This document shows positions 1 to 64,000 of a DNA stretch of 64,000 nt, piece after piece. Below the pieces are notes generated by a model. It saw only the letters and a program-made list of their open reading frames with translations, did not search any database and was not told the origin of the DNA. The DNA is from Klebsiella sp. RHBSTW-00484 (lineage in GTDB: Bacteria; Pseudomonadota; Gammaproteobacteria; Enterobacterales; Enterobacteriaceae): NCBI RefSeq assembly GCF_013705725.1, contig NZ_CP055481.1, positions 806,001 to 870,000 of the forward strand. Direction: 5' to 3'. Position 1 is the first letter of the stretch; every line of letters starts with the position of its first letter. A program made the translations under genes and the position numbers.

Positions 1-210
1 TCATCGTTTGGTCATAAAAAGTTGAACGATAGTAGTGGCATCACCGTAGTGACGCAAAGTTTTCCGCCACAATCGGAATCATCCAGGAGGTGGCCCGGCA
101 AAATGCGCATTGCATGGCGATTCGCCGCAAAATACTATTTACTGACAAGAAATATCGTCGTTAGTTCGCCGTATTTTCCCGGCACAGCATATAAGCGGAA
201 GAATTCAGTC
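1..210. other. Upstream region of ygiF
   Basis: No gene can be supported here. An open frame runs into ygiF from position 22, and an AGGAGG at 85-90 precedes an in-frame ATG at 103. The conserved family start is at 211, so this stretch is most likely the ygiF leader and promoter region. In E. coli a divergent gene (ygiM) lies upstream, but I see no convincing start for it on the minus strand within these bases. Confidence 0.4.
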
Positions 211-1509
211 ATGGCTCAAGAAATCGAATTAAAGTTTATTGTCGCCCAGGATGGCGTAGACGTACTGCGTCAGCATCTTAACGGGTTAGAGGCAAAGCAC
301 ACGCCCGCAGGTCAATTGCTGAATATTTACTACGAAACGGCGGATAACTGGCTGCGTCGTCACGATATGGGGTTGCGTATTCGCGGCGACCAGGGGCGTT
401 ATGAAATGACGCTGAAAATCGCTGGTCGCGTGGTGGGCGGGCTACATCAGCGTCCGGAATACAATATTGCGCTGGAAAAACCAGAACTGGCGCTGGAGAA
501 GCTCCCTGCCGAAGTCTGGCCGCAGTGCGAGCTGCCGACCGAGCTTGCGCAGAACGTACAGCCGCTTTTTAGTACCGATTTCGAACGTGAAAGATGGGTA
601 GTGAAAGAAGGCGGTAGCGAGATTGAAATTGCCCTCGATCGGGGGGAAGTCAAAGCTGGTGAGCATCAGGAGCCTATCTGCGAGCTGGAACTGGAGCTGC
701 TGTCTGGCGATCCGCAGGATATTCTGACCCTTGCCCATCGCCTGCTGGATATCGGCGTGCTGCGTCAGGGAAGTCTGAGCAAAGCGGCTCGCGGCTATCA
801 TTTGGCGCAGGGCAATGAAGAGCGTCCGCTAACCGCATTATCTGTTTTGCGTGTGACGTCGAAGGCCAGCGTGGAGCAGGCGCTGGAGGCGGCGCTGGAA
901 AACGCGCTGGCGCACTGGCTCTATCATGATGAAGTCCTCAATCGCGGCAATTCAAAAGCGAAAGCCGAGATTTTTCATGCGATTGCCCGCGTTCGGCATA
1001 CGCTGGTGTTGTTTGGCGGCATTGTCCCTCGTAAGGCAACGACCCAACTTCGTGAGCGCTTGAACGAAGCTGAAGCTGCGTTGTTGGAGGAAAAGAACGC
1101 CCAGGCAGCGCTGTTTAATGTTGCCTGCGTAGGCGCTAAGCTGGCGCTTACCGAGTGGCTGGTGAATCGCGGCTGGCGTCCCTTTATGAACGCTGCCGGT
1201 GAACAGAAAATCAGCGGTTCTTTCAAACGTTTTGCTGATATTCAGCTCTCTCGGGCGGCGGCTGAGCTGAAAAATTCGATTGCGCAGCCGTCAGCCGATG
1301 AGTATGTCGGTCAGCTTCCGCGCCTGGCGCGCGAAATCGACAGCGTTCAGCTTCTGGCTGGTGCGTATGCAGATGTTGCCGCGCCGTGGTTGGAGAGCTG
1401 GCAAGAAATCCACCGGGCGATTGAGCATAACGACAGCAGCGTCCTCGAATATTTCCGTCGCCAGGCGCTGGCAGCAGAGCCGTTCTGGCTGCATAGTGGA
1501 AAACGATAA
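211..1509 (+). CDS. ygiF: Inorganic triphosphatase, CYTH-CHAD protein
   Basis: This 432-residue protein hydrolyses inorganic triphosphate in the cytoplasm; E. coli YgiF is almost the same length. The N-terminal CYTH domain (about residues 1-200) opens with the diagnostic EIELKF (ExExK) metal/phosphate-binding motif. The C-terminal half is a helical, basic CHAD domain (about 210-430), thought to bind polyphosphate. I chose the ATG at 211 because EIELKF follows directly and GGAAG lies at a usable distance upstream; the longer frame from position 22 adds 63 residues unlike the family. glnE follows after 23 bp, so the two are probably co-transcribed, as in E. coli. Confidence 0.95.
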
Positions 1510-1532
1510 TTTCAGGCCAGGGAGCCCCTAAG

Positions 1533-4367
1533 ATGCCGCTTTCTTCGCAATTACAGCAGCACTGGCAGACGGTCATAGACCGGCTACCGGCGGATTTTCC
1601 AGTATCCACATTAAGTGAGCAGGCGCAGTCGGTGATGGCATTCAGCGATTTCGTCGAGCACAGTCTGGTCGCCCAACCGCAATGGCTAGCGGAACTTGAA
1701 AGCTCGCCGCCTGAGGCGCAGGAGTGGCGTCATTACGCCGACTGGCTACAGACGCGTCTTGCAGAGGTGAATGATGAAGCTACGTTGATGCGCGAGCTGC
1801 GCCAGTTTCGCCGCTGGATAATGGTGCGTATCGCCTGGGCCCAGTCGTTATCGCTGGTCAGCGAAGAGAGCAGTTTGCAGCAGCTAAGCGTGCTGGCGGA
1901 GACGCTGATTGTCGCCGCCCGCGACTGGCTTTACGTTGCCTGTTGCCGCGAATGGGGGACTCCGTGCAATGCTGAAGGTTCGCCGCAGCCGCTGTTGATT
2001 TTGGGGATGGGTAAACTTGGCGGCGGCGAGCTTAACTTCTCCTCCGACATCGACCTGATTTTTGCCTGGCCGGAGCATGGCTCCACGCAAGGTGGGCGTC
2101 GGGAGTTGGATAACGCGCAGTTTTTTACCCGTCTTGGACAACGTCTAATCAAGGTCCTGGATCAGCCCACTCAGGATGGTTTCGTTTATCGCGTCGACAT
2201 GCGCCTGCGCCCGTTCGGCGATAGCGGTCCGCTGGTGTTGAGCTTCGCCGCGCTGGAGGATTATTACCAGGAACAGGGACGCGACTGGGAGCGATACGCG
2301 ATGGTGAAAGCGCGGATTATGGGCGATAACGATGGCATTTATGCCAGCGAACTGCGCGCCATGCTGCGGCCGTTCGTCTTCCGTCGCTACATCGATTTCA
2401 GCGTCATTCAGTCCCTGCGCAACATGAAGGGGATGATTGCCCGCGAAGTTCGCCGCCGTGGGCTGAAGGACAATATCAAGCTCGGCGCGGGCGGCATCCG
2501 CGAGATTGAATTTATCGTCCAGGTCTTCCAGTTGATTCGCGGCGGGCGCGAGCCGATGCTGCAACAGCGTGCTTTGTTGCCGACGCTGGCCGCTATCGAA
2601 GAGCTCCACCTACTACCTGAAGGTGATGCGTCAAGGCTGCGAGAAGCCTATCTATTTTTGCGTCGCCTGGAAAACTTGCTGCAAAGTATCAACGATGAAC
2701 AGACGCAAACCCTGCCGCAGGACGAACTCAATCGCGCCCGGCTGGCGTGGGGGATGGGCGCTGCCGACTGGGAGGCGCTTAGCGCGCGCCTGGCCGAGCA
2801 GATGGCCAACGTGCGGCGCGTCTTTAATGAATTGATTGGCGACGATGAAGCGCAATCGCCGGATGAACAGCTCGCAGAGTACTGGCGCGAACTGTGGCAG
2901 GACGCGCTGGAAGAGGACGACACCAGCCCGGCGCTGGCGCATCTTGCGGATAACGATCGCCGCAGCGTGCTGGCGCTGATCGCCGATTTCCGTAAAGAGC
3001 TGGACCGGCGCACGATTGGCCCGCGCGGTCGCCAGGTGCTTGACCAGCTCATGCCGCATCTACTGAGCGAAATCTGTTCACGTGCGGATGCTCCGGTACC
3101 GTTGGCGCGCATTACGCCGCTACTGACCGGGATCGTCACCCGTACCACTTATCTTGAGCTGCTGAGCGAATTCCCCGGCGCGTTGAAACATCTGATTAGC
3201 CTGTGCGCCGCTTCGCCGATGGTCGCCAGTCAGTTGGCGCGTCATCCGCTGCTGCTGGATGAGTTGCTGGACCCGAATACCCTCTATCAACCGACGGCTA
3301 CCGATGCCTATCGTGATGAGCTGCGACAGTATCTGCTGCGCGTGCCGGAAGAGGATGAAGAGCAGCAACTGGAAGCGTTACGCCAGTTTAAACAGGCGCA
3401 GTTGCTGCACATTGCCGCCGCCGATATCGCCGGGACGCTGCCGGTGATGAAAGTAAGCGATCACTTAACCTGGCTGGCTGAGGCGATGATCGATGCGGTA
3501 GTTCAACAGGCGTGGCTGCAAATGGTCGCTCGCTATGGTCAGCCAACGCATCTGCACGATCGTCAGGGGCGCGGCTTTGCAGTGGTTGGCTACGGCAAGC
3601 TGGGGGGCTGGGAACTGGGCTACAGTTCTGACCTCGATCTGGTGTTCCTGCATGACTGCCCGATGGAAGTGATGACCGACGGCGAGCGCGAAATTGATGG
3701 TCGCCAATTTTATCTGCGCCTGACGCAGCGCATTATGCATCTTTTCAGCACCCGAACGCCTTCGGGCATTCTGTACGAAGTGGACGCTCGCTTACGCCCT
3801 TCAGGCGCGGCGGGTATGCTGGTTACCACCACCGATTCCTTTGCTGATTATCAGCAAAACGAAGCCTGGACCTGGGAGCATCAGGCGCTGGTTCGCGCCC
3901 GCATTGTCTATGGCGATCCGGAGCTACAGGCGCGTTTTGACGTGATTCGTCGGGATATTCTTACCACTGCGCGCGAAGGCGAAAAACTGCAAACTGAAGT
4001 GCGGGAAATGCGTGAGAAAATGCGCGCTCACCTCGGTAATAAGCATCATGATCGCTTTGATATTAAAGCTGATGCTGGCGGGATCACGGATATTGAATTT
4101 ATTACCCAGTATCTGGTCCTACGCTATGCCAGTGATAAGCCGAAGCTCACGCGTTGGTCTGATAACGTGCGCATTCTGGAACTGCTGGCGCAGAACGATA
4201 TTATGGACGATGCAGAGGCGAGGGCATTGACCCATGCCTACACCACGTTACGCGATGCGTTGCATCACCTGGCCCTGCAGGAACTGCCGGGGAACGTGGC
4301 GCCTGATGCGTTTAGTCAGGAACGTGAACAGGTCAGCGCCAGCTGGCAGAAGTGGTTGATGGCTTAA
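1533..4367 (+). CDS. glnE: Bifunctional glutamine synthetase adenylyltransferase/deadenylyltransferase
   Basis: GlnE adds AMP to glutamine synthetase and removes it again, in response to PII and glutamine, and so sets nitrogen assimilation. At 944 residues it matches the E. coli length. It contains two nucleotidyltransferase domains: the N-terminal one with [18 protein letters not shown] (near residue 155) and the C-terminal one with [18 protein letters not shown] (near 690). The paired SSDxDL acidic residues are the catalytic metal ligands of each half. It lies 23 bp after ygiF and 58 bp before hldE, all in one direction. Both active sites look intact. Confidence 0.97.
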
Positions 4368-4425
4368 CTAAAAAAACGGGTGTGCTATTATCGCGCGCAA
4401 AGTTTGCGTCTCGCAGGAGAAAGTA

Positions 4426-5859
4426 ATGAAAGTAACGCTGCCAGAGTTTGAACGTGCAGAAGTGTTGGTGGTTGGCGATGTGATGCTGGACCGCTACTGG
4501 TATGGCCCTACTAGCCGAATTTCGCCGGAAGCGCCGGTGCCGGTGGTGAAAGTAGAAAATATCGAAGAGCGTCCTGGCGGTGCGGCAAACGTAGCGATGA
4601 ACATTGCGTCGCTCGGTGCGACTTCTCGCCTGGTGGGCTTGACCGGCATTGACGATGCTGCCCGTGCGTTAAGCAAGGCGCTGGCCGACGTCAATGTGAA
4701 GTGCGATTTTGTTTCCCTGCCGACGCATCCAACAATCACCAAGCTGCGCGTGCTTTCGCGCAATCAGCAGCTGATTCGTCTTGATTTCGAAGAAGGTTTC
4801 TCTGGCGTCGATCCGCAGCCGATGCACGAGCGTATTCAGCAGGCGCTGAGCTCTATTGGTGCGCTGGTGCTATCTGACTACGCTAAAGGCGCGCTGGCCA
4901 GCGTGCAGACCATGATTAAGCTCGCTCGTGACGCGGGCGTTCCGGTGTTGATCGACCCGAAAGGCACTGATTTTGAACGCTATCGTGGTGCTACGCTGCT
5001 GACGCCGAACCTCTCCGAGTTTGAAGCGGTAGCGGGGAAATGTCAGAACGAAGCGGAAATCGTTGAGCGTGGGATGAAAATCATCACTGATTTCGAGCTG
5101 TCTGCGCTGCTGGTCACTCGCTCCGAGCAGGGTATGACGCTGCTGCAGCCGGGCCGACCGGCTCTACATATGCCGACTCAGGCGCAGGAGGTTTATGACG
5201 TAACCGGCGCGGGCGATACGGTGATTGGCGTGCTGGCCGCGACGCTGGCTTCCGGTAATTCGCTGGAAGAAGCCTGCTACTTCGCCAACGCGGCGGCAGG
5301 CGTAGTGGTGGGCAAACTCGGTACCTCTACCGTTTCGCCTATCGAGCTGGAAAATGCGGTTCGCGGGCGTTCAGAAACGGGCTTTGGCGTGATGAACGAA
5401 GAAGAGCTGAAGCTGGCAGTGGCCGCGGCGCGTAAACGCGGCGAGAAAGTCGTGATGACCAACGGCGTGTTCGACATTCTGCACGCGGGCCACGTCTCCT
5501 ATCTGGCGAATGCGCGCAAGCTGGGCGACCGCCTGATTGTTGCCGTTAACAGCGACGCATCGACCAAACGTCTGAAAGGCGAGTCTCGCCCGGTGAACCC
5601 GCTGGATCAGCGAATGATCGTGCTGGGTGCGCTGGAAGCTGTCGACTGGGTGGTCTCTTTTGAAGAAGATACGCCACAGCGGCTGATTGCCGGAATTCTG
5701 CCGGACCTGTTGGTGAAAGGCGGCGACTACAAGCCGGAGCAGATTGCCGGTAGTGAAGAAGTGTGGGCAAACGGCGGCGAGGTGCTGGTGCTCAACTTTG
5801 AAGATGGCTGTTCGACGACCAATATTATCCGCAAGATTCAGAAAGATAGCGAAAAATAA
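4426..5859 (+). CDS. hldE: Bifunctional heptose 7-phosphate kinase / heptose 1-phosphate adenylyltransferase
   Basis: HldE makes ADP-heptose for the LPS inner core. It phosphorylates D-glycero-beta-D-manno-heptose 7-phosphate and later adenylylates the 1-phosphate. The 477-residue protein has an N-terminal PfkB/ribokinase domain (about 1-318) with GGAANVAMN and the catalytic DVTGAGDT motif. The C-terminal nucleotidyltransferase domain (about 340-477) carries [11 protein letters not shown] with its HxGH signature. AGGAGA precedes the ATG by a normal distance. A terminator follows directly, so this is the last gene of the ygiF-glnE-hldE run. Confidence 0.97.
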
Positions 5860-5880
5860 GCGTTTTTTCTGATGATAGAC

Positions 5881-5914
5881 AAAACCCGGCGCGATTAAGT
5901 TGCCGGGTTTTTTT
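5881..5914 (+). terminator. Rho-independent terminator of hldE
   Basis: Inverted arms AAACCCGGC (5882-5890) and GCCGGGTTT (5902-5910) enclose an 11-nt loop, followed by a T run. The T run after the right arm suits hldE, and the A run before the left arm could let it also serve the converging yqiK. A weaker GC-rich hairpin with a seven-T run lies just beyond (about 5923-5950). Confidence 0.85.
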
Positions 5915-5948
5915 ATTGCATACGCCCCCTTGCCAGGAGGGCGTTTTT

Positions 5949-7649
5949 TTATTCTGCTGCTGGGGTTTTTACCTGAGTGGCTTCACCCGTCGTAGTGGTG
6001 CCTGGAATTGATGCTGTTAGCGGCCCGGCCAGCGATGCCAGAGAACCGCCGGAGAGGCCAATTTCATTTAACAGCGAATCAATCAGCGGCGCCTGGGTAC
6101 GATAGGAAAGGGCTGCGGACAACGCCTGCTCCGCCAAATTGTTGCCGCCTGCGCTGACGGTGGCGTTTTCCGCGCCGCCAGCGCTGCCGCCCCGGTTAAG
6201 GCCGTCAACCTGAATAATCTTGATGCCTTCAATGGACTTCATCGGCTCAACGGATTTCTCGATAACCGCCGGTAGCGATTGCAGCAGTGCCAGTTTGAAT
6301 TTCAGACTGGTCTGTTGATCGGAAAGCACGTTGATAGCATCGTTGAGTGCGCGCTGGGCTTCCGCTTCCGCGAGCCCCTTTTTCTTTGCGGCTTCTGCCA
6401 GTTCCACGATTGCTGCTGCCTGAAGCTCAGCGGCTTCTTTTTCTGCTTTAGCCCGAACCGTCAGCTCGACTGCCTGGGTTTCCGCATCCTGAGAGGCGGC
6501 GATTAACGCAACCTGTTTCGCACGATCGGCTTCCGCCGTTTGGCGCGTGGTTTCAACATTTTGCTGGGCACGTACGGATTCGGCCAGTGCGTCGTTGGCG
6601 CGAGCTTCCGCTTGGGACTGCTGCTCGGATTTTGCGGCGATGGCGATAGATTTTGTCTGATTCGCAATTTCCGTCGCCTGCTGCTGCTCGATCTCTTTAA
6701 TGCGAATTTCTCGCTCCGCTTCGACCTTTTTAGTGCGCACAATCTGCTCGCGTTCGATTTCGCTTTCCTGAATCTGACGCTCGGCCTGGATGCGCGTTTG
6801 TTCTGCTTCACGATGGCGTTCAGCTTCAAACGCGGTGATTTTCGCGTTTTGCTCGGCGGTGCGGGTTTTCACCTGCTGCTCCTGCTCAAGCGTCATAAAG
6901 GCTTCTTGCTGTGCGATTTCGAGCTTGCGCGACAGGGCATCGCGGTTTTTTTCCCGCACGGCGACTTCAACGTCCTGCTCGACTTCATTACGCTCGCGAC
7001 GACGACGCTCCGTCTCTTGGGTGAGCTTAGTCAAACCTTCGGCGTCAAAGGCGTTGTTGGGGTTGAAGTGCTCTTTCGAAGTCTGGTTGAAGTTTGTCAA
7101 CGAGACGCTTTCCAGCTCCAGGCCGTTTTTGGATAAGTCTTCAGCAACGGTATTTTGTACGCCCTGCACGAAGTTTTCACGCGTATCCTGCAGCTCATGC
7201 ATGGTCATCTGCGCCGCGGTGGCGCGCAGGGCATCAACGAACTTATCCTCGACCAGCATGCGCAGGTCTTCCGGCGACAATGTGCGTTGACCGAGGGTTT
7301 GCGCTGCGGTGGCAATACCTTCAACAGACGGTTTGACCCTGACGAAGAAGGCCACGACGACGTCGACGCGCATACGATCTTTGGTGATCAGGCTGTCGGC
7401 GGTGGAGCGGCTAACTTCCAGCTTCAGGGTATTCATGTTGATCGGAATTATTTCGTGGAAAATGGGCATTGAGATAGCCCCTCCACTCATGACCACTTTT
7501 TGTCCGCCAAGACCTGTACGGACAAAAGCCTGTTCTGCGGAAGCCCGGCGATAGAGCCTGGCGAAAATAATACCGATAACCAATAGAACAATGACGGCGA
7601 CACCCGCCGTAAACATCCATGAGGGGAATAAGCCAGTAATGCTATCCAT
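5949..7649 (-). CDS. yqiK: Flotillin-like SPFH-domain membrane protein YqiK
   Basis: This 566-residue protein belongs to the bacterial flotillins, scaffolds associated with ordered membrane microdomains. One N-terminal membrane segment (about residues 12-32) is followed by an SPFH/band-7 domain (about 40-210). A very long Glu/Gln/Arg/Ala-rich coiled coil follows (about 215-430), with a Gly/Ala-rich tail. The gene lies 31 bp downstream of yqiJ, the standard NfeD-like partner of a flotillin, so the two are an operon. Its exact cellular role is not established. Confidence 0.93.
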   Translation of the reverse strand: MDSITGLFPSWMFTAGVAVIVLLVIGIIFARLYRRASAEQAFVRTGLGGQKVVMSGGAISMPIFHEIIPINMNTLKLEVSRSTADSLITKDRMRVDVVVAFFVRVKPSVEGIATAAQTLGQRTLSPEDLRMLVEDKFVDALRATAAQMTMHELQDTRENFVQGVQNTVAEDLSKNGLELESVSLTNFNQTSKEHFNPNNAFDAEGLTKLTQETERRRRERNEVEQDVEVAVREKNRDALSRKLEIAQQEAFMTLEQEQQVKTRTAEQNAKITAFEAERHREAEQTRIQAERQIQESEIEREQIVRTKKVEAEREIRIKEIEQQQATEIANQTKSIAIAAKSEQQSQAEARANDALAESVRAQQNVETTRQTAEADRAKQVALIAASQDAETQAVELTVRAKAEKEAAELQAAAIVELAEAAKKKGLAEAEAQRALNDAINVLSDQQTSLKFKLALLQSLPAVIEKSVEPMKSIEGIKIIQVDGLNRGGSAGGAENATVSAGGNNLAEQALSAALSYRTQAPLIDSLLNEIGLSGGSLASLAGPLTASIPGTTTTGEATQVKTPAAE

Positions 7650-7680
7650 TATGTAACCTCCTTATTTATGAGAAACAAAA

Positions 7681-8310
7681 CTATAAAACGTGTGGCCAGG
7701 GATTTAGCTCAGCTAAATAACGTGTTGAAGTAAGTCTGAGGATAATTAGAACCCGATCCCCTCTTTTAAACTCTTTACCCTCTTCCGGCTCAAGTAATAA
7801 ATAATGTGTTTGACCGAATTTATCCGTGAACTTTCCTTCGCACGGACGGCCTGACTCGGCAAAATGGCCAGTAATAAGGGCCATGCTGCCAATAAAATCG
7901 TCTTCGGTAATTGCCGTGGTTTCATCGAGAGGCAACCATGGCGCAATGGCTTTTCCCGTATAGTGTACCGCGATGCCAGAGGCCAGTAAGCAGGCTGGCG
8001 CTAACAGGAAGTTGTTCAACGGCGATTGCATAAGGCTCACCCAGGCGTGCTGGATGAGGATACCGAGAAACCCAAAATAGCCTCCCAGTAGACAGAGTAC
8101 GATAAGTGCAGGGATTCGCCCGATATTCAGATAATGAAGAACCTGGCCGATGTTACCGGAAGTTAAAGAGTCAAAATGATTTAAATGCGCATCAATAATG
8201 CCGGAAAGCAGATGTCCGAAAATAAGCGCGATGACTTCCAGAAGACCAATAAGGAGTATGAATGATAGTGCGAAAAGATAAGGGTTGTTGTATTCGGAAA
8301 ATAAATGCAT
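7681..8310 (-). CDS. yqiJ: YqiJ, NfeD/DUF1449-type inner membrane protein
   Basis: This 209-residue protein has about three hydrophobic membrane segments in the first 125 residues, including one starting at [21 protein letters not shown] soluble C-terminal region (about 140-209) looks like the small OB-like domain of NfeD-type proteins. It is the first gene of a yqiJ-yqiK pair; such proteins usually accompany flotillins and may help assemble them. AAGGAG precedes the ATG on the minus strand. The upstream region is shared with divergent glgS. Confidence 0.92.
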
Positions 8311-8661
8311 GAATCTCCTTATTCGTGAAAGATCTTATAAAAATTTTACCCGGATACTGGTTGTTAGTTTAACAATAATACGAGCAATAGAATAGGTAAT
8401 ATCGCTATTCCTTTTGTTTTTTAATGCGCTCAGATGGAACTTAACCGTGCAGTATCCAAGGGGATCTGGAGGCAAAGGGGAGAGAGGTTCAGCGATGTGA
8501 GATCACACTTTAAAACCTAATGATGAGAATTATGATTTAGCGCAATAAATAGCCACTTTGAACGCATTTTTCGCCCAAAAAAAGTTAAGGTAAGAATAAA
8601 TACTGAAGTGAGTAAAAAGCATATGACCAATCAGAATACCAACGGCTGAAGGAGTATGCGG
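8311..8661. promoter_or_regulatory. Divergent yqiJ/glgS intergenic region
   Basis: This 351-bp AT-rich stretch separates two divergent genes and must hold both promoters. I see no gene in it. A TGTGA (8496-8500) and a TCACA (8503-8507) lie close together, but with 2 bp between them instead of the 6 bp of a CRP site, so this is only a CRP-like half-site cluster. glgS in E. coli is known to depend on cAMP-CRP and RpoS. Confidence 0.45.
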
Positions 8662-8871
8662 ATGAATAATAAAGACATGTATTTGATGAAGAATTTTGAT
8701 TTTCTGGCTCAGAGTTTCGCCAGAATGTACGCACAAGGTCAGCCCGTCGATCTTCAGGCCATTGTCGGTAACATGGATGAAGCGCATCGCGAGTGGTTTT
8801 GCCAACGATATGAGTTTTACCGCCAGCAGGTGAGTAAGGCCATGAGCCCAGAAGCGGAGTTGGAGCACTGA
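8662..8871 (+). CDS. glgS: Surface composition regulator GlgS (ScoR)
   Basis: This 69-residue acidic helical protein matches GlgS/ScoR, first linked to glycogen synthesis and later to control of motility, fimbriae and surface composition. The core [12 protein letters not shown] and [15 protein letters not shown] are the family signatures, and the protein ends in ELEH like the E. coli one. Two in-frame ATGs exist. The AAGGAG at 8649-8654 is 1 nt from the first (8656) and 7 nt from the second (8662), so I take 8662. Its terminator lies directly downstream and converges on ubiK. Confidence 0.9.
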
Positions 8872-8877
8872 GACTAC

Positions 8878-8898
8878 AACGGGCCTTTTCGGCCCGTT
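8878..8898. terminator. Terminator between converging glgS and ubiK
   Basis: A perfect 8-bp stem, AACGGGCC (8878-8885) and GGCCCGTT (8891-8898), has a 5-nt loop and is followed by a T-rich stretch on the plus strand. It sits between the two converging stop codons and probably serves both genes. Confidence 0.8.
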
Positions 8899-8905
8899 GC
8901 TTGTT

Positions 8906-9187
8906 TTACGGCTTCTCTTCTGCGTTCGGAGTCACCGATACGCTCGCCGAGCGGCTTTCCAGTTCGCTCAGGCGTTGTTCCAGCAAAGCCAGTTTTTCAC
9001 GTGTACGCAGTAGCACCTGCGTCTGCACATCAAACTCTTCGCGGCTTACCAGATCCAGACGAGTTAACTGCGACTGGAGCACCTGACGAATTTTTTTCTC
9101 CACATCTTCTCCAAGGTCACGAAGGCCTTTCGGCATTGACTCATGGACCTGACGGGCGATCTGTTCAATTTTTTTCGGGTCAATCAT
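8906..9187 (-). CDS. ubiK: Ubiquinone biosynthesis accessory factor UbiK
   Basis: The 93-residue protein is UbiK (YqiC/BMFP family). It binds the UbiJ lipid-carrier factor and membranes to support aerobic ubiquinone synthesis. The first half is amphipathic ([18 protein letters not shown]), and residues about 50-82 form a heptad-patterned coiled coil ([19 protein letters not shown]) known to mediate trimerisation. The tail is low-complexity and acidic. The gene stands alone on the minus strand, converging on glgS. Confidence 0.92.
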
Positions 9188-9310
9188 GGTGGTTTCCTGA
9201 TCTGGTCGGTTTGCTGCTCATTGTAGTGCGATCGTCGGTACCGATAAACCATAAATGTTTGAAGCTTATGCATTGCCGACGATAGTCAATAGCGTTATAG
9301 TTGCTGTGCT
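9188..9310. promoter_or_regulatory. Divergent ubiK/ribB promoter region
   Basis: This stretch lies between the ubiK start and the FMN riboswitch and should hold the ubiK promoter on one strand and the ribB promoter on the other. TTATAG-like and TATAG elements near 9295-9300 are plausible -10 sequences for ribB, but I cannot fix them by eye. Confidence 0.35.
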
Positions 9311-9460
9311 TATTCTCAGGGCGGGGCGAAATTCCCCACCGGCGGTAAATCAACCATAGCGTTGAAAGCCCGCGAGCGCTTTCTGCGAAAGCAGAAAGGT
9401 CAGCAGATCCGGTGTGATTCCGGGGCCGACGGTTAGAGTCCGGATGGGAGAGAGTAACGG
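9311..9460 (+). ncRNA. FMN riboswitch (RFN element) of ribB
   Basis: The stretch carries the conserved RFN landmarks in order: CTCAGGGCGGGGCGAAATTC, CCCACCGGCGGTA, AGCCCGCGAGCG, GTCAGCAGATCCGGTGTGA, then the GGGGCCGACGGTTAGAGTCC block and GGATGGGAGAGAGTAACG. Together they form the six-helix FMN aptamer. The roughly 100 nt to ribB form the expression platform. In E. coli the equivalent switch lowers ribB expression when FMN binds. Confidence 0.95.
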
Positions 9461-9564
9461 CTCAGTCGGGTTTCGATCTGCTTGCGTTGACTTTTGCCGC
9501 TAAACCGGCGCTCCTAAGACTGCCCTGATTCTGGTAACCATAATTTTAATGAGGTTTTTTTACC

Positions 9565-10218
9565 ATGAATCAGACGCTCCTTTCTTCTTTTGGTACCGCT
9601 TTTGAACGCGTGGAACACGCTTTAAATGCACTGCGCGAAGGCCGCGGTGTGATGGTGCTTGACGATGAAGACCGTGAAAACGAAGGCGATATGATTTTCG
9701 CCGCTGAAACCATGACCGTTGAGCAGATGGCGCTGACCATTCGTCACGGCAGTGGCATTGTCTGCCTGTGCCTGACTGAAGATCGTCGCAAACAGCTCGA
9801 TCTGCCAATGATGGTTGAAAACAACACCAGCGCTTACGGCACCGGTTTTACCGTGACCATTGAAGCTGCTGAAGGCGTCACCACCGGCGTTTCTGCCGCT
9901 GATCGTGTGACTACCGTGCGTGCGGCGATTGCCGATGGCGCAAAACCGTCAGACCTGAACCGTCCTGGCCACGTCTTCCCGTTGCGTGCGCAGCCGGGTG
10001 GCGTACTGACCCGCGGCGGTCATACCGAAGCAACTATCGACCTGGTGACTCTGGCGGGTTTCAAACCGGCAGGCGTACTGTGCGAACTGACTAACGACGA
10101 TGGCTCCATGGCCCGTGCGCCGCAGTGCATCGAATTTGCTCAGCAGCATAATATGGCCGTAGTGACTATCGAAGATTTATCAGCTTATCGTCGTGAGCAC
10201 GAACGTAAAGCGAGCTAA
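9565..10218 (+). CDS. ribB: 3,4-dihydroxy-2-butanone 4-phosphate synthase
   Basis: RibB converts ribulose 5-phosphate to 3,4-dihydroxy-2-butanone 4-phosphate plus formate, supplying the four-carbon unit of riboflavin. The 217-residue monofunctional protein (no fused RibA domain) has the acidic metal-binding loop [10 protein letters not shown] (near residue 33) and the [10 protein letters not shown] motif (near 135). It sits about 100 bp downstream of the FMN riboswitch. TGAGG is a weak Shine-Dalgarno sequence with a T-rich spacer before the ATG, consistent with control of initiation. Confidence 0.97.
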
Positions 10219-10237
10219 TTCTTGCTTATTTGCTCGC

Positions 10238-10265
10238 AAAGCCCACTTTCATGTGGGCTTTATTG
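10238..10265 (+). terminator. Terminator of ribB
   Basis: Arms AAAGCCCAC (10238-10246) and GTGGGCTTT (10253-10261) with a 6-nt loop are followed by T-rich sequence. It lies between converging ribB and zupT and may serve both. Confidence 0.85.
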
Positions 10266-10275
10266 TTTTTGGCGC

Positions 10276-11046
10276 TTAGCCAATCCCCATTGTCTGCAGC
10301 ACAACCAGACTTAATCCCATCACTGACATTCCACAGAGTACGCCATAACTGGGATTACTCTGGGGGTCTATCTCTTTTGCCAGCGGCATGAGCTCATCGA
10401 CCGATAGCGCGATCATTATTCCGGCGACAGCGGCCATAATTGCCCCCATCACTACCGGTGAGACCAGACTGCCGAGGATAAGCCAGGCCAGCAGGCCACC
10501 GAGGATTTCCGCCATGCCGGAAATTCCAGCCCAGAACACGGCTTTACTTCTGGAACCGGTGGCGGCGTATACCGGACCGGCAACCGCCAACCCTTCAGGA
10601 ATATTGTGTAGCGCGACTGCTAATGCAACTCCCATACCTAACTCAAGGTTATTGCTGGCCGTCACGAAGGTGGCGATGCCCTCCGGAAAGTTATGCAGGC
10701 TGATGCCTAACGTCAGGAGCATTGCCGTACGCTGCAGATTACGCGGGCGCGAGATACCAGGGATCATCAGGTCCTGCGGGTGGGCGTGCGGTAGCAGGCG
10801 GTCAAGAGCAAAGTAGCCCAGCAGGCCGGTAATAAACATACCGTAGCCAAGTAATGGTGACATGCCTTCGGTTCTCAGCGCGGCGGGCAACATTTCCATC
10901 AGTGAGATCAGCAGCATAATCCCGGCAGCGAAACCCAAGGAAAATCCCAATAAGCGATTGGACGGCTTCTGCCCAATAACGCCGAAAATGGCACCGATAA
11001 AGGTGGCGCTCCCTGCCAGCAGGGTCAATATAACTGGTGATGACAT
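10276..11046 (-). CDS. zupT: ZIP-family zinc/divalent metal importer ZupT
   Basis: ZupT is an inner-membrane importer of Zn(II), with known activity for Fe(II), Mn(II) and Co(II). The 256-residue protein has about eight membrane segments. The two signature helices carry [10 protein letters not shown] and [10 protein letters not shown], whose His/Glu residues form the binuclear metal site. AAGGAG precedes the ATG. A near-perfect Fur-box-like palindrome lies just upstream of the ribosome-binding site, suggesting iron-responsive control here. Confidence 0.95.
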
Positions 11047-11060
11047 TATTCATCTCCTTA

Positions 11061-11079
11061 TGATAATGATTATCATTAA
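11061..11079 (-). promoter_or_regulatory. Fur box upstream of zupT
   Basis: TGATAATGATTATCATTA (from 11061) is a strong match to the Fur consensus GATAATGATAATCATTATC. It lies 15 bp from the zupT start codon, where a bound repressor would cover the promoter or initial transcribed region. The match is visible directly; regulation by Fur is inferred. Confidence 0.75.
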
Positions 11080-11241
11080 TAGTATCTGTATTAATTGACG
11101 ATCGCGAGAGGAAGAATTAACTCTTTACCACCTCTTACATTCAAATTTTCTGACGATCATCATCATGCTTATCAGAGTTTATCCTGCAGCAAAAGCGCGT
11201 AATGTGAATACATCAAATTCATCTGAATTAAGGATATCATC

Positions 11242-12033
11242 ATGTCCCGTACCCGTATGCCCGCGCTGTTTTTAGGTCATGGCAGCCCAATGAATGTGCT
11301 GGAAGATAACATCTACACTCGCGCCTGGCGCCACTTGGGTGAAGCGCTACCGCGACCAAAAGCGATTGTGGTGATTTCTGCGCACTGGTTCACGCGCGGT
11401 ACGGGAGTGACCGCGATGGAAGCACCGAAAACCATTCATGATTTTGGCGGCTTCCCGCAGGCGCTATATGATACGCATTACCCGGCACCGGGTTCTCCTC
11501 AACTGGCGCAGCGCCTGGTTGAGTTACTGGCGCCAGTACCAGTGACGCTGGATAAAGAGGCCTGGGGGTTTGATCACGGTTCGTGGGGCGTGCTGATTAA
11601 GATGCATCCAGATGCAGATATTCCGATGGTACAGTTGAGCATTGATAGTACTAAACCCGCGGCCTGGCATCTGGAAATGGGGCGCAAGCTGGCGCAACTT
11701 CGCGATGAGGGCATTATGCTGATCGCGAGCGGTAACGTGGTGCATAACCTGCGTACCGCGCGTTGGCATGGTGAAAGCACGTCATATCCCTGGGCTGAGT
11801 CGTTTAATGATTACGTGAAAGCGAACCTGACCTGGAAAGGACCGGTTGCTGAACATCCGTTGGTGAACTATCTGGCGCATGAAGGCGGATCGCTATCCAA
11901 CCCGACCGCAGACCACTTCCTGCCGCTGCTTTATGTCCTGGGGGCGTGGGATGGTGAAGAATCGATTACTATTCCGGTTGAAGGAATTGAGATGGGGTCG
12001 CTCAGCATGCTGTCAGTGGTGATTGGTGCTTAA
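11242..12033 (+). CDS. ygiD: 4,5-DOPA extradiol dioxygenase-like protein YgiD
   Basis: This 263-residue protein belongs to the LigB/DODA family of extradiol ring-cleavage dioxygenases; the E. coli member cleaves L-DOPA in vitro. Metal-ligand histidines lie in GHGSPMN (near residue 13) and SAHWFTRG (near 49), with further family motifs at FDHGSWG and SGNVVHN. E. coli YgiD is a few residues longer. TTAAGGA lies upstream of the ATG. The physiological substrate is unknown. Confidence 0.92.
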   Translation: MSRTRMPALFLGHGSPMNVLEDNIYTRAWRHLGEALPRPKAIVVISAHWFTRGTGVTAMEAPKTIHDFGGFPQALYDTHYPAPGSPQLAQRLVELLAPVPVTLDKEAWGFDHGSWGVLIKMHPDADIPMVQLSIDSTKPAAWHLEMGRKLAQLRDEGIMLIASGNVVHNLRTARWHGESTSYPWAESFNDYVKANLTWKGPVAEHPLVNYLAHEGGSLSNPTADHFLPLLYVLGAWDGEESITIPVEGIEMGSLSMLSVVIGA

Positions 12034-12042
12034 AGAAGTGAT

Positions 12043-12071
12043 AACCCCGACAGAGTCATGCTGTCGGGGTT
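12043..12071. terminator. Bidirectional terminator between ygiD and ygiC
   Basis: A perfect 10-bp stem, AACCCCGACA (12043-12052) and TGTCGGGGTT (12062-12071), separates the two converging genes. There is no long T run, but position and stem strength support termination. Confidence 0.75.
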
Positions 12072-12076
12072 AGGTG

Positions 12077-13237
12077 TTACTCAGTGAAAACGTGCGGATA
12101 GAAACGCGACAGATCCTGGGTAATCAACGCCCGGTCTTCGCGAATACCGATCCCCGCAGGTTGATCGTTAATCAGCCAGCTACCGATGAGCGTGTAGCTA
12201 TCGCCAAACTTTGGCAGCGTGTAGAACTCCTGCACGATGGTGCCTTCTTCACCGTACGGACCTTCTACTGCTTCTACTACTTTGCCGTTTTCTACGATAG
12301 AGACGTTAGCACCTTCGCGGGAGAAGATCGGCTTAATGACGTACTTCTCCATCTCCGGATGCGCATCTTCGCTGAAGTAAGCCGCCAGCAGATTGGGATG
12401 ATTCGGGAACATCTCCCACAGCAACGGCAGCAATGCTTTGTTGGAAATGATGCTCTTCCATGCTGGTTCCAGCCAGCGAACGCCAGCATCTTCCAGTTTG
12501 GTAGAGAACACTTCGCGCAGCATATACTCCCACGGATAGAGCTTGAACAAATTACCAATCACTTGGTCCTGCTGATCGGTAAACTGACCTTTTTCGCCCA
12601 AACCAATTTCTTCGATATAGAGGAATTCGGTCGCTACACCCGCTTCTGCGGCACAGTCCTGCAGATACTGCACGGTGCCGCGATCTTCAATGGTATCGCG
12701 GCAACAGGCCATATGCAGATACTGGAAACCGAACTGTTCGCGCAGCTCGCTGAATCGCTCAATCAGCTTCTCCTGCAGACTGTTGAACTGGTCGCTGCCT
12801 GGTGGCAGCAAGCCTGCATTCTGCTGGTCTTCCATCCAGATCCATTGGAAGAAAGCAGCTTCGTATAGAGACGTTGGCGTATCGGCGTTATTCTCCAGCA
12901 GCTTCGGTTCACCCACACCGTCCCAGGCCAGATCGAGACGCGAGTACAGCGAGGGCTGATTGGTTTTCCACGACTGGCGCACGAATCCCCAGGTATGTTT
13001 GGGGATGCGGAATTTGGCCATGAGGTCATCGCTGGCGATGACCTTCTCCACAGCCTGCAAGCACATCTGATGTAGCTCAGCGGTAACGTCTTCAAGCTTG
13101 TCAACCTGCGCCAGCGTCAGTTTGTAATAGGCCTCTTCGCTCCAGTACGGCTCGCCGTACATGGTGTGAAAGTTAAAGCCATATTCTGTTGCCTTTTCAC
13201 GCCAGTCCGGGCGCTCGGTAATGCTGATTCTTTCCAT
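12077..13237 (-). CDS. ygiC: ATP-grasp ligase-like protein YgiC
   Basis: This 386-residue protein is homologous to the C-terminal synthetase domain of glutathionylspermidine synthase, an ATP-grasp fold. Features shared with that domain include [30 protein letters not shown] and a C-terminal nucleotide-binding segment. It is a free-standing ligase whose substrates are not established. It follows ygiB after 5 bp in the tolC-ygiB-ygiC unit. Full-length Gss occurs separately at about 53-55 kb. Confidence 0.9.
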
Positions 13238-13242
13238 GTTGC

Positions 13243-13911
13243 TTAGCCGCCCATTGAGCGCGAAGAAGAAGAGCTTGCTGAGCTGCGCTGCATTGTTGAT
13301 TGCTTAGCGACTGAGTCGCCGAAGCCGCCGCGCGTCACTGTGTTGGTGGTGGCCGGTTTCGGTGCCATCGCAGTTTTGGGTACGTTCATGGTACGGCCCG
13401 GCTGCGCCGCGCCGTAGCTCTTACCGCCTGCATCGGTGTATTTACCGTAGGCTGGGCTGGCCGGGTTTTTCGAGCTAAACAGAGGCTGCTGTGCGCCCAT
13501 TCCGCCGCCCATCATTCGGCCCATCATGTAACCTGCCATCAGCGGCATCCAGAAGCTGCCGCTGCTTTGCGCCTGCGCCTGGTTTTCCGGAGCCATGCCC
13601 GCCTGAGCTGGCGTCTGCTGGCATTGGCCTTCGCCAAATTCGGCTACGCAATCTTCACGAGTTGCATATTTCGGTGCGGTACGTTCAGCTTCCTTGACCG
13701 CATTCGTGTAAGCGGTGGTGCACTCTGCTGCTTTGCTCGGGTTTGCGGCAGAGCAGTCGTCGGCGTTCTGATACAGAGAAACCGTCTCATCGCTTTGTTC
13801 ACAACCGGCGAGCATAAATACGGCCGTAACGGCAAGGGCGACCGGCGTTAAATGGCGTGCGCTCCAGCTTTTGCGGAAGGAGGCGTGATTAATATTTTTT
13901 GTCCGTTTCAT
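13243..13911 (-). CDS. ygiB: Lipoprotein YgiB, DUF1190
   Basis: The 222-residue protein has a basic N-terminus, a hydrophobic segment ([10 protein letters not shown]) and a lipobox LAGC, so it is probably a lipoprotein acylated at Cys36. The mature part contains [24 protein letters not shown] cysteine motifs, a Gly/Met stretch ([12 protein letters not shown]) and a Ser-rich tail. The function is unknown. Its place between tolC and ygiC is conserved in enteric bacteria and suggests an envelope-related role. Confidence 0.88.
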
Positions 13912-14031
13912 GTTTGTCTTCCTGGACCCAGTGGTATGCGTTTTGTTAACGCTCAGGATAGAGGATGAGTGGTGGAAAATGAAGCGAAGAGGGGCGGAAA
14001 GCAGGAGATCTTTACGTTGCCTTACGTTTAA

Positions 14032-14063
14032 CGCTTCGCTTACCCGGCTGGATAAGCGAAGCG
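14032..14063 (-). terminator. Strong hairpin between tolC and ygiB
   Basis: A perfect 11-bp inverted repeat, CGCTTCGCTTA (14032-14042) and TAAGCGAAGCG (14053-14063), with a 10-nt loop lies 19 bp after the tolC stop. There is no clear U run on the minus strand, so it may attenuate transcription or stabilise the tolC mRNA 3' end. Confidence 0.55.
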
Positions 14064-14081
14064 CGTACTACGCAAGACTGA

Positions 14082-15542
14082 TTACTGGCGGAACGGATTG
14101 CTGCCGCTGGTACTGGTGGTGCGTGCTGATGCGGGTTTTGCTGCGGCGGTATTGCTATAGCCGTCAGCGCTGGCATCCTGCTGCGGGTTTTCCGGCGCGA
14201 CGCTATCTGGTGAGGTTGGAATAGCTTTGCCCAATGTATTGTTGAGCGCAACCAGGTCCTGCTCGTTCAGCGTACCGAGTGCAGATTTGATGTTCAGTTC
14301 GTTAATCAGATAGTTATAACGCGCGCTGGAGAGCTGTTGTTTGGCGTTGTACAGCGTAGTGGTCGCATCCAACACATCAACGATGGTACGGGTACCAACC
14401 GAATAACCGGCTTCCATCGCATCCAATGAGCTCTGAGCGGAAACCACGGCCTGTTTGTAAGCGTTGATGCTACTGATCGATGCATTCACGTTGTTAAACG
14501 AGGAACGAACGGTCTGCACGACGCTACGGTGGGCGCTTTCCAACTGTTCGCTGGCACCAACGAAGTTGTATTGTGCTTGTTTAACCTGGGAGTTAACCAT
14601 TCCACCCTGGTAAAGCGGCAGTGAGAAGCTCAGGCCGATTTTGTTCTGCCCAGCATCGTTGTCACGGTTTACGCTATTCGAACCGCTGTAGCGGTTATTT
14701 GATACCCCGCTGGAGGCGTTCAAATTCAGGGTCGGCAGATGACCATCCTGCGCTTGACGAATCTGCTCGCGCGCCAGGTCCTGGCTCAGACGAGCCTGCA
14801 GCAGCGACAGGTTGCGGTTTTCCGCTTCCTTCAGTAGCGCGTTGACCGCAGACGGCTTGTTGGTTTTAAAACCGTCGACGTTCAGCGAGGCCAGTTCCGG
14901 ATAGTAGTTACCGGTGACCTGGCGCAGTTCTTCCACTGCGTTATCGAGGTCGTTACGCGCGGTGACTTCATTCGCCAATACGGAGTCGTACTGTGAACGG
15001 GCGTTTTGCACGTCGGTGATGGCAACCAGGCCCACGTTAAAACGTTGGGTGGTCTGATCTAACTGGCGGTAAATGGCCTGTTTCTGCGCTTCGGTATAGG
15101 AGAGCGTATCGATAGCAGCCAGAACTTTAAAATAGGCCGTTGCGGTGTTCAGGATCAGCGTTTGTTGATCCGTCTGATAAGTGACGTCCTGAATACCGGC
15201 GGTTTTTTCCTGCAGCGTCAGAGAACGCCATTTCGACATATCGAACAGAACCTGCGTTAACTGCAACGCGCCGCTGGTGACGTTGGAATTCTGGTCTTTA
15301 GAATCACGAAAGCCATTAGTATAGGTGTAATCCGCACCCAGACCGAGCTGTGGTAGTAATGGGCTACGCGCTTCGTTGATCTTTTCGAATGCGGCATCAC
15401 GATCGGCTGCTGATTTACGCAGATCAGGGTTACTGATACGCGCCTGCTGATAAACCTGCATCAGGTTTTCTGCCTGGCTCATGGCACTGAAGCCAGTCAG
15501 GCCCAGGCCGATAAGGATGGGAAAGAGTTTCTTCATTTGCAT
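14082..15542 (-). CDS. tolC: Outer membrane efflux/secretion channel TolC
   Basis: TolC is the trimeric outer-membrane channel-tunnel for AcrAB-type drug efflux and type I secretion. The 486-residue protein has a signal peptide ending near SQAEN (residues 1-24). The mature protein holds the two duplicated helical-hairpin/beta repeats of the outer-membrane efflux family (about 25-240 and 241-450), with a low-complexity Ser/Thr/Gly tail. It is slightly shorter than the E. coli precursor. It is first in the tolC-ygiB-ygiC unit and divergent from nudF. Confidence 0.97.
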   Translation of the reverse strand: MQMKKLFPILIGLGLTGFSAMSQAENLMQVYQQARISNPDLRKSAADRDAAFEKINEARSPLLPQLGLGADYTYTNGFRDSKDQNSNVTSGALQLTQVLFDMSKWRSLTLQEKTAGIQDVTYQTDQQTLILNTATAYFKVLAAIDTLSYTEAQKQAIYRQLDQTTQRFNVGLVAITDVQNARSQYDSVLANEVTARNDLDNAVEELRQVTGNYYPELASLNVDGFKTNKPSAVNALLKEAENRNLSLLQARLSQDLAREQIRQAQDGHLPTLNLNASSGVSNNRYSGSNSVNRDNDAGQNKIGLSFSLPLYQGGMVNSQVKQAQYNFVGASEQLESAHRSVVQTVRSSFNNVNASISSINAYKQAVVSAQSSLDAMEAGYSVGTRTIVDVLDATTTLYNAKQQLSSARYNYLINELNIKSALGTLNEQDLVALNNTLGKAIPTSPDSVAPENPQQDASADGYSNTAAAKPASARTTSTSGSNPFRQ

Positions 15543-15731
15543 TCCTTGTTGTGAAGCATTTAGCGCTACTCAAATTCTAAAAATAATCGCTGATTGTATA
15601 GAGTCTGTTACCGTAAAAAGTTGGCGTTATGTGCCATGGGGCGGTAATTTGCACCAATCTAACATACGGGCCATAAAACGGTAGCCACATGCCCTATAAA
15701 TTCATAACTTCATATTCTACAGGATATCGAA

Positions 15732-16364
15732 ATGCGTGACGTCAATCAGCAGGGGATTACCTTCTCTAAAAACGATGTAGAAATTATTGCACGCGAAACG
15801 CTTTATCGCGGTTTTTTTTCGCTCGATTTATACCGTTTTCGCCATCGCTTGTTTAATGGTGGCATGAGTGGTGAAGTGACCCGCGAAATTTTTGAGCGCG
15901 GGCACGCCGCAGTCTTGCTACCCTTTGACCCGGTGCGTGATGAAGTCGTGCTTGTCGAGCAGATCCGCATTGCCGCGTATGATACTAGCGAGAGCCCGTG
16001 GTTGCTCGAGATGGTCGCCGGTATGATAGAAGAAGGAGAGTCTGCTGAAGATGTCGCCCGCCGTGAAGCGGTTGAAGAGGCGGGACTTGATGTTGGGCGA
16101 GTAAAACCGGTCCTGAGCTATCTGGCGAGCCCCGGCGGTACCAGCGAAAGGCTATCCATCCTGGTCGGCGAAGTGGATGCGACGACGGCAAAAGGAATTC
16201 ATGGACTGGCCGACGAAAATGAAGATATTCGGGTACATGTGGTGAGTCGGGAGCAGGCTTACCAGTGGGTGGAAGAGGGGAAGATCGACAACGCGGCCTC
16301 TGTCATCGCGCTGCAATGGCTGCAATTGCATTATCACAATTTACGAAATGAGTGGACAAAATGA
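15732..16364 (+). CDS. nudF: ADP-ribose pyrophosphatase
   Basis: NudF hydrolyses ADP-ribose to AMP and ribose 5-phosphate. The 210-residue protein contains a complete Nudix box, with [20 protein letters not shown] at residues around 97-116 matching GX5EX7REUXEE. The family's N-terminal segment, which swaps between dimer subunits, precedes it. It begins the nudF-yqiB-cpdA-yqiA-parE run. Its stop codon overlaps the yqiB start as ATGA, which indicates translational coupling. Confidence 0.95.
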
Positions 16365-16783
16365 AGCGTTATACACCTGACTTCCCTGAAATGATGCGAC
16401 TGTGTGAAACCAATTTTGCTCAGTTGCGCCGCTTGCTGCCTCGAACGGATGCGGTGGGTGAGATGGCGAGTTATCAGGTGGGCAATGCGCAATACCGATT
16501 AACGATCGTCGAGTCGACCCGCTACACTACATTAGTGGCGATTGAGCAGACGGCGCCGTCGGTGAGCTACTGGAGCCTGCCGTCAATGACGGTACGACTC
16601 TATCACGACGCAATGGTCGCTGAAGTGTGTTCAAGTCAGCAGATCTTTCGCTTCAAAGCGCGGTATGATTATCCTAATAAAAAGTTGCATCAACGCGACG
16701 AAAAGCATCAAATTAATCAGTTTCTGGCCGACTGGCTGCGTTACTGTTTAGCACATGGAGCGATGGCGATTCCGGTTTGTTAG
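16361..16783 (+). CDS. yqiB: YqiB, DUF1249 protein
   Basis: This 140-residue protein belongs to the DUF1249 family, which has no known function. It is strongly conserved, for example [20 protein letters not shown] and [21 protein letters not shown] take the ATG at 16361, which overlaps the nudF stop; a GTG three codons upstream is less likely because family members begin [12 protein letters not shown]. It sits inside a run with nudF and cpdA, both nucleotide-cleaving enzymes. Confidence 0.9.
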
Positions 16784-16807
16784 CGTCGTGAAACCTAAGG
16801 ACACCAT

Positions 16808-17635
16808 TTGGAAAGCCTGTTAAACCTACCTTTGGCTGGTGAGGCCAGAGTCAGGATCTTACAAATTACTGATACTCACCTGTTTGCTGAAAAACACGAA
16901 ACGCTGTTAGGCATCAATACCTGGGAAAGCTACCAGGCCGTGCTGGATGCCATCCACGCCTCACAGCGTGAATGCGACCTGATTGTTGCAACGGGCGATC
17001 TGGCGCAAGATCACTCTTCCGCGGCTTATCAGCATTTTGCTGAAGGCATCGCGAGTTTTGCTGCACCCTGCGTTTGGCTGCCGGGTAATCATGACTTCCA
17101 GCCAGCGATGTATAGCACGCTACAGGAATCCGGAATCTCCCCGGCTAAACGCGTATTACTGGGCGACCATTGGCAAATATTGCTGATGGACAGCCAGGTT
17201 TTCGGTGTCCCGCATGGCGAGCTGAGTGATTTTCAACTGGAGTGGCTTGAGCACAAGTTAGCCGAGGTGCCTGAGCGGTACACTTTGCTACTGTTACACC
17301 ACCATCCAGTGCCGTCGGGCTGTGGCTGGCTGGATCAACATAGTCTACGTAACGCCGGGGCGCTTGATTGCGCGCTGGCCGCTTTTCCTCGCGTTAAGCA
17401 TCTGCTGTGCGGTCATATTCACCAGGAGCTGGATCTTGACTGGAACGGGAGGCGAATGATGGCAACGCCATCGACCTGTGTGCAGTTTAAGCCGCATAGC
17501 GCTAACTTCATGCTGGATATCGTCTCTCCAGGCTGGCGCTGGCTGGAATTACATCCTGACGGCACGTTGACCACTGAAGTTTGTCGCCTTGAGGGCGTTA
17601 AATTTCACCCGGATATCGCTTCAGAAGGATACTGA
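16808..17635 (+). CDS. cpdA: 3',5'-cAMP phosphodiesterase CpdA
   Basis: CpdA hydrolyses cAMP to AMP and so tempers CRP signalling. The 275-residue protein is a class III phosphodiesterase of the calcineurin-like metallophosphoesterase superfamily. Metal-binding motifs appear in order: DTHLF (near residue 22), [16 protein letters not shown] and GHIHQ. The start is a TTG at 16808 with AAGGA seven bases upstream; I recall the same rare start in E. coli. The stop overlaps the yqiA ATG by one base. Confidence 0.95.
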
Positions 17636-18210
17636 TGTCTACGCTTCTCTATCTGCACGGTTTTAATAGTTCACCGCGGTCGGCAAAAGCGACGGCGTTG
17701 AAGAATTGGCTGATGCAGACTTATCCTGATATCTCCATGGTGATACCGGAACTGCCCGTTTACCCCGCACAGGCTGCGGAGCATCTGGAAGCTCTGGTGC
17801 TGGAACACGGGGGAGAGCCGCTGGGCGTTGTCGGATCATCTTTGGGTGGATATTACGCAACCTGGCTATCGCAGTGTTTTATGCTGCCAGCGGTGGTGGT
17901 GAACCCTGCGATACGACCGTTTGAGCTACTGAACAATTTCCTCGGCCCCAATGAGAATCCGTACACAGGGCAGCAATATGTGCTAGAGTCTCGCCATATT
18001 TACGATCTTAAAGTCATGCAAATCGACCCGCTGGAAGCACCGGATTTAATCTGGTTACTACAGCAAACGGGTGATGAAGTGCTTGATTACCGCCAGGCCG
18101 TTGATTATTTCGCCTCCTGCCGTCAAACGGTAGAGGAGGGCGGTAATCACGCATTTGTTGGCTTTGAAGATCATTTCACTCAGATTATCGATTTTCTGGG
18201 CCTGCGTTAA
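17635..18210 (+). CDS. yqiA: Alpha/beta-hydrolase esterase YqiA
   Basis: This 191-residue protein is a compact alpha/beta hydrolase of the UPF0227 family; the E. coli protein has esterase activity on short acyl chains. The oxyanion segment YLHGFNSSP is at the N-terminus, the nucleophile serine is in VGSSLGGYY (near residue 66) and the likely catalytic histidine is in GGNHAF. It overlaps cpdA by one base and lies 30 bp before parE. Confidence 0.93.
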
Positions 18211-18240
18211 GCGGTTCAGAGCGACCTACGAATACACACC

Positions 18241-20136
18241 ATGACGCAATCTTCTTATAACGCTGATGCCATTGAGGTACTCACCGGGCTAGAGCCGGTT
18301 CGCCGCCGCCCTGGGATGTACACCGACACGACACGCCCTAACCATATGGGTCAGGAAGTTATTGATAACAGTGTGGATGAAGCACTGGCTGGTCACGCGA
18401 AACGCGTGGAGGTCATTCTTCATGCCGACCAATCGCTGGAGGTTATCGATGACGGACGCGGAATGCCGGTGGATATCCACCCTGAAGAAGGGGTTCCGGC
18501 TGTTGAGCTGATTCTTTGCCGTCTGCACGCGGGCGGTAAATTTTCTAATAAGAATTACCAGTTCTCCGGAGGTTTACACGGGGTCGGTATTTCGGTCGTC
18601 AACGCCTTGTCGAAACGCGTTGAGGTTAACGTGCGCCGTGACGGCCAAATCTACAGCATCGCCTTTGAAAACGGCGATAAAGTGGAAGACTTACACGTTT
18701 CCGGCACCGTCGGCAAACGCAACACCGGGACCAGCGTGCACTTCTGGCCGGACGAAAGCTTTTTTGATAGCCCGCGTTTTTCCGTCTCGCGTCTATCGCA
18801 TTTGTTAAAAGCCAAAGCGGTTCTGTGCCCTGGGGTCGAAATTGTCTTTCGTGACAAGGTCAATGATAGCGAGCAGCGTTGGTGCTATGCCGATGGCCTG
18901 ACTGACTATCTTTGTGAAGCCGTGAACGGCCTGCCGTTGCTGCCGGAAAAACCGTTCGTCGGCAATTTTTCTGGCGATACTGAAGCGGTAGACTGGGCGC
19001 TGTTGTGGCTGCCGGAAGGCGGTGAGCTGCTAACCGAAAGCTACGTCAACCTGATCCCGACCATGCAGGGCGGTACCCACGTTAACGGCCTGCGTCAGGG
19101 GTTGTTGGACGCGATGCGTGAGTTTTGCGAATACCGTAATATTCTGCCGCGCGGCGTGAAGCTGTCGGCGGAAGATATCTGGGAGCGCTGCGCTTACGTC
19201 CTCTCCGTGAAGATGCAAGATCCGCAGTTTGCCGGGCAGACCAAAGAGCGCCTTTCTTCGCGTCAGTGCGCGGCGTTTGTTTCTGGTGTGGTTAAAGATG
19301 CTTTCAGCCTGTGGCTAAACCAGAACGTACAGTCGGCGGAGCTGCTGGCGGAGATGGCTATCTCCAGTGCCCAGCGTCGTCTGCGTGCGGCGAAAAAAGT
19401 CGTACGTAAAAAGCTGACCAGTGGCCCGGCGCTACCCGGCAAGCTGGCGGACTGCACCGCGCAGGATCTGAATCGAACTGAACTGTTCCTTGTGGAAGGT
19501 GACTCCGCAGGCGGTTCCGCCAAGCAGGCGCGCGATCGCGAGTATCAGGCGATCATGCCGCTGAAAGGTAAAATCCTGAATACCTGGGAAGTCTCTTCTG
19601 ATGAAGTTCTGGCATCTCAGGAAGTGCATGATATTTCGGTCGCCATCGGTATCGATCCGGACAGCGACGACTTAAGCCAACTGCGCTACGGCAAGATTTG
19701 TATTCTGGCGGATGCGGACTCCGATGGTTTACATATCGCGACGCTGCTTTGTGCGCTGTTTGTCAGACACTTCCGCACGCTGGTGAAACACGGTCACGTC
19801 TACGTGGCGCTGCCGCCTCTATACCGTATCGACCTGGGTAAAGAGGTTTACTACGCGCTAACGGAAGAAGAGAAAGCGGGCGTGCTGGAGCAGCTCAAAC
19901 GCAAAAAGGGTAAACCGAACGTACAGCGCTTTAAAGGGCTGGGCGAGATGAACCCGTTACAGCTGCGCGAGACCACGCTGGATCCCAACACCCGTCGCCT
20001 GGTGCAGTTGATTGTCAGCGATGAGGACGAGCTGCAGACTACCGCTATGATGGATATGCTGTTGGCCAAGAAGCGTTCCGAAGATCGGCGTAACTGGCTA
20101 CAAGAAAAAGGCGATCTGGCCGAGTTGGATGGGTAA
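18241..20136 (+). CDS. parE: DNA topoisomerase IV subunit B
   Basis: ParE is the ATPase subunit of topoisomerase IV, which separates replicated chromosomes with ParC (encoded at 25757). The 631-residue protein has a GHKL ATPase domain (about 1-220: VIDNSVDEAL, DDGRGMPVD, GGLHGVGISVVNAL), a transducer domain and a TOPRIM domain with EGDSAGG (near residue 418) and DADSDGLHI. No obvious quinolone-resistance change is seen in the TOPRIM region. A terminator follows directly. Confidence 0.98.
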   Translation: MTQSSYNADAIEVLTGLEPVRRRPGMYTDTTRPNHMGQEVIDNSVDEALAGHAKRVEVILHADQSLEVIDDGRGMPVDIHPEEGVPAVELILCRLHAGGKFSNKNYQFSGGLHGVGISVVNALSKRVEVNVRRDGQIYSIAFENGDKVEDLHVSGTVGKRNTGTSVHFWPDESFFDSPRFSVSRLSHLLKAKAVLCPGVEIVFRDKVNDSEQRWCYADGLTDYLCEAVNGLPLLPEKPFVGNFSGDTEAVDWALLWLPEGGELLTESYVNLIPTMQGGTHVNGLRQGLLDAMREFCEYRNILPRGVKLSAEDIWERCAYVLSVKMQDPQFAGQTKERLSSRQCAAFVSGVVKDAFSLWLNQNVQSAELLAEMAISSAQRRLRAAKKVVRKKLTSGPALPGKLADCTAQDLNRTELFLVEGDSAGGSAKQARDREYQAIMPLKGKILNTWEVSSDEVLASQEVHDISVAIGIDPDSDDLSQLRYGKICILADADSDGLHIATLLCALFVRHFRTLVKHGHVYVALPPLYRIDLGKEVYYALTEEEKAGVLEQLKRKKGKPNVQRFKGLGEMNPLQLRETTLDPNTRRLVQLIVSDEDELQTTAMMDMLLAKKRSEDRRNWLQEKGDLAELDG

Positions 20137-20149
20137 TAAATAGTAAAAT

Positions 20150-20172
20150 GGCCGGTATAACCGGCCGATTTT
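20150..20172 (+). terminator. Terminator of parE
   Basis: Arms GGCCGGT (20150-20156) and ACCGGCC (20160-20166) have a 3-nt loop and are followed by GATTTTTT. It lies between converging parE and ygiN. Confidence 0.85.
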
Positions 20173-20180
20173 TTGATGGC

Positions 20181-20495
20181 TTAAATGCCCGATTCCAGAA
20201 TACGAATATTCATTTCCAGAACGTCGCCTTTAACGGCTTCACCGTAAGCTTTCATGTGCGGAGTTTGCAGGTGCGCTTCAAGATGTGCGACGCTTTCCCA
20301 CTGCTCAACCATCACGATGGAATCCGGTGATGTGGTTTGAAAACTGACGCCTGCGGCATGATCCACCAGCGGCGCATAGCCGTGGCAGCCTTCTTCCTGC
20401 AGAACAACCGGGGTAATCTTCGCAAACTGATCCAGTACCGCCTGACGATGGTGTTGGCCCGGACGAGTGCGAATTTCAGCGATTACTGTCAACAT
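20181..20495 (-). CDS. ygiN: Quinol monooxygenase YgiN
   Basis: YgiN is a small ferredoxin-like-fold (ABM family) quinol monooxygenase that works with MdaB in a proposed quinone redox cycle. The 104-residue protein starts MLTVIAEIRTRPG and contains VMVEQWESVAHLEAH. I chose the start at 20495 because it matches the family length; AAGGAG lies 11 nt upstream, and a longer frame adds 12 unconserved residues. mdaB is 99 bp upstream on the same strand. Confidence 0.93.
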   Translation of the reverse strand: MLTVIAEIRTRPGQHHRQAVLDQFAKITPVVLQEEGCHGYAPLVDHAAGVSFQTTSPDSIVMVEQWESVAHLEAHLQTPHMKAYGEAVKGDVLEMNIRILESGI

Positions 20496-20594
20496 GGTTA
20501 ACTCAACTCCTTCTGTGTGTATTCTCATCATACTTCGGGTCGCCGATTTTTTGACTGCTCAGCAAGCCGAATGACTTAGAACGTAAGCGTCTAG

Positions 20595-21176
20595 TTAACC
20601 AAAAATTTCTGCCAGATGCTTGCGATATTCTGCGGTATAACGCGGAACATCAGGCATTTTGATCACATCGTTGGCGATGAAGGTCGGCAGGGCGTTCATC
20701 CCAAGGAACTGGTTGGCTTTGTGGAACGGCAGATAAACGCCGTCGACGCCGACGCCGTGGAAGAACTGATCTTCATCGGTGAAAGCGTCCATTGGCGCGT
20801 TCCAGGTCAGGGATAACATGTACTTTTTGCCCTGAATCAGACCACCGGAACCGTATTTCTTGCTGGCGTCGGAACGGGTACGACCATCGCTGGCGTACAG
20901 GGCGCCATGGCCTTCGGTAAACACGTCGTCGATGTACTTTTTCACCGTCCACGGCGCGCCCATCCACCAGCCAGGCATCTGCCAGATAACCACATCGGCC
21001 CAGAGAAAATTCTGCACTTCTTCTTTAATATCGTATTCGCTCTCGGCGCGGACGACCTTAACATCATGCCCGGCGTCGCGCAGAAAACCATCCGCGACCT
21101 CGGTCAGGGTGTCATTCAGTTGGCCGTTAGAGTGGGCGAATTTTTTCGCGCCGTTGATAATCAGAATGTTGCTCAT
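20595..21176 (-). CDS. mdaB: NADPH:quinone oxidoreductase MdaB
   Basis: MdaB is an FAD-dependent two-electron quinone reductase of the flavodoxin-2 fold that protects against quinone redox cycling. The 193-residue protein has the N-terminal nucleotide-binding strand NILIINGAKKFAHS and the conserved VVIWQMPGWWMGAPW, with a C-terminal LPTFIANDVIKMPD. It lies upstream of ygiN, its redox partner, and downstream of qseC. Confidence 0.95.
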   Translation of the reverse strand: MSNILIINGAKKFAHSNGQLNDTLTEVADGFLRDAGHDVKVVRAESEYDIKEEVQNFLWADVVIWQMPGWWMGAPWTVKKYIDDVFTEGHGALYASDGRTRSDASKKYGSGGLIQGKKYMLSLTWNAPMDAFTDEDQFFHGVGVDGVYLPFHKANQFLGMNALPTFIANDVIKMPDVPRYTAEYRKHLAEIFG

Positions 21177-21282
21177 TTTTTATCCTCAAGATTGCAATTT
21201 TGTCGCTGATTTTACCCCGCAGGGTGAAGCGGTAAAATGAGCAAAATGTGCAAAGTCTTTTGCTTTTTTAGCAATAATACCG

Positions 21283-22632
21283 CTACCAGCTAACGCGTGC
21301 CTCGAAGCCGCCGCCTCGGGCGTTAGCAAAACTGGCCGTCATGCTGTGTAGCGCGGCGATGCGCTGCACAATGGACAACCCCAGACCGCTACCGGGTTGG
21401 TCCTGACCGGGAGGGCGATAAAAGCGCTCGCCAATACGCGCCAGCGCTTCGGCGCTGATGCCCGGGCCGTTGTCGCGCACGCAAAATTCACGTGCATTCA
21501 GCGTGATATCGACCTGGCTGCCAGCGGGGCTATAGCGCACGGCGTTATCCAGAAGATTACGCACCAGCAGGCTCAGTAACAGCGGCTGGCCGGTTCGCAT
21601 GATGTTGGTGGCGTTCAGATGCAGACGCAGTTCAATACCGGCCTGCTGCGCGCTGTGGTACATCTCCATAACCGCCGATTGAAGCAGTTCATCAATAGCG
21701 ATCGTCTGGACATCATCAAGCTGCGCCAGCGAATCCAGGCGTGATAAGGTCAGGAGCTGATCGACCAGCCGGGTTGCGCGGTCAATACCCTGATGAAGCT
21801 GCGTCAGCGCTTTATCCATGCCCTGAGCATCGTCCATGGAGAGCTGGGCGACTTCGGTCTGGACCTTCAGCGCCGCCAGCGGGCTGCGCAGTTCGTGGGC
21901 GGCATCAGAGGTGAAGCGTCGCTCACGAGTCATGGTGTCATGCGTGCGGATAAAGAGCTGATTCAGCGCGTCGACCAGCGGGCGAACTTCACTGGGAACA
22001 TGATCGGTATTGAGCGTTTCGGCGGAGTCCGGCGCGCGGGCGCGCAGCGTGTTGGCCAGCTTTTTCAACGGCGCCAGCTCCCGGCTCAGCAGCACAATCA
22101 GCAGCAGGAACATCAGCGGTAGCGCAACCAGCCAGGGAATGAGCTGAGAGGTAACGATATCCAGCGCCATCTCACGGCGATAATCCCACTCCTGACCAAC
22201 GACGATACGATGGCGACCATCGCGGGTGGTGAGCCACAGGAAGCGCCACTCATCATCATCGTTACGTAAATAGCCGTCGCTGAATCCCTCACGATTCATG
22301 CCCCAGGGGATATCCTGACCGTTTTCGCCATCGTTGAGCACCATCTTGCCGTCGGTGGTAAAGATAGCGAAAGCCAGCGCATCGTCGTCGAGATGCCCAT
22401 GCTTAACCTTCTTTTTCGCCCGCACCTGTGGAGTGAGGGTATGCAGCTCGTCGAAATTCATCGCGCTAAGACGACGAGCGAACAGTAGCTGCTGGGTATC
22501 GAACAGCTTATCCAGCTTATCGGTGGTTTGTTGCCAGGCGATAAAACTGGCAATTCCCCATGCGGCGCTGGTCAGCAGTAGAAAAAGGAGCGTCAGACGG
22601 ACGCGCAAACTCAATCGGCCCAGTCGTTTCAT
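21283..22632 (-). CDS. qseC: Sensor histidine kinase QseC
   Basis: QseC is the membrane kinase of the QseBC system, which in E. coli and Salmonella controls motility and virulence and cross-talks with PmrAB. The 449-residue protein has two membrane segments (about 11-30 and 165-185) around a periplasmic sensor. HAMP and HisKA regions follow, with the phospho-acceptor in [14 protein letters not shown] (near residue 246), then an ATPase domain with [11 protein letters not shown] and DNGPGIS. Its ATG overlaps the qseB stop by 4 bp, which couples their translation. Confidence 0.95.
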
Positions 22633-23288
22633 ACATCACCCAGGGTATAGCCGATACCGTGGACGGTGCGGATAAATTCGCTGCCGAGCTTGCGGCGTAG
22701 ATGATGAACGTGCACTTCTATCGCATTGCTGGAGACGTCGTCATCCCAGTTATAGAGTTTTTCCTCGATAAGTTTGCGTGGTAGCACGCGCCCGGCGTTA
22801 CGCATTAACAGTTCCAGTAAAGCGAACTCTTTCGGCTTGAGAGGTAGATTTTCGCCATTCAGCGTGGTGGTGAGTCGGGTTGGGTCGAGGACGACATTGC
22901 CGTGTCGCAGTTCGCTGCTGCTTTGGCCGTGGGCACGGCGTATCAGCGCTTCGAGACGCGCAGCGACTTCAATTAACGCAAAAGGTTTGCAAAGATAGTC
23001 ATCGGCACCGAGCCGTAAGCCTTCGACCCGCTGGCTGAGTGCGTCGCGGGCGGTGAGGATCAGTACCGGTTCATGGCGGCCTTTGTCGCGCCATTCGCGC
23101 AGGATATCCAGGCCGTCGATGCCGGGAAGCGTCAGGTCCAGAATAATGGCGTCATAAGGGGCGTTGTACAGCGCGGCTTTCCCCTCTTCACCGCGGGTAA
23201 ACCAGTCAATGCTGAAGCCCATTTTTGTCAGCCCGACTTTAATACCGTCGCCAATCAGTTTGTCGTCTTCCACCACTAAAATGCGCAT
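22629..23288 (-). CDS. qseB: Response regulator QseB
   Basis: QseB is the 219-residue OmpR-type regulator partnered with QseC. The receiver domain (about 1-115) begins [15 protein letters not shown], with the phospho-acceptor Asp in [12 protein letters not shown] (Asp51). The winged-helix DNA-binding domain (about 125-219) includes [13 protein letters not shown] took the family start at 23288 rather than the long upstream frame, which is not QseB-like. A PmrA/QseB-type box lies upstream, between qseB and divergent ygiW. Confidence 0.95.
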
Positions 23289-23373
23289 TAGCCTGCTCCT
23301 GTGGCCCACTGAGATGAAAGCAGTAAAGCGCGTTGTCACGCGCGCTGTACAGCAATAAAATTTCTTTTTTCCG

Positions 23374-23390
23374 CTTAAGAAGTTGTTAAG
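23374..23390 (+). promoter_or_regulatory. PmrA/QseB-type box between qseB and ygiW
   Basis: CTTAAG (23374-23379), five bases, then GTTAAG (23385-23390) fits the YTTAAK-N5-YTTAAK direct repeat bound by PmrA and by QseB, with one mismatch in the second half. It lies about 50 bp before ygiW and about 85 bp from qseB, so it could control both. Confidence 0.65.
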
Positions 23391-23439
23391 TTTTGCCTTG
23401 TGTAATAGTGACGGTATAAACACAAAGGGAGAAAACATG

Positions 23440-23847
23440 ATGAAAAAGTTCGCCGCAATGACCGCTATTATCGCCTTAGTTTCTATGCCAGTCCTGGCTG
23501 CTGAACAGGGAGGTTTTTCCGGCCCAGGCTCCACGCAAACCAGCCAGACGACCACGCAAAACGGCGGGTTTATCGGCCCGAACGGTAGCGTAACGACGGT
23601 GGCTAATGCCAAATCTCTGCGTGATGACACCTGGGTGACCCTGCGCGGTAAAATCGTCGAGCGTATTTCCGACGACCTGTATAAATTTCAGGACAGCTCC
23701 GGCACCGTCAACGTGGATATCGACCATAAGCGCTGGAATGGCGTGACCGTGACTCCGCAGGATACGGTAGAGATTCAGGGCGAAGTCGATAAAGACTGGA
23801 ACTCGGTAGAAATCGACGTGAAGCAGATTCGTAAAGTCACGCCGTAA
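23440..23847 (+). CDS. ygiW: Periplasmic OB-fold stress protein YgiW
   Basis: YgiW is a periplasmic BOF (bacterial OB-fold) protein linked to peroxide, metal and acid stress, and usually divergent from or next to qseBC. The 135-residue precursor has a signal peptide ending ...PVLAAEQ (about residue 21), a repetitive linker ([19 protein letters not shown]), then the OB-fold with [22 protein letters not shown] codons at 23437 and 23440 are both usable after AAGGGA; I use the second because the family begins MKKF. Confidence 0.92.
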
Positions 23848-23855
23848 AGCCCGTT

Positions 23856-23886
23856 CCCTGAGCCAATCGTATCAGATGGCTCAGGG
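23856..23886 (+). terminator. Hairpin after ygiW
   Basis: A perfect 10-bp stem, CCCTGAGCCA (23856-23865) and TGGCTCAGGG (23877-23886), lies 8 bp after the ygiW stop. No T run follows, so it may be a weak or Rho-assisted terminator ahead of ygiS. Confidence 0.55.
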
Positions 23887-24016
23887 CCATAATCAGGCAT
23901 GAGATAAGGGCAGAATAATTTGTGCCACAGTGAGCATTATCGCATTCGATGTGTATGAGCATCGCAGGGGTAAGCGTATTGTGTTTGCGCTAATTATTGG
24001 TCTGGTAAGGAGTACC

Positions 24017-25624
24017 ATGAAATCTCATGCATTATTATGGCTGGTCAGCCTGGTAGGCGTTTCTCCTCTGTACGCCGCAGACGTTCCCGCCAATACATCT
24101 CTCGCCGCAAAGCAGGTTTTTCGTTACAACAATCATAGCGATCCCGGCACGCTTGACCCGCAAAAAGTTGAAGAGAATACAGCAGCGCAGATTGTGATCG
24201 ATCTGTTCGAGGGGCTGGTGTGGATGGATAGCGATGGCCGCGTCCAGCCTGGCCAGGCGCAAAGCTGGCAAGTGTCTGATGACGGTAAACGCTATGTGTT
24301 TCACCTACGCAAAGATCTCAAATGGTCAGATGGGCAGCCGTTGACCGCTGGCGATTTTGTCGCCGGGTGGCAGCGCGCCGTGGCACCGCAAACCGCCAGC
24401 CCTTTCGCCGGATATTTAGCGCAAGCGCATATTGAAAATGCGGCGCAAATCATGGCAGGTAAAGCCGATGTCAGTGCGTTAGGTGTTCGGGCGATTGACG
24501 ACACCACGCTGGAGGTGACCCTCACGCAGCCGGTGCCCTGGTTTACGACGATGCTGGCCTGGCCGACGCTATTTCCCGTTCCGCAACACGTGATTAAAAA
24601 ATATGGTGATGCCTGGAGTAAGCCAGAGCACATGGTTTATAACGGCGCGTTTGTGCTGGATAAATGGGTAGTAAATGAAAAAATTGTGGCCCGTAAAAAT
24701 CCGCATTATTGGGATGCGCAGCATACCGTATTGCAGCAGGTAGAATATCTGGCGCTGGATAACGCCGTCACCGGCTACAACCGTTATCGCGCTGGAGAAG
24801 TCGATTTAACCTGGGTTCCAGCCCAGCAGATCCCGGCCATTCAGAAGGAGCGGCCCGGCGAGCTGCAAATCATTCCACGGCTCAATAGCGAGTACTACAA
24901 CTTCAATACTCGCAAAGCGCCGTTTGACGATGTACGCGTGCGTCGAGCGCTCTATCTGACGGTCGATCGTGCGCTAATTGCGCAAAAAGTCCTGGGATTA
25001 CGCACGCCAGCAACCACCTTAACGCCACCACAGGTCGATGGGTTTAATGCGCCGGTTCTGGCAGAGCTGCAGCAGCCGATGAACGAACGAGCCGCAACGG
25101 CCCAGGCGCTGCTCAAGCAAGCGGGTTATGACGCTGCGCACCCGCTGCGTTTTGAGCTGTTTTATAACAAATACGATTTACACGAAAAAACCGCCATTGC
25201 GCTCTCTTCTGAATGGAAAAAGTGGCTGGGCGCGGACGTGAAGCTGCGTTCGATGGAGTGGAAAACCTACCTCGATGCCCGCCGCGCAGGAGACTTTATG
25301 CTGTCGCGCCAGTCGTGGGATGCGACCTGGAATGAAGCATCGACGTTTCTCAATACCTTAACCAGCACCAGCGAGGACAACGTCGGACGCTGGCAAAATG
25401 CGCAGTATGACGCGCTACTGGAGCAGGCGTCGAAGACTGCTGATGCACAAAAACGCAATGCGCTTTATCAGCAAGCGGAAATGATCATCAACCAGCAGGC
25501 ACCGTTGATCCCTATCTACTATCAGCCGATGATTAAACTGCTAAAACCGTATGTTGGTGGTTTCCCATTACATAATCCGCAGGATTACGTTTACAGCAAA
25601 GAGCTGTACATCAAAGCGTACTGA
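24017..25624 (+). CDS. ygiS: Periplasmic oligopeptide-type binding protein YgiS
   Basis: This 535-residue solute-binding protein of the OppA/SBP-5 family has a signal peptide ending near LYAAD (residue 19). It carries the family signature DPQKVEENTAAQI and RRALYLTVDR. No permease or ATPase gene adjoins it, so it is an orphan that must use another transporter. E. coli YgiS has been linked to deoxycholate uptake. I chose the ATG at 24017 because TAAGGAG lies just upstream and a signal peptide begins there; the open frame runs further upstream. Confidence 0.93.
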   Translation: MKSHALLWLVSLVGVSPLYAADVPANTSLAAKQVFRYNNHSDPGTLDPQKVEENTAAQIVIDLFEGLVWMDSDGRVQPGQAQSWQVSDDGKRYVFHLRKDLKWSDGQPLTAGDFVAGWQRAVAPQTASPFAGYLAQAHIENAAQIMAGKADVSALGVRAIDDTTLEVTLTQPVPWFTTMLAWPTLFPVPQHVIKKYGDAWSKPEHMVYNGAFVLDKWVVNEKIVARKNPHYWDAQHTVLQQVEYLALDNAVTGYNRYRAGEVDLTWVPAQQIPAIQKERPGELQIIPRLNSEYYNFNTRKAPFDDVRVRRALYLTVDRALIAQKVLGLRTPATTLTPPQVDGFNAPVLAELQQPMNERAATAQALLKQAGYDAAHPLRFELFYNKYDLHEKTAIALSSEWKKWLGADVKLRSMEWKTYLDARRAGDFMLSRQSWDATWNEASTFLNTLTSTSEDNVGRWQNAQYDALLEQASKTADAQKRNALYQQAEMIINQQAPLIPIYYQPMIKLLKPYVGGFPLHNPQDYVYSKELYIKAY

Positions 25625-25756
25625 TTTTACCGCCGTCAGGTGTTTTTCGGCGGCGGTAAACTATCGAACTCTTGTGACTCGACGCGCCAGATAAGGTACT
25701 ATCTGCGGCAATATTGCCCCTTAGATGGTTGGCTTTTAGTTGAGGAATTACGATTA

Positions 25757-28015
25757 ATGAGCGATATGGCAGAGCGCCTTGCGCTACATGAATTTACGGA
25801 AAACGCCTACCTGAACTATTCCATGTACGTCATCATGGACAGGGCGCTGCCGTTTATTGGCGATGGCCTGAAGCCGGTCCAGCGTCGCATCGTCTATGCG
25901 ATGTCTGAACTGGGGCTGAACGCTAGCGCGAAGTTCAAAAAGTCCGCCCGTACCGTCGGCGACGTGTTGGGTAAATATCATCCGCACGGCGATAGCGCAT
26001 GCTATGAAGCGATGGTGCTGATGGCTCAGCCGTTCTCTTACCGCTACCCGCTGGTAGACGGTCAAGGGAACTGGGGCGCGCCGGACGATCCGAAATCCTT
26101 CGCCGCGATGCGTTATACCGAATCCCGTTTGTCGAAGTATGCTGAGCTGCTGCTGAGCGAACTGGGGCAGGGCACCGTTGACTGGGTTCCAAACTTTGAC
26201 GGCACCATGCAGGAGCCGAAAATGCTGCCTGCGCGTCTGCCAAACATTCTACTGAATGGCACCACCGGCATTGCCGTCGGGATGGCGACGGATATTCCGC
26301 CGCATAACCTGCGCGAAGTGGCCAGGGCGGCGATCACCCTGATTGAAAAACCACAGACCTCGCTGGATGAGCTGCTGGATATCGTGCAGGGGCCGGATTA
26401 CCCGACGGAAGCGGAAATCATTACTCCGCGTGCCGAGATCCGCAAAATCTACCAGAACGGCCGTGGCTCCGTGCGCATGCGTGCGGTGTGGACCAAAGAA
26501 GACGGCGCGGTGGTGATTAGCGCCCTGCCGCACCAGGTCTCAGGCGCAAAAGTGCTGGAGCAAATCGCCGCCCAGATGCGCAATAAGAAGCTGCCGATGG
26601 TCGATGACCTGCGCGACGAATCGGATCACGAAAACCCGACCCGTCTGGTGATCGTCCCGCGCTCCAACCGCGTAGATATGGAGCAGGTGATGAACCACCT
26701 GTTCGCGACGACCGATCTGGAAAAGAGCTATCGTATCAACCTGAATATGATAGGTCTGGATAACCGCCCGGCGGTGAAAAACCTGCTGGAAATCCTCTCT
26801 GAATGGCTGACCTTCCGTCGCGATACCGTACGTCGTCGTCTGAGCTACCGTCTGGAGAAAGTCCTCAAGCGCCTGCATATCCTTGAAGGTTTGCTGGTAG
26901 CGTTCCTGAATATCGATGAAGTTATCGAAATTATCCGCCATGAAGATGAACCGAAACCGGCCCTGATGTCGCGCTTTGGTATCAGCGAAACCCAGGCGGA
27001 AGCGATTCTGGAGTTAAAACTGCGCCATCTCGCCAAGCTGGAAGAGATGAAGATTCGCGGTGAGCAGAACGAGCTGGAAAAAGAGCGCGACCATCTGCAG
27101 TCTATTCTGGCCTCTGAACGTAAGATGAATAATCTGCTGAAGAAAGAGCTGCAGGCCGATGCCGACGCCTTTGGCGACGAGCGTCGTTCGCCGCTGCGCG
27201 AGCGTGAAGAAGCGAAGGCGATGAGCGAGCACGACATGCTGCCGTCAGAGCCAGTGACTATCGTGTTGTCGCAAAGCGGTTGGGTGCGTAGCGCCAAAGG
27301 TCATGATATCGACGCGCCGGGGTTGAACTATAAAGCCGGTGATAGCTTTAAATCGGCCGTGAAAGGCAAAAGTAATCAACCTGTGGTGTTTATTGATACC
27401 ACCGGGCGTAGCTATGCGGTTGACCCGATCACCTTGCCGTCCGCTCGTGGTCAGGGCGAGCCGCTCACCGGCAAGCTGACGCTGCCGCCGGGCGCGACGG
27501 TTGAACATATGCTGATGGAGTCCGACGAGCAGAAGCTGTTGATGGCTTCCGATGCAGGCTACGGTTTCATTTGTACCTTTAACGACCTGGTCGCTCGCAA
27601 CCGCGCCGGTAAGACGTTGATTAGCCTTCCGGATAACGCGCACGTGATGCCGCCGCTGGTTATTGAGGATGAATCCGATATGCTGCTGGCCATCACTGCA
27701 GCCGGGCGTATGCTGATGTTCCCGGTCAGCGATTTGCCGCAGTTGTCGAAAGGTAAAGGTAACAAGATTATCAATATTCCGTCGGCAGAAGCGGCTTCCG
27801 GTCAGGATAGCCTGGCGCATCTGTTTGTTCTGCCGCCGCAAAGTACGCTGACTATTCATGTCGGTAAGCGGAAAATTAAACTGCGTCCGGAAGAACTGCA
27901 GAAAGTTACCGGCGAGCGTGGTCGTCGCGGTTCTCTGATGCGCGGACTGCAGAAAATTGACCGGGTGGAGATTGATTCGCCGCGTCGCCCTTCAACAGGC
28001 GACAGTGAAGAGTAG
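25757..28015 (+). CDS. parC: DNA topoisomerase IV subunit A
   Basis: ParC is the DNA-cleaving subunit of topoisomerase IV. At 752 residues it matches E. coli in length. The N-terminal breakage-reunion domain carries the active-site Tyr in [11 protein letters not shown] (Tyr120), and the C-terminal beta-pinwheel domain starts near residue 490. The quinolone-resistance region [13 protein letters not shown] has Ser80 and Glu84, the susceptible-type residues. The start at 25757 is chosen on family length, with GAGGAA upstream. parC and parE are separated by a 5.6-kb insert, as in E. coli. Confidence 0.98.
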
Positions 28016-28025
28016 AGTAAAGTGA

Positions 28026-28053
28026 GCCTTCCTCGCGGTTAAGTGAGGAAGGC
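28026..28053 (+). terminator. Terminator-like hairpin after parC
   Basis: Arms GCCTTCCTC (28026-28034) and GAGGAAGGC (28045-28053) form a perfect 9-bp stem 10 bp after the parC stop, without a strong T run. Confidence 0.65.
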
Positions 28054-28106
28054 GAATATTTGCCGCAAAATCGTTGTTTATTCAGGCATTGCGATTAACA
28101 ATATCC

Positions 28107-28125
28107 ACAAAATCATTCAAGATGC
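28107..28125 (+). repeat. Partial copy of the ERIC left end
   Basis: These 19 bases match the left end of the ERIC element at 28183-28201 with one difference (CAAGATGC against CAGGATGC). They look like a remnant of a second ERIC or a duplication of its end, placed 76 bp upstream of the full copy. Confidence 0.6.
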
Positions 28126-28178
28126 TCAATGCGCTTTGCCATGATTTCCGGTGCCTGCAATCTGCGAAACAGCGAGTC

Positions 28179-28303
28179 ATACACAAAATCATTCAGGATG
28201 CATCGCGGCGGCAAGTGAGGAAATCCCTGGAGCATAGATAGCTATGTGACTGGGGTTTCTGAGCGTAGCCAACAAAGAGGCAGTTTGAAGGATGATGTGT
28301 ATA
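28179..28303 (+). repeat. ERIC element between parC and plsC
   Basis: This roughly 125-bp imperfect palindrome shows the ERIC hallmarks: ATTCAGGATGCATCG, GAAATCCCTGGAGCATAGAT, TATGTGACTGGGGTTTCTGAG, AGCCAAC and CAGTTTGAAGGATGATG. ERICs are non-coding enterobacterial repeats found in transcribed intergenic regions. This copy lies 31 bp before plsC, where its RNA hairpin would be in the plsC leader. Confidence 0.88.
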
Positions 28304-28334
28304 ATTCTAAGCGGTTTGGGTTTTAGAGGTAGCT

Positions 28335-29072
28335 ATGCTATTTATTTTTCGACTAATTATCGTTGTCATCTATTGTCTTCTGGTCTCCATATTCGGCTGT
28401 ATTTACTGTCTTTTCAGCCCGCGTAATCCTAAACATGTTGCGACCTTCGGCCATCTGTTTGGCAAACTGTCGCCGGTGTTCGGCCTGAAGGTAGAACTGC
28501 GTAAGCCTGCGGATGCGGAAAGCTACGGCAAGGCCATCTATATCGCTAACCACCAGAACAATTATGATATGGTGACGGCATCGAAAATCGTGCAGCCGCC
28601 GACGGTAACAGTGGGTAAAAAGAGCCTGGCGTGGATCCCGTTTTTCGGCCAGCTCTACTGGTTGACGGGGAATCTGCTGATTGACCGTAACAACCGGGCG
28701 AAAGCGCACGGCACCATCGCGGAAGTCGTGAACGCGTTTAAAGAACGTAACGTCTCTTTCTGGATGTTCCCGGAAGGGACCCGCAGCCGTGGGCGTGGCC
28801 TGTTGCCTTTTAAAACCGGTGCCTTTCATGCGGCGATTGCCGCTGGCGTGCCGATTATTCCAGTGTGCGTGTCCAATACATCGAATAAGATTAACCTCAA
28901 TCGCCTGAACAATGGTCTGGTGATTGTAGAAATGCTGCCGCCGGTTGATACCAGCCAGTACGGGAAAGATGGCGTTCGCGCGCTGGCGACGCACTGTCGC
29001 GAGCTGATGGCCGCCAAAATTGCTGAGCTGGACAAAGAAGTTGCTGAGCGCGAAGCAGCAGGAAAGAAATAA
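28335..29072 (+). CDS. plsC: 1-acyl-sn-glycerol-3-phosphate acyltransferase
   Basis: PlsC makes phosphatidic acid from lysophosphatidic acid and acyl-ACP or acyl-CoA at the inner membrane. The 245-residue protein has an N-terminal membrane helix (FIFRLIIVVIYCLLVSIFG), the HX4D catalytic motif NHQNNYD (near residue 73) and the substrate motif FPEGTRSRG (near 146), followed by GVPIIPVCV. An ERIC element sits just upstream and ftsP follows after 84 bp. Confidence 0.96.
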   Translation: MLFIFRLIIVVIYCLLVSIFGCIYCLFSPRNPKHVATFGHLFGKLSPVFGLKVELRKPADAESYGKAIYIANHQNNYDMVTASKIVQPPTVTVGKKSLAWIPFFGQLYWLTGNLLIDRNNRAKAHGTIAEVVNAFKERNVSFWMFPEGTRSRGRGLLPFKTGAFHAAIAAGVPIIPVCVSNTSNKINLNRLNNGLVIVEMLPPVDTSQYGKDGVRALATHCRELMAAKIAELDKEVAEREAAGKK

Positions 29073-29156
29073 CACAGGAAACGCCGCGAATCGCAGGCGT
29101 ATTGCTGGCGGGAAACGAATTCCCTTATTGATTAGTCAGTATCTCACGGAGTTAAT

Positions 29157-30569
29157 ATGTCACTCAGTCGGCGTCAGTTTATTAAGGCTTCAGGCGTTGC
29201 GCTGTGCGCAGGCGCCGCGCCACTGAAGGCACAGGCCGCTGGCCAGCAGCCTGCGTTGCCGATCCCTCCGCTGCTGGAGTCCCGGCGCGGTCAGCCGCTG
29301 TTTTTGACTCTCCAGCGTGCGCACTGGTCGTTCACATCCGGCACCCGTGCATCGGTATGGGGCATCAACGGTCGCTATATGGGGCCGACCATTCGCGTCT
29401 GGAATGGCGACGATGTGAAGCTGATTTACAGCAACCGGTTAACGGAAAACGTCGCGATGACGATCCGTGGCCTGCAGGTTCCTGGGCCGCTAATTGGTGG
29501 CGCGGCGCGCATGATGTCAGCCAACGCTGACTGGGCTCCGGTGCTGCCAATTCGTCAAAGCGCGGCGACGTTGTGGTATCAAGCCAACACCCCAAATCAT
29601 ATGGCGAAACAGGTCTACAACGGCCTTGCCGGGATGTGGCTGGTGGAAGATGACGTCAGTAAGAACCTGCCGATCCCTAATCACTATGGCGTTGATGATT
29701 TCCCGGTGATTATCCAGGACAAGCGTCTGGATAACTTTGGTACGCCGGAATACAGTGAACCCGGCAGCGGCGGCTTTGTCGGCGATACGCTGTTGGTAAA
29801 CGGCGTGCAAGGTCCGTTTGTTGAGGTATCGCGCGGCTGGGTACGTCTGCGCTTGCTGAATGCTTCCAACTCTCGCCGTTATCAGCTACAGATGAGCGAC
29901 GGCCGTTTGCTGCACGTTATCTCTGGCGATCAGGGGCTGCTCCCCGCGCCGGTTTCGCTCAAGCAGCTGTCGCTGGCTCCCGGCGAGCGGCGAGAAATTC
30001 TGGTTGATATGACCAACGGCGATGAAGTGTCGATTACCTGCGGGGAGGCGGCAAGCATTGTCGATCGTATTCGCGGCTTCTTCGAGCCGTCGAGTATCCT
30101 GATTTCGACACTTATCCTGACCCTGCGCCCGACAGGCCTGCTACCGTTAGTGACTGATAGCCTGCCGGTGCGTCTGCTACCGACGGAAATCCTGACCGGT
30201 GCGCCGATTCGCAGCCGAGACATTAGCCTGGGCGACGATCCGGGCATTAACGGCCAGCTGTGGGATCCACAGCGTATCGATATTACTGCTCAGCAAGGAA
30301 CCTGGGAGCGCTGGACGGTGCGTGCCGACCGGCCGCAATCCTTCCATATTGAAGGGGTGATGTTCCAGGTGCGTAACGTCAACGGCTCAGCGCCGTTCCC
30401 GGAAGACCGTGGCTGGAAAGATACCGTCTGGGTCGATGGGCAAGTGGAACTGCTGGTGTACTACGCTCAGCCTTCCTGGCCGCATTTCCCGTTCCAGTAC
30501 TTAAGCCAGACGCTGGAGCTTGCCGACCGTGGTTCAATTGGCCAAATGCTGGTGAATCCAGCACCGTAA
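29157..30569 (+). CDS. ftsP: Cell division protein FtsP (SufI)
   Basis: FtsP is a Tat-exported periplasmic cupredoxin-fold protein that stabilises the divisome under stress. The 470-residue precursor begins with a twin-arginine signal, SRRQFIKASG, followed by a hydrophobic stretch ending near AQAAG. It is built of three multicopper-oxidase-like domains, but the C-terminal copper-ligand His/Cys clusters of true oxidases are not seen, as in E. coli SufI. A terminator follows. Confidence 0.95.
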   Translation: MSLSRRQFIKASGVALCAGAAPLKAQAAGQQPALPIPPLLESRRGQPLFLTLQRAHWSFTSGTRASVWGINGRYMGPTIRVWNGDDVKLIYSNRLTENVAMTIRGLQVPGPLIGGAARMMSANADWAPVLPIRQSAATLWYQANTPNHMAKQVYNGLAGMWLVEDDVSKNLPIPNHYGVDDFPVIIQDKRLDNFGTPEYSEPGSGGFVGDTLLVNGVQGPFVEVSRGWVRLRLLNASNSRRYQLQMSDGRLLHVISGDQGLLPAPVSLKQLSLAPGERREILVDMTNGDEVSITCGEAASIVDRIRGFFEPSSILISTLILTLRPTGLLPLVTDSLPVRLLPTEILTGAPIRSRDISLGDDPGINGQLWDPQRIDITAQQGTWERWTVRADRPQSFHIEGVMFQVRNVNGSAPFPEDRGWKDTVWVDGQVELLVYYAQPSWPHFPFQYLSQTLELADRGSIGQMLVNPAP

Positions 30570-30587
30570 AATCATCAAATCATAAAA

Positions 30588-30610
30588 CGGGCCTGATATG
30601 CTCAGGCCCG
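30588..30610. terminator. Terminator between ftsP and the TRAP operon
   Basis: A perfect 9-bp stem, CGGGCCTGA (30588-30596) and TCAGGCCCG (30602-30610), has a 5-nt loop. It lies between the converging ftsP and dctM-like genes, with an A run on the left for the minus-strand reading. Confidence 0.75.
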
Positions 30611-30619
30611 ACAGCATTA

Positions 30620-31927
30620 TCAGGATGGCGCAAATAGCGTTGGTAGCATCAAGCTCACCTGCGGGAAGTAACAGATAATCGCCATAACAACAAATAGTGC
30701 CAGAAACATGGGTAATAAAGGCTTTATCACCCGATCAATGCTCACTTTCCCAATACTGCAACCCACAAATAGAATCGTCCCTACTGGCGGTGTGCAAAGC
30801 CCAATCGTCAAGTTGAATACCATGATGATGCCAAAGTGAATAGGATCTATCCCCAGGTGTTGAGCTATCGGTAAAAATATCGGCGTAAATATCAGTATGG
30901 CAGGCGTTATATCCATAAATGTGCCAACGAAAAGCAAAATAATATTAATGATAAATAATATTACCCACTTGTTTTCAGACATGCTGGTAATCATTTCATT
31001 AATGAACTCAGGAATGTCAGCATTGGTCATCGCCCACGACATTCCCATCGAACAACCAACCAGCAACAATACAATGGAACTGGTAACGACAGAATCCAGA
31101 AGGATGCTGTGAATTTTTTTGAAATTAATTTCTTTATATATTATCGCTAATGCCAAACTATAGATAACCGCTACTGCTGAAGCTTCAGTTGGCGTAAATA
31201 CACCACAAATGATACCGCCAATAATAATGAAGATGAGAAGTAAGCTGGGTATTGAATCGCGGAACACGGCCAGGAACTGGTGGCGGTTAATTCTTTGGGC
31301 AACAGGATAATGATGGCGACGCGCGTGTAGTGCGGCTACCGCCATCAATGCCAGTGCGGTAAGAATGCCGGGAATATAACCTGCCAGAAACAAAGCGGCA
31401 ACCGAGGTACCGCCGCTCGCCAGAGAGTAAACAATGAGTACGTTACTAGGTGGGATCATCAGGCCTATTGGGGCTGAGGCGACATTAACTGCTGCAGAGA
31501 AAGCCGGGTCATAGCCTTCTTTTTCCTGTAGAGGCGACATGATACCCCCTACCGCCGCGGCTGAGGCGACTGCCGAACCAGATATAGCACCGAATAATGT
31601 ATTAGCCAGGATATTACAGTGAGCCAGCGAGCCGGGAAGACGACCAACAAGAGCCTGTGCCAGGTTAACCAGCCGTCTGGCTATTCCCCCGGTATTCATA
31701 ATATTCCCAGCTAATACAAAGAATGGAATTGCCAATAACGTAAAGCCATCAAGACCTACCGTCATTTTCTGTGAAATGACAGAAATTGCGGCATCAGGAG
31801 GTAAGGAAATAATGATTGAAAATAATGAGGAAAGGCCAATGGCAAATGTAATTGGTACTCCAATAGCCAGCATTACGATAAAGCTGCCAAATAAAACAAT
31901 TATAGGGTAAATATATTCGAAGTCCAT
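30620..31927 (-). CDS. TRAP transporter large permease (DctM family)
   Basis: This 435-residue protein is the large membrane subunit of a tripartite ATP-independent periplasmic transporter, which imports organic acids using a sodium gradient. About 12 hydrophobic segments are visible. DctM motifs include PFFVLAGNIMNTGGIARRL, the conserved GSAVASAAAVGGIM and IGLCTPPVGT. It is the last gene of the six-gene operon and lies 10 bp after the small permease. It is probably the YiaN/SiaM counterpart; the substrate is inferred from the neighbouring dehydrogenases to be a sugar acid. Confidence 0.9.
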   Translation of the reverse strand: MDFEYIYPIIVLFGSFIVMLAIGVPITFAIGLSSLFSIIISLPPDAAISVISQKMTVGLDGFTLLAIPFFVLAGNIMNTGGIARRLVNLAQALVGRLPGSLAHCNILANTLFGAISGSAVASAAAVGGIMSPLQEKEGYDPAFSAAVNVASAPIGLMIPPSNVLIVYSLASGGTSVAALFLAGYIPGILTALALMAVAALHARRHHYPVAQRINRHQFLAVFRDSIPSLLLIFIIIGGIICGVFTPTEASAVAVIYSLALAIIYKEINFKKIHSILLDSVVTSSIVLLLVGCSMGMSWAMTNADIPEFINEMITSMSENKWVILFIINIILLFVGTFMDITPAILIFTPIFLPIAQHLGIDPIHFGIIMVFNLTIGLCTPPVGTILFVGCSIGKVSIDRVIKPLLPMFLALFVVMAIICYFPQVSLMLPTLFAPS

Positions 31928-31937
31928 ACTTCCCTCA

Positions 31938-32420
31938 TCAATGAGAATGCTGGTTATGATAGTTTTCTAAGATATTTGAAATGGTATAAAAGAGCAGGAT
32001 TACGCCGCTGATCGGCATGACCCAATAGACCTTATCCATAGGCCATTTTAATACGGGTGAGATTTGATTAACGTGCGCTGCTTTTTCTACGACAATATTT
32101 CCACCGTAAATCATAAACGTAATGGCAAAAATCGCGATAACTACCTGGATGAAGCTATCAAGTCGTCGCGCAGTTGCTGGTGATACTTTTTGAGCTAATA
32201 AATCAATTGATAAATGCTTTTTAATACCAGCGGTATACACACCTCCAAGTAATATTATCCACATAAAGAGGATTTGTGTGAACTCATCGATCACTGTACT
32301 GGGCGAGTTAAATATAAAGCGCGCGACGACTTGCCATGAGACGCAGGTCACCATGATGGCTAAAATAGTACAGCAGCACCCAGCAAGTATTCTATTAAGG
32401 GAATTAGTTAGCGTTTGCAT
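31938..32420 (-). CDS. TRAP transporter small permease (DctQ family)
   Basis: This 160-residue protein has four membrane segments and the DctQ signature (VVARFIFNSPSTVIDEFTQILFMWIILLG region, residues about 33-60). It pairs with the large permease to form the membrane part of the TRAP system. I took the ATG at 32420 because AGGA lies 7 nt upstream; a longer frame from 32456 lacks a ribosome-binding site and runs back towards the dctP-like gene. Confidence 0.87.
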   Translation of the reverse strand: MQTLTNSLNRILAGCCCTILAIMVTCVSWQVVARFIFNSPSTVIDEFTQILFMWIILLGGVYTAGIKKHLSIDLLAQKVSPATARRLDSFIQVVIAIFAITFMIYGGNIVVEKAAHVNQISPVLKWPMDKVYWVMPISGVILLFYTISNILENYHNQHSH

Positions 32421-32460
32421 ATAACATCCTGTAAAGGGCAGGAATAACCTGCCCATAGAT

Positions 32461-33444
32461 TTACATATTTTCTACCTGATCCAGATCTTTGGCTGATTGT
32501 GCATCTTTAGCACGGAACTCATCGAAGAGTGGTTTAACGCGCTGTTTAAACTCTGACTTATCGACATCGACCACCGTGGCGTTCATCGCTTTTATTTTCT
32601 CGTAAGCTTCTTTTTCTGCTGCTGGCCAGATGACATCTTTCATTTGCAGCATCGACTCATCCGCTGCTTTGTATAAGGCTTCACGATTTTCATCACTCAG
32701 GCTACTGAGTACCTGGGTGCTCACGACTAAAACATCAGGAACCATGGTATGCTCATCGCGTGAATAAACTTTCGCGACTTCAGCGTGGCGCATATCCGCA
32801 TATACGACGGTACTATTTTCGCCACCATCAACCACGCCTTGTTGGAGCGCGGTATATAATTCGCCTTGCGCCATAGGCGTTGCTACACCGCCCAATGCCT
32901 TAACCATTGCAATCGCGCTTGGGCTGGATTGAACGCGGATTTTCATGCCAGCCAGGTCTGCTGGTTTGGTGATAGGCTTGTTGGCGTAAAGGCTTCGGGC
33001 ACCGCCATCATAATAGGTCAGGCCGATAAAACCTTTATTTTCAGAAGATTTTAAAATTCTTTTTCCCAGATCGCTTTGCAGCACCCGATAGTAATGATCG
33101 CGATCTTTGAATAAGAAAGGAAGACTAAATAGACTATACTCAGAAGCAAAAGATTCCAGTGATGCTGCATTGACTTTCACCATTTGCAGGGCGCCAGAAT
33201 TCATCAGTTCAAGAGACTCTCGCTCATTACCGAGCGTTGCATTCGGGTAAATACGAATAATTAAATCACCGTTAGAATACTCTTTTGTTTTTTCTGCTAA
33301 ATAGCTCATGGCCTTGTGCACGGCATGGCTTTTATCCTGATTGTGGCTGAGTTTTAGCGTGGTTTTGGCCAATGCAGAGTTCGAGATTAATATACAGCCG
33401 ACGAGTAGCATTACGGATGTTTTTAACAAGTCAGAGGTTTTCAT
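32461..33444 (-). CDS. TRAP transporter periplasmic binding protein (DctP family)
   Basis: This 327-residue precursor has a signal peptide (LLKTSVMLLVGCILISNSALA, about residues 5-26) and the DctP fold. The conserved arginine that binds the substrate carboxylate lies in GMKIRVQSSPS (near residue 170), so the ligand is expected to be an organic acid. GELYTALQQGVVDGGENS is the second family signature. The sequence resembles the YiaO type. AAGGATATC precedes the ATG. Confidence 0.9.
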   Translation of the reverse strand: MKTSDLLKTSVMLLVGCILISNSALAKTTLKLSHNQDKSHAVHKAMSYLAEKTKEYSNGDLIIRIYPNATLGNERESLELMNSGALQMVKVNAASLESFASEYSLFSLPFLFKDRDHYYRVLQSDLGKRILKSSENKGFIGLTYYDGGARSLYANKPITKPADLAGMKIRVQSSPSAIAMVKALGGVATPMAQGELYTALQQGVVDGGENSTVVYADMRHAEVAKVYSRDEHTMVPDVLVVSTQVLSSLSDENREALYKAADESMLQMKDVIWPAAEKEAYEKIKAMNATVVDVDKSEFKQRVKPLFDEFRAKDAQSAKDLDQVENM

Positions 33445-33513
33445 ATGATATCCTTATTAATATGTTTAATAAAAGCGATAGGCACCATCGCTTTCTGCCG
33501 ATATTTTCTCTTT

Positions 33514-34524
33514 TTAATTTTCAGACAAATATTGATAAATGCCGGGCGCAACCGGGATCCCGTTTTGCTGACATTTTTCTTTATACATCATCTGCGGATC
33601 GTTAGGGGCTAAAACTTTTTCAACACCAGGGACCGGTTTGACCGCGCGTAGTTCAGTAACCATCTGCGCCATGTTTTTAGCAAACTCATTATTACCTAAT
33701 TTTTCCGGGTCAATAACGATGATCAAACTGGCGAGTTTGCGCATTTTTTCATAATCACCGTACATCCGTACAATATGGTTACCAAAGCTTGCACCCATTA
33801 ATATCCCGGTCAATGCATCTATCGCCAGTGCAATTCCTGAACCTTTATGTCCGCCAAAGGGGAGTAAATTTTCAATTTTGTGTGGGTCGGTTGTGACGTT
33901 GCCGTCTTTATCAATAGCCAGGCCTTCAGCAATCGGCTTGCCGGTTTCTTTGGCATGCAAAATTTTGCCGAAAGCCGTTGCGCTGGTTGCCATATCGACG
34001 ATCATCGGATAACTATTCTCGACCGGAAACCCGAATGCGATAGGGTTTGTGCCGATAAAGCGTTCCGCGCCGCCATGAGGTGCGACGCAGGTATCCGTTT
34101 GGGTCATGACTAATGCAATCATTCCCTGGCGAGCGACTCTCTCGGCAAAGTAGGATAATGCACCACAATGCGAGGTATTTTTGACGCCGACAAAACCCAG
34201 ACCATGGCCCCGGGCAAGCTGAATAGCATGATCGGCCGCGCTGATAAGAGCGGAATGCCCCATGCCATCATCGGAATCCAGAATAGCGACCGAGGGTGAA
34301 ACTTGCTCAATACTAAACTGCGCTTTTTTATTTAAACCACCTGCTTTTAACCGGGTGCAGTAATGTTCAACGCGCATGACGCCATGAGAGTGTACGCCGG
34401 TTAAATCAGCATGCACTAATACGTTCGTTACCTGCTGTGCGGTTTGTTCATCCAGTCCAGCAGAAAATAGTTTTGTGTGTACCAGAGATTTTAAATTCTC
34501 TTCTTTTACATATACTGTAGACAT
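33514..34524 (-). CDS. Ldh-family NAD(P)-dependent 2-oxo/2-hydroxy acid dehydrogenase
   Basis: This 336-residue protein belongs to the malate/L-lactate/ureidoglycolate dehydrogenase (LDH2) family, which includes AllD, ComC and YiaK (2,3-diketo-L-gulonate reductase). The active-site region HSHGVMR (residues 45-51), TSHCGALSYF and the nucleotide-binding FGGHKGSGIA are present. It lies 10 bp after the zinc dehydrogenase gene and upstream of the TRAP genes. A YiaK-like reductase next to a TRAP transporter suggests a sugar-acid substrate; the exact reaction is not determined. Confidence 0.85.
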   Translation of the reverse strand: MSTVYVKEENLKSLVHTKLFSAGLDEQTAQQVTNVLVHADLTGVHSHGVMRVEHYCTRLKAGGLNKKAQFSIEQVSPSVAILDSDDGMGHSALISAADHAIQLARGHGLGFVGVKNTSHCGALSYFAERVARQGMIALVMTQTDTCVAPHGGAERFIGTNPIAFGFPVENSYPMIVDMATSATAFGKILHAKETGKPIAEGLAIDKDGNVTTDPHKIENLLPFGGHKGSGIALAIDALTGILMGASFGNHIVRMYGDYEKMRKLASLIIVIDPEKLGNNEFAKNMAQMVTELRAVKPVPGVEKVLAPNDPQMMYKEKCQQNGIPVAPGIYQYLSEN

Positions 34525-34534
34525 GTTAACCCCA

Positions 34535-35551
34535 TTAAAATTTGATAACGCCTTTAACCATTTCTTTGTTTTCGACTACGTTTTTCTGGTAGTCATTGCC
34601 AATAGTGAAAAAATCAAACTCGGTATTTTTCATCATGTCTTCATTGATTAATCCGGCACTCATTAATTGAATGACGCATTCAAAATCTTCGCGCGTGGCG
34701 TTACGGCTGCTGATTAGCGTGGTTTCTTTTTTATGGAAAGTGGGGTCATCCATAATAAGCTCGCCGATATATAATCCAATAAATACGACTTTGCCACCGT
34801 GGCGAATGAGATTAATATCGTTGCTCATCGAGGCTTTGTTGCCCGTGGCGTCAAGTACCGTACAGGCAAGTTCGCCGTTAAACAGGTGACGTAGTTCACT
34901 AATAAAATCCCCTGTCGTCGGGTCCAATGATTTGACGCCAATATTTTGGCTGACCAGTTGTCGACGCTTGGCATCAACATCGGCAACGACGACTTTCGCG
35001 CCCTTGGCTTTAGCAATCGCTGAGGTGGCTAAACCAATAGGGCCAGCGCCGATGACCAGGATATTTTGTGCGGACTGTATCTCCGCGCGGCGGACGGCAT
35101 GGGCCCCAATAGCAAAACACTCCACCAGTGCGCCCGCGCTATCACTTAATTGTTCGGGAAGTTCAACCAGGTTTTGCTCATGAACGGCCAGGTATTCGCT
35201 GAAGCCACCATCCTGGTGTACACCATAGAGCGATACGTGCTCGCAGCAGTTAGTTTTTCCTTCTCTACACGCTGCGCATTGGTTGCAAGGGACACAGGGA
35301 ATAACGGAATAGCGCTGACCACTCTTTATGCCGGAGCACTCTTTTCCTGTCGAAATAGCTTCACCGCAGATCTCATGCCCAAGCACCCTGGGATAAGAGA
35401 AAAAAGGCTGGCGTCCGGCGAAGGCATGAATATCGGTGCCGCATATCCCGACGGCTTTAACCTTTAATAACGCTTCGTAGTTTTCTGGTACTGGTACTGG
35501 TCGTTCAATATATTCGATGCTGCCAGGATTATGGCAAATTAAGGTTTTCAT
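34535..35551 (-). CDS. Zinc-dependent alcohol dehydrogenase, LgoD (L-galactonate oxidoreductase)-like
   Basis: This 338-residue medium-chain dehydrogenase has catalytic zinc ligands in GICGTD (Cys37) and GHE (His59/Glu60), and a structural-zinc tetrad Cys89/Cys92/Cys95/Cys103. The NAD-binding motif is VIGAGPIG. Over its length it resembles E. coli LgoD (YjjN): FFSYPRVLGHEICGE, GVHQDGGFSEYL, LIRHGGKVVFIGL, HKKETTLISSRNAT. LgoD oxidises L-galactonate to tagaturonate; related enzymes oxidise L-gulonate to fructuronate. Its ATG overlaps the stop of the preceding UxuB-like gene by one base. Confidence 0.85.
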   Translation of the reverse strand: MKTLICHNPGSIEYIERPVPVPENYEALLKVKAVGICGTDIHAFAGRQPFFSYPRVLGHEICGEAISTGKECSGIKSGQRYSVIPCVPCNQCAACREGKTNCCEHVSLYGVHQDGGFSEYLAVHEQNLVELPEQLSDSAGALVECFAIGAHAVRRAEIQSAQNILVIGAGPIGLATSAIAKAKGAKVVVADVDAKRRQLVSQNIGVKSLDPTTGDFISELRHLFNGELACTVLDATGNKASMSNDINLIRHGGKVVFIGLYIGELIMDDPTFHKKETTLISSRNATREDFECVIQLMSAGLINEDMMKNTEFDFFTIGNDYQKNVVENKEMVKGVIKF

Positions 35552-37020
35552 TAAATTTTCCCAGATAATAAATGTGCAATAGTTTCTTCGATACCTAATG
35601 AATCAATACGCGTAAATGCATTCTTTATTTCTTCGACAAAATCCGGATCGTTATTCAACTCGCCAAATATAGATTCGATTTTCAACAATGAGAGCGCCTG
35701 CTGCCATGCAGGGTGCTGGCCGGATATGGCTTCTATAAACAGCGGTAATAATGGGTCGCTAATATTCTGCTTGTCGCCAATGTTTTTTATTACATAATGC
35801 AGCCAGCCAGCGACTAATATTGAAAGCGCGCGCGGATTCTTATTCTGCTGATGTAAAATTATCCACGGCGTAAGGGCCCGCTGAGGGAGCTTTTGTGAAC
35901 CATCCATCGCTATTTGCGCAGTACGATGCTTCACATTGCGGTTGCTAAACCGTTCAAGGAGTAAATCAGCATAGTTCTCAAGAGGAATGTTTAGCTGCGG
36001 ATCTAATGTTTGCGCCTGCTCATTAATCATCAGAAAACGGGTGGCGGCACGAAATTGCGGATCCTCCATGCATTGATAGATAAATTCGTAACCCGCCAGG
36101 CTGCCGTTGTAGGCCAGAAATGAGTGGCTACCATTTAACATCCGGAGCTTCATTTCCTCATAAGGCCGGACGTCTGCGACAAACATTGCGCCTGCTTTAT
36201 CCCAGTCAGGACGGCCGCTAACAAAATTATCTTCAATAACCCACTGGCGGAAATCTTCGCAGACGATCCCGCACGGGTCGGCATAACCTATTTTTTCCTG
36301 CAGCATCATAAACTGCGGTTCGGTCATTGCCGGCACTATGCGATCGACCATGGTTCCTGGAAACGTCACATTTTCTTCAATCCATTCCCCTAGCTCGCTA
36401 TCAAGGCGCGTGGCGAAGCCAATAACCGCATTGCGGGTGAGATGGCCGTTATCAGGGATGTTGTCACAAGAGAGCACGCTGAAAGGGGATAAGCCGAGAT
36501 CTTTACGCCGCTGTAGGGCACAGACGATCAGCGCAATCGCCGATGCCGGTCGCTGTGGATTATCAAGATCTTTGATGATCAACGGATTGGCGAAATCTAA
36601 TGTCCGGGTTTGCGGATCGATGCAGTAGCCTTTTTCCGTAATCGTCAGCGAGACGATTTTAACCTGCGGCTCAAGGAGTTTTTCTAATGCAGCTTCAATT
36701 CCGCTATCCGGGGTATGGAGCCCACCAATGACGGAACGGACCAGGCGCGAAGTATTCGCAGATGAGGAGGTTTCCAGCACGCTGAACAGGCCATCCTGAT
36801 TGTTTAATGCATTGACCAAGTCCTTGGTACCAAAAAGATTTATTTCAAATATTCCCCACGGTTTCTCCGAAACCTGGTTGGTGAGATCGCTATAAACGGC
36901 CTGGTGACCCCGATGAAATGCGCCGAAACCAATATGGACGATATCGGCTTGCAGAGCGGTGCGCGGGTAACTGGTGGCGGCATCGTAGCGAGCTGTTGTT
37001 ATGTTTTCCTTTCCTGACAT
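35551..37020 (-). CDS. Mannitol dehydrogenase family protein, UxuB/YdfI-like (fructuronate reductase)
   Basis: This 489-residue protein belongs to the polyol/mannitol dehydrogenase family, with the Rossmann region VHIGFGAFHRGHQAVY and the C-terminal active-site segment KLRMLNGSHSFLAYNG. Its length fits the fructuronate/mannonate branch (UxuB, YdfI). The expected reaction is fructuronate to mannonate with NADH. I took the ATG at 37020 because the upstream frame lacks family similarity. It is the first gene of the operon and directly follows the operator-like repeats. Confidence 0.85.
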   Translation of the reverse strand: MSGKENITTARYDAATSYPRTALQADIVHIGFGAFHRGHQAVYSDLTNQVSEKPWGIFEINLFGTKDLVNALNNQDGLFSVLETSSSANTSRLVRSVIGGLHTPDSGIEAALEKLLEPQVKIVSLTITEKGYCIDPQTRTLDFANPLIIKDLDNPQRPASAIALIVCALQRRKDLGLSPFSVLSCDNIPDNGHLTRNAVIGFATRLDSELGEWIEENVTFPGTMVDRIVPAMTEPQFMMLQEKIGYADPCGIVCEDFRQWVIEDNFVSGRPDWDKAGAMFVADVRPYEEMKLRMLNGSHSFLAYNGSLAGYEFIYQCMEDPQFRAATRFLMINEQAQTLDPQLNIPLENYADLLLERFSNRNVKHRTAQIAMDGSQKLPQRALTPWIILHQQNKNPRALSILVAGWLHYVIKNIGDKQNISDPLLPLFIEAISGQHPAWQQALSLLKIESIFGELNNDPDFVEEIKNAFTRIDSLGIEETIAHLLSGKI

Positions 37021-37055
37021 CGTGGTATCACTCTTGTGGTTACAGTTAAATTGCG

Positions 37056-37085
37056 TATACCAATTTATGGTAATCACTAGACCAA
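37056..37085 (-). promoter_or_regulatory. Operator-like repeat, copy 1
   Basis: TATACCAATT, five variable bases, then TAATCACTAGACCAA. Copy 2 at 37247 is identical except for the five middle bases. Read on the minus strand, the AATTGGTATAC part followed by GCAA resembles the ExuR/UxuR palindrome TTGGTATACCAA. It lies 36 bp before the first operon gene. Confidence 0.65.
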
Positions 37086-37246
37086 AAAAAGAGATCAAAA
37101 TCACATTAGCAGGGATGGACAGAGAACAAGGAAAATAACTTCTCTGTAAATGATTGTAACAATATGATTTTTATATATTTACTGTGATGGGTGATTTTTG
37201 TAAAAATGCACAAGATGTGAAATTTATGATGGAGGTAACAGAACAC

Positions 37247-37276
37247 TATACCAATTACAATTAATCACTAGACCAA
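37247..37276 (-). promoter_or_regulatory. Operator-like repeat, copy 2
   Basis: This is the second copy of the 25-of-30 conserved direct repeat, in the same orientation, 191 bp further upstream. Two distant copies suggest DNA looping by a dimeric GntR-family repressor, most simply the product of the adjacent gene. Confidence 0.65.
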
Positions 37277-37416
37277 TTTGGCAGTGGCAGAACCAGCAGA
37301 AAAGAGACGAGTGCTAATAACGAACGGGATAAGAGGGAGGTGCAGAGCAACGGGGAAAGATCGGTGCAATGATGATGCCCTGCAGGTATGGAGCGAACTA
37401 TGGAGCGAACATGGCG

Positions 37417-38166
37417 CTATGTTGCAAAGAAGAAATCATCAAAATCGCTAATAGAAGAATCTTGCTTAAAGATTTTTATTAATTCATTTTTACTGTTTTC
37501 CAGATGGCTCCAGGATGCTTGTCTGGCAAGCTCCGCATCCTTCTGTTGAAGGGCGAGGAAAATGGCTCGATGATCCTCCAGCCACTGCATACGCAGATGC
37601 TTTTCATGCAGGTATTTATAGTTAAGTTTTTTCCAGCGTGGGTTTTCGGTTCTCACCGCCCGCCACAGCTCCGCCGCTTGTTTAATTAACACTCTGTTCT
37701 GCGTAGATTCAGCAATAATGCTGTGGAACTGATGATCCAAATCCTCAAACGTATCGCTTTCACCGGCGATGGCTTTCTCTTGTAACACAATGATTTTCTT
37801 AAGTTCAAGTAGCTCATTGAAGCGAATTTGCGTGGCGGCAAAACCGGTAATGTTGCTCTCTATCACCTGGCGCGCCTGCAAGAGTTCAAAAGGGCCGATT
37901 TCAGAATAGGGCATCAATGTGTTCTGATTTAACTTGTTCGCATTATCAACAAAAAAGATCCCGGAACCTTGCTTAACCTCCAGCACGCCTTTCAGCTCTA
38001 ACATGATGATCGCATCGCGGATGGTGGTCCGGCTGGTGTTAAATCGTTCGCTGAGTTCACGTTCAGACGGCAAGCGTTCGCCGGATTTAAATACGCCGGA
38101 ATAGAGCAACTCTTCAATCTGTAGACCAATATCGTAGTAGCGGCGTTTTGTAATAACTTGTTCCAT
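37417..38166 (-). CDS. GntR/FadR-family regulator, UxuR/ExuR-like
   Basis: This 249-residue regulator has an N-terminal winged helix (about residues 8-72: GERLPSERELSERFNTSRTT, then a KQGSGIFF wing) and a C-terminal FCD ligand domain (about 90-230) with metal-binding residues around DLDHQFHSII and WLEDHRAIF. GPFELLQARQVIESNI is very close to UxuR/ExuR, the hexuronate repressors. It probably represses the downstream sugar-acid operon through the two repeats and is released by an aldonate or uronate ligand. Confidence 0.88.
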   Translation of the reverse strand: MEQVITKRRYYDIGLQIEELLYSGVFKSGERLPSERELSERFNTSRTTIRDAIIMLELKGVLEVKQGSGIFFVDNANKLNQNTLMPYSEIGPFELLQARQVIESNITGFAATQIRFNELLELKKIIVLQEKAIAGESDTFEDLDHQFHSIIAESTQNRVLIKQAAELWRAVRTENPRWKKLNYKYLHEKHLRMQWLEDHRAIFLALQQKDAELARQASWSHLENSKNELIKIFKQDSSISDFDDFFFAT

Positions 38167-38457
38167 ACTAAGCCTTATATGTAGTGCTCCCGGTGGATAT
38201 CCGACCGAGGGTACTCCTGTTCCCGTATGAGGTATGCCTGGTGTCTGGCATGAATAGTAGCGGCACTTGTTGGGAAACCGCCAGCTTTAAACCAACCGCA
38301 ATGGCAAAATTATGTATTTAGCTCCAGAGCGGAGGTAAAGAATTGAAGCGGCAGACTTTTGTCCATCTCTCTTCAACGCCCCTTCATTTCTCCCATCGTT
38401 CCGGCTTATAATCGCCGCCCTTTTGATTATTTTTTTATCATTTTCCCCGGAAGCAAT

Positions 38458-40626
<2,169 letters not shown>

Positions 40627-40640
40627 TCTCTGGAACGGTT

Positions 40641-40666
40641 TGCCGCTGCGAGCAGGCGCAGCGGCA
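40641..40666 (+). terminator. Terminator of ygiQ
   Basis: A perfect 10-bp stem, TGCCGCTGCG (40641-40650) and CGCAGCGGCA (40657-40666), is followed by AT-rich sequence and a T run at about 40678. A second hairpin (AAAACCC 40708-40714, GGGTTTT 40725-40731) lies downstream. Confidence 0.8.
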
Positions 40667-40764
40667 ATTAATTAATCTTTTTTACCTGGATGGATATTGG
40701 TAATATCAAAACCCCCTTAATTGAGGGTTTTTGGGATATTTAAGATATAAAATGGAATTTATTA

Positions 40765-41337
40765 ATGAAAAATATAATGACGACAGTTATTGGCTTATCC
40801 GCTTTTATTACCATCATTAGTCTTTTTGATGGTGAAGGTAGCCATTGCAGGCCCACGAGTGCAACATGTAAAGCTGCCCGAGCAGCCAGAAATAGCGCAG
40901 CCGTTCATCCTGGACCTGTTGTTTATACTCTTCTTGATGGAACGATCTATTTCCCTGACCGGACTACGCCTGGTTTCTCCGCTGCTTGTGTCGAAAGAAT
41001 TGAACAGTGGCCGGGAGGACGTGCGAGTATGCTCTTATTAAAAAAATCAGGCGTGCTCACACTCAAAATTAATTATCAAGATTTTATCGCCACTGAAACC
41101 ATTCAAACAATAAAGGAATCTGGGGCCAGGCAGTTTGAACTTATCGGCGATATAGTGCCACTCGTGGCTCCCGACAGGATCAAATTGACCATCAGCGAGA
41201 CCGGCTCTGATTTATCATTATCCCTACTTTATGATAAAGACGTCACGAGTGAAAAAAATGAGCTCAAAGAGAAGTTTGCATGCGATCTTGCTGCAATACC
41301 AATTGATGATGCAGTTTTAAGTACCTTATGGCAGTAG
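40765..41337 (+). CDS. Unknown secreted or membrane-anchored protein
   Basis: I do not recognise this 190-residue protein. The first about 20 residues (TTVIGLSAFITIISLF) look like a signal or anchor. Residues 50-190 look like a normal folded domain (VVYTLLDGTIYFPDRT, ARQFELIGDIVPL). The segment between them (CRPTSATCKAARAARNSAAV) is odd, whereas the +1 frame over the same bases reads like a signal-peptide cleavage and mature start (MVKVAIAGPRVQHVKLPEQP). Two compensating indels are possible. It takes the place of E. coli yqhH beside yqhG. Confidence 0.55.
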   Translation: MKNIMTTVIGLSAFITIISLFDGEGSHCRPTSATCKAARAARNSAAVHPGPVVYTLLDGTIYFPDRTTPGFSAACVERIEQWPGGRASMLLLKKSGVLTLKINYQDFIATETIQTIKESGARQFELIGDIVPLVAPDRIKLTISETGSDLSLSLLYDKDVTSEKNELKEKFACDLAAIPIDDAVLSTLWQ

Positions 41338-41355
41338 GGAAAGTAAGGTCAGCCA

Positions 41356-42267
41356 TCATTGTTTATTCCGGCGAATAGCCTCTCGCATCCGCTGAAGTAA
41401 ACTGCCGTGCTCTGACGAAATAAAATCATCAATAACCCATTGGTCGTGGGTAAGGTGGAGAAGGAAGTCCTGCATTTTGCGTGGCCCTTTGGTGAACGAT
41501 AAATGTGCGCGTATCCGGGCAGTATTCCCTTTCTTTTCTATCACCGTGATGCTGTCGATTTTTTTGAATTGAGTGATTTCACAATCACATATTGGCTCGG
41601 CCTTAAGTAACGCGAGATAATTATCATCGGCAAAAGAGAAGGGGGTCAGTTGATATTCCGTTACGGTTTGCCTGAATTCTGCCGAGACCACGCCAGTCCA
41701 CGACCATGTTGACTCTCCCATGCGGGAAAGCAGTTCATGGATAAATGCCTGAGGCTGCTCTTTTTGCAGCGATTTTAGCGCGGCAAGCGTTTTTTGATTA
41801 TTACCCTCCATCCCCTGATAGAGACTGCCGGATTCGTTGACCACATCGTCAATCAGCCAGCGCTTGTTTTCTGCTATCAGTTTTAGCGTCAGCGTGACGG
41901 TCTCTTCGCTTTCCTGAAATGGACGAAAGCGCACGACAGCATCAGTGTGGGTAGCATCCAATTGGCCAACGGTGACATTCTCCAGTACCAGGTTTTCGTA
42001 ATCCTGACAGTCGCAGATGGGATCGCCATTCAACCAGCCTATGTCGCCAGGTAAGGTCAGGCGATTATCCAGTGCAAGAGCCCGTTTCATCCGCGCAGAG
42101 ATAATCGATTTGTCGCTTAAATCGTCGAAAAGGGGAGGATTCGCACCGTTGCTGTAGCGCTGATAAATTTTCCTGACGGTCTCTTCCGGTGTCTCTTCAG
42201 CGAATGCCTCAGGACTGCATAAACACCACAGTACGCTGAACAATAGCCATTTGGGTTGGAATTTCAC
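41356..42267 (-). CDS. yqhG: YqhG-like DUF3828 periplasmic protein with internal duplication
   Basis: This 303-residue precursor has a signal peptide ending near EAFAEE. Two DUF3828-type repeats follow: PICDCQDYENLVLENV...RWLIDDVVNESGSLYQGM and PICDCEITQFKKIDSI...QWVIDDFISSEHGSLLQRM. Its position between ygiQ and dkgA is that of E. coli yqhG. I chose a GTG start at 42267, preceded by AGGAA; the longer frame starts with TTG and no ribosome-binding site. The function is unknown; each repeat keeps a CDC cysteine pair. Confidence 0.75.
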   Translation of the reverse strand: MKFQPKWLLFSVLWCLCSPEAFAEETPEETVRKIYQRYSNGANPPLFDDLSDKSIISARMKRALALDNRLTLPGDIGWLNGDPICDCQDYENLVLENVTVGQLDATHTDAVVRFRPFQESEETVTLTLKLIAENKRWLIDDVVNESGSLYQGMEGNNQKTLAALKSLQKEQPQAFIHELLSRMGESTWSWTGVVSAEFRQTVTEYQLTPFSFADDNYLALLKAEPICDCEITQFKKIDSITVIEKKGNTARIRAHLSFTKGPRKMQDFLLHLTHDQWVIDDFISSEHGSLLQRMREAIRRNKQ

Positions 42268-42343
42268 GTTAATGTTCCTGAGGTAAAAGGCTATCAGAGA
42301 GGTTAACAATGGCGCTGGAGATGGGGAATGAATAATTTCTGAA

Positions 42344-42365
42344 AAGCCCGGAAGAAACCGGGCTT
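42344..42365 (-). terminator. Terminator of dkgA
   Basis: A perfect 8-bp stem, AAGCCCGG (42344-42351) and CCGGGCTT (42358-42365), has a 6-nt loop. Read on the minus strand it is followed by a short T run, 10 bp after the dkgA stop. Confidence 0.8.
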
Positions 42366-42375
42366 GAGGGAAGGA

Positions 42376-43203
42376 TTAACCGCCGAACTGATCCGGGTCT
42401 GGACCCAGACGTTTGTTCTGATCCAGTTTGGTGATTTCACTCAATTCATCTTTATCGAGACGGAAGTCCCAGACGTTAAAGTTCTCGGCGATGCGCGATG
42501 GTGTCACGGATTTCGGGATCACCACCAGACCGCTGTCCAGATGCCAGCGAATAACGATTTGTGCCGGTGTCTTGCCGTATTTATCCGCCAGTTGATGGAT
42601 GATTTTCTGATTGAAGACGCCTTCGCCACCCTGGGCCAGTGGGCTCCAGGACTCGGTCTGGATTTTATGCGTGGCGTTCCAGGCGTGAAGCTGGCGCTGT
42701 TGCAACAAAGGGTGAAGTTCAATCTGGTTAATGACCGGGGCGATGCCAGTTTCATCAATCAGCTTTTGTAGATGATGAATCTGGAAATTACAGACGCCGA
42801 TGCTTTTCGCCAGCCCCTGCTGCTGAAGCTCAATTAAGCTTTTCCAGGCGTCCACGTAATGGTTGGTTGCCGGGACCGGCCAGTGAATTAAATATAAATC
42901 GACGTAGTCGAGCTGGAGTTTTTTAAGACTTTCCTGGAGCGCTTCACGGGGTTGTTTTTGATCGTCATTCCATAACTTTGTGGTGACAAACAGCTCATCA
43001 CGGGCGACGCCTGCGCTGCTCAGCGCATTACCGACGCCGGTTTCATTCTGGTACACGGCGGCGGTGTCAAACGAGCGATAACCGACTTCCAGCGCCTTAT
43101 GAATGGCGGAGACGACTTCCTCGTTGCCTGCTTTCCACACGCCGAGCCCCAACTGGGGCATCAGGTTACCGTCGTGTAGTTTTATAACGGTTGGATGTGT
43201 CAT
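42376..43203 (-). CDS. dkgA: 2,5-diketo-D-gluconate reductase A / methylglyoxal reductase
   Basis: DkgA is an NADPH-dependent aldo-keto reductase that reduces 2,5-diketo-D-gluconate, methylglyoxal and other aldehydes. The 275-residue TIM barrel shows the AKR tetrad in SFDTAAVYQNE (Asp, Tyr), VTTKLWN (Lys) and YLIHWP (His), plus the cofactor-binding IPKSVTPSRI near the C-terminus. It lies downstream of yqhD, under YqhC control in E. coli. Confidence 0.95.
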   Translation of the reverse strand: MTHPTVIKLHDGNLMPQLGLGVWKAGNEEVVSAIHKALEVGYRSFDTAAVYQNETGVGNALSSAGVARDELFVTTKLWNDDQKQPREALQESLKKLQLDYVDLYLIHWPVPATNHYVDAWKSLIELQQQGLAKSIGVCNFQIHHLQKLIDETGIAPVINQIELHPLLQQRQLHAWNATHKIQTESWSPLAQGGEGVFNQKIIHQLADKYGKTPAQIVIRWHLDSGLVVIPKSVTPSRIAENFNVWDFRLDKDELSEITKLDQNKRLGPDPDQFGG

Positions 43204-43223
43204 GCCTTCCTCCTGTTAATGAA

Positions 43224-43247
43224 CCCGGCGGAATAAATTCCGCCGGG
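43224..43247 (-). terminator. Strong hairpin between yqhD and dkgA
   Basis: A perfect 11-bp stem, CCCGGCGGAAT (43224-43234) and ATTCCGCCGGG (43237-43247), with a 2-nt loop lies between the two same-strand genes. It could reduce read-through or protect the yqhD message. No T run is visible on the minus strand. Confidence 0.55.
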
Positions 43248-43335
43248 GGGTAGCATTAAGTCTGGACGAAATAGCTAAAAACGGTAGTTAAACTCCTCTC
43301 CTTTGCGTGAGTTTACGCGTCGGAGAGGATGTTTA

Positions 43336-44499
43336 TTAGCGTGCGGCCTCGTAAATACGGCGGCTGACGTCCAGAGTAATATCCTGGTTTTCACCCAGTT
43401 GAGTCATACCGTGCTCTTCGAGTTTCGCCAGCAGCGCCGGGATAGAACTGCCATCCAGACCGTAGGCAGAAAGGCGAGTCGGAACGCCCATTTGTTCGAA
43501 GAAATCACGCGTCGCAGCAATAGCGGCATCGATACGCTGGTCTTCTGAACCTTCGGTGATGTTCCAGACGCGCGCGGCGTACTGCAGCAGTTTGGCGCGT
43601 TTAGCGTCGCGCTTTTCATTCCACAGGGCGGGCAGGACGATAGCCAGCGTCTGTGCATGATCAAGCCCGTGCATTGCGGTCAGTTCATGGCCCAGCATAT
43701 GGGTTGCCCAGTCCTGCGGCACGCCTGCACCAATCAGGCCGTTCAGCGCCTGGGTTGCGGCCCACATAATATTGGCGCGAACGTCGTAGTTTTCCGGCTC
43801 TTTCAGTGCTTTCGGGCCATCTTCCACCAGCGTCAGCAGAATGCCTTCGGCGAAACGGTCCTGAATTTTGCCATCAACCGGGTAAGTCACGTACTGCTCA
43901 ACGGTATGGACAAATGCGTCAACCACACCGTTGGCAACCTGGCGCGGCGGCAGAGTGTAGGTGTAAACCGGGTCAAGGATGGCGAATACCGGCTGAACGT
44001 GAGAAGACATAAACGCGCGTTTGTCACCAGTGGTTTTACGTGAAATCACCGCGCCTTTATTGGATTCGGAACCGGTCGCTGGCAGCGTCAGCACAGAGCC
44101 CATCGGGATGGCGCTGGCAACTTTGCTACCGTAGGTTTCGAGGATTTCCCACGGATCGATGCTGGTATCATAGTGCGCCGCCGCGGCGATGAATTTGGTA
44201 CCGTCGAGAACAGAACCGCCGCCGACTGCCAGCAGGAAAGTGATCTTTTCATCACGTGCGATTTTCACCGCGTTCATCAGCGTTTCGTAGGATGGGTTTG
44301 GCTCGATTCCGCCAAATTCCAGGACGTCAATGCCGCTTAGCGCGCTCAGAACCTGATCAAGCACGCCGGTTTTCTTCACGCTACCGCCGCCGTAGGTGAC
44401 AAGCACGCGTGCATCCGCCGGGATTTGATCGCGCAGGTTTTCAATCGCGCCTTTGCCGAACAGAATGCGGGTTGGGGTATGTAGGTCGAAATTATTCAT
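43336..44499 (-). CDS. yqhD: NADPH-dependent aldehyde reductase/alcohol dehydrogenase YqhD
   Basis: YqhD reduces short-chain and lipid-peroxidation aldehydes with NADPH. The 387-residue iron/zinc-type (class III) alcohol dehydrogenase has GGGSVLDGTKF for the cofactor and metal ligands in GVVDAFVHTVEQY (Asp, His) and HELTAMHGLDHAQTL (two His). I took the ATG at 44499, the family start, with AGGG upstream. It is divergent from yqhC, its AraC-type activator. Confidence 0.96.
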   Translation of the reverse strand: MNNFDLHTPTRILFGKGAIENLRDQIPADARVLVTYGGGSVKKTGVLDQVLSALSGIDVLEFGGIEPNPSYETLMNAVKIARDEKITFLLAVGGGSVLDGTKFIAAAAHYDTSIDPWEILETYGSKVASAIPMGSVLTLPATGSESNKGAVISRKTTGDKRAFMSSHVQPVFAILDPVYTYTLPPRQVANGVVDAFVHTVEQYVTYPVDGKIQDRFAEGILLTLVEDGPKALKEPENYDVRANIMWAATQALNGLIGAGVPQDWATHMLGHELTAMHGLDHAQTLAIVLPALWNEKRDAKRAKLLQYAARVWNITEGSEDQRIDAAIAATRDFFEQMGVPTRLSAYGLDGSSIPALLAKLEEHGMTQLGENQDITLDVSRRIYEAAR

Positions 44500-44695
44500 G
44501 GCTGGTGCCCTCAAATAGATAAATCCGCCAACAGAGACAATACCTCTGCCAGATGACGAACATTGTGGTCCTGTCGCCCGTTTCCCTCAATGCACATTCC
44601 TGCCGTTGTCTTGCCCATTTCTCTTAAGGGCTGGAGAAATCCCCAAAAAGCACTCACAATGCTGAGGTAAAAAAACGTTCGGAGAAGCACGATAA
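44500..44695. promoter_or_regulatory. yqhD/yqhC divergent control region
   Basis: This 196-bp region between the aldehyde reductase gene and its activator gene holds both promoters. In E. coli YqhC binds the yqhD promoter region and activates it in response to aldehydes. I cannot assign the operator by eye. Confidence 0.5.
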
Positions 44696-45598
44696 ATGAA
44701 GCGCGCCGAGATATGCCAGCTATTAACAGATAAAGTTAATCAGCTGAAAGATAAAGAAGAAATACTCACTAGCCTGCTGCCGGATATTCGCCTGTTGTAT
44801 GGCACTCAGCCGGGTACCCGTACGCCGGTCATGTACCAGCCGGGGATCGTTTTTCTCTTTTCCGGGCATAAAATTGGCTACATTAACGAGCGGACCTTTC
44901 GCTATGACACCAATGAATATCTGCTGTTGACGGTGCCGCTGCCGTTCGAGTGCGAAACCTTCGCCACTCCGGAAGTGCCGCTGGCGGGGATTAGGCTTAA
45001 TGTCGATATTCTTCAGTTGCAAGAACTGCTGATGGATATTGGTGAAGATGAGCAGTTTCAGCCGTCAATGGCATCAAGTGGGATCAACTCGGCGGTGCTG
45101 TCCGAAGAGATTCTGTGCGCGGCGGAACGCCTGCTGGATGTGATGGAGCGTCCGCTGGACGCGCGTATTCTTGGCAAGCAGATTGTCCGCGAAATCCTCT
45201 ATCACGTCTTGATCGGGCCGTGCGGCGGGGCGCTGCTGGCGCTGGTGAGTCGACAGACCCATTTCAGCCTGATTAGCCGCGTGTTGAAGCATATTGAAAG
45301 TCAGTACACCGAGAACCTGAGCGTTGATCAGCTGGCGGCGGAAGCCAATATGAGCGTCTCAGCGTTCCACCATAACTTTAAATCGGTCACCAGCACCTCC
45401 CCGCTGCAATACCTGAAAACCTATCGTCTGCACAAAGCGCGCATGCTAATAATCCACGACGGCATGAAGGCCAGCGCGGCGGCAATGCGGGTAGGATATG
45501 AAAGCGCGTCGCAGTTCAGCCGCGAGTTTAAGCGTTACTTCGGCACCACGCCGGGGGAAGATGCGGCGCGAATCAGGATGATTCAGGGAATGTCATGA
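44696..45598 (+). CDS. yqhC: AraC-family activator YqhC
   Basis: YqhC activates yqhD and dkgA in response to glyoxal and other aldehydes. The 300-residue protein has an N-terminal AraC_N cupin-like domain (about 15-170) and a C-terminal double helix-turn-helix (about 195-295) with [19 protein letters not shown] and [20 protein letters not shown]. It is divergent from yqhD, as in E. coli. Confidence 0.93.
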
Positions 45599-45638
45599 GA
45601 TACTTCAGGGCGTCAAAAAGGCCGCCCTGTATTGGGCA

Positions 45639-46298
45639 TCAGGCGCTGCAGTATTTCTTTTTGATAACCACGATAACCGTTCCAAGTAGACCGGCAATCA
45701 GCAGCACAATAGGCAGGATCATCAGGCAGGTCATCACCTGATCTTCATGACGCTTAACGAAAGGAATCATGCTCAGCGCGTAGCCCAGACCGGTAACCAC
45801 GCCAACCCACAGCAGCGCGCTCAGCCAGTTAAAGAACTGGAAGCGGCGGCCTGGTAGTCCGGAAATCCCCGCCATGGTGGGCAGCAGAGTACGCACGAAT
45901 GCCAGGAAACGACCCGCCAGCAGCGCCAGCAGACCGTGTTTATCAAACATGCAGGTTGCCCGCTGATGATATTTATCCGGCAGATGCCCGAGCCAGCGTT
46001 TAACCGTTACGGTATTACCCAGCCAGCGACCCTGAATATAGCTCAGCCAGCAGCCGAGACTGGCTGCCGTTGTCAAAATCAGAAGAGTCGGCACAAAGCC
46101 CATCACGCCTTTGGCAATCAGCGCCCCGGCGAGCAGCAGCAGGCTATCGCCCGGTAAAAATGAGGCGGGTAGCAGGCCGTTTTCTAAAAATAGGGTTGCG
46201 AACATGACCAGATATACAACGCCCACAACGTGGGGGTTTGCCAATGCGGCAAAATCATGTTGCCACAGCGCGGCGACAATTTCTTGAATGACAACCAT
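45639..46298 (-). CDS. yghB: DedA-family inner membrane protein YghB
   Basis: YghB is a 219-residue DedA (SNARE-associated/VTT) membrane protein. With the redundant YqjA it supports membrane potential, cell division and drug and pH tolerance in E. coli. DedA hallmarks are [18 protein letters not shown] and [19 protein letters not shown], with the acidic and arginine residues needed for function. I took the start at 46298 because the family begins MxVIQ; the upstream frame is not conserved. It lies downstream of metC on the same strand. Confidence 0.94.
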
Positions 46299-46430
46299 GG
46301 ACTTTCCTAAGTGGTACCGTATTTTTTGACTAGTGTACTCCTGAAGAGGCCCGAGCACCTTGATCCCGGGCGCAACTCAAGCGGCCGCTTCTCTTAAAAA
46401 CGTCCGCTAATGTTGCCACTCACTGTCACT

Positions 46431-47653
<1,223 letters not shown>

Positions 47654-47787
47654 AAACTAACATGAATACTTATTTGTGTACCGGGCATCGACGGATACAG
47701 GTAAAAATTTTCCTAAAGCCGGAGCCAGCAACTTTTTTACTGCGTAAGCGCAAGGAAAATAAACGTGATTTGCTGCACAGTGTAAAT

Positions 47788-47806
47788 ACTAATGAGAACC
47801 ACTATC
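47788..47806 (+). promoter_or_regulatory. Fur box upstream of exbB
   Basis: ACTAATGAGAACCACTATC fits the 19-bp Fur consensus at about 13 positions, with the AATGA and TATC ends kept. It lies about 65 bp before the exbB start. Fur repression of exbBD is established in E. coli. Confidence 0.75.
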
Positions 47807-47869
47807 AATTCGATGTCGTTTTGATATTATTGTGCGCAGATTTTGTGATTTACGTCCTGGAGATACAGT

Positions 47870-48601
47870 GTGGGTAATAATTTGATGCAGGCGGATCTCT
47901 CCGTTTGGGGTATGTATCATCATGCCGATATTGTCGTTAAGGTAGTGATGATTGGCCTGATTCTGGCGTCGGTCGTCACATGGGCTATCTTTTTCGGCAA
48001 AGGCGCAGAGATCCTGGCGAGCAAACGCCGCCTCAAGCGCGAACAGCAGCAGGTTGCTGAAGCACGCTCTCTCGACCAGGCCAGCGATATCGCTAGCACT
48101 TTCCATGCTAAAAGCCTGACTTCGCAACTGCTCAATGAAGCGCAGAATGAGCTGGAGCTTTCCGCAGGCGTGGAAGATAACGAAGGCATTAAAGAACGTA
48201 CCGGTTTCCGCCTTGAGCGTCGCGTGGCGCAGGTCGGTCGCTATATGGGCCGTGGTAATGGTTATCTGGCGACTATCGGTGCAATCTCCCCGTTCGTCGG
48301 CCTGTTTGGTACCGTCTGGGGCATCATGAACAGCTTTATCGGTATTGCCCAGACGCAAACCACTAACCTGGCGGTTGTTGCTCCAGGCATCGCGGAAGCG
48401 CTGCTGGCGACGGCGATAGGCCTCTTCGCCGCGATCCCGGCTGTTGTCATCTACAACATTTTCGCCCGTATGATTGCCAGCTACAAAGCTTCCCTTGGCG
48501 ATGTTGCGGCCCAGGTATTGCTGCTGCAAAGCCGTGACCTCGACCTGAGCGCCAGCGGCGTTAAGTCGGTCCGTACCGCACAGAAATTACGCGTAGGTTG
48601 A
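47870..48601 (+). CDS. exbB: TonB-complex energy-transducing protein ExbB
   Basis: ExbB forms the pentameric proton channel that, with ExbD, powers TonB-dependent uptake of siderophores and cobalamin. The 243-residue protein has three membrane segments (about 17-40, 130-155, 165-190) and the conserved ATIGAISPFVGLFGTVWGIM and APGIAEALLATAIGLFAAIP. The start is a GTG, with GGAG 8 bp upstream, as I recall for E. coli. exbD follows after 6 bp. Confidence 0.97.
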   Translation: MGNNLMQADLSVWGMYHHADIVVKVVMIGLILASVVTWAIFFGKGAEILASKRRLKREQQQVAEARSLDQASDIASTFHAKSLTSQLLNEAQNELELSAGVEDNEGIKERTGFRLERRVAQVGRYMGRGNGYLATIGAISPFVGLFGTVWGIMNSFIGIAQTQTTNLAVVAPGIAEALLATAIGLFAAIPAVVIYNIFARMIASYKASLGDVAAQVLLLQSRDLDLSASGVKSVRTAQKLRVG

Positions 48602-48607
48602 TGCTTT

Positions 48608-49033
<426 letters not shown>

Positions 49034-49059
49034 TCCCCCCTCTCCAGTGCATCTCCCCC

Positions 49060-49085
49060 AGGCTGGCCTCGTGCCAGCCTTTTTT
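49060..49085 (+). terminator. Terminator of exbBD
   Basis: A perfect 8-bp stem, AGGCTGGC (49060-49067) and GCCAGCCT (49073-49080), with a 5-nt loop and a TTTTT tail: a textbook Rho-independent terminator. Confidence 0.92.
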
Positions 49086-49179
49086 ACATCCCCCCATGCC
49101 TCACCTGTGGTCGACTGTTGCATTAACGTTGCTCTGTTGCGGTATAATGGCGGTCGTTTATGTTAACCGACAGGATCTT

Positions 49180-49674
49180 ATGGAACGCTTTCTGGAAAAC
49201 GCTATGTATGCCTCGCGCTGGCTGCTGGCACCGGTTTATTTTGGCCTATCGCTTGGGCTGATTGCGCTGACGATCAAATTTTTTCAGGAGATCTTCCACA
49301 TACTGCCGCATATTTTCAGCGTCAGTGAGTCGGATATGATTCTGACCCTGCTGTCGCTGGTGGATATGACTCTGGTGGGCGGTCTGCTGGTGATGGTAAT
49401 GTTCTCCGGCTATGAAAATTTTGTCTCGCAGCTGGATATCAACGAGGGTAAGGAGAAACTCAGTTGGTTGGGCAAAATGGATGCCACCTCGCTAAAAAAC
49501 AAAGTTGCCGCCTCTATTGTGGCGATCTCTTCCATTCACCTGCTGCGGGTGTTTATGGATGCGAAAAATGTCCCCGATAATAAGCTAATGTGGTACGTCA
49601 TTATCCACCTGACGTTCGTGCTGTCGGCCTTTGTAATGGGTTATCTCGATCGCCTGACGAAAGTTAAACACTGA
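49180..49674 (+). CDS. yqhA: UPF0114 membrane protein YqhA
   Basis: This 164-residue inner-membrane protein has about four hydrophobic segments and the UPF0114 features [20 protein letters not shown] and [20 protein letters not shown]. The function is unknown. I took the ATG at 49180 with CAGGAT upstream. TATAAT at 49143-49148, with TTGCAT further upstream at a loose 19-bp spacing, is a plausible own promoter after the exbBD terminator. Confidence 0.9.
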
Positions 49675-49716
49675 AGCTGATGGCATACCTGTTTTAGGCA
49701 TTGTGCTTGTATTTCT

Positions 49717-49750
49717 GCCGGGTGTCGGCTTGCGCCTTACCCGGCTTACA
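49717..49750 (+). repeat. REP (palindromic unit) after yqhA
   Basis: GCCGGGTGTCGGCTTGCGCC followed by TTACCCGGCTTACA matches the REP/PU consensus GCCGGATGCGGCGTGAACGC-CTTATCCGGCCTAC. The GCCGGGT and ACCCGGC ends form its stem. Such units stabilise mRNA 3' ends and bind gyrase or IHF. Confidence 0.8.
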
Positions 49751-49867
49751 AATTTAGTGTCCCTGCAGGCCCGCTCTCTGGGCTCTTTTCTCCTGTTTCT
49801 ATTCTTCTCCGCTGGCACATACCCGAGCTTCTGCTTTGCTTAAAGGGCGCTTAATAACGGAGGAAGA

Positions 49868-50758
49868 ATGATGACGCGACTGACGGCCAAAGATTTCCCA
49901 CAGCAGTTGCTGGAGTACTATGACTACTATGCTCACGGCAAAATCAGCAAACGCGAGTTTCTGCAGATGGCGGGAAAATATGCCGTCGGCGGGATGACCG
50001 CGTTAGCGTTGTTTAATCTGCTGAAGCCTGACTATGCTCTGGCGGAGCAGGTGGCGTTTACCGACCCGGATATCCGTCCAGAATATATTCACTATCCCTC
50101 TCCTGATGGCCACGGCGAAGTGCGGGCGTACCTGGTGACGCCGACGAAAATCACTAACAAAGTGCCTGCCGTGGTGGTGGTGCATGAGAACCGTGGTCTG
50201 AATCCCTACATTGAGGACGTTGCCCGGCGGGTGGCGAAAGCGGGCTATATCGCGCTGGCGCCGGATGGCCTGAGCTCCGTTGGCGGTTATCCCGGCAATG
50301 ATGATGAAGGCCGTGCGCTGCAGCAGAAAGTTGACCCCGTGAAGCTGATGAATGATTTTTTCGCAGCTGTAGCGTTTATGGAGAAGCATCCGCAGGTAAC
50401 GGGAAAGGTCGGCATGACCGGTTTTTGCTACGGCGGTGGCGTGAGTAATGCGACAGCGGTGGCGATCCCTGAGCTGGCCTGCGCGGTACCTTTTTACGGT
50501 CGCCAGCCGCCGCTGAACGAAGTCGACAAAATTAAGGCTCCGCTGCTGCTGCACTATGCCGGACTGGATAGTGGCATCAATGAAGGCTGGCCCGCCTATG
50601 AAAAAGCGCTAAAGGAACACAATAAGGTCTATGAGGCTTATATTTATCAGGGAGTTAACCACGGTTTTCATAATGACTCCACGCCGCGCTACGATCGGAC
50701 TGCCGCCGAGCTGGCATGGCAGCGCACGCTGGCATGGTTCGAGAAGTATCTGCGCTAG
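49868..50758 (+). CDS. yghX: Dienelactone-hydrolase family protein YghX
   Basis: This 296-residue alpha/beta hydrolase resembles carboxymethylenebutenolidase, with the nucleophile cysteine in GFCYGGG (near residue 195) and the catalytic His in GVNHGFHND. The N-terminus (KISKREFLQMAG plus a hydrophobic stretch ending ALAEQ) looks like a Tat signal with Lys-Arg in place of Arg-Arg, so export is possible. The gene is intact here; the E. coli K-12 copy is, as I recall, a pseudogene. It neighbours yghW and yghU. Confidence 0.87.
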   Translation: MMTRLTAKDFPQQLLEYYDYYAHGKISKREFLQMAGKYAVGGMTALALFNLLKPDYALAEQVAFTDPDIRPEYIHYPSPDGHGEVRAYLVTPTKITNKVPAVVVVHENRGLNPYIEDVARRVAKAGYIALAPDGLSSVGGYPGNDDEGRALQQKVDPVKLMNDFFAAVAFMEKHPQVTGKVGMTGFCYGGGVSNATAVAIPELACAVPFYGRQPPLNEVDKIKAPLLLHYAGLDSGINEGWPAYEKALKEHNKVYEAYIYQGVNHGFHNDSTPRYDRTAAELAWQRTLAWFEKYLR

Positions 50759-50837
50759 TGAAATCGACTGAAATAGCACTACCACTCGCTCAAAAAATCG
50801 CTATATAATTTTGTATATAACGATTGGGGGGAGTTCG

Positions 50838-51125
50838 ATGGAAAACCATTTTGGTAAAGGCCTAATGGCGGGGCTACAGGCGCCACATGCTGACACCGCC
50901 ACGCATGCGGCAAATTTTTGCTCCGACTATAAACGTGGGTTCGTGCTCGGCTATTCACACCGCATGTTTGAAAAAACCGGCGACCGCCAGCTTAGCGCCT
51001 GGGAAGCGGGGATCCTCACCCGTCGCTATGGCCTGGACAGGGACATGGTGATGGACTTCTTCAAAGAGGGAAGTTCGTGCACGTCAATGCGCTATTTTAT
51101 GGCGGGCTATCGGCTGGAAAGCTAA
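50838..51125 (+). CDS. yghW: YghW, DUF2623 small protein
   Basis: This 95-residue protein matches E. coli YghW ([51 protein letters not shown]). Its function is unknown. It is probably cytoplasmic, with two clustered cysteines near residue 80 (SSCTSMR) and one at FCSDY. I chose the ATG at 50838, which follows a strong GGGGGGAG ribosome-binding site; a longer frame is possible but unlikely. Confidence 0.88.
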
Positions 51126-51127
51126 AA

Positions 51128-51149
51128 ACCGGAGGCTGAAGCCTCCGGT
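51128..51149. terminator. Terminator between yghW and yghU
   Basis: A perfect 9-bp stem, ACCGGAGGC (51128-51136) and GCCTCCGGT (51141-51149), has a TGAA tetraloop and lies between the two converging genes. An A run precedes it for the minus-strand reading. Confidence 0.8.
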
Positions 51150-51160
51150 GGGCAAGTGCA

Positions 51161-52027
51161 TTAGGCCTGGCGCTTATCTTCGGTTTGCGTCTCGAAATCG
51201 CTGGCGGCATGGCGCTCGTGGAGCTGCTCATTGAGCGGGCCGAAGGTGCGGTTAACCATGCGTCCACGCTGAACGGCCGGACGGTCTCCGACCTCCTGCG
51301 CCCAGCGCAGCACGTTTTTATAGCTGCCTGCATCAAGAAATTCGGCGGCGTTGTAAACATTCCCCAACACCACGTTGCCGTACCACGGCCAGATAGCCAT
51401 ATCGGCAATGGTGTACTCTTCTCCTGCCACAAAACGACCGCGGGCAAGCTGCTTATCCAGCACGTCAAGCTGGCGCTTGGCTTCCATCGTAAAGCGATCG
51501 ATCGCGTATTCGATTTTCACCGGGGCATAGTTGAAAAAGTGGCCAAATCCGCCACCGAGGAACGGAGCCGCACCCTGCAGCCAGAACAGCCAGTTAAGGG
51601 TTTCGGTGCGGCCTGCCGGATCTTTTGGCAGGAAGAAACCGAACTTCTCCGCTAGATAGAGCAGGATGCTGCCGGATTCAAAAACGCGCGTTGGCGGCGT
51701 GGTGGAGTGGTCGCTGAGCGCGGGGATTTTCGAGTTCGGGTTAACCTCGACAAAGCCGCTAGAGAACTGATCGCCCTCGCCGATGCGAATCAGCCAGGCG
51801 TCATACTCCGCGCCGCTGACGCCCAGCGCCAGCAGCTCTTCCAGCATAATGGTCACCTTTTGACCGTTGGGCGTCCCCAGCGAATAGAGCTGAAGAGGGT
51901 GTTCACCCACCGGCAGCTCCTGGTCATGGGTTGCGCCGGAGACGGGACGGTTGATATTGGCGAATGCGCCGCCGTTGTTTTGCTTCCATTCCCACACTTT
52001 TGGTGGTTGGTAGTTATTCTCTGACAT
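51161..52027 (-). CDS. yghU: Glutathione-dependent disulfide-bond oxidoreductase YghU
   Basis: YghU is a Nu-class glutathione-transferase homologue that binds two glutathiones per active site and has disulfide reductase activity. The 288-residue protein has a thioredoxin-like N-terminal domain (SLGTPNGQKVTIMLEEL, NPNSKIPAL, ESGSILLYLAEKFG) and a helical C-terminal domain with EEYTIADMAIWPW. It neighbours a DsbA-like gene and gss, forming a thiol-redox group. Confidence 0.94.
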   Translation of the reverse strand: MSENNYQPPKVWEWKQNNGGAFANINRPVSGATHDQELPVGEHPLQLYSLGTPNGQKVTIMLEELLALGVSGAEYDAWLIRIGEGDQFSSGFVEVNPNSKIPALSDHSTTPPTRVFESGSILLYLAEKFGFFLPKDPAGRTETLNWLFWLQGAAPFLGGGFGHFFNYAPVKIEYAIDRFTMEAKRQLDVLDKQLARGRFVAGEEYTIADMAIWPWYGNVVLGNVYNAAEFLDAGSYKNVLRWAQEVGDRPAVQRGRMVNRTFGPLNEQLHERHAASDFETQTEDKRQA

Positions 52028-52091
52028 GCTGGCCTGCCTTTTTCATGAGGTGTTGAAATAGTGTAGTTGGCGCTATAGCGCCGGAGCCGTA

Positions 52092-52652
52092 CTAAGCCAG
52101 AATTCGCGCGGCCCACACGCTGATATCATCGCCGCTGCCGAGATCCGCCTGCACCAGGCCGTTAACCATAAAGGTCGGCGACACGTGGATGCCGTTCTGG
52201 CGGGCGTATTTGCTATGCCATTTGATCTCGTTTTGCAGTTCCGGATGGGCAAATGCCGCAGCCAGCGAGACGTGGCTATAGCGTTCGATTCGCTCAATAA
52301 TCTGCTGCGGCGTGACGTTCATGTTTGGCCCGCTACAGTGGTCGGTAAACTCGAACTCCTCGCGGTGGTCAGCGACGGCTTTCAGCACCTTGTGCGCCTG
52401 CTCGCGACCGTGCGGCAGAGTGGATGCGGCGAGAATGCAGCGCACGATGACGCCGGAGAACAGATGCCACGGCTGAGACTGAAGACGAATTTTGATGGTG
52501 ACGTTATCCGCGCCAACTTCATCCAGCAGGTCATCAAGTTTATTGAAGGCGCGCACCGAGTAAGGGCAGGTGGGTTCGAGGAATACCTCAAAGGTGCGTG
52601 GGCCATGCCCCCAGACCAGCGGTTGGGCAGTCAGATGCGAAGGTGTGCTCAT
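52092..52652 (-). CDS. DsbA/thioredoxin-fold protein with a CPYS motif
   Basis: This 186-residue protein has the DsbA-type thioredoxin fold: VFLEPTCPYSVRAF at residues 23-36, a helical insert (about 65-140) and the cis-proline loop VSPTFMVNG (near 157). No signal peptide is seen, so it is probably cytoplasmic. The active-site motif is Cys29-Pro-Tyr-Ser32, a monothiol version of CPYC, as in glutathione-linked thioredoxin-fold enzymes. It lies between yghU and the divergent gss. The function is not known; glutathione or glutathionylspermidine chemistry is a context-based guess. Confidence 0.8.
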   Translation of the reverse strand: MSTPSHLTAQPLVWGHGPRTFEVFLEPTCPYSVRAFNKLDDLLDEVGADNVTIKIRLQSQPWHLFSGVIVRCILAASTLPHGREQAHKVLKAVADHREEFEFTDHCSGPNMNVTPQQIIERIERYSHVSLAAAFAHPELQNEIKWHSKYARQNGIHVSPTFMVNGLVQADLGSGDDISVWAARILA

Positions 52653-52859
52653 TGTCGACTCCTGATTGTTTTTTTATATCAAATAACGATATCACTTTTG
52701 CCTGGCGGCGCAGGCTTATTTTCCTTAAGGGCACGATTAGCGAATCGAATGAGTGGTATCATCATTTCACCTCTGTCTGGTAAGTGCCTGCGGCAGGATA
52801 AGAAGAGGGAGTTTTGTTTCGCCAACTGCCCGGGCTGCATTAATTTGAGGTCAGGCTAA

Positions 52860-54731
52860 ATGAGTAAAGGTTCGACAAACAGTGACGCCCCGTTTGGTAC
52901 ACTTTTAGGCTACGCGCCGGGCGGCGTAGCGATTTATTCTTCGAATTACAGTAGCTTAAATCCGCAAGATTATCCGGATGACGCCACGTTCCGCAGCTAT
53001 ATCGGTAATGAGTATATGGGGCACAAATGGCAGTGCGTAGAATTCGCACGCCGCTTTCTGTTCCTCACCTACGGCTTTGTGTTTACCGACGTCGGCATGG
53101 CCTACGAAATCTTCTCTCTGCGTTTTCTGCGCGAAGTGGTCAATGACAATATTCTACCGCTGCAGGCTTTCGCTAACGGCTCCCGCCGTCCGCCGATTGC
53201 CGGTTCTCTACTGATTTGGCAGAAGGGCGGCGAGTTTAAACACACCGGACACGTGGCGGTGATTACTCAACTGGTCGGGAATAAAGTGCGGATCGCCGAG
53301 CAGAACGTGATTCACGCGCCGCTGCCGCAGGGCCAGCAGTGGACCCGTGAGCTGACGCTGGAAGTGAAAAACGGCATCTACACGATTAAAGACACCTTTG
53401 CCGATACCGAAATCCTTGGCTGGATGATCCAAACCGCTGATACCGAGCACAGCCTGCCGCAGCCGGTTCTGCCGGGTGACGCGATGGCTATCAAAGGCGC
53501 GCGGTTGCCGAATAAAGGCCAGTTCCGCGGTAACTGGCTCAACGAGAAAGATTCGCTGCAAAAAGCCTACGTTGAAGCCAACGGCCACGTTATCAATAAA
53601 GACCCTTACCAGTATTTCACCATTAGCGAAAGCGCCGAGCAGGAGCTTATCAAGGCGACCAACGAGCTGCATTTGATGTACCTGCACGCCACCGATAAGG
53701 TGATGAAGGATGACAGCCTGCTGGCGCTGTTCGATATTCCGAAAATCCTTTGGCCGCGCCTGCGCCTCTCGTGGCAACGCCGTCGGCATCATATGATTAC
53801 CGGTCGTATGGATTTCTGTATGGATGAGCGCGGGCTGAAGGTTTATGAGTACAACGCCGACTCCGCATCTTGCCATACCGAAGGTGGCCTGATCCTCGAA
53901 CAGTGGCTGAAACAGGGCTACTACGGAACCGGACACAACCCGGCGGAAAACCTGCTGGATGAGCTGGCCGGGGCGTGGAAGCACAGCCGGGCGCGCCCTT
54001 TCGTGCATATCATGCAGGACAAGGATCTGGAGGAGAACTATCACGCGCAGTTTATCCAGCGTTCGCTGACGCAGGCCGGTTTCGACAGCAAAATCCTGTA
54101 CGGCCTTGATGAGCTGCACTGGGATGCCGCCGGGCAGCTTATTGACGCCGACGGTCGGCTGGTCAACTGCGTCTGGAAAACCTGGGCATGGGAAACCGCC
54201 ATTGAGCAGGTGCGTGAAGTCAGCGCCGACGAGTATGCCGCCGTGCCGATTCGCACCGGGCATCCCAACAATGAGGTGCGCCTGATTGACGTTCTGCTGC
54301 GTCCTGAAGTCTTAGTGTTTGAACCGCTGTGGACGGTCATCCCCGGCAACAAGGCGATTCTGCCGGTGCTGTGGTCGCTGTTCCCGAACCATCGTTACCT
54401 GCTGGATACCGATTTTGTGGTCAATGAGCAGCTAGCGGAAACTGGCTATGCGGTTAAACCAATCTCAGGCCGCTGTGGTAACAACATTGACTTGATTGGC
54501 CCGCAGGACGAAGTGCTGGATAAAACCAGTGGCCAGTTTTTCGACCGCAAGAATATTTATCAGCAGCTGTGGTGCCTGCCGAAGGTGGATGGAAAATACA
54601 TCCAGGTTTGCACCTTTACCGTTGGCGGTAACTATGGCGGCACCTGCCTGCGCGGCGATGATTCGCTGGTGGTGAAAAAAGAGAGCGATATTGAGCCGTT
54701 AATCGTGCTAAAAGACAAAGATAACCGTTAA
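52860..54731 (+). CDS. gss: Glutathionylspermidine synthetase/amidase
   Basis: Gss joins glutathione and spermidine with ATP in its C-terminal synthetase domain and hydrolyses the conjugate in its N-terminal CHAP amidase domain. The 623-residue protein has the amidase nucleophile Cys59 (HKWQCVEFARR) and His131 (HTGHVAV), matching E. coli positions. The ATP-grasp domain (about 210-623) includes YEYNADSASCHTEGG and VKPISGRCGNNIDLIG. YgiC (12-13 kb) is a stand-alone relative of that domain. A BIME lies downstream. Confidence 0.96.
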   Translation: MSKGSTNSDAPFGTLLGYAPGGVAIYSSNYSSLNPQDYPDDATFRSYIGNEYMGHKWQCVEFARRFLFLTYGFVFTDVGMAYEIFSLRFLREVVNDNILPLQAFANGSRRPPIAGSLLIWQKGGEFKHTGHVAVITQLVGNKVRIAEQNVIHAPLPQGQQWTRELTLEVKNGIYTIKDTFADTEILGWMIQTADTEHSLPQPVLPGDAMAIKGARLPNKGQFRGNWLNEKDSLQKAYVEANGHVINKDPYQYFTISESAEQELIKATNELHLMYLHATDKVMKDDSLLALFDIPKILWPRLRLSWQRRRHHMITGRMDFCMDERGLKVYEYNADSASCHTEGGLILEQWLKQGYYGTGHNPAENLLDELAGAWKHSRARPFVHIMQDKDLEENYHAQFIQRSLTQAGFDSKILYGLDELHWDAAGQLIDADGRLVNCVWKTWAWETAIEQVREVSADEYAAVPIRTGHPNNEVRLIDVLLRPEVLVFEPLWTVIPGNKAILPVLWSLFPNHRYLLDTDFVVNEQLAETGYAVKPISGRCGNNIDLIGPQDEVLDKTSGQFFDRKNIYQQLWCLPKVDGKYIQVCTFTVGGNYGGTCLRGDDSLVVKKESDIEPLIVLKDKDNR

Positions 54732-54774
54732 GTTTAGCCCCGGATTGCGGCGATTCTCTCCACCTGCGGCATTT

Positions 54775-54868
54775 GTAGCCCGGGCAAGGCGCATCGCGCC
54801 GCCCCCGGGTAAGTCCGCAGGGGCGGCAGAATTTCCCGGAGGCGATGCTGCGCATCTGTCCGGGCTAC
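54775..54868 (+). repeat. BIME-like pair of inverted REP units after gss
   Basis: Outer arms GTAGCCCGG (54775-54783) and CCGGGCTAC (54860-54868) enclose two opposed units (GGCAAGGCGCATCGCGCC and GGAGGCGATGCTGCGCATCT) and an inner CCGCCCC/GGGGCGG stem. The whole 94 bp can fold into one long cruciform or hairpin. It resembles the Klebsiella-type REP doublet. Confidence 0.8.
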
Positions 54869-54971
54869 CAGGGTATGAACACTAAGCTCTCGGTAAACGT
54901 AGCGCGGCCAGGGAATTATCGGTAAAAAATAGATAAAACATCACAACAACAAGACAGAAAAGGAAAATAGT

Positions 54972-56153
54972 ATGCACGATCGGCGACTCGCCGCCCGCGC
55001 GGGTGAACTCAAGCCCTCCGCCGTCCGCGAACTCCTCAAGCACAGTAAACTGCCCGGTGTTATCTCTCTTGGCGGCGGCATTCCGGCCCCGGAGCTTTTT
55101 GATACCGAAGGCTTGAACCTGGCGGTGCAGCAGGTGATGAGCGGGCGCTTTAACGATGCGTTCCAGTACGGTTTGACCGAAGGCTACCCACCGCTGCGTC
55201 AGGCGGTGAGCGAACTGTGCCATGCGCGCGGCGTTGCCTGCCCGGCAAGCCATGTCTATATCACCTCAGGCTCACAGCAGTCGCTGGATATGATCGCCCG
55301 CACGCTGCTCGATCCAGGCGATGCTATCGTCGTTGAGCGCCCGACCTATCTGGCGGCGCTACAGGTCTTCCAGTTGGCGCAGGCCAATATTCTCAGCGTC
55401 GATACCGACGATGACGGCATGCTGGTTGAACAACTGGCTGACCTGCTGGAAACCACCCGCGTCAAAGCCGTTTACCTGGTGCCGACCTTCGGAAACCCCG
55501 GCGGGAAAACCCTGAGCGAAGCGCGCCGCCGCCGTGTGGTTGAACTGGCGAAGCAGCATGATTTCGTGATTATCGAAGACGATCCGTATGGTGAAATCAG
55601 CTTCACAGACGAAGTGTATCGTCCGCTGTATCAATATGCAGTTGAATTGGGTTGTGAAGATCAGGTGGTGTATACCTCCACTTTCTCCAAGATCCTCGCG
55701 CCAGGTATGCGTATTGGCTGGATCGTGATGCCGGACTGGCTGGCCCAGCAGACAGTGATCGTCAAACAGGCGGCGGATCTGCACACCAATATGCTGTCGC
55801 AGGTGATCACCACGGAATACCTGGGTATGAATCGTCTGGAAAATCAGATAGCCCTGATCCGCGAAGATTACCGCAAGAAGTGTGTGGCGCTGGCCGATGC
55901 GCTGGAATCTCGTCTTGGAGAGCATCTTGAGTTCAGCCGACCAAAAGGCGGTATGTTCCTGTGGGCCCGCTTCCGCTATCCGTTCGATACCATGGAATGG
56001 ATGAAGAAAACGCTGGAAAACGGCGTGGTCTACGTGCCTGGTGAAGCGTTCTATAACGACAATCCGGATACCCGCACGCTGCGTCTGTCCTACTCTACGG
56101 TATCGGCAGACGGCCTGATGACCGCCGTTGAGCGTCTGGCGAAGTCACTGTAA
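54972..56153 (+). CDS. PLP-dependent aminotransferase, class I/II (aminoadipate/aromatic type)
   Basis: This 393-residue fold-type I aminotransferase resembles 2-aminoadipate/LysN-like and MocR-derived aminotransferases without the GntR DNA-binding part. ITSGSQQSLD, VPTFGNPGG and EDDPYGEI are cofactor-binding motifs; the Schiff-base lysine is in STFSKILAPGMRIGW (near residue 235); the carboxylate-binding Arg is near the C-terminus in TLRLSYS. The substrate is not determined. It stands alone after gss, separated by a BIME. Confidence 0.85.
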   Translation: MHDRRLAARAGELKPSAVRELLKHSKLPGVISLGGGIPAPELFDTEGLNLAVQQVMSGRFNDAFQYGLTEGYPPLRQAVSELCHARGVACPASHVYITSGSQQSLDMIARTLLDPGDAIVVERPTYLAALQVFQLAQANILSVDTDDDGMLVEQLADLLETTRVKAVYLVPTFGNPGGKTLSEARRRRVVELAKQHDFVIIEDDPYGEISFTDEVYRPLYQYAVELGCEDQVVYTSTFSKILAPGMRIGWIVMPDWLAQQTVIVKQAADLHTNMLSQVITTEYLGMNRLENQIALIREDYRKKCVALADALESRLGEHLEFSRPKGGMFLWARFRYPFDTMEWMKKTLENGVVYVPGEAFYNDNPDTRTLRLSYSTVSADGLMTAVERLAKSL

Positions 56154-56195
56154 TCGCATCGCTGGACGGCGCGGGGCTATGACATTGTATTGAAC

Positions 56196-56220
56196 CGCCC
56201 GCAGCAGATGGCTGCGGGCG
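56196..56220 (+). terminator. Hairpin after the aminotransferase gene
   Basis: A perfect 10-bp stem, CGCCCGCAGC (56196-56205) and GCTGCGGGCG (56211-56220), with a 5-nt loop lies 43 bp after the stop codon. There is no T run. Confidence 0.6.
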
Positions 56221-56270
56221 AGAGAAACTCAGAGGAGGGCGCTCTGGCGGCTTATCGCCAGCCCTGGTTG

Positions 56271-56360
56271 TTAATCCTGCTCAGCAATGCGATCGTCAAG
56301 CCAAATAAGCATCAATGAGGAGAGAAAAGCGACAGCAATGGTACTAATAACTAACAGCAT
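56271..56360 (-). CDS. Candidate 29-residue single-pass membrane protein
   Basis: A short frame encodes 29 residues. A hydrophobic helix (LLVISTIAVAFLSSLMLIW, residues 2-20) is followed by an acidic tail (LDDRIAEQD). GAGG lies 8 nt upstream of the ATG, an ideal spacing. The layout resembles enteric small membrane proteins such as MgtS or YoaJ, though I do not recognise this one. It lies just downstream of the 62-residue gene on the same strand. A chance frame cannot be excluded without homologues or expression data. Confidence 0.5.
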   Translation of the reverse strand: MLLVISTIAVAFLSSLMLIWLDDRIAEQD

Positions 56361-56382
56361 AAGAAGAGCCTCAGGGGTTTTA

Positions 56383-56571
56383 TTATTTTTGTGCTTTTAC
56401 CGATGAGTGATTATTTCTGTCCGTGATGGTGACTTTAGTATCTTGTTGGGAGGTGGCGAGGGTGAAAAAATCATCAGCGTCAATGTCGAAATTTAGAACG
56501 ATTTCCTTATATTTCCCACAGTTAATTAACTCTTTTGCTTCTTTCATACTACAGGCTGTAATTGTCGGCAT
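56383..56571 (-). CDS. Small hypothetical protein, 62 residues
   Basis: I do not recognise this protein. It has a mixed composition typical of a soluble fold (KYKEIVLNFDIDADDFFTLA), two cysteines (Cys7, Cys18) and a basic tail, with no signal peptide or membrane segment. The ATG at 56571 has only a weak GAG upstream; an ATG eight codons later is an alternative. It lies upstream of the 29-residue frame and downstream of the phosphatase-autotransporter gene, all on the minus strand. Confidence 0.45.
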   Translation of the reverse strand: MPTITACSMKEAKELINCGKYKEIVLNFDIDADDFFTLATSQQDTKVTITDRNNHSSVKAQK

Positions 56572-56807
56572 CAGTTTTATCTCGTTTAAAAACTGAGAAG
56601 CAAAATAAGAGCTTGTTGATACCAGATCAACTACTTTTTATGGTAATGGCAATCATAAGTCGGATTGATGATTGCGGCTGCCGATAGCCAATTGAAACAT
56701 AATTTCTGTTTTACCTTTCCTGCCAGCGTTTCATTTTGCGGACGGCGTTCCAGCATGAGCCAATCTTCGGCGTCAAAAATTGACCTCTTTACAATTTTGT
56801 GGGGAAT

Positions 56808-56835
56808 AGCAAGCCGCCAGCGACGACGGCTTGCT
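56808..56835 (+). terminator. Hairpin with T run downstream of the autotransporter gene
   Basis: A 9-bp stem, AGCAAGCCG (56808-56816) and CGGCTTGCT (56827-56835), is followed on the plus strand by TTTTTT at about 56840. It sits 8 bp beyond the autotransporter stop codon. The T run faces the plus direction, so its main use may be to block transcription entering from that side. Confidence 0.55.
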
Positions 56836-56843
56836 GTGGTTTT

Positions 56844-58763
56844 TTAAAAGGCGTAAGCCACGCTTAAATTGCCGCTATAGCCGTGGCTGTCGCCGCCGCT
56901 GGCGATTTCCGCCTGACCGCCCAGGTTCAGGCTCAGTGCGCCGCGCGTCACGCCAATGTTGGCACCTGCATTGAACATATCGCGGCTATTGAAGGCCGAG
57001 TTTTGTACGACCTCATATTGATAAACTTGTCCACGAGTGCGCACCGAGGGGCCGCTGAAGCTATGTTCATAGCCGACATTCACCGCCGGGGAAATCGTCC
57101 AGCTGCCACTGTTTTGCGGATTAAAGGCGAAATTAATATTGGCAATGCCGCTGGCATTATTTTCGCTGACGCGATCGACGTCGAGCGCCAGTTCGCTGCC
57201 GTTCTCATGGAAGGCATCCATGCGCAGATGGGTTAATCGGGTGCCGACAGAATACTCGACGCTGGCGAAATCGAGCGGGCTCACGTAGCCCAGGCGTAGC
57301 GTGCCGCCGAACAGTTGTCCGTGGGTATCGCCAGTGGCGGTACCTAGTCCGCCGCCCATCTTGCGGGTGCTGCTGTAATCAATCCAACCGGCGTTAAGAT
57401 CGGCTGCGGCAAAGAGACCGTGATTAAGATCCTCGAATGCATAGTGGCCACCGAAACCTAACAACGTGGTATTAGCATCCGCGTCGGCGTTGGCGCTGCC
57501 TAGTGAACCCCAGCTATATCCCAGCGTGCCGTAGCCGCTAAACTGCGAGTTCACCCTCTGGGTATAACCCAGCAGCGTACCAGTGGTGTGCTCATTGCTG
57601 CTGGCGGCGCGGGCGGAACCGTCGGTACCCAGATAACCGTTAAGCCCGGTTAACCACAGTTTTCCTTCGCCGTCGCGCAGCTGGCGGCTGTCGATATTCG
57701 GTGCCAGCGCACGATCCAGACGTGAGCCGCTACGCAGCAGGTAACTCGCGGCATCCGCATGAATTTGTCCGCCAACCTGAGACTCCACTCCGCCAAGCGT
57801 CCCGACATCAATAGCCGATTGCAGATAGTTGTTATAAGCGGTGTAACGGCCGGAAAGCTCACTGTTTTGTAGCGCGTTAAGCAGCGCCGCGCCCTGTGCC
57901 GCATTCCCCCGTAGCCCGCTCTGCCCTGGAAGCTGACCATAATGGACCATTTTTCCGCGCAGCACGTAGAGAGTCTCCTGCGATAGCCCCAGCCCTTGCT
58001 TCAGATAGTTATCGACGGAGCCGTACTCGCGGGTGATCTCATCCAGTCCGGCCTGCAGATAGCTGGCATCGACGCCAAGCAGCGGCTCGTAAATCGCTGC
58101 CATAGCTGGCGGCATCATCGCCAGGGTCGCCTCAATACGCTGACGAGTGTAATCGTTGGTGGCGAGGTAGTTTTCCATGATGGTCGTGTTGTCGACACCG
58201 GCGATACTCAGCAACATGGCGGCGGTCCAGCCGGTTCGGTCTTTGCCTGCGGTGCAGTGGAACAGGGCGGCACCGTCGGCGCTGGCCAGATCGTTAAACA
58301 GAGTGCTGAACTGCGCGCGCATCCCGGCATCGCTGACGAAAGAGACGTTGGCCTGCTGCATCATCGCTTTTGCTTCAGCTGCGCTGGTGACGTTAATCGA
58401 GGCGGTATTACTGCCCGAAGCTGCATTGCCGATGATATCAATATTGGTATAGGTTGCCCCGTCGGGCATCACGTCCGGGCTGCTGGCGATTTCGCTGGTG
58501 GTACGTAAATCATAAACATCGCTGATGCCAAGCGTGCTGAGCGTAGCCTGGTCTGCGGCGGATAACGCCAGGGCATTAGAGCGATAAAATACCCCGGTGC
58601 GCATGGTGCCATCATGGCTGGTAGTATAAATCGAGGTAGTGCCGGCAATATCACGAAAATTATCCATGCTAGCGAGCGTGGGCGTATTTATTGGCGCGGC
58701 GTATAGCGCACCAGAGACGGCAATGGTGACCAGAGAGACTGTAACAGGAATATAGCGAATCAA
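56844..58763 (-). CDS. Autotransporter with a tyrosine-phosphatase passenger domain
   Basis: This 639-residue protein joins an exported phosphatase to an outer-membrane barrel. After a signal peptide (residues 1-22), residues about 30-270 form a Y_phosphatase3-type (MptpB/LipA-like) domain. It has NFRDIAG at 35-41 and the complete P-loop HCTAGKDRTG at 169-178 (nucleophile Cys170, Arg176). A linker (about 275-365) leads to an autotransporter beta-domain (about 370-639) ending in the outer-membrane signature LSVAYAF. The phosphatase would be displayed on, or released from, the cell surface. The substrate is unknown. It is monocistronic and GC-rich like its neighbours. Confidence 0.9.
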   Translation of the reverse strand: MIRYIPVTVSLVTIAVSGALYAAPINTPTLASMDNFRDIAGTTSIYTTSHDGTMRTGVFYRSNALALSAADQATLSTLGISDVYDLRTTSEIASSPDVMPDGATYTNIDIIGNAASGSNTASINVTSAAEAKAMMQQANVSFVSDAGMRAQFSTLFNDLASADGAALFHCTAGKDRTGWTAAMLLSIAGVDNTTIMENYLATNDYTRQRIEATLAMMPPAMAAIYEPLLGVDASYLQAGLDEITREYGSVDNYLKQGLGLSQETLYVLRGKMVHYGQLPGQSGLRGNAAQGAALLNALQNSELSGRYTAYNNYLQSAIDVGTLGGVESQVGGQIHADAASYLLRSGSRLDRALAPNIDSRQLRDGEGKLWLTGLNGYLGTDGSARAASSNEHTTGTLLGYTQRVNSQFSGYGTLGYSWGSLGSANADADANTTLLGFGGHYAFEDLNHGLFAAADLNAGWIDYSSTRKMGGGLGTATGDTHGQLFGGTLRLGYVSPLDFASVEYSVGTRLTHLRMDAFHENGSELALDVDRVSENNASGIANINFAFNPQNSGSWTISPAVNVGYEHSFSGPSVRTRGQVYQYEVVQNSAFNSRDMFNAGANIGVTRGALSLNLGGQAEIASGGDSHGYSGNLSVAYAF

Positions 58764-59020
58764 AATAAGCCTCGATATTTATGGATTGTAATGTGTTGTT
58801 TATTAAGGCTTGAGAATATAGGGTGGGATTGTGACAGAATTATGTCCAGATGGTTTTTTTGTGAAATAAACAAGGCGAAATTAGATTAGGTTTATTTATG
58901 GAATATATTGTTTCTCTCACGTTAAGTCATATTAATCATTCGCCATATTAATCTTTTACATCCCGCTCGCGGCAGCAGGATGTTATTTTATTTTTTGATC
59001 AGGCAGTCATTTTGCTCTAT

Positions 59021-59623
59021 TCAGTAGCCGACCTTATAGATTCGCCCTGTCTGGACGCCTTCCACGCTGCGGCGGTAGGTCTGGGCCACGCGGGCGGCGG
59101 GGATGCTCTCAAAACCAGGGAAGTACCCGTCGTAGGCTTCCGCCGATTCGCTCAGCACGGTAGGGCTAATCAAATTGATACGAATTCCGCGCGGTAGTTC
59201 GCAGGCGGCGGCGCGAACGAACCCTTCCAGCCCGGCGTTCACCGTGGTGGCATTGACTCCCTGGGCGATGGGCTCATGGGCAACTATCCCGCTAATCAGC
59301 GTAATGGAACCGCCGTCGTTGAGGTAATGCTGCCCGGTCAGCGCCAGACGAACCTGCCCCAATAGCTTATCCTGCAAGCCCTGGTTGAAATCGCGGTCGG
59401 TCATGGTTTCCAGAGGACCAAAGAACAGATTACCGGTGGCGGAAACAATTGCGTCTATCCGGCCAATGTTTTCAAACAAACTCTGCACGCTCTCTTGCGA
59501 GGTGATATCAACCTGATAGTCGCCCTGAGTGCGGCCAACGCGAATAACTTCATGGCGCTGACTTAATTCTTGCGCAACGGCGCGGCCAACGGTACCGCTG
59601 GCACCAATAATGATGATTTTCAT
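59021..59623 (-). CDS. Short-chain dehydrogenase-like protein lacking the Tyr-Lys pair
   Basis: This 200-residue protein has the SDR nucleotide-binding motif GASGTVGRAVA (residues 7-17), NAD(P)-type RVGR and the conserved serine in TLISGI (Ser111). At the canonical YxxxK position the sequence is NATTV (Asn124, Val128), so both catalytic residues are replaced. It is shorter than classical SDRs. It may be an atypical reductase or an NAD(P)-binding regulator. It is divergent from the LysR gene, a typical regulator-target pair. Confidence 0.82.
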   Translation of the reverse strand: MKIIIIGASGTVGRAVAQELSQRHEVIRVGRTQGDYQVDITSQESVQSLFENIGRIDAIVSATGNLFFGPLETMTDRDFNQGLQDKLLGQVRLALTGQHYLNDGGSITLISGIVAHEPIAQGVNATTVNAGLEGFVRAAACELPRGIRINLISPTVLSESAEAYDGYFPGFESIPAARVAQTYRRSVEGVQTGRIYKVGY

Positions 59624-59639
59624 AGCAGACTCCTTAGAA

Positions 59640-59777
59640 CCTATCTCATTAGGCTATTTTATTTGCTGGTTTGGCCCTGGGCAGTGCTCAAAATCCTCAC
59701 GTACTACGTGTACGCTCCGGTTTTTCCGCGCTGTCCGTGACCAAACCACCGGCAACAATTACGCCTACTGGGATAGG
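59640..59777. repeat. 138-bp inverted-repeat (MITE-like) element
   Basis: The ends CCTATCTCATTAGGC and GCCTACTGGGATAGG are inverted repeats with two mismatches. Inside, TGGTTTGG...GGGCAGTGC pairs with the opposed GCGCTGTCCGTGACCAAACCA, and CACGTACTACGTG sits near the centre. The whole element can fold into a long hairpin. It carries no gene and lies between the SDR and LysR genes, in their shared promoter region. It looks like a recurrent enterobacterial intergenic element I recall from other genomes. Confidence 0.75.
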
Positions 59778-59869
59778 CTCTTTAATGTGGTGAGCCTCTA
59801 TTCTTTAATAAAACAGATATCGGATAAACTGGCGAAAAGTTAGATGATTGCTAACCAGGAGTTTTTAAT

Positions 59870-60751
59870 ATGGATAAGCTGCGGGCGATGGAGGTCTTTA
59901 TTACGGTGGTGGAGTGCGGAAGCTTTACCGACGCCGCATCGCGCCTTGAGATGTCGGCGGTCATGGTGGGTAAATACATCGCGCTGACTGAGCGCCAGCT
60001 AAATACCCGTCTGCTGGAGCGCAACACTCGTCGTCAGAGCCTGACCGATGCCGGGCGAGTCTATTTTGAAGAGGCGAAACGCGTCCTTGAGCAGGTTTCG
60101 ATTGCCGAAAGCTCGGTGGAGCGACTACGGGTAGCGCCAGCGGGCACGCTGCGGGTGAGCGCGCCGACGTCGTTTGGTGCCTGCGTCATTGCCCCACTGA
60201 CCGCGACTTTTCTGCAAGCCTGGCCCGATGTGCGGGTCGAACTGGATCTGACTAATCGAATGGTCGATCTGGTGGATGAAGGCATCGATCTGGCGATCCG
60301 CATCGGTGAGATCCATAACGACGATCTGGTGGCAAAATATCTCGCGCCTTACCGGATGACGATCTGCGCCGCGCCCGACTATTTAGCCCGCCACGGTACG
60401 CCGAATACGCCAGCCGATCTGGTCGATCATCTCTGTTTGTCGCATACGGTGTGGACCGCGCGCAACGAGTGGAAATTACCGGGAGCTGAGGAGGGGATCC
60501 GCTGGAAGCGTGACGCAATTCTGCGCTGCAATGATGGTTATGCCCTGCGAATGGCGGCGATTGCCGGAGCCGGGCTGTTGCTCCAGCCGGAAGTGCTGCT
60601 GGCCGACGCGCTGGAGTGCGGCAAGCTGGTTCGTGTGCTGGAGGATTATACGCCGCAGCCAAGACCGGTTCATTTACTCTGGCGGCAAGATTTTCGCCCG
60701 CTGCCGAAGCTAACGCGTTTTGTTGAGCATCTTCTGCAGGGGCAGCAGTAG
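59870..60751 (+). CDS. LysR-family transcriptional regulator
   Basis: This 293-residue regulator has an N-terminal winged helix-turn-helix (about 4-62: MEVFITVVECGSFTDAASRL, TDAGRVYFEEAKRVL) and a LysR substrate-binding domain (about 90-290) of the CrgA/DhcR-like group (LRVSAPTSFGACVIAPL, EGIDLAIRIGE). It most likely controls the divergent SDR gene. A MITE-like element occupies the space between them. AGGAG precedes the ATG. Confidence 0.9.
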   Translation: MDKLRAMEVFITVVECGSFTDAASRLEMSAVMVGKYIALTERQLNTRLLERNTRRQSLTDAGRVYFEEAKRVLEQVSIAESSVERLRVAPAGTLRVSAPTSFGACVIAPLTATFLQAWPDVRVELDLTNRMVDLVDEGIDLAIRIGEIHNDDLVAKYLAPYRMTICAAPDYLARHGTPNTPADLVDHLCLSHTVWTARNEWKLPGAEEGIRWKRDAILRCNDGYALRMAAIAGAGLLLQPEVLLADALECGKLVRVLEDYTPQPRPVHLLWRQDFRPLPKLTRFVEHLLQGQQ

Positions 60752-60758
60752 AACAGCG

Positions 60759-60777
60759 GCCCGCCTTTGCGGCGGGC
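60759..60777. terminator. Terminator between the LysR gene and mtcC
   Basis: A 7-bp GC-only stem, GCCCGCC (60759-60765) and GGCGGGC (60771-60777), with a 5-nt loop lies between the converging genes. Confidence 0.7.
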
Positions 60778-60784
60778 GATGCAT

Positions 60785-61930
60785 TTAGTCGCGCAACGCA
60801 TGACGCCAGTCGGCGATCAGATCCTGTGGATCTTCAATCCCTACCGACAGACGAATCAACTGCGGAGTAATGCCGTTGGCTAAACGCTGCTCCAGCGGAA
60901 TAGATGCGTGGGTCATGCTAAACGGCTGGCTCACCAGGCTTTCCACGCCGCCGAGGCTCTCCGCGAGGGTAAACAGCTTCAGCTTGCGGATGATCCGTTC
61001 GGCATAGCCGTCGTCGCCTTTGACCACCACAGAGATCATCCCGCCGGGAAGCGCCATCTGCTCGCGCGCCAGTTGATGATGCGGATGCGAGGCCAGCCAC
61101 GGGAACCACACCTTTTCGACCTGCGGCTGCTGCTCCAGCCACTCGGCGAGCAATAATGCATTGCTACTGTGGCGCTCCATACGCAGGGCCAGGGTACGAA
61201 TACCCCGCAGCGTCAGGAAACTGCTGAACGGATCAAGCACGCCGCCCACCGCGTTTTGTAGATAGCCCAGCTTTTCCGCTAGTGCGACGTTGTCGCCAAC
61301 CACCGCCAGACCGGCAACCACATCAGAGTGGCCGTTAAGATATTTGGTCGCCGAGTGCACCACGATATCGAAGCCCAATTCCAGCGGACGATGGATAACC
61401 GGTGAAGCAAAGGTGTTGTCGGTGACGCTGATAATATTGTGTCGCCGCGCAATGGCGGCAATAGCGCGGAGGTCAGCCAGCTTAAGTAGCGGGTTAGTTG
61501 GTGTTTCAACCCAAATCATCCGCGTGTCGGGCTGAATGGCCGCTTCAATGCCAGCCAGATCGTCCGGCTTCACCCAGCTCACCCGCAGACCGGCGCTGCG
61601 GCGACGAACGTTTTCGATAAGACGATAAGTACCGCCATAAACATCGTCTACGGCGACCAGGTGGCTGTCTTTATCGAGCAGTTCAAGTACGGTAGAGATT
61701 GCTGCGAGTCCGGACGCAAAGGCGAAGCCGCGCGTACCGCTTTCCAGGTCAGCAATTGCCGTCTCCAGCGCGTGGCGGGTTGGGTTACCGCTGCGCGAAT
61801 ATTCGTAACCGGTATGCTGGCCCGGCGCGGGCTGGGCAAAGGTGGAGGTGGCGTAGATGGGCGGCATCACCGCGCCGTGTTCGTCGGTAAAGGTGCCGCT
61901 ATGTACGCTCAGTGTATGCAAATTGGTCAT
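60785..61930 (-). CDS. mtcC: Cystathionine gamma-lyase (reverse transsulfuration)
   Basis: The 381-residue Cys/Met-metabolism PLP enzyme has Schiff-base Lys196 in VVHSATKYLNGHSDV and the substrate-loop YEYSRSGNPTRHALE. The family includes cystathionine gamma-synthase (MetB) and gamma-lyase. The gene lies 10 bp after a cystathionine beta-synthase gene, which points to gamma-lyase: cystathionine to cysteine, 2-oxobutyrate and ammonia. Klebsiella pneumoniae has such an mtcBC pair for making cysteine from methionine. AAGGA precedes the ATG. Confidence 0.8.
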   Translation of the reverse strand: MTNLHTLSVHSGTFTDEHGAVMPPIYATSTFAQPAPGQHTGYEYSRSGNPTRHALETAIADLESGTRGFAFASGLAAISTVLELLDKDSHLVAVDDVYGGTYRLIENVRRRSAGLRVSWVKPDDLAGIEAAIQPDTRMIWVETPTNPLLKLADLRAIAAIARRHNIISVTDNTFASPVIHRPLELGFDIVVHSATKYLNGHSDVVAGLAVVGDNVALAEKLGYLQNAVGGVLDPFSSFLTLRGIRTLALRMERHSSNALLLAEWLEQQPQVEKVWFPWLASHPHHQLAREQMALPGGMISVVVKGDDGYAERIIRKLKLFTLAESLGGVESLVSQPFSMTHASIPLEQRLANGITPQLIRLSVGIEDPQDLIADWRHALRD

Positions 61931-61940
61931 TGTTAAGTCC

Positions 61941-63311
61941 TTAATGTTCGAGTCGGTTACGCCAGGTGGTCAGCACATCGCTGCGGGTAATAAGGCCAAG
62001 AAAACGATCGTTGTCGGCGATAACGGCCACCAGGCCGCGATCGAAAATGGCTTTCAGCGCGCTTTCTGGTGCATGTTTATCCAGGGTTTCTACGTTGCGG
62101 GTCATCGCTTCTCTCACGGGTAGAGAAAAGCGCCGGCTGTCACCCTGGACGTGGCTAATCAGATCCCATTCGTCGACGATGCCGACCACGCAGCCCTTTT
62201 CCAACACCGGCAACTGCGAGATGTCGTAAAGGCGCATACGGGCGAGGATCGTGGCCAGCGTGTCGTCCGGCTCGGCGGTGACGGTAGCCCCTTCGTCATG
62301 GCGCAGGGCGATAAAGTCACTGAGATCGCCGCGCGAAGGGCGGCTCAAAAAGCCCTGCTGGCGCATCCAGTCATCGTTAAACATTTTTGATAGATATTTG
62401 TTGCCGCTGTCGCAGGCGAAGGTCACCACACGTTTGGCGGAGGTCTGTGCCCGGCAGAAGTGCAGGGCGGCATTAAGCAGAGTGCCGGTTGAAGAACCCG
62501 CGAGAATGCCTTCAACCTGCAACAGTTCGCGGGCGGTGGTGAACGCCTCGCTATCGGTGACGCGGTAAGCATTTTTGACTTCTTCAAGATGGGCCAGCGG
62601 CGGAATAAAATCTTCGCCGATCCCCTCAACCAGCCAGGATCCCGTTTCGCCGTAGCGCCCGGTTTCGACCTGGTCCGCCAGAATGGAACCTGCCGGATCC
62701 GCCAGGATAAATTCCGTTTTAGGCGAATGCTCAGCAAACCAGGCCTGTAGCCCACCGAGAGTTCCGCCGGAGCCGACGCCAACGACGATAGCGTCAATAT
62801 TGCCCTCCAGTTGCTGAAAGATTTCCGGGGCGGTGGTAGTGGTATGGGCCAGCGGATTGGCCTCGTTATTAAACTGGTCGATATAAAAAGCCCCGGGTGT
62901 TTCGTCGGCAAGGCGGCGGGCGTAGTCCTGATAGTAGGCTGGGTGGCCTTTGTTGACGTCCGAGCGGGTAAGCAATACTTGCGCCCCCAGCGCACGCAGG
63001 TGGAATATTTTCTCGCGGCTCATTTTGTCCGGCACGACCAGAATCAGGCGGTAATTTTTCTGCGCCGCAATCAGCGCCAGACCCAGGCCGGTATTCCCGG
63101 CGGTGGCTTCAATAATCGTGCCGCCGGGTTTTAATTTCCCCAGTCGTTCGGCTTCATTAATCATCGACAGCGCTACACGGTCTTTTATCGAACCGCCGGG
63201 GTTTTGATTTTCCAGTTTTAAAAACAGGCTACAGGGGCCACTATCCAATTTATGCAGCTGGAGCAGGGGAGTGTGGCCAATAAGGTCACTAACGGAATGA
63301 AAAACTGACAT
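61941..63311 (-). CDS. mtcB: Cystathionine beta-synthase with C-terminal CBS pair
   Basis: The enzyme condenses serine and homocysteine to cystathionine. The 456-residue protein has a fold-type II PLP domain (about 1-325) with Lys43 in NPGGSIKDRVAL, ATAGNTGLGLAL and the phosphate-binding GSGGTLGG. A regulatory pair of CBS repeats follows (about 335-456: MRLYDISQLPVLE, FLGLITRSDVL). There is no heme-binding N-terminal extension. It is the first gene of the mtcB-mtcC operon. It could also act as O-acetylserine sulfhydrylase, but the CBS pair and partner favour the synthase. Confidence 0.85.
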   Translation of the reverse strand: MSVFHSVSDLIGHTPLLQLHKLDSGPCSLFLKLENQNPGGSIKDRVALSMINEAERLGKLKPGGTIIEATAGNTGLGLALIAAQKNYRLILVVPDKMSREKIFHLRALGAQVLLTRSDVNKGHPAYYQDYARRLADETPGAFYIDQFNNEANPLAHTTTTAPEIFQQLEGNIDAIVVGVGSGGTLGGLQAWFAEHSPKTEFILADPAGSILADQVETGRYGETGSWLVEGIGEDFIPPLAHLEEVKNAYRVTDSEAFTTARELLQVEGILAGSSTGTLLNAALHFCRAQTSAKRVVTFACDSGNKYLSKMFNDDWMRQQGFLSRPSRGDLSDFIALRHDEGATVTAEPDDTLATILARMRLYDISQLPVLEKGCVVGIVDEWDLISHVQGDSRRFSLPVREAMTRNVETLDKHAPESALKAIFDRGLVAVIADNDRFLGLITRSDVLTTWRNRLEH

Positions 63312-63857
63312 GACATTTTACCCATTCGTACCAAGATGATTTGAATGGTAGGGCTGAAAAAATGGCATTTTAAAGAATTTTTGTCTGCTTCTAAGCGCAA
63401 AAAGTAATATAAGATGCTATTTAGACGTCCAGAGGGAAAGGTTGTTAGCCGCCTGGGCGTGTCGATTTCCAGAATAGGGCCTTTTTGGCGTATTTTTCAC
63501 CTAATTATGGTTTTTTACCCGCTGCTTTATGTTTGTTTCAGGAAAGGATTGCCGAAAATAATCGATGGTAGTCTGAGGCGAATCCTTAGACGTTGGTGTA
63601 AATATCAAGCCCGGATATACCGGATTGATACCTGTCGACAGCAATTCAGGTAAGAAAAAATTGCACAGTAAGGTATGCTCACTTGTTTCAATAAATAGCC
63701 TGTATCAGGAAACTATATTCCAGAAATATTATCCAGGAAAAGCGACGCAGAAGAAAATAGCCTGGAACGATCCAGTTAACAAAATAAGAACATAATTCAT
63801 ACCCAAAGGATATATACATGTAATGATTCAATAGTAACCAGTTACAAGGAAGCTAGT
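63312..63857. promoter_or_regulatory. Intergenic region between mtcB and the transporter gene
   Basis: This 546-bp AT-rich region separates two divergent genes. A met-box-like AGACGTCC lies at 63423. A plus-strand open frame of 79 codons (63414-63653) has no ribosome-binding site and a basic, unlikely composition, so I do not call it. AAGGA at 63846-63850 serves the transporter gene. Confidence 0.5.
63423..63430 (-). promoter_or_regulatory. Single met-box-like site upstream of mtcB
   Basis: Read on the minus strand, GGACGTCT (7 of 8 matches to AGACGTCT) with AAA following is identical to the second metC box and its flank. It lies 112 bp before mtcB and just upstream of a TATATT -10-like element. 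Only one good copy is seen, whereas MetJ normally needs two. Confidence 0.4.
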
Positions 63858-64000
63858 ATGAATAAAAACGACATGAGTCCTTTACCCACCAATACCCATG
63901 AGTGGTTTTTTAACCGTAACAGCATCATCATCTTGCTCGATATTGTTCTGTTTATCGTTCTCTACAACACGCTCCCCTATGAGCCAAAAGTGGTCATGGG
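63858..64000 (+). CDS. Start of a membrane transporter, cut off by the window edge
   Basis: Only the first 47 codons are present. They begin MNKNDMSPLPTNTHEWFF, followed by a membrane helix (SIIILLDIVLFIVLYNTL) and PYEPKVVMG. AAGGA lies 7 nt before the ATG. From memory the start resembles DASS/SLC13-type dicarboxylate transporters of Klebsiella, but the visible part is too short to be sure of the family. Confidence 0.6.
   Translation, partial: MNKNDMSPLPTNTHEWFFNRNSIIILLDIVLFIVLYNTLPYEPKVVM

Follow-up and report, generated by a model that had tools for sequence, protein, structure and literature searches.

The question raised by this locus is whether a single gene of the window (the whole stretch of 64 000 nucleotides analysed) encodes a phosphatase carried to the cell surface by its own autotransporter barrel, as the first-pass annotation proposed, and, if so, what such an enzyme might be used for. 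The favoured answer, with a probability of about 0.85, is that the protein is a surface-displayed enzyme of the atypical lipid phosphatase (ALP) type, to which MptpB and LipA belong, on an EstA-like type Va autotransporter. The gene and the parts of its product are:

56844..58763, minus strand: phosphatase autotransporter gene, 639 aa, TTG start, intact ORF
58698..58763, minus strand: likely signal peptide, cut after ALYA (residues 1–22, read by eye)
57945..58676, minus strand: passenger, Y_phosphatase3/ALP domain (residues 30–273, Pfam PF13350)
58230..58259, minus strand: catalytic P-loop HCTAGKDRTG (residues 169–178)
57666..57944, minus strand: helical linker (residues 274–366)
56847..57665, minus strand: translocator barrel ending in VAYAF (residues 367–639, 12 strands by our own count)

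The ORF contains no internal stops, and a direct reading of the sequence places GAGG 6 nt 5' of the TTG at 58761–58763. In the upstream alignment TTG is the start codon of five Klebsiella copies (the window, L003, L004, L023 and L024), while the L005 copy starts with GTG. In L006, L008, L009 and L013 the match begins with a GTG codon, in Rouxiella (L011) with ATG. A weak start codon, kept among copies, may keep expression low. The gene is under purifying selection, with Nei–Gojobori dN/dS values of 0.06–0.10 against Klebsiella orthologues (L023 0.098, L003 0.085, L024 0.060, L004 0.085) and of 0.05–0.07 against the same four for the phosphatase domain alone. Amino acid identity to L023, L003, L024 and L004 was 0.947, 0.967, 0.914 and 0.906 in the phosphatase domain and 0.957, 0.932, 0.875 and 0.849 in the barrel, so that the passenger is the more conserved part in three of the four pairs, the exception being L023.

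Both halves of the proposed architecture were recovered. Pfam assigns residues 30–273 to Y_phosphatase3 (PF13350; E 2.6e-63, 214.7 bits against a cut-off of 22.2) and residues 369–612 to the autotransporter barrel (PF03797; E 2.7e-28, 99.9 bits against a cut-off of 26), both scores lying well outside what chance would give; a search of NCBIfam with the 639-aa protein matched no model. The P-loop lies where it had been placed, with C170, K174, D175 and R176 as its catalytic residues, all four invariant in an alignment of 20 rows (A1). The description as a dual-specificity or tyrosine phosphatase stands as regards phosphatase and can be made more precise, as the passenger combines the Y_phosphatase3 fold of ALPs with a loop that fits the ALP pattern HCXXGKDR[TA]G. 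When the solved structures were searched by sequence at E up to 0.01, only a Clostridioides difficile PTP (8dhi, E 1.1e-19) and MptpB (1ywf, E 1.3e-19) were found.

Conservation of these features was examined in 200 homologues, a biased sample because it was drawn from the best 120 of 813 and the best 120 of 776 matches. Among these listed matches all 200 contain HCxxGKDR, and 199 contain HC..GKDR[TS]G, the exception (P0038) having I at the next place. C170 is the sole cysteine of the window protein, and exactly one cysteine follows residue 30 in 199 of the 200 listed homologues; the exception, P0134, has three such cysteines, a pair of which (33–34) lies within a longer N-terminus. We infer that a lone cysteine is compatible with a reactive-thiol enzyme that transits the disulfide-forming periplasm. 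The genus also contains relatives that have no barrel (23 loci, L002 and L027–L048, with open frames of 260–357 aa), and these have 2–5 cysteines each. One such relative, a frame of 260 or 313 aa with the P-loop HCAVGKDRTG, is present in 18 of 20 genus genomes, including that of the window; a second, of 350–357 aa with the P-loop HCRGGKDRTG, was found at five loci (L039, L045–L048).

The remaining parts of the protein would fit an exported type Va autotransporter. The N-terminus is hydrophobic with an ALYA site, as judged by eye only, and residues 1–21 have pLDDT below 50 in the AF2 model, which overall is confident (pLDDT 87.9, pTM 0.82). Model residues 28–274 match MptpB-type phosphatases and residues ~327–639 match type Va translocators, including the linker helix. 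Linker helices were modelled at 286–300, 309–320, 333–343 and 345–357, those at 333–357 falling within the ranges aligned to NalP, EspP and AIDA-I, and many columns between 278 and 344 are invariant in alignment A1. The barrel ends in the expected outer-membrane signature, a C-terminal F that is shared by 200 of the 200 homologues among the matches listed. In Foldseek the top match was full-length EstA, followed by AaaA and NalP, with MptpB and the C. difficile PTP for the passenger; of the top matches, two were long-chain autotransporters, EstA and AaaA. VIA-align gave the same domain-by-domain assignment, with the NalP alignment starting at residue 331 and that of EstA at model residue 276. 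The full-length superposition on EstA is loose (TM 0.44, rmsd 15 Å) and the VIA-align match to EstA begins only at 276, so the placement of the passenger on the barrel is not confirmed. Location of the passenger outside the outer membrane, as first proposed, is supported as a prediction from homology by Pfam, Foldseek and VIA-align.

Full-length matches were found in six of 20 genomes of the genus, in at least 11 of 295 of the family (both counts including that of the window) and in at least one of 197 of the order, the one being the window's own. The family and order counts are lower bounds, because those surveys used a threshold of E 1e-60 and in some genomes only part of the first-look candidates was scored. 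Carriers named among the matches listed were Klebsiella huaxiensis, K. spallanzanii, K. michiganensis, K. oxytoca, Raoultella, Mixta, Rouxiella, Scandinavium, Leclercia, Kosakonia, Entomohabitans, Commensalibacter and many Pseudomonas; Pseudomonas predominates and the enterics are scattered. No DNA match to the gene was found in complete Escherichia coli genomes. Plasmid carriage was dismissed, as none of 174 matching plasmid records spanned 80 % or more of the query, and the 20 rows among the plasmid matches listed covered the phosphatase part only. Two damaged copies were seen: that of Pseudomonas putida KH-21-134 (L019) looks frame-broken, with a longest open frame at the locus of 347 aa, and one family copy (L067, genome G440) has a stop codon within the match.

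The adjoining aminotransferase gene is present in all 20 genus genomes, and in 6/6 carriers the autotransporter gene lies beyond its 3' end in the opposite orientation. The gap between them is roughly 530–800 bp in five carriers and ~1450 bp in the sixth (G005), where a 233-aa frame intervenes. In the 14 non-carriers tblastn detected no trace of the autotransporter within 1500 bp of the aminotransferase gene, and in four of them that stretch includes the SDR gene, which in the window is separated from the aminotransferase gene by the autotransporter gene. Since all six carriers share the position and the 14 others have no trace within that distance, the gene counts as accessory, with a fixed place beside a core gene. 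For partner genes 18 loci were compared; L010 was left out as its frame was not caught, and the 17 others were scored together with the window. The 17 scored relatives showed no partner gene that is conserved from one genus to another. A LysR gene is near the autotransporter gene in 7 of the 18 (17 loci plus the window), but the LysR proteins of Klebsiella and Pseudomonas share just ~27–28 % identity and their orientations differ, so its recurrence is put down to the commonness of the LysR fold and not to a conserved partner.

A small midpoint-rooted tree of 27 chosen proteins placed the window protein with those of Klebsiella, Raoultella and Mixta, within a larger clade (support 98/97) that adds most Pseudomonas rows. 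The alphaproteobacterial Commensalibacter proteins grouped, at a support of 100/100, with a second set, six enterics that include Entomohabitans, Scandinavium and Leclercia. This grouping suggests horizontal transfer of the gene, but the tree is small and midpoint-rooted, and the two Commensalibacter rows are atypical in composition. The record 'Pantoea sp. Ap-967' contributed two divergent copies (L008 and L015); as both sit among Pseudomonas, its genus label may be wrong.

Taken as an EstA-like display system, the protein would be exported by Sec, its C-terminal barrel would insert in the outer membrane, and the N-terminal phosphatase domain would pass to the cell surface, where the helical linker would probably keep it tethered rather than let it be released by cleavage. 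Cys170 would attack phosphate monoesters while Arg176 binds the phosphate, with Asp175 of the P-loop as the putative acid/base and Lys174 possibly helping to bind inositol-lipid substrates. Three ALPs with HCTAGKDR cleave pNPP, phosphotyrosine peptides and monophosphate phosphoinositides, and ALP activity on simple metabolites is modest (Table 2, PMC3091653). These three share their loop with the window protein, since each has only T for F relative to the HCFAGKDR of MptpB. Pho16B, a soil ALP with a signal peptide, is a promiscuous enzyme whose substrates include InsP6, although its main substrate is another (PMC6409689). Candidate substrates would include aryl phosphates, phosphotyrosine peptides, phosphoinositides and inositol phosphates. 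A location at the surface, if confirmed, would speak for phosphoesters outside the cell rather than for host signals in the cytosol. The likeliest use would be hydrolysis of extracellular phosphoesters for nutrition or surface chemistry, a role that is favoured but unproven and to which we give slightly less than even odds.

A narrower reading would make this specifically a phosphate-starvation gene under PhoB control, and two upstream elements bear on that:

58815..58820, minus strand: candidate -10 element TATATT, present in 6/6 aligned upstream regions
58831..58848, minus strand: PhoB-box-like 18-mer, score 12.5, 10 bp upstream of TATATT

Scored against the PhoB-box consensus, the 18-mer is the best site on both strands of the window (the next scores 12.0); in the same genome the highest-scoring boxes of pstS and phoB reach 14.0. 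Attractive as the pair of elements is in this genome, the box is not kept: the aligned sites score 11.5 in L003, 10.5 in L024, 9.5 in L004 and 10.5 in L005, the L023 copy is seen in the alignment to diverge there as well, and unrelated 300-bp regions already reach best scores of 10.5 to 11. The sigma-70 scan returned four promoter-like sites against 3.0 expected, the TATATT not being among them, and no good -35 for it was seen by eye. Control by PhoB is accordingly unlikely and is not claimed here, as the orthologues keep the TATATT and not the box. With the site not kept in orthologues, and Pseudomonas relatives scoring no higher than 10.5 in 300 bp, the nutritional role has no regulatory support.

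Two other readings concern the target and the location of the enzyme. In the first it would be a surface factor aimed at a host, comparable to LipA or MptpB held on a tether, and would remove phosphate from host proteins or phosphoinositides upon contact. The passenger is of the same family as these two, and the carriers include the opportunists K. oxytoca and K. michiganensis as well as Commensalibacter and Entomohabitans, which are known from insects; ALPs also cleave phosphotyrosine and phosphoinositides (PMC3091653). However, the names among the matches listed are largely Pseudomonas, the 17 scored relatives share no partner gene across genera, and a passenger that in three of four pairs is more conserved than its barrel is unlike an arms-race antigen. 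Host phosphoinositides and most phosphotyrosine are, moreover, cytosolic and beyond the reach of a tethered enzyme. We consider this reading rather improbable, and the action on host proteins suggested in the first-pass annotation found no specific support. Alternatively, the passenger could stay folded in the periplasm and act on phosphoproteins or lipids of the cell itself, the barrel being a mere anchor. PTP domains are compactly folded, and exporting such folds through a type Va barrel is demanding, but nothing specific supports periplasmic retention, and the barrel and linker match those of true translocators. One of these is EstA, which displays a compact enzyme domain on the outside of the cell. 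We consider this reading very improbable. The EstA passenger has an alpha-helical fold (PMC5767081).

The reading as a surface-displayed ALP enzyme could be extended, speculatively and with the odds clearly against it, to a strictly single-cysteine family of phosphatase autotransporters that acts at the cell surface to scavenge phosphate, taking it from inositol phosphates or the head groups of phospholipids. Such a family, spread horizontally among enterics, Pseudomonas and acetic acid bacteria, would be the first case of an ALP tethered outside the cell and serving nutrition or dealings between species. ALPs have been treated mainly as virulence phosphatases of pathogens (PMC6409689, PMC3091653), and a conserved ALP group on the surface of many Pseudomonas and scattered enterics would point to a further use of the fold. 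It would also offer a test case for type Va export of a compact enzyme that bears a reactive cysteine.

Compared with known systems, the passenger shares its fold (Y_phosphatase3) and P-loop pattern (HCxxGKDR) with MptpB (PDB 1ywf, 2oz5) and Listeria LipA; the match to a Listeria record with the annotation lipA is 32 % over residues 35–283. Unlike the window protein, neither has an autotransporter barrel: the MptpB chain has 296 residues, and the LipA match covers the phosphatase part only. Pho16B, from a soil metagenome, is likewise an ALP with a signal peptide and an HCXXGKDR P-loop and provides a substrate model (PMC6409689), but it is a 38 kDa protein and the word 'autotransporter' is absent from the text of that paper. 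EstA of Pseudomonas aeruginosa (PDB 3kvn) differs in carrying a GDSL esterase as its passenger, and its full-length superposition is loose (TM 0.44). MapA of Moraxella catarrhalis is an experimentally reported autotransporter-displayed phosphatase, though an acid phosphatase placed with non-SPATE proteases (cited in PMC3419190). A bioinformatic survey of 2018 already describes 'phosphatase/hydrolase autotransporters' (PHATs), tyrosine phosphatases among them, as a class (PMC5767081), and an experimental study of a tyrosine phosphatase autotransporter was not found among the literature matches listed; the earlier remark that such passengers are rarely discussed was thus fair. The survey assigns members by InterPro IPR029021, and its relevant passages treat neither the P-loop of ALPs nor the single cysteine, nor any members from Klebsiella. 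The tyrosine phosphatase subgroup of PHATs otherwise agrees with the window protein in its alpha-helical passenger, in having no identified autochaperone and in its type Va barrel (PMC5767081). As such passengers are classed there as PHATs and MapA is cited in PMC3419190, the window protein is of an already known kind: it belongs to a named class that has been little studied experimentally, and its architecture is not new.
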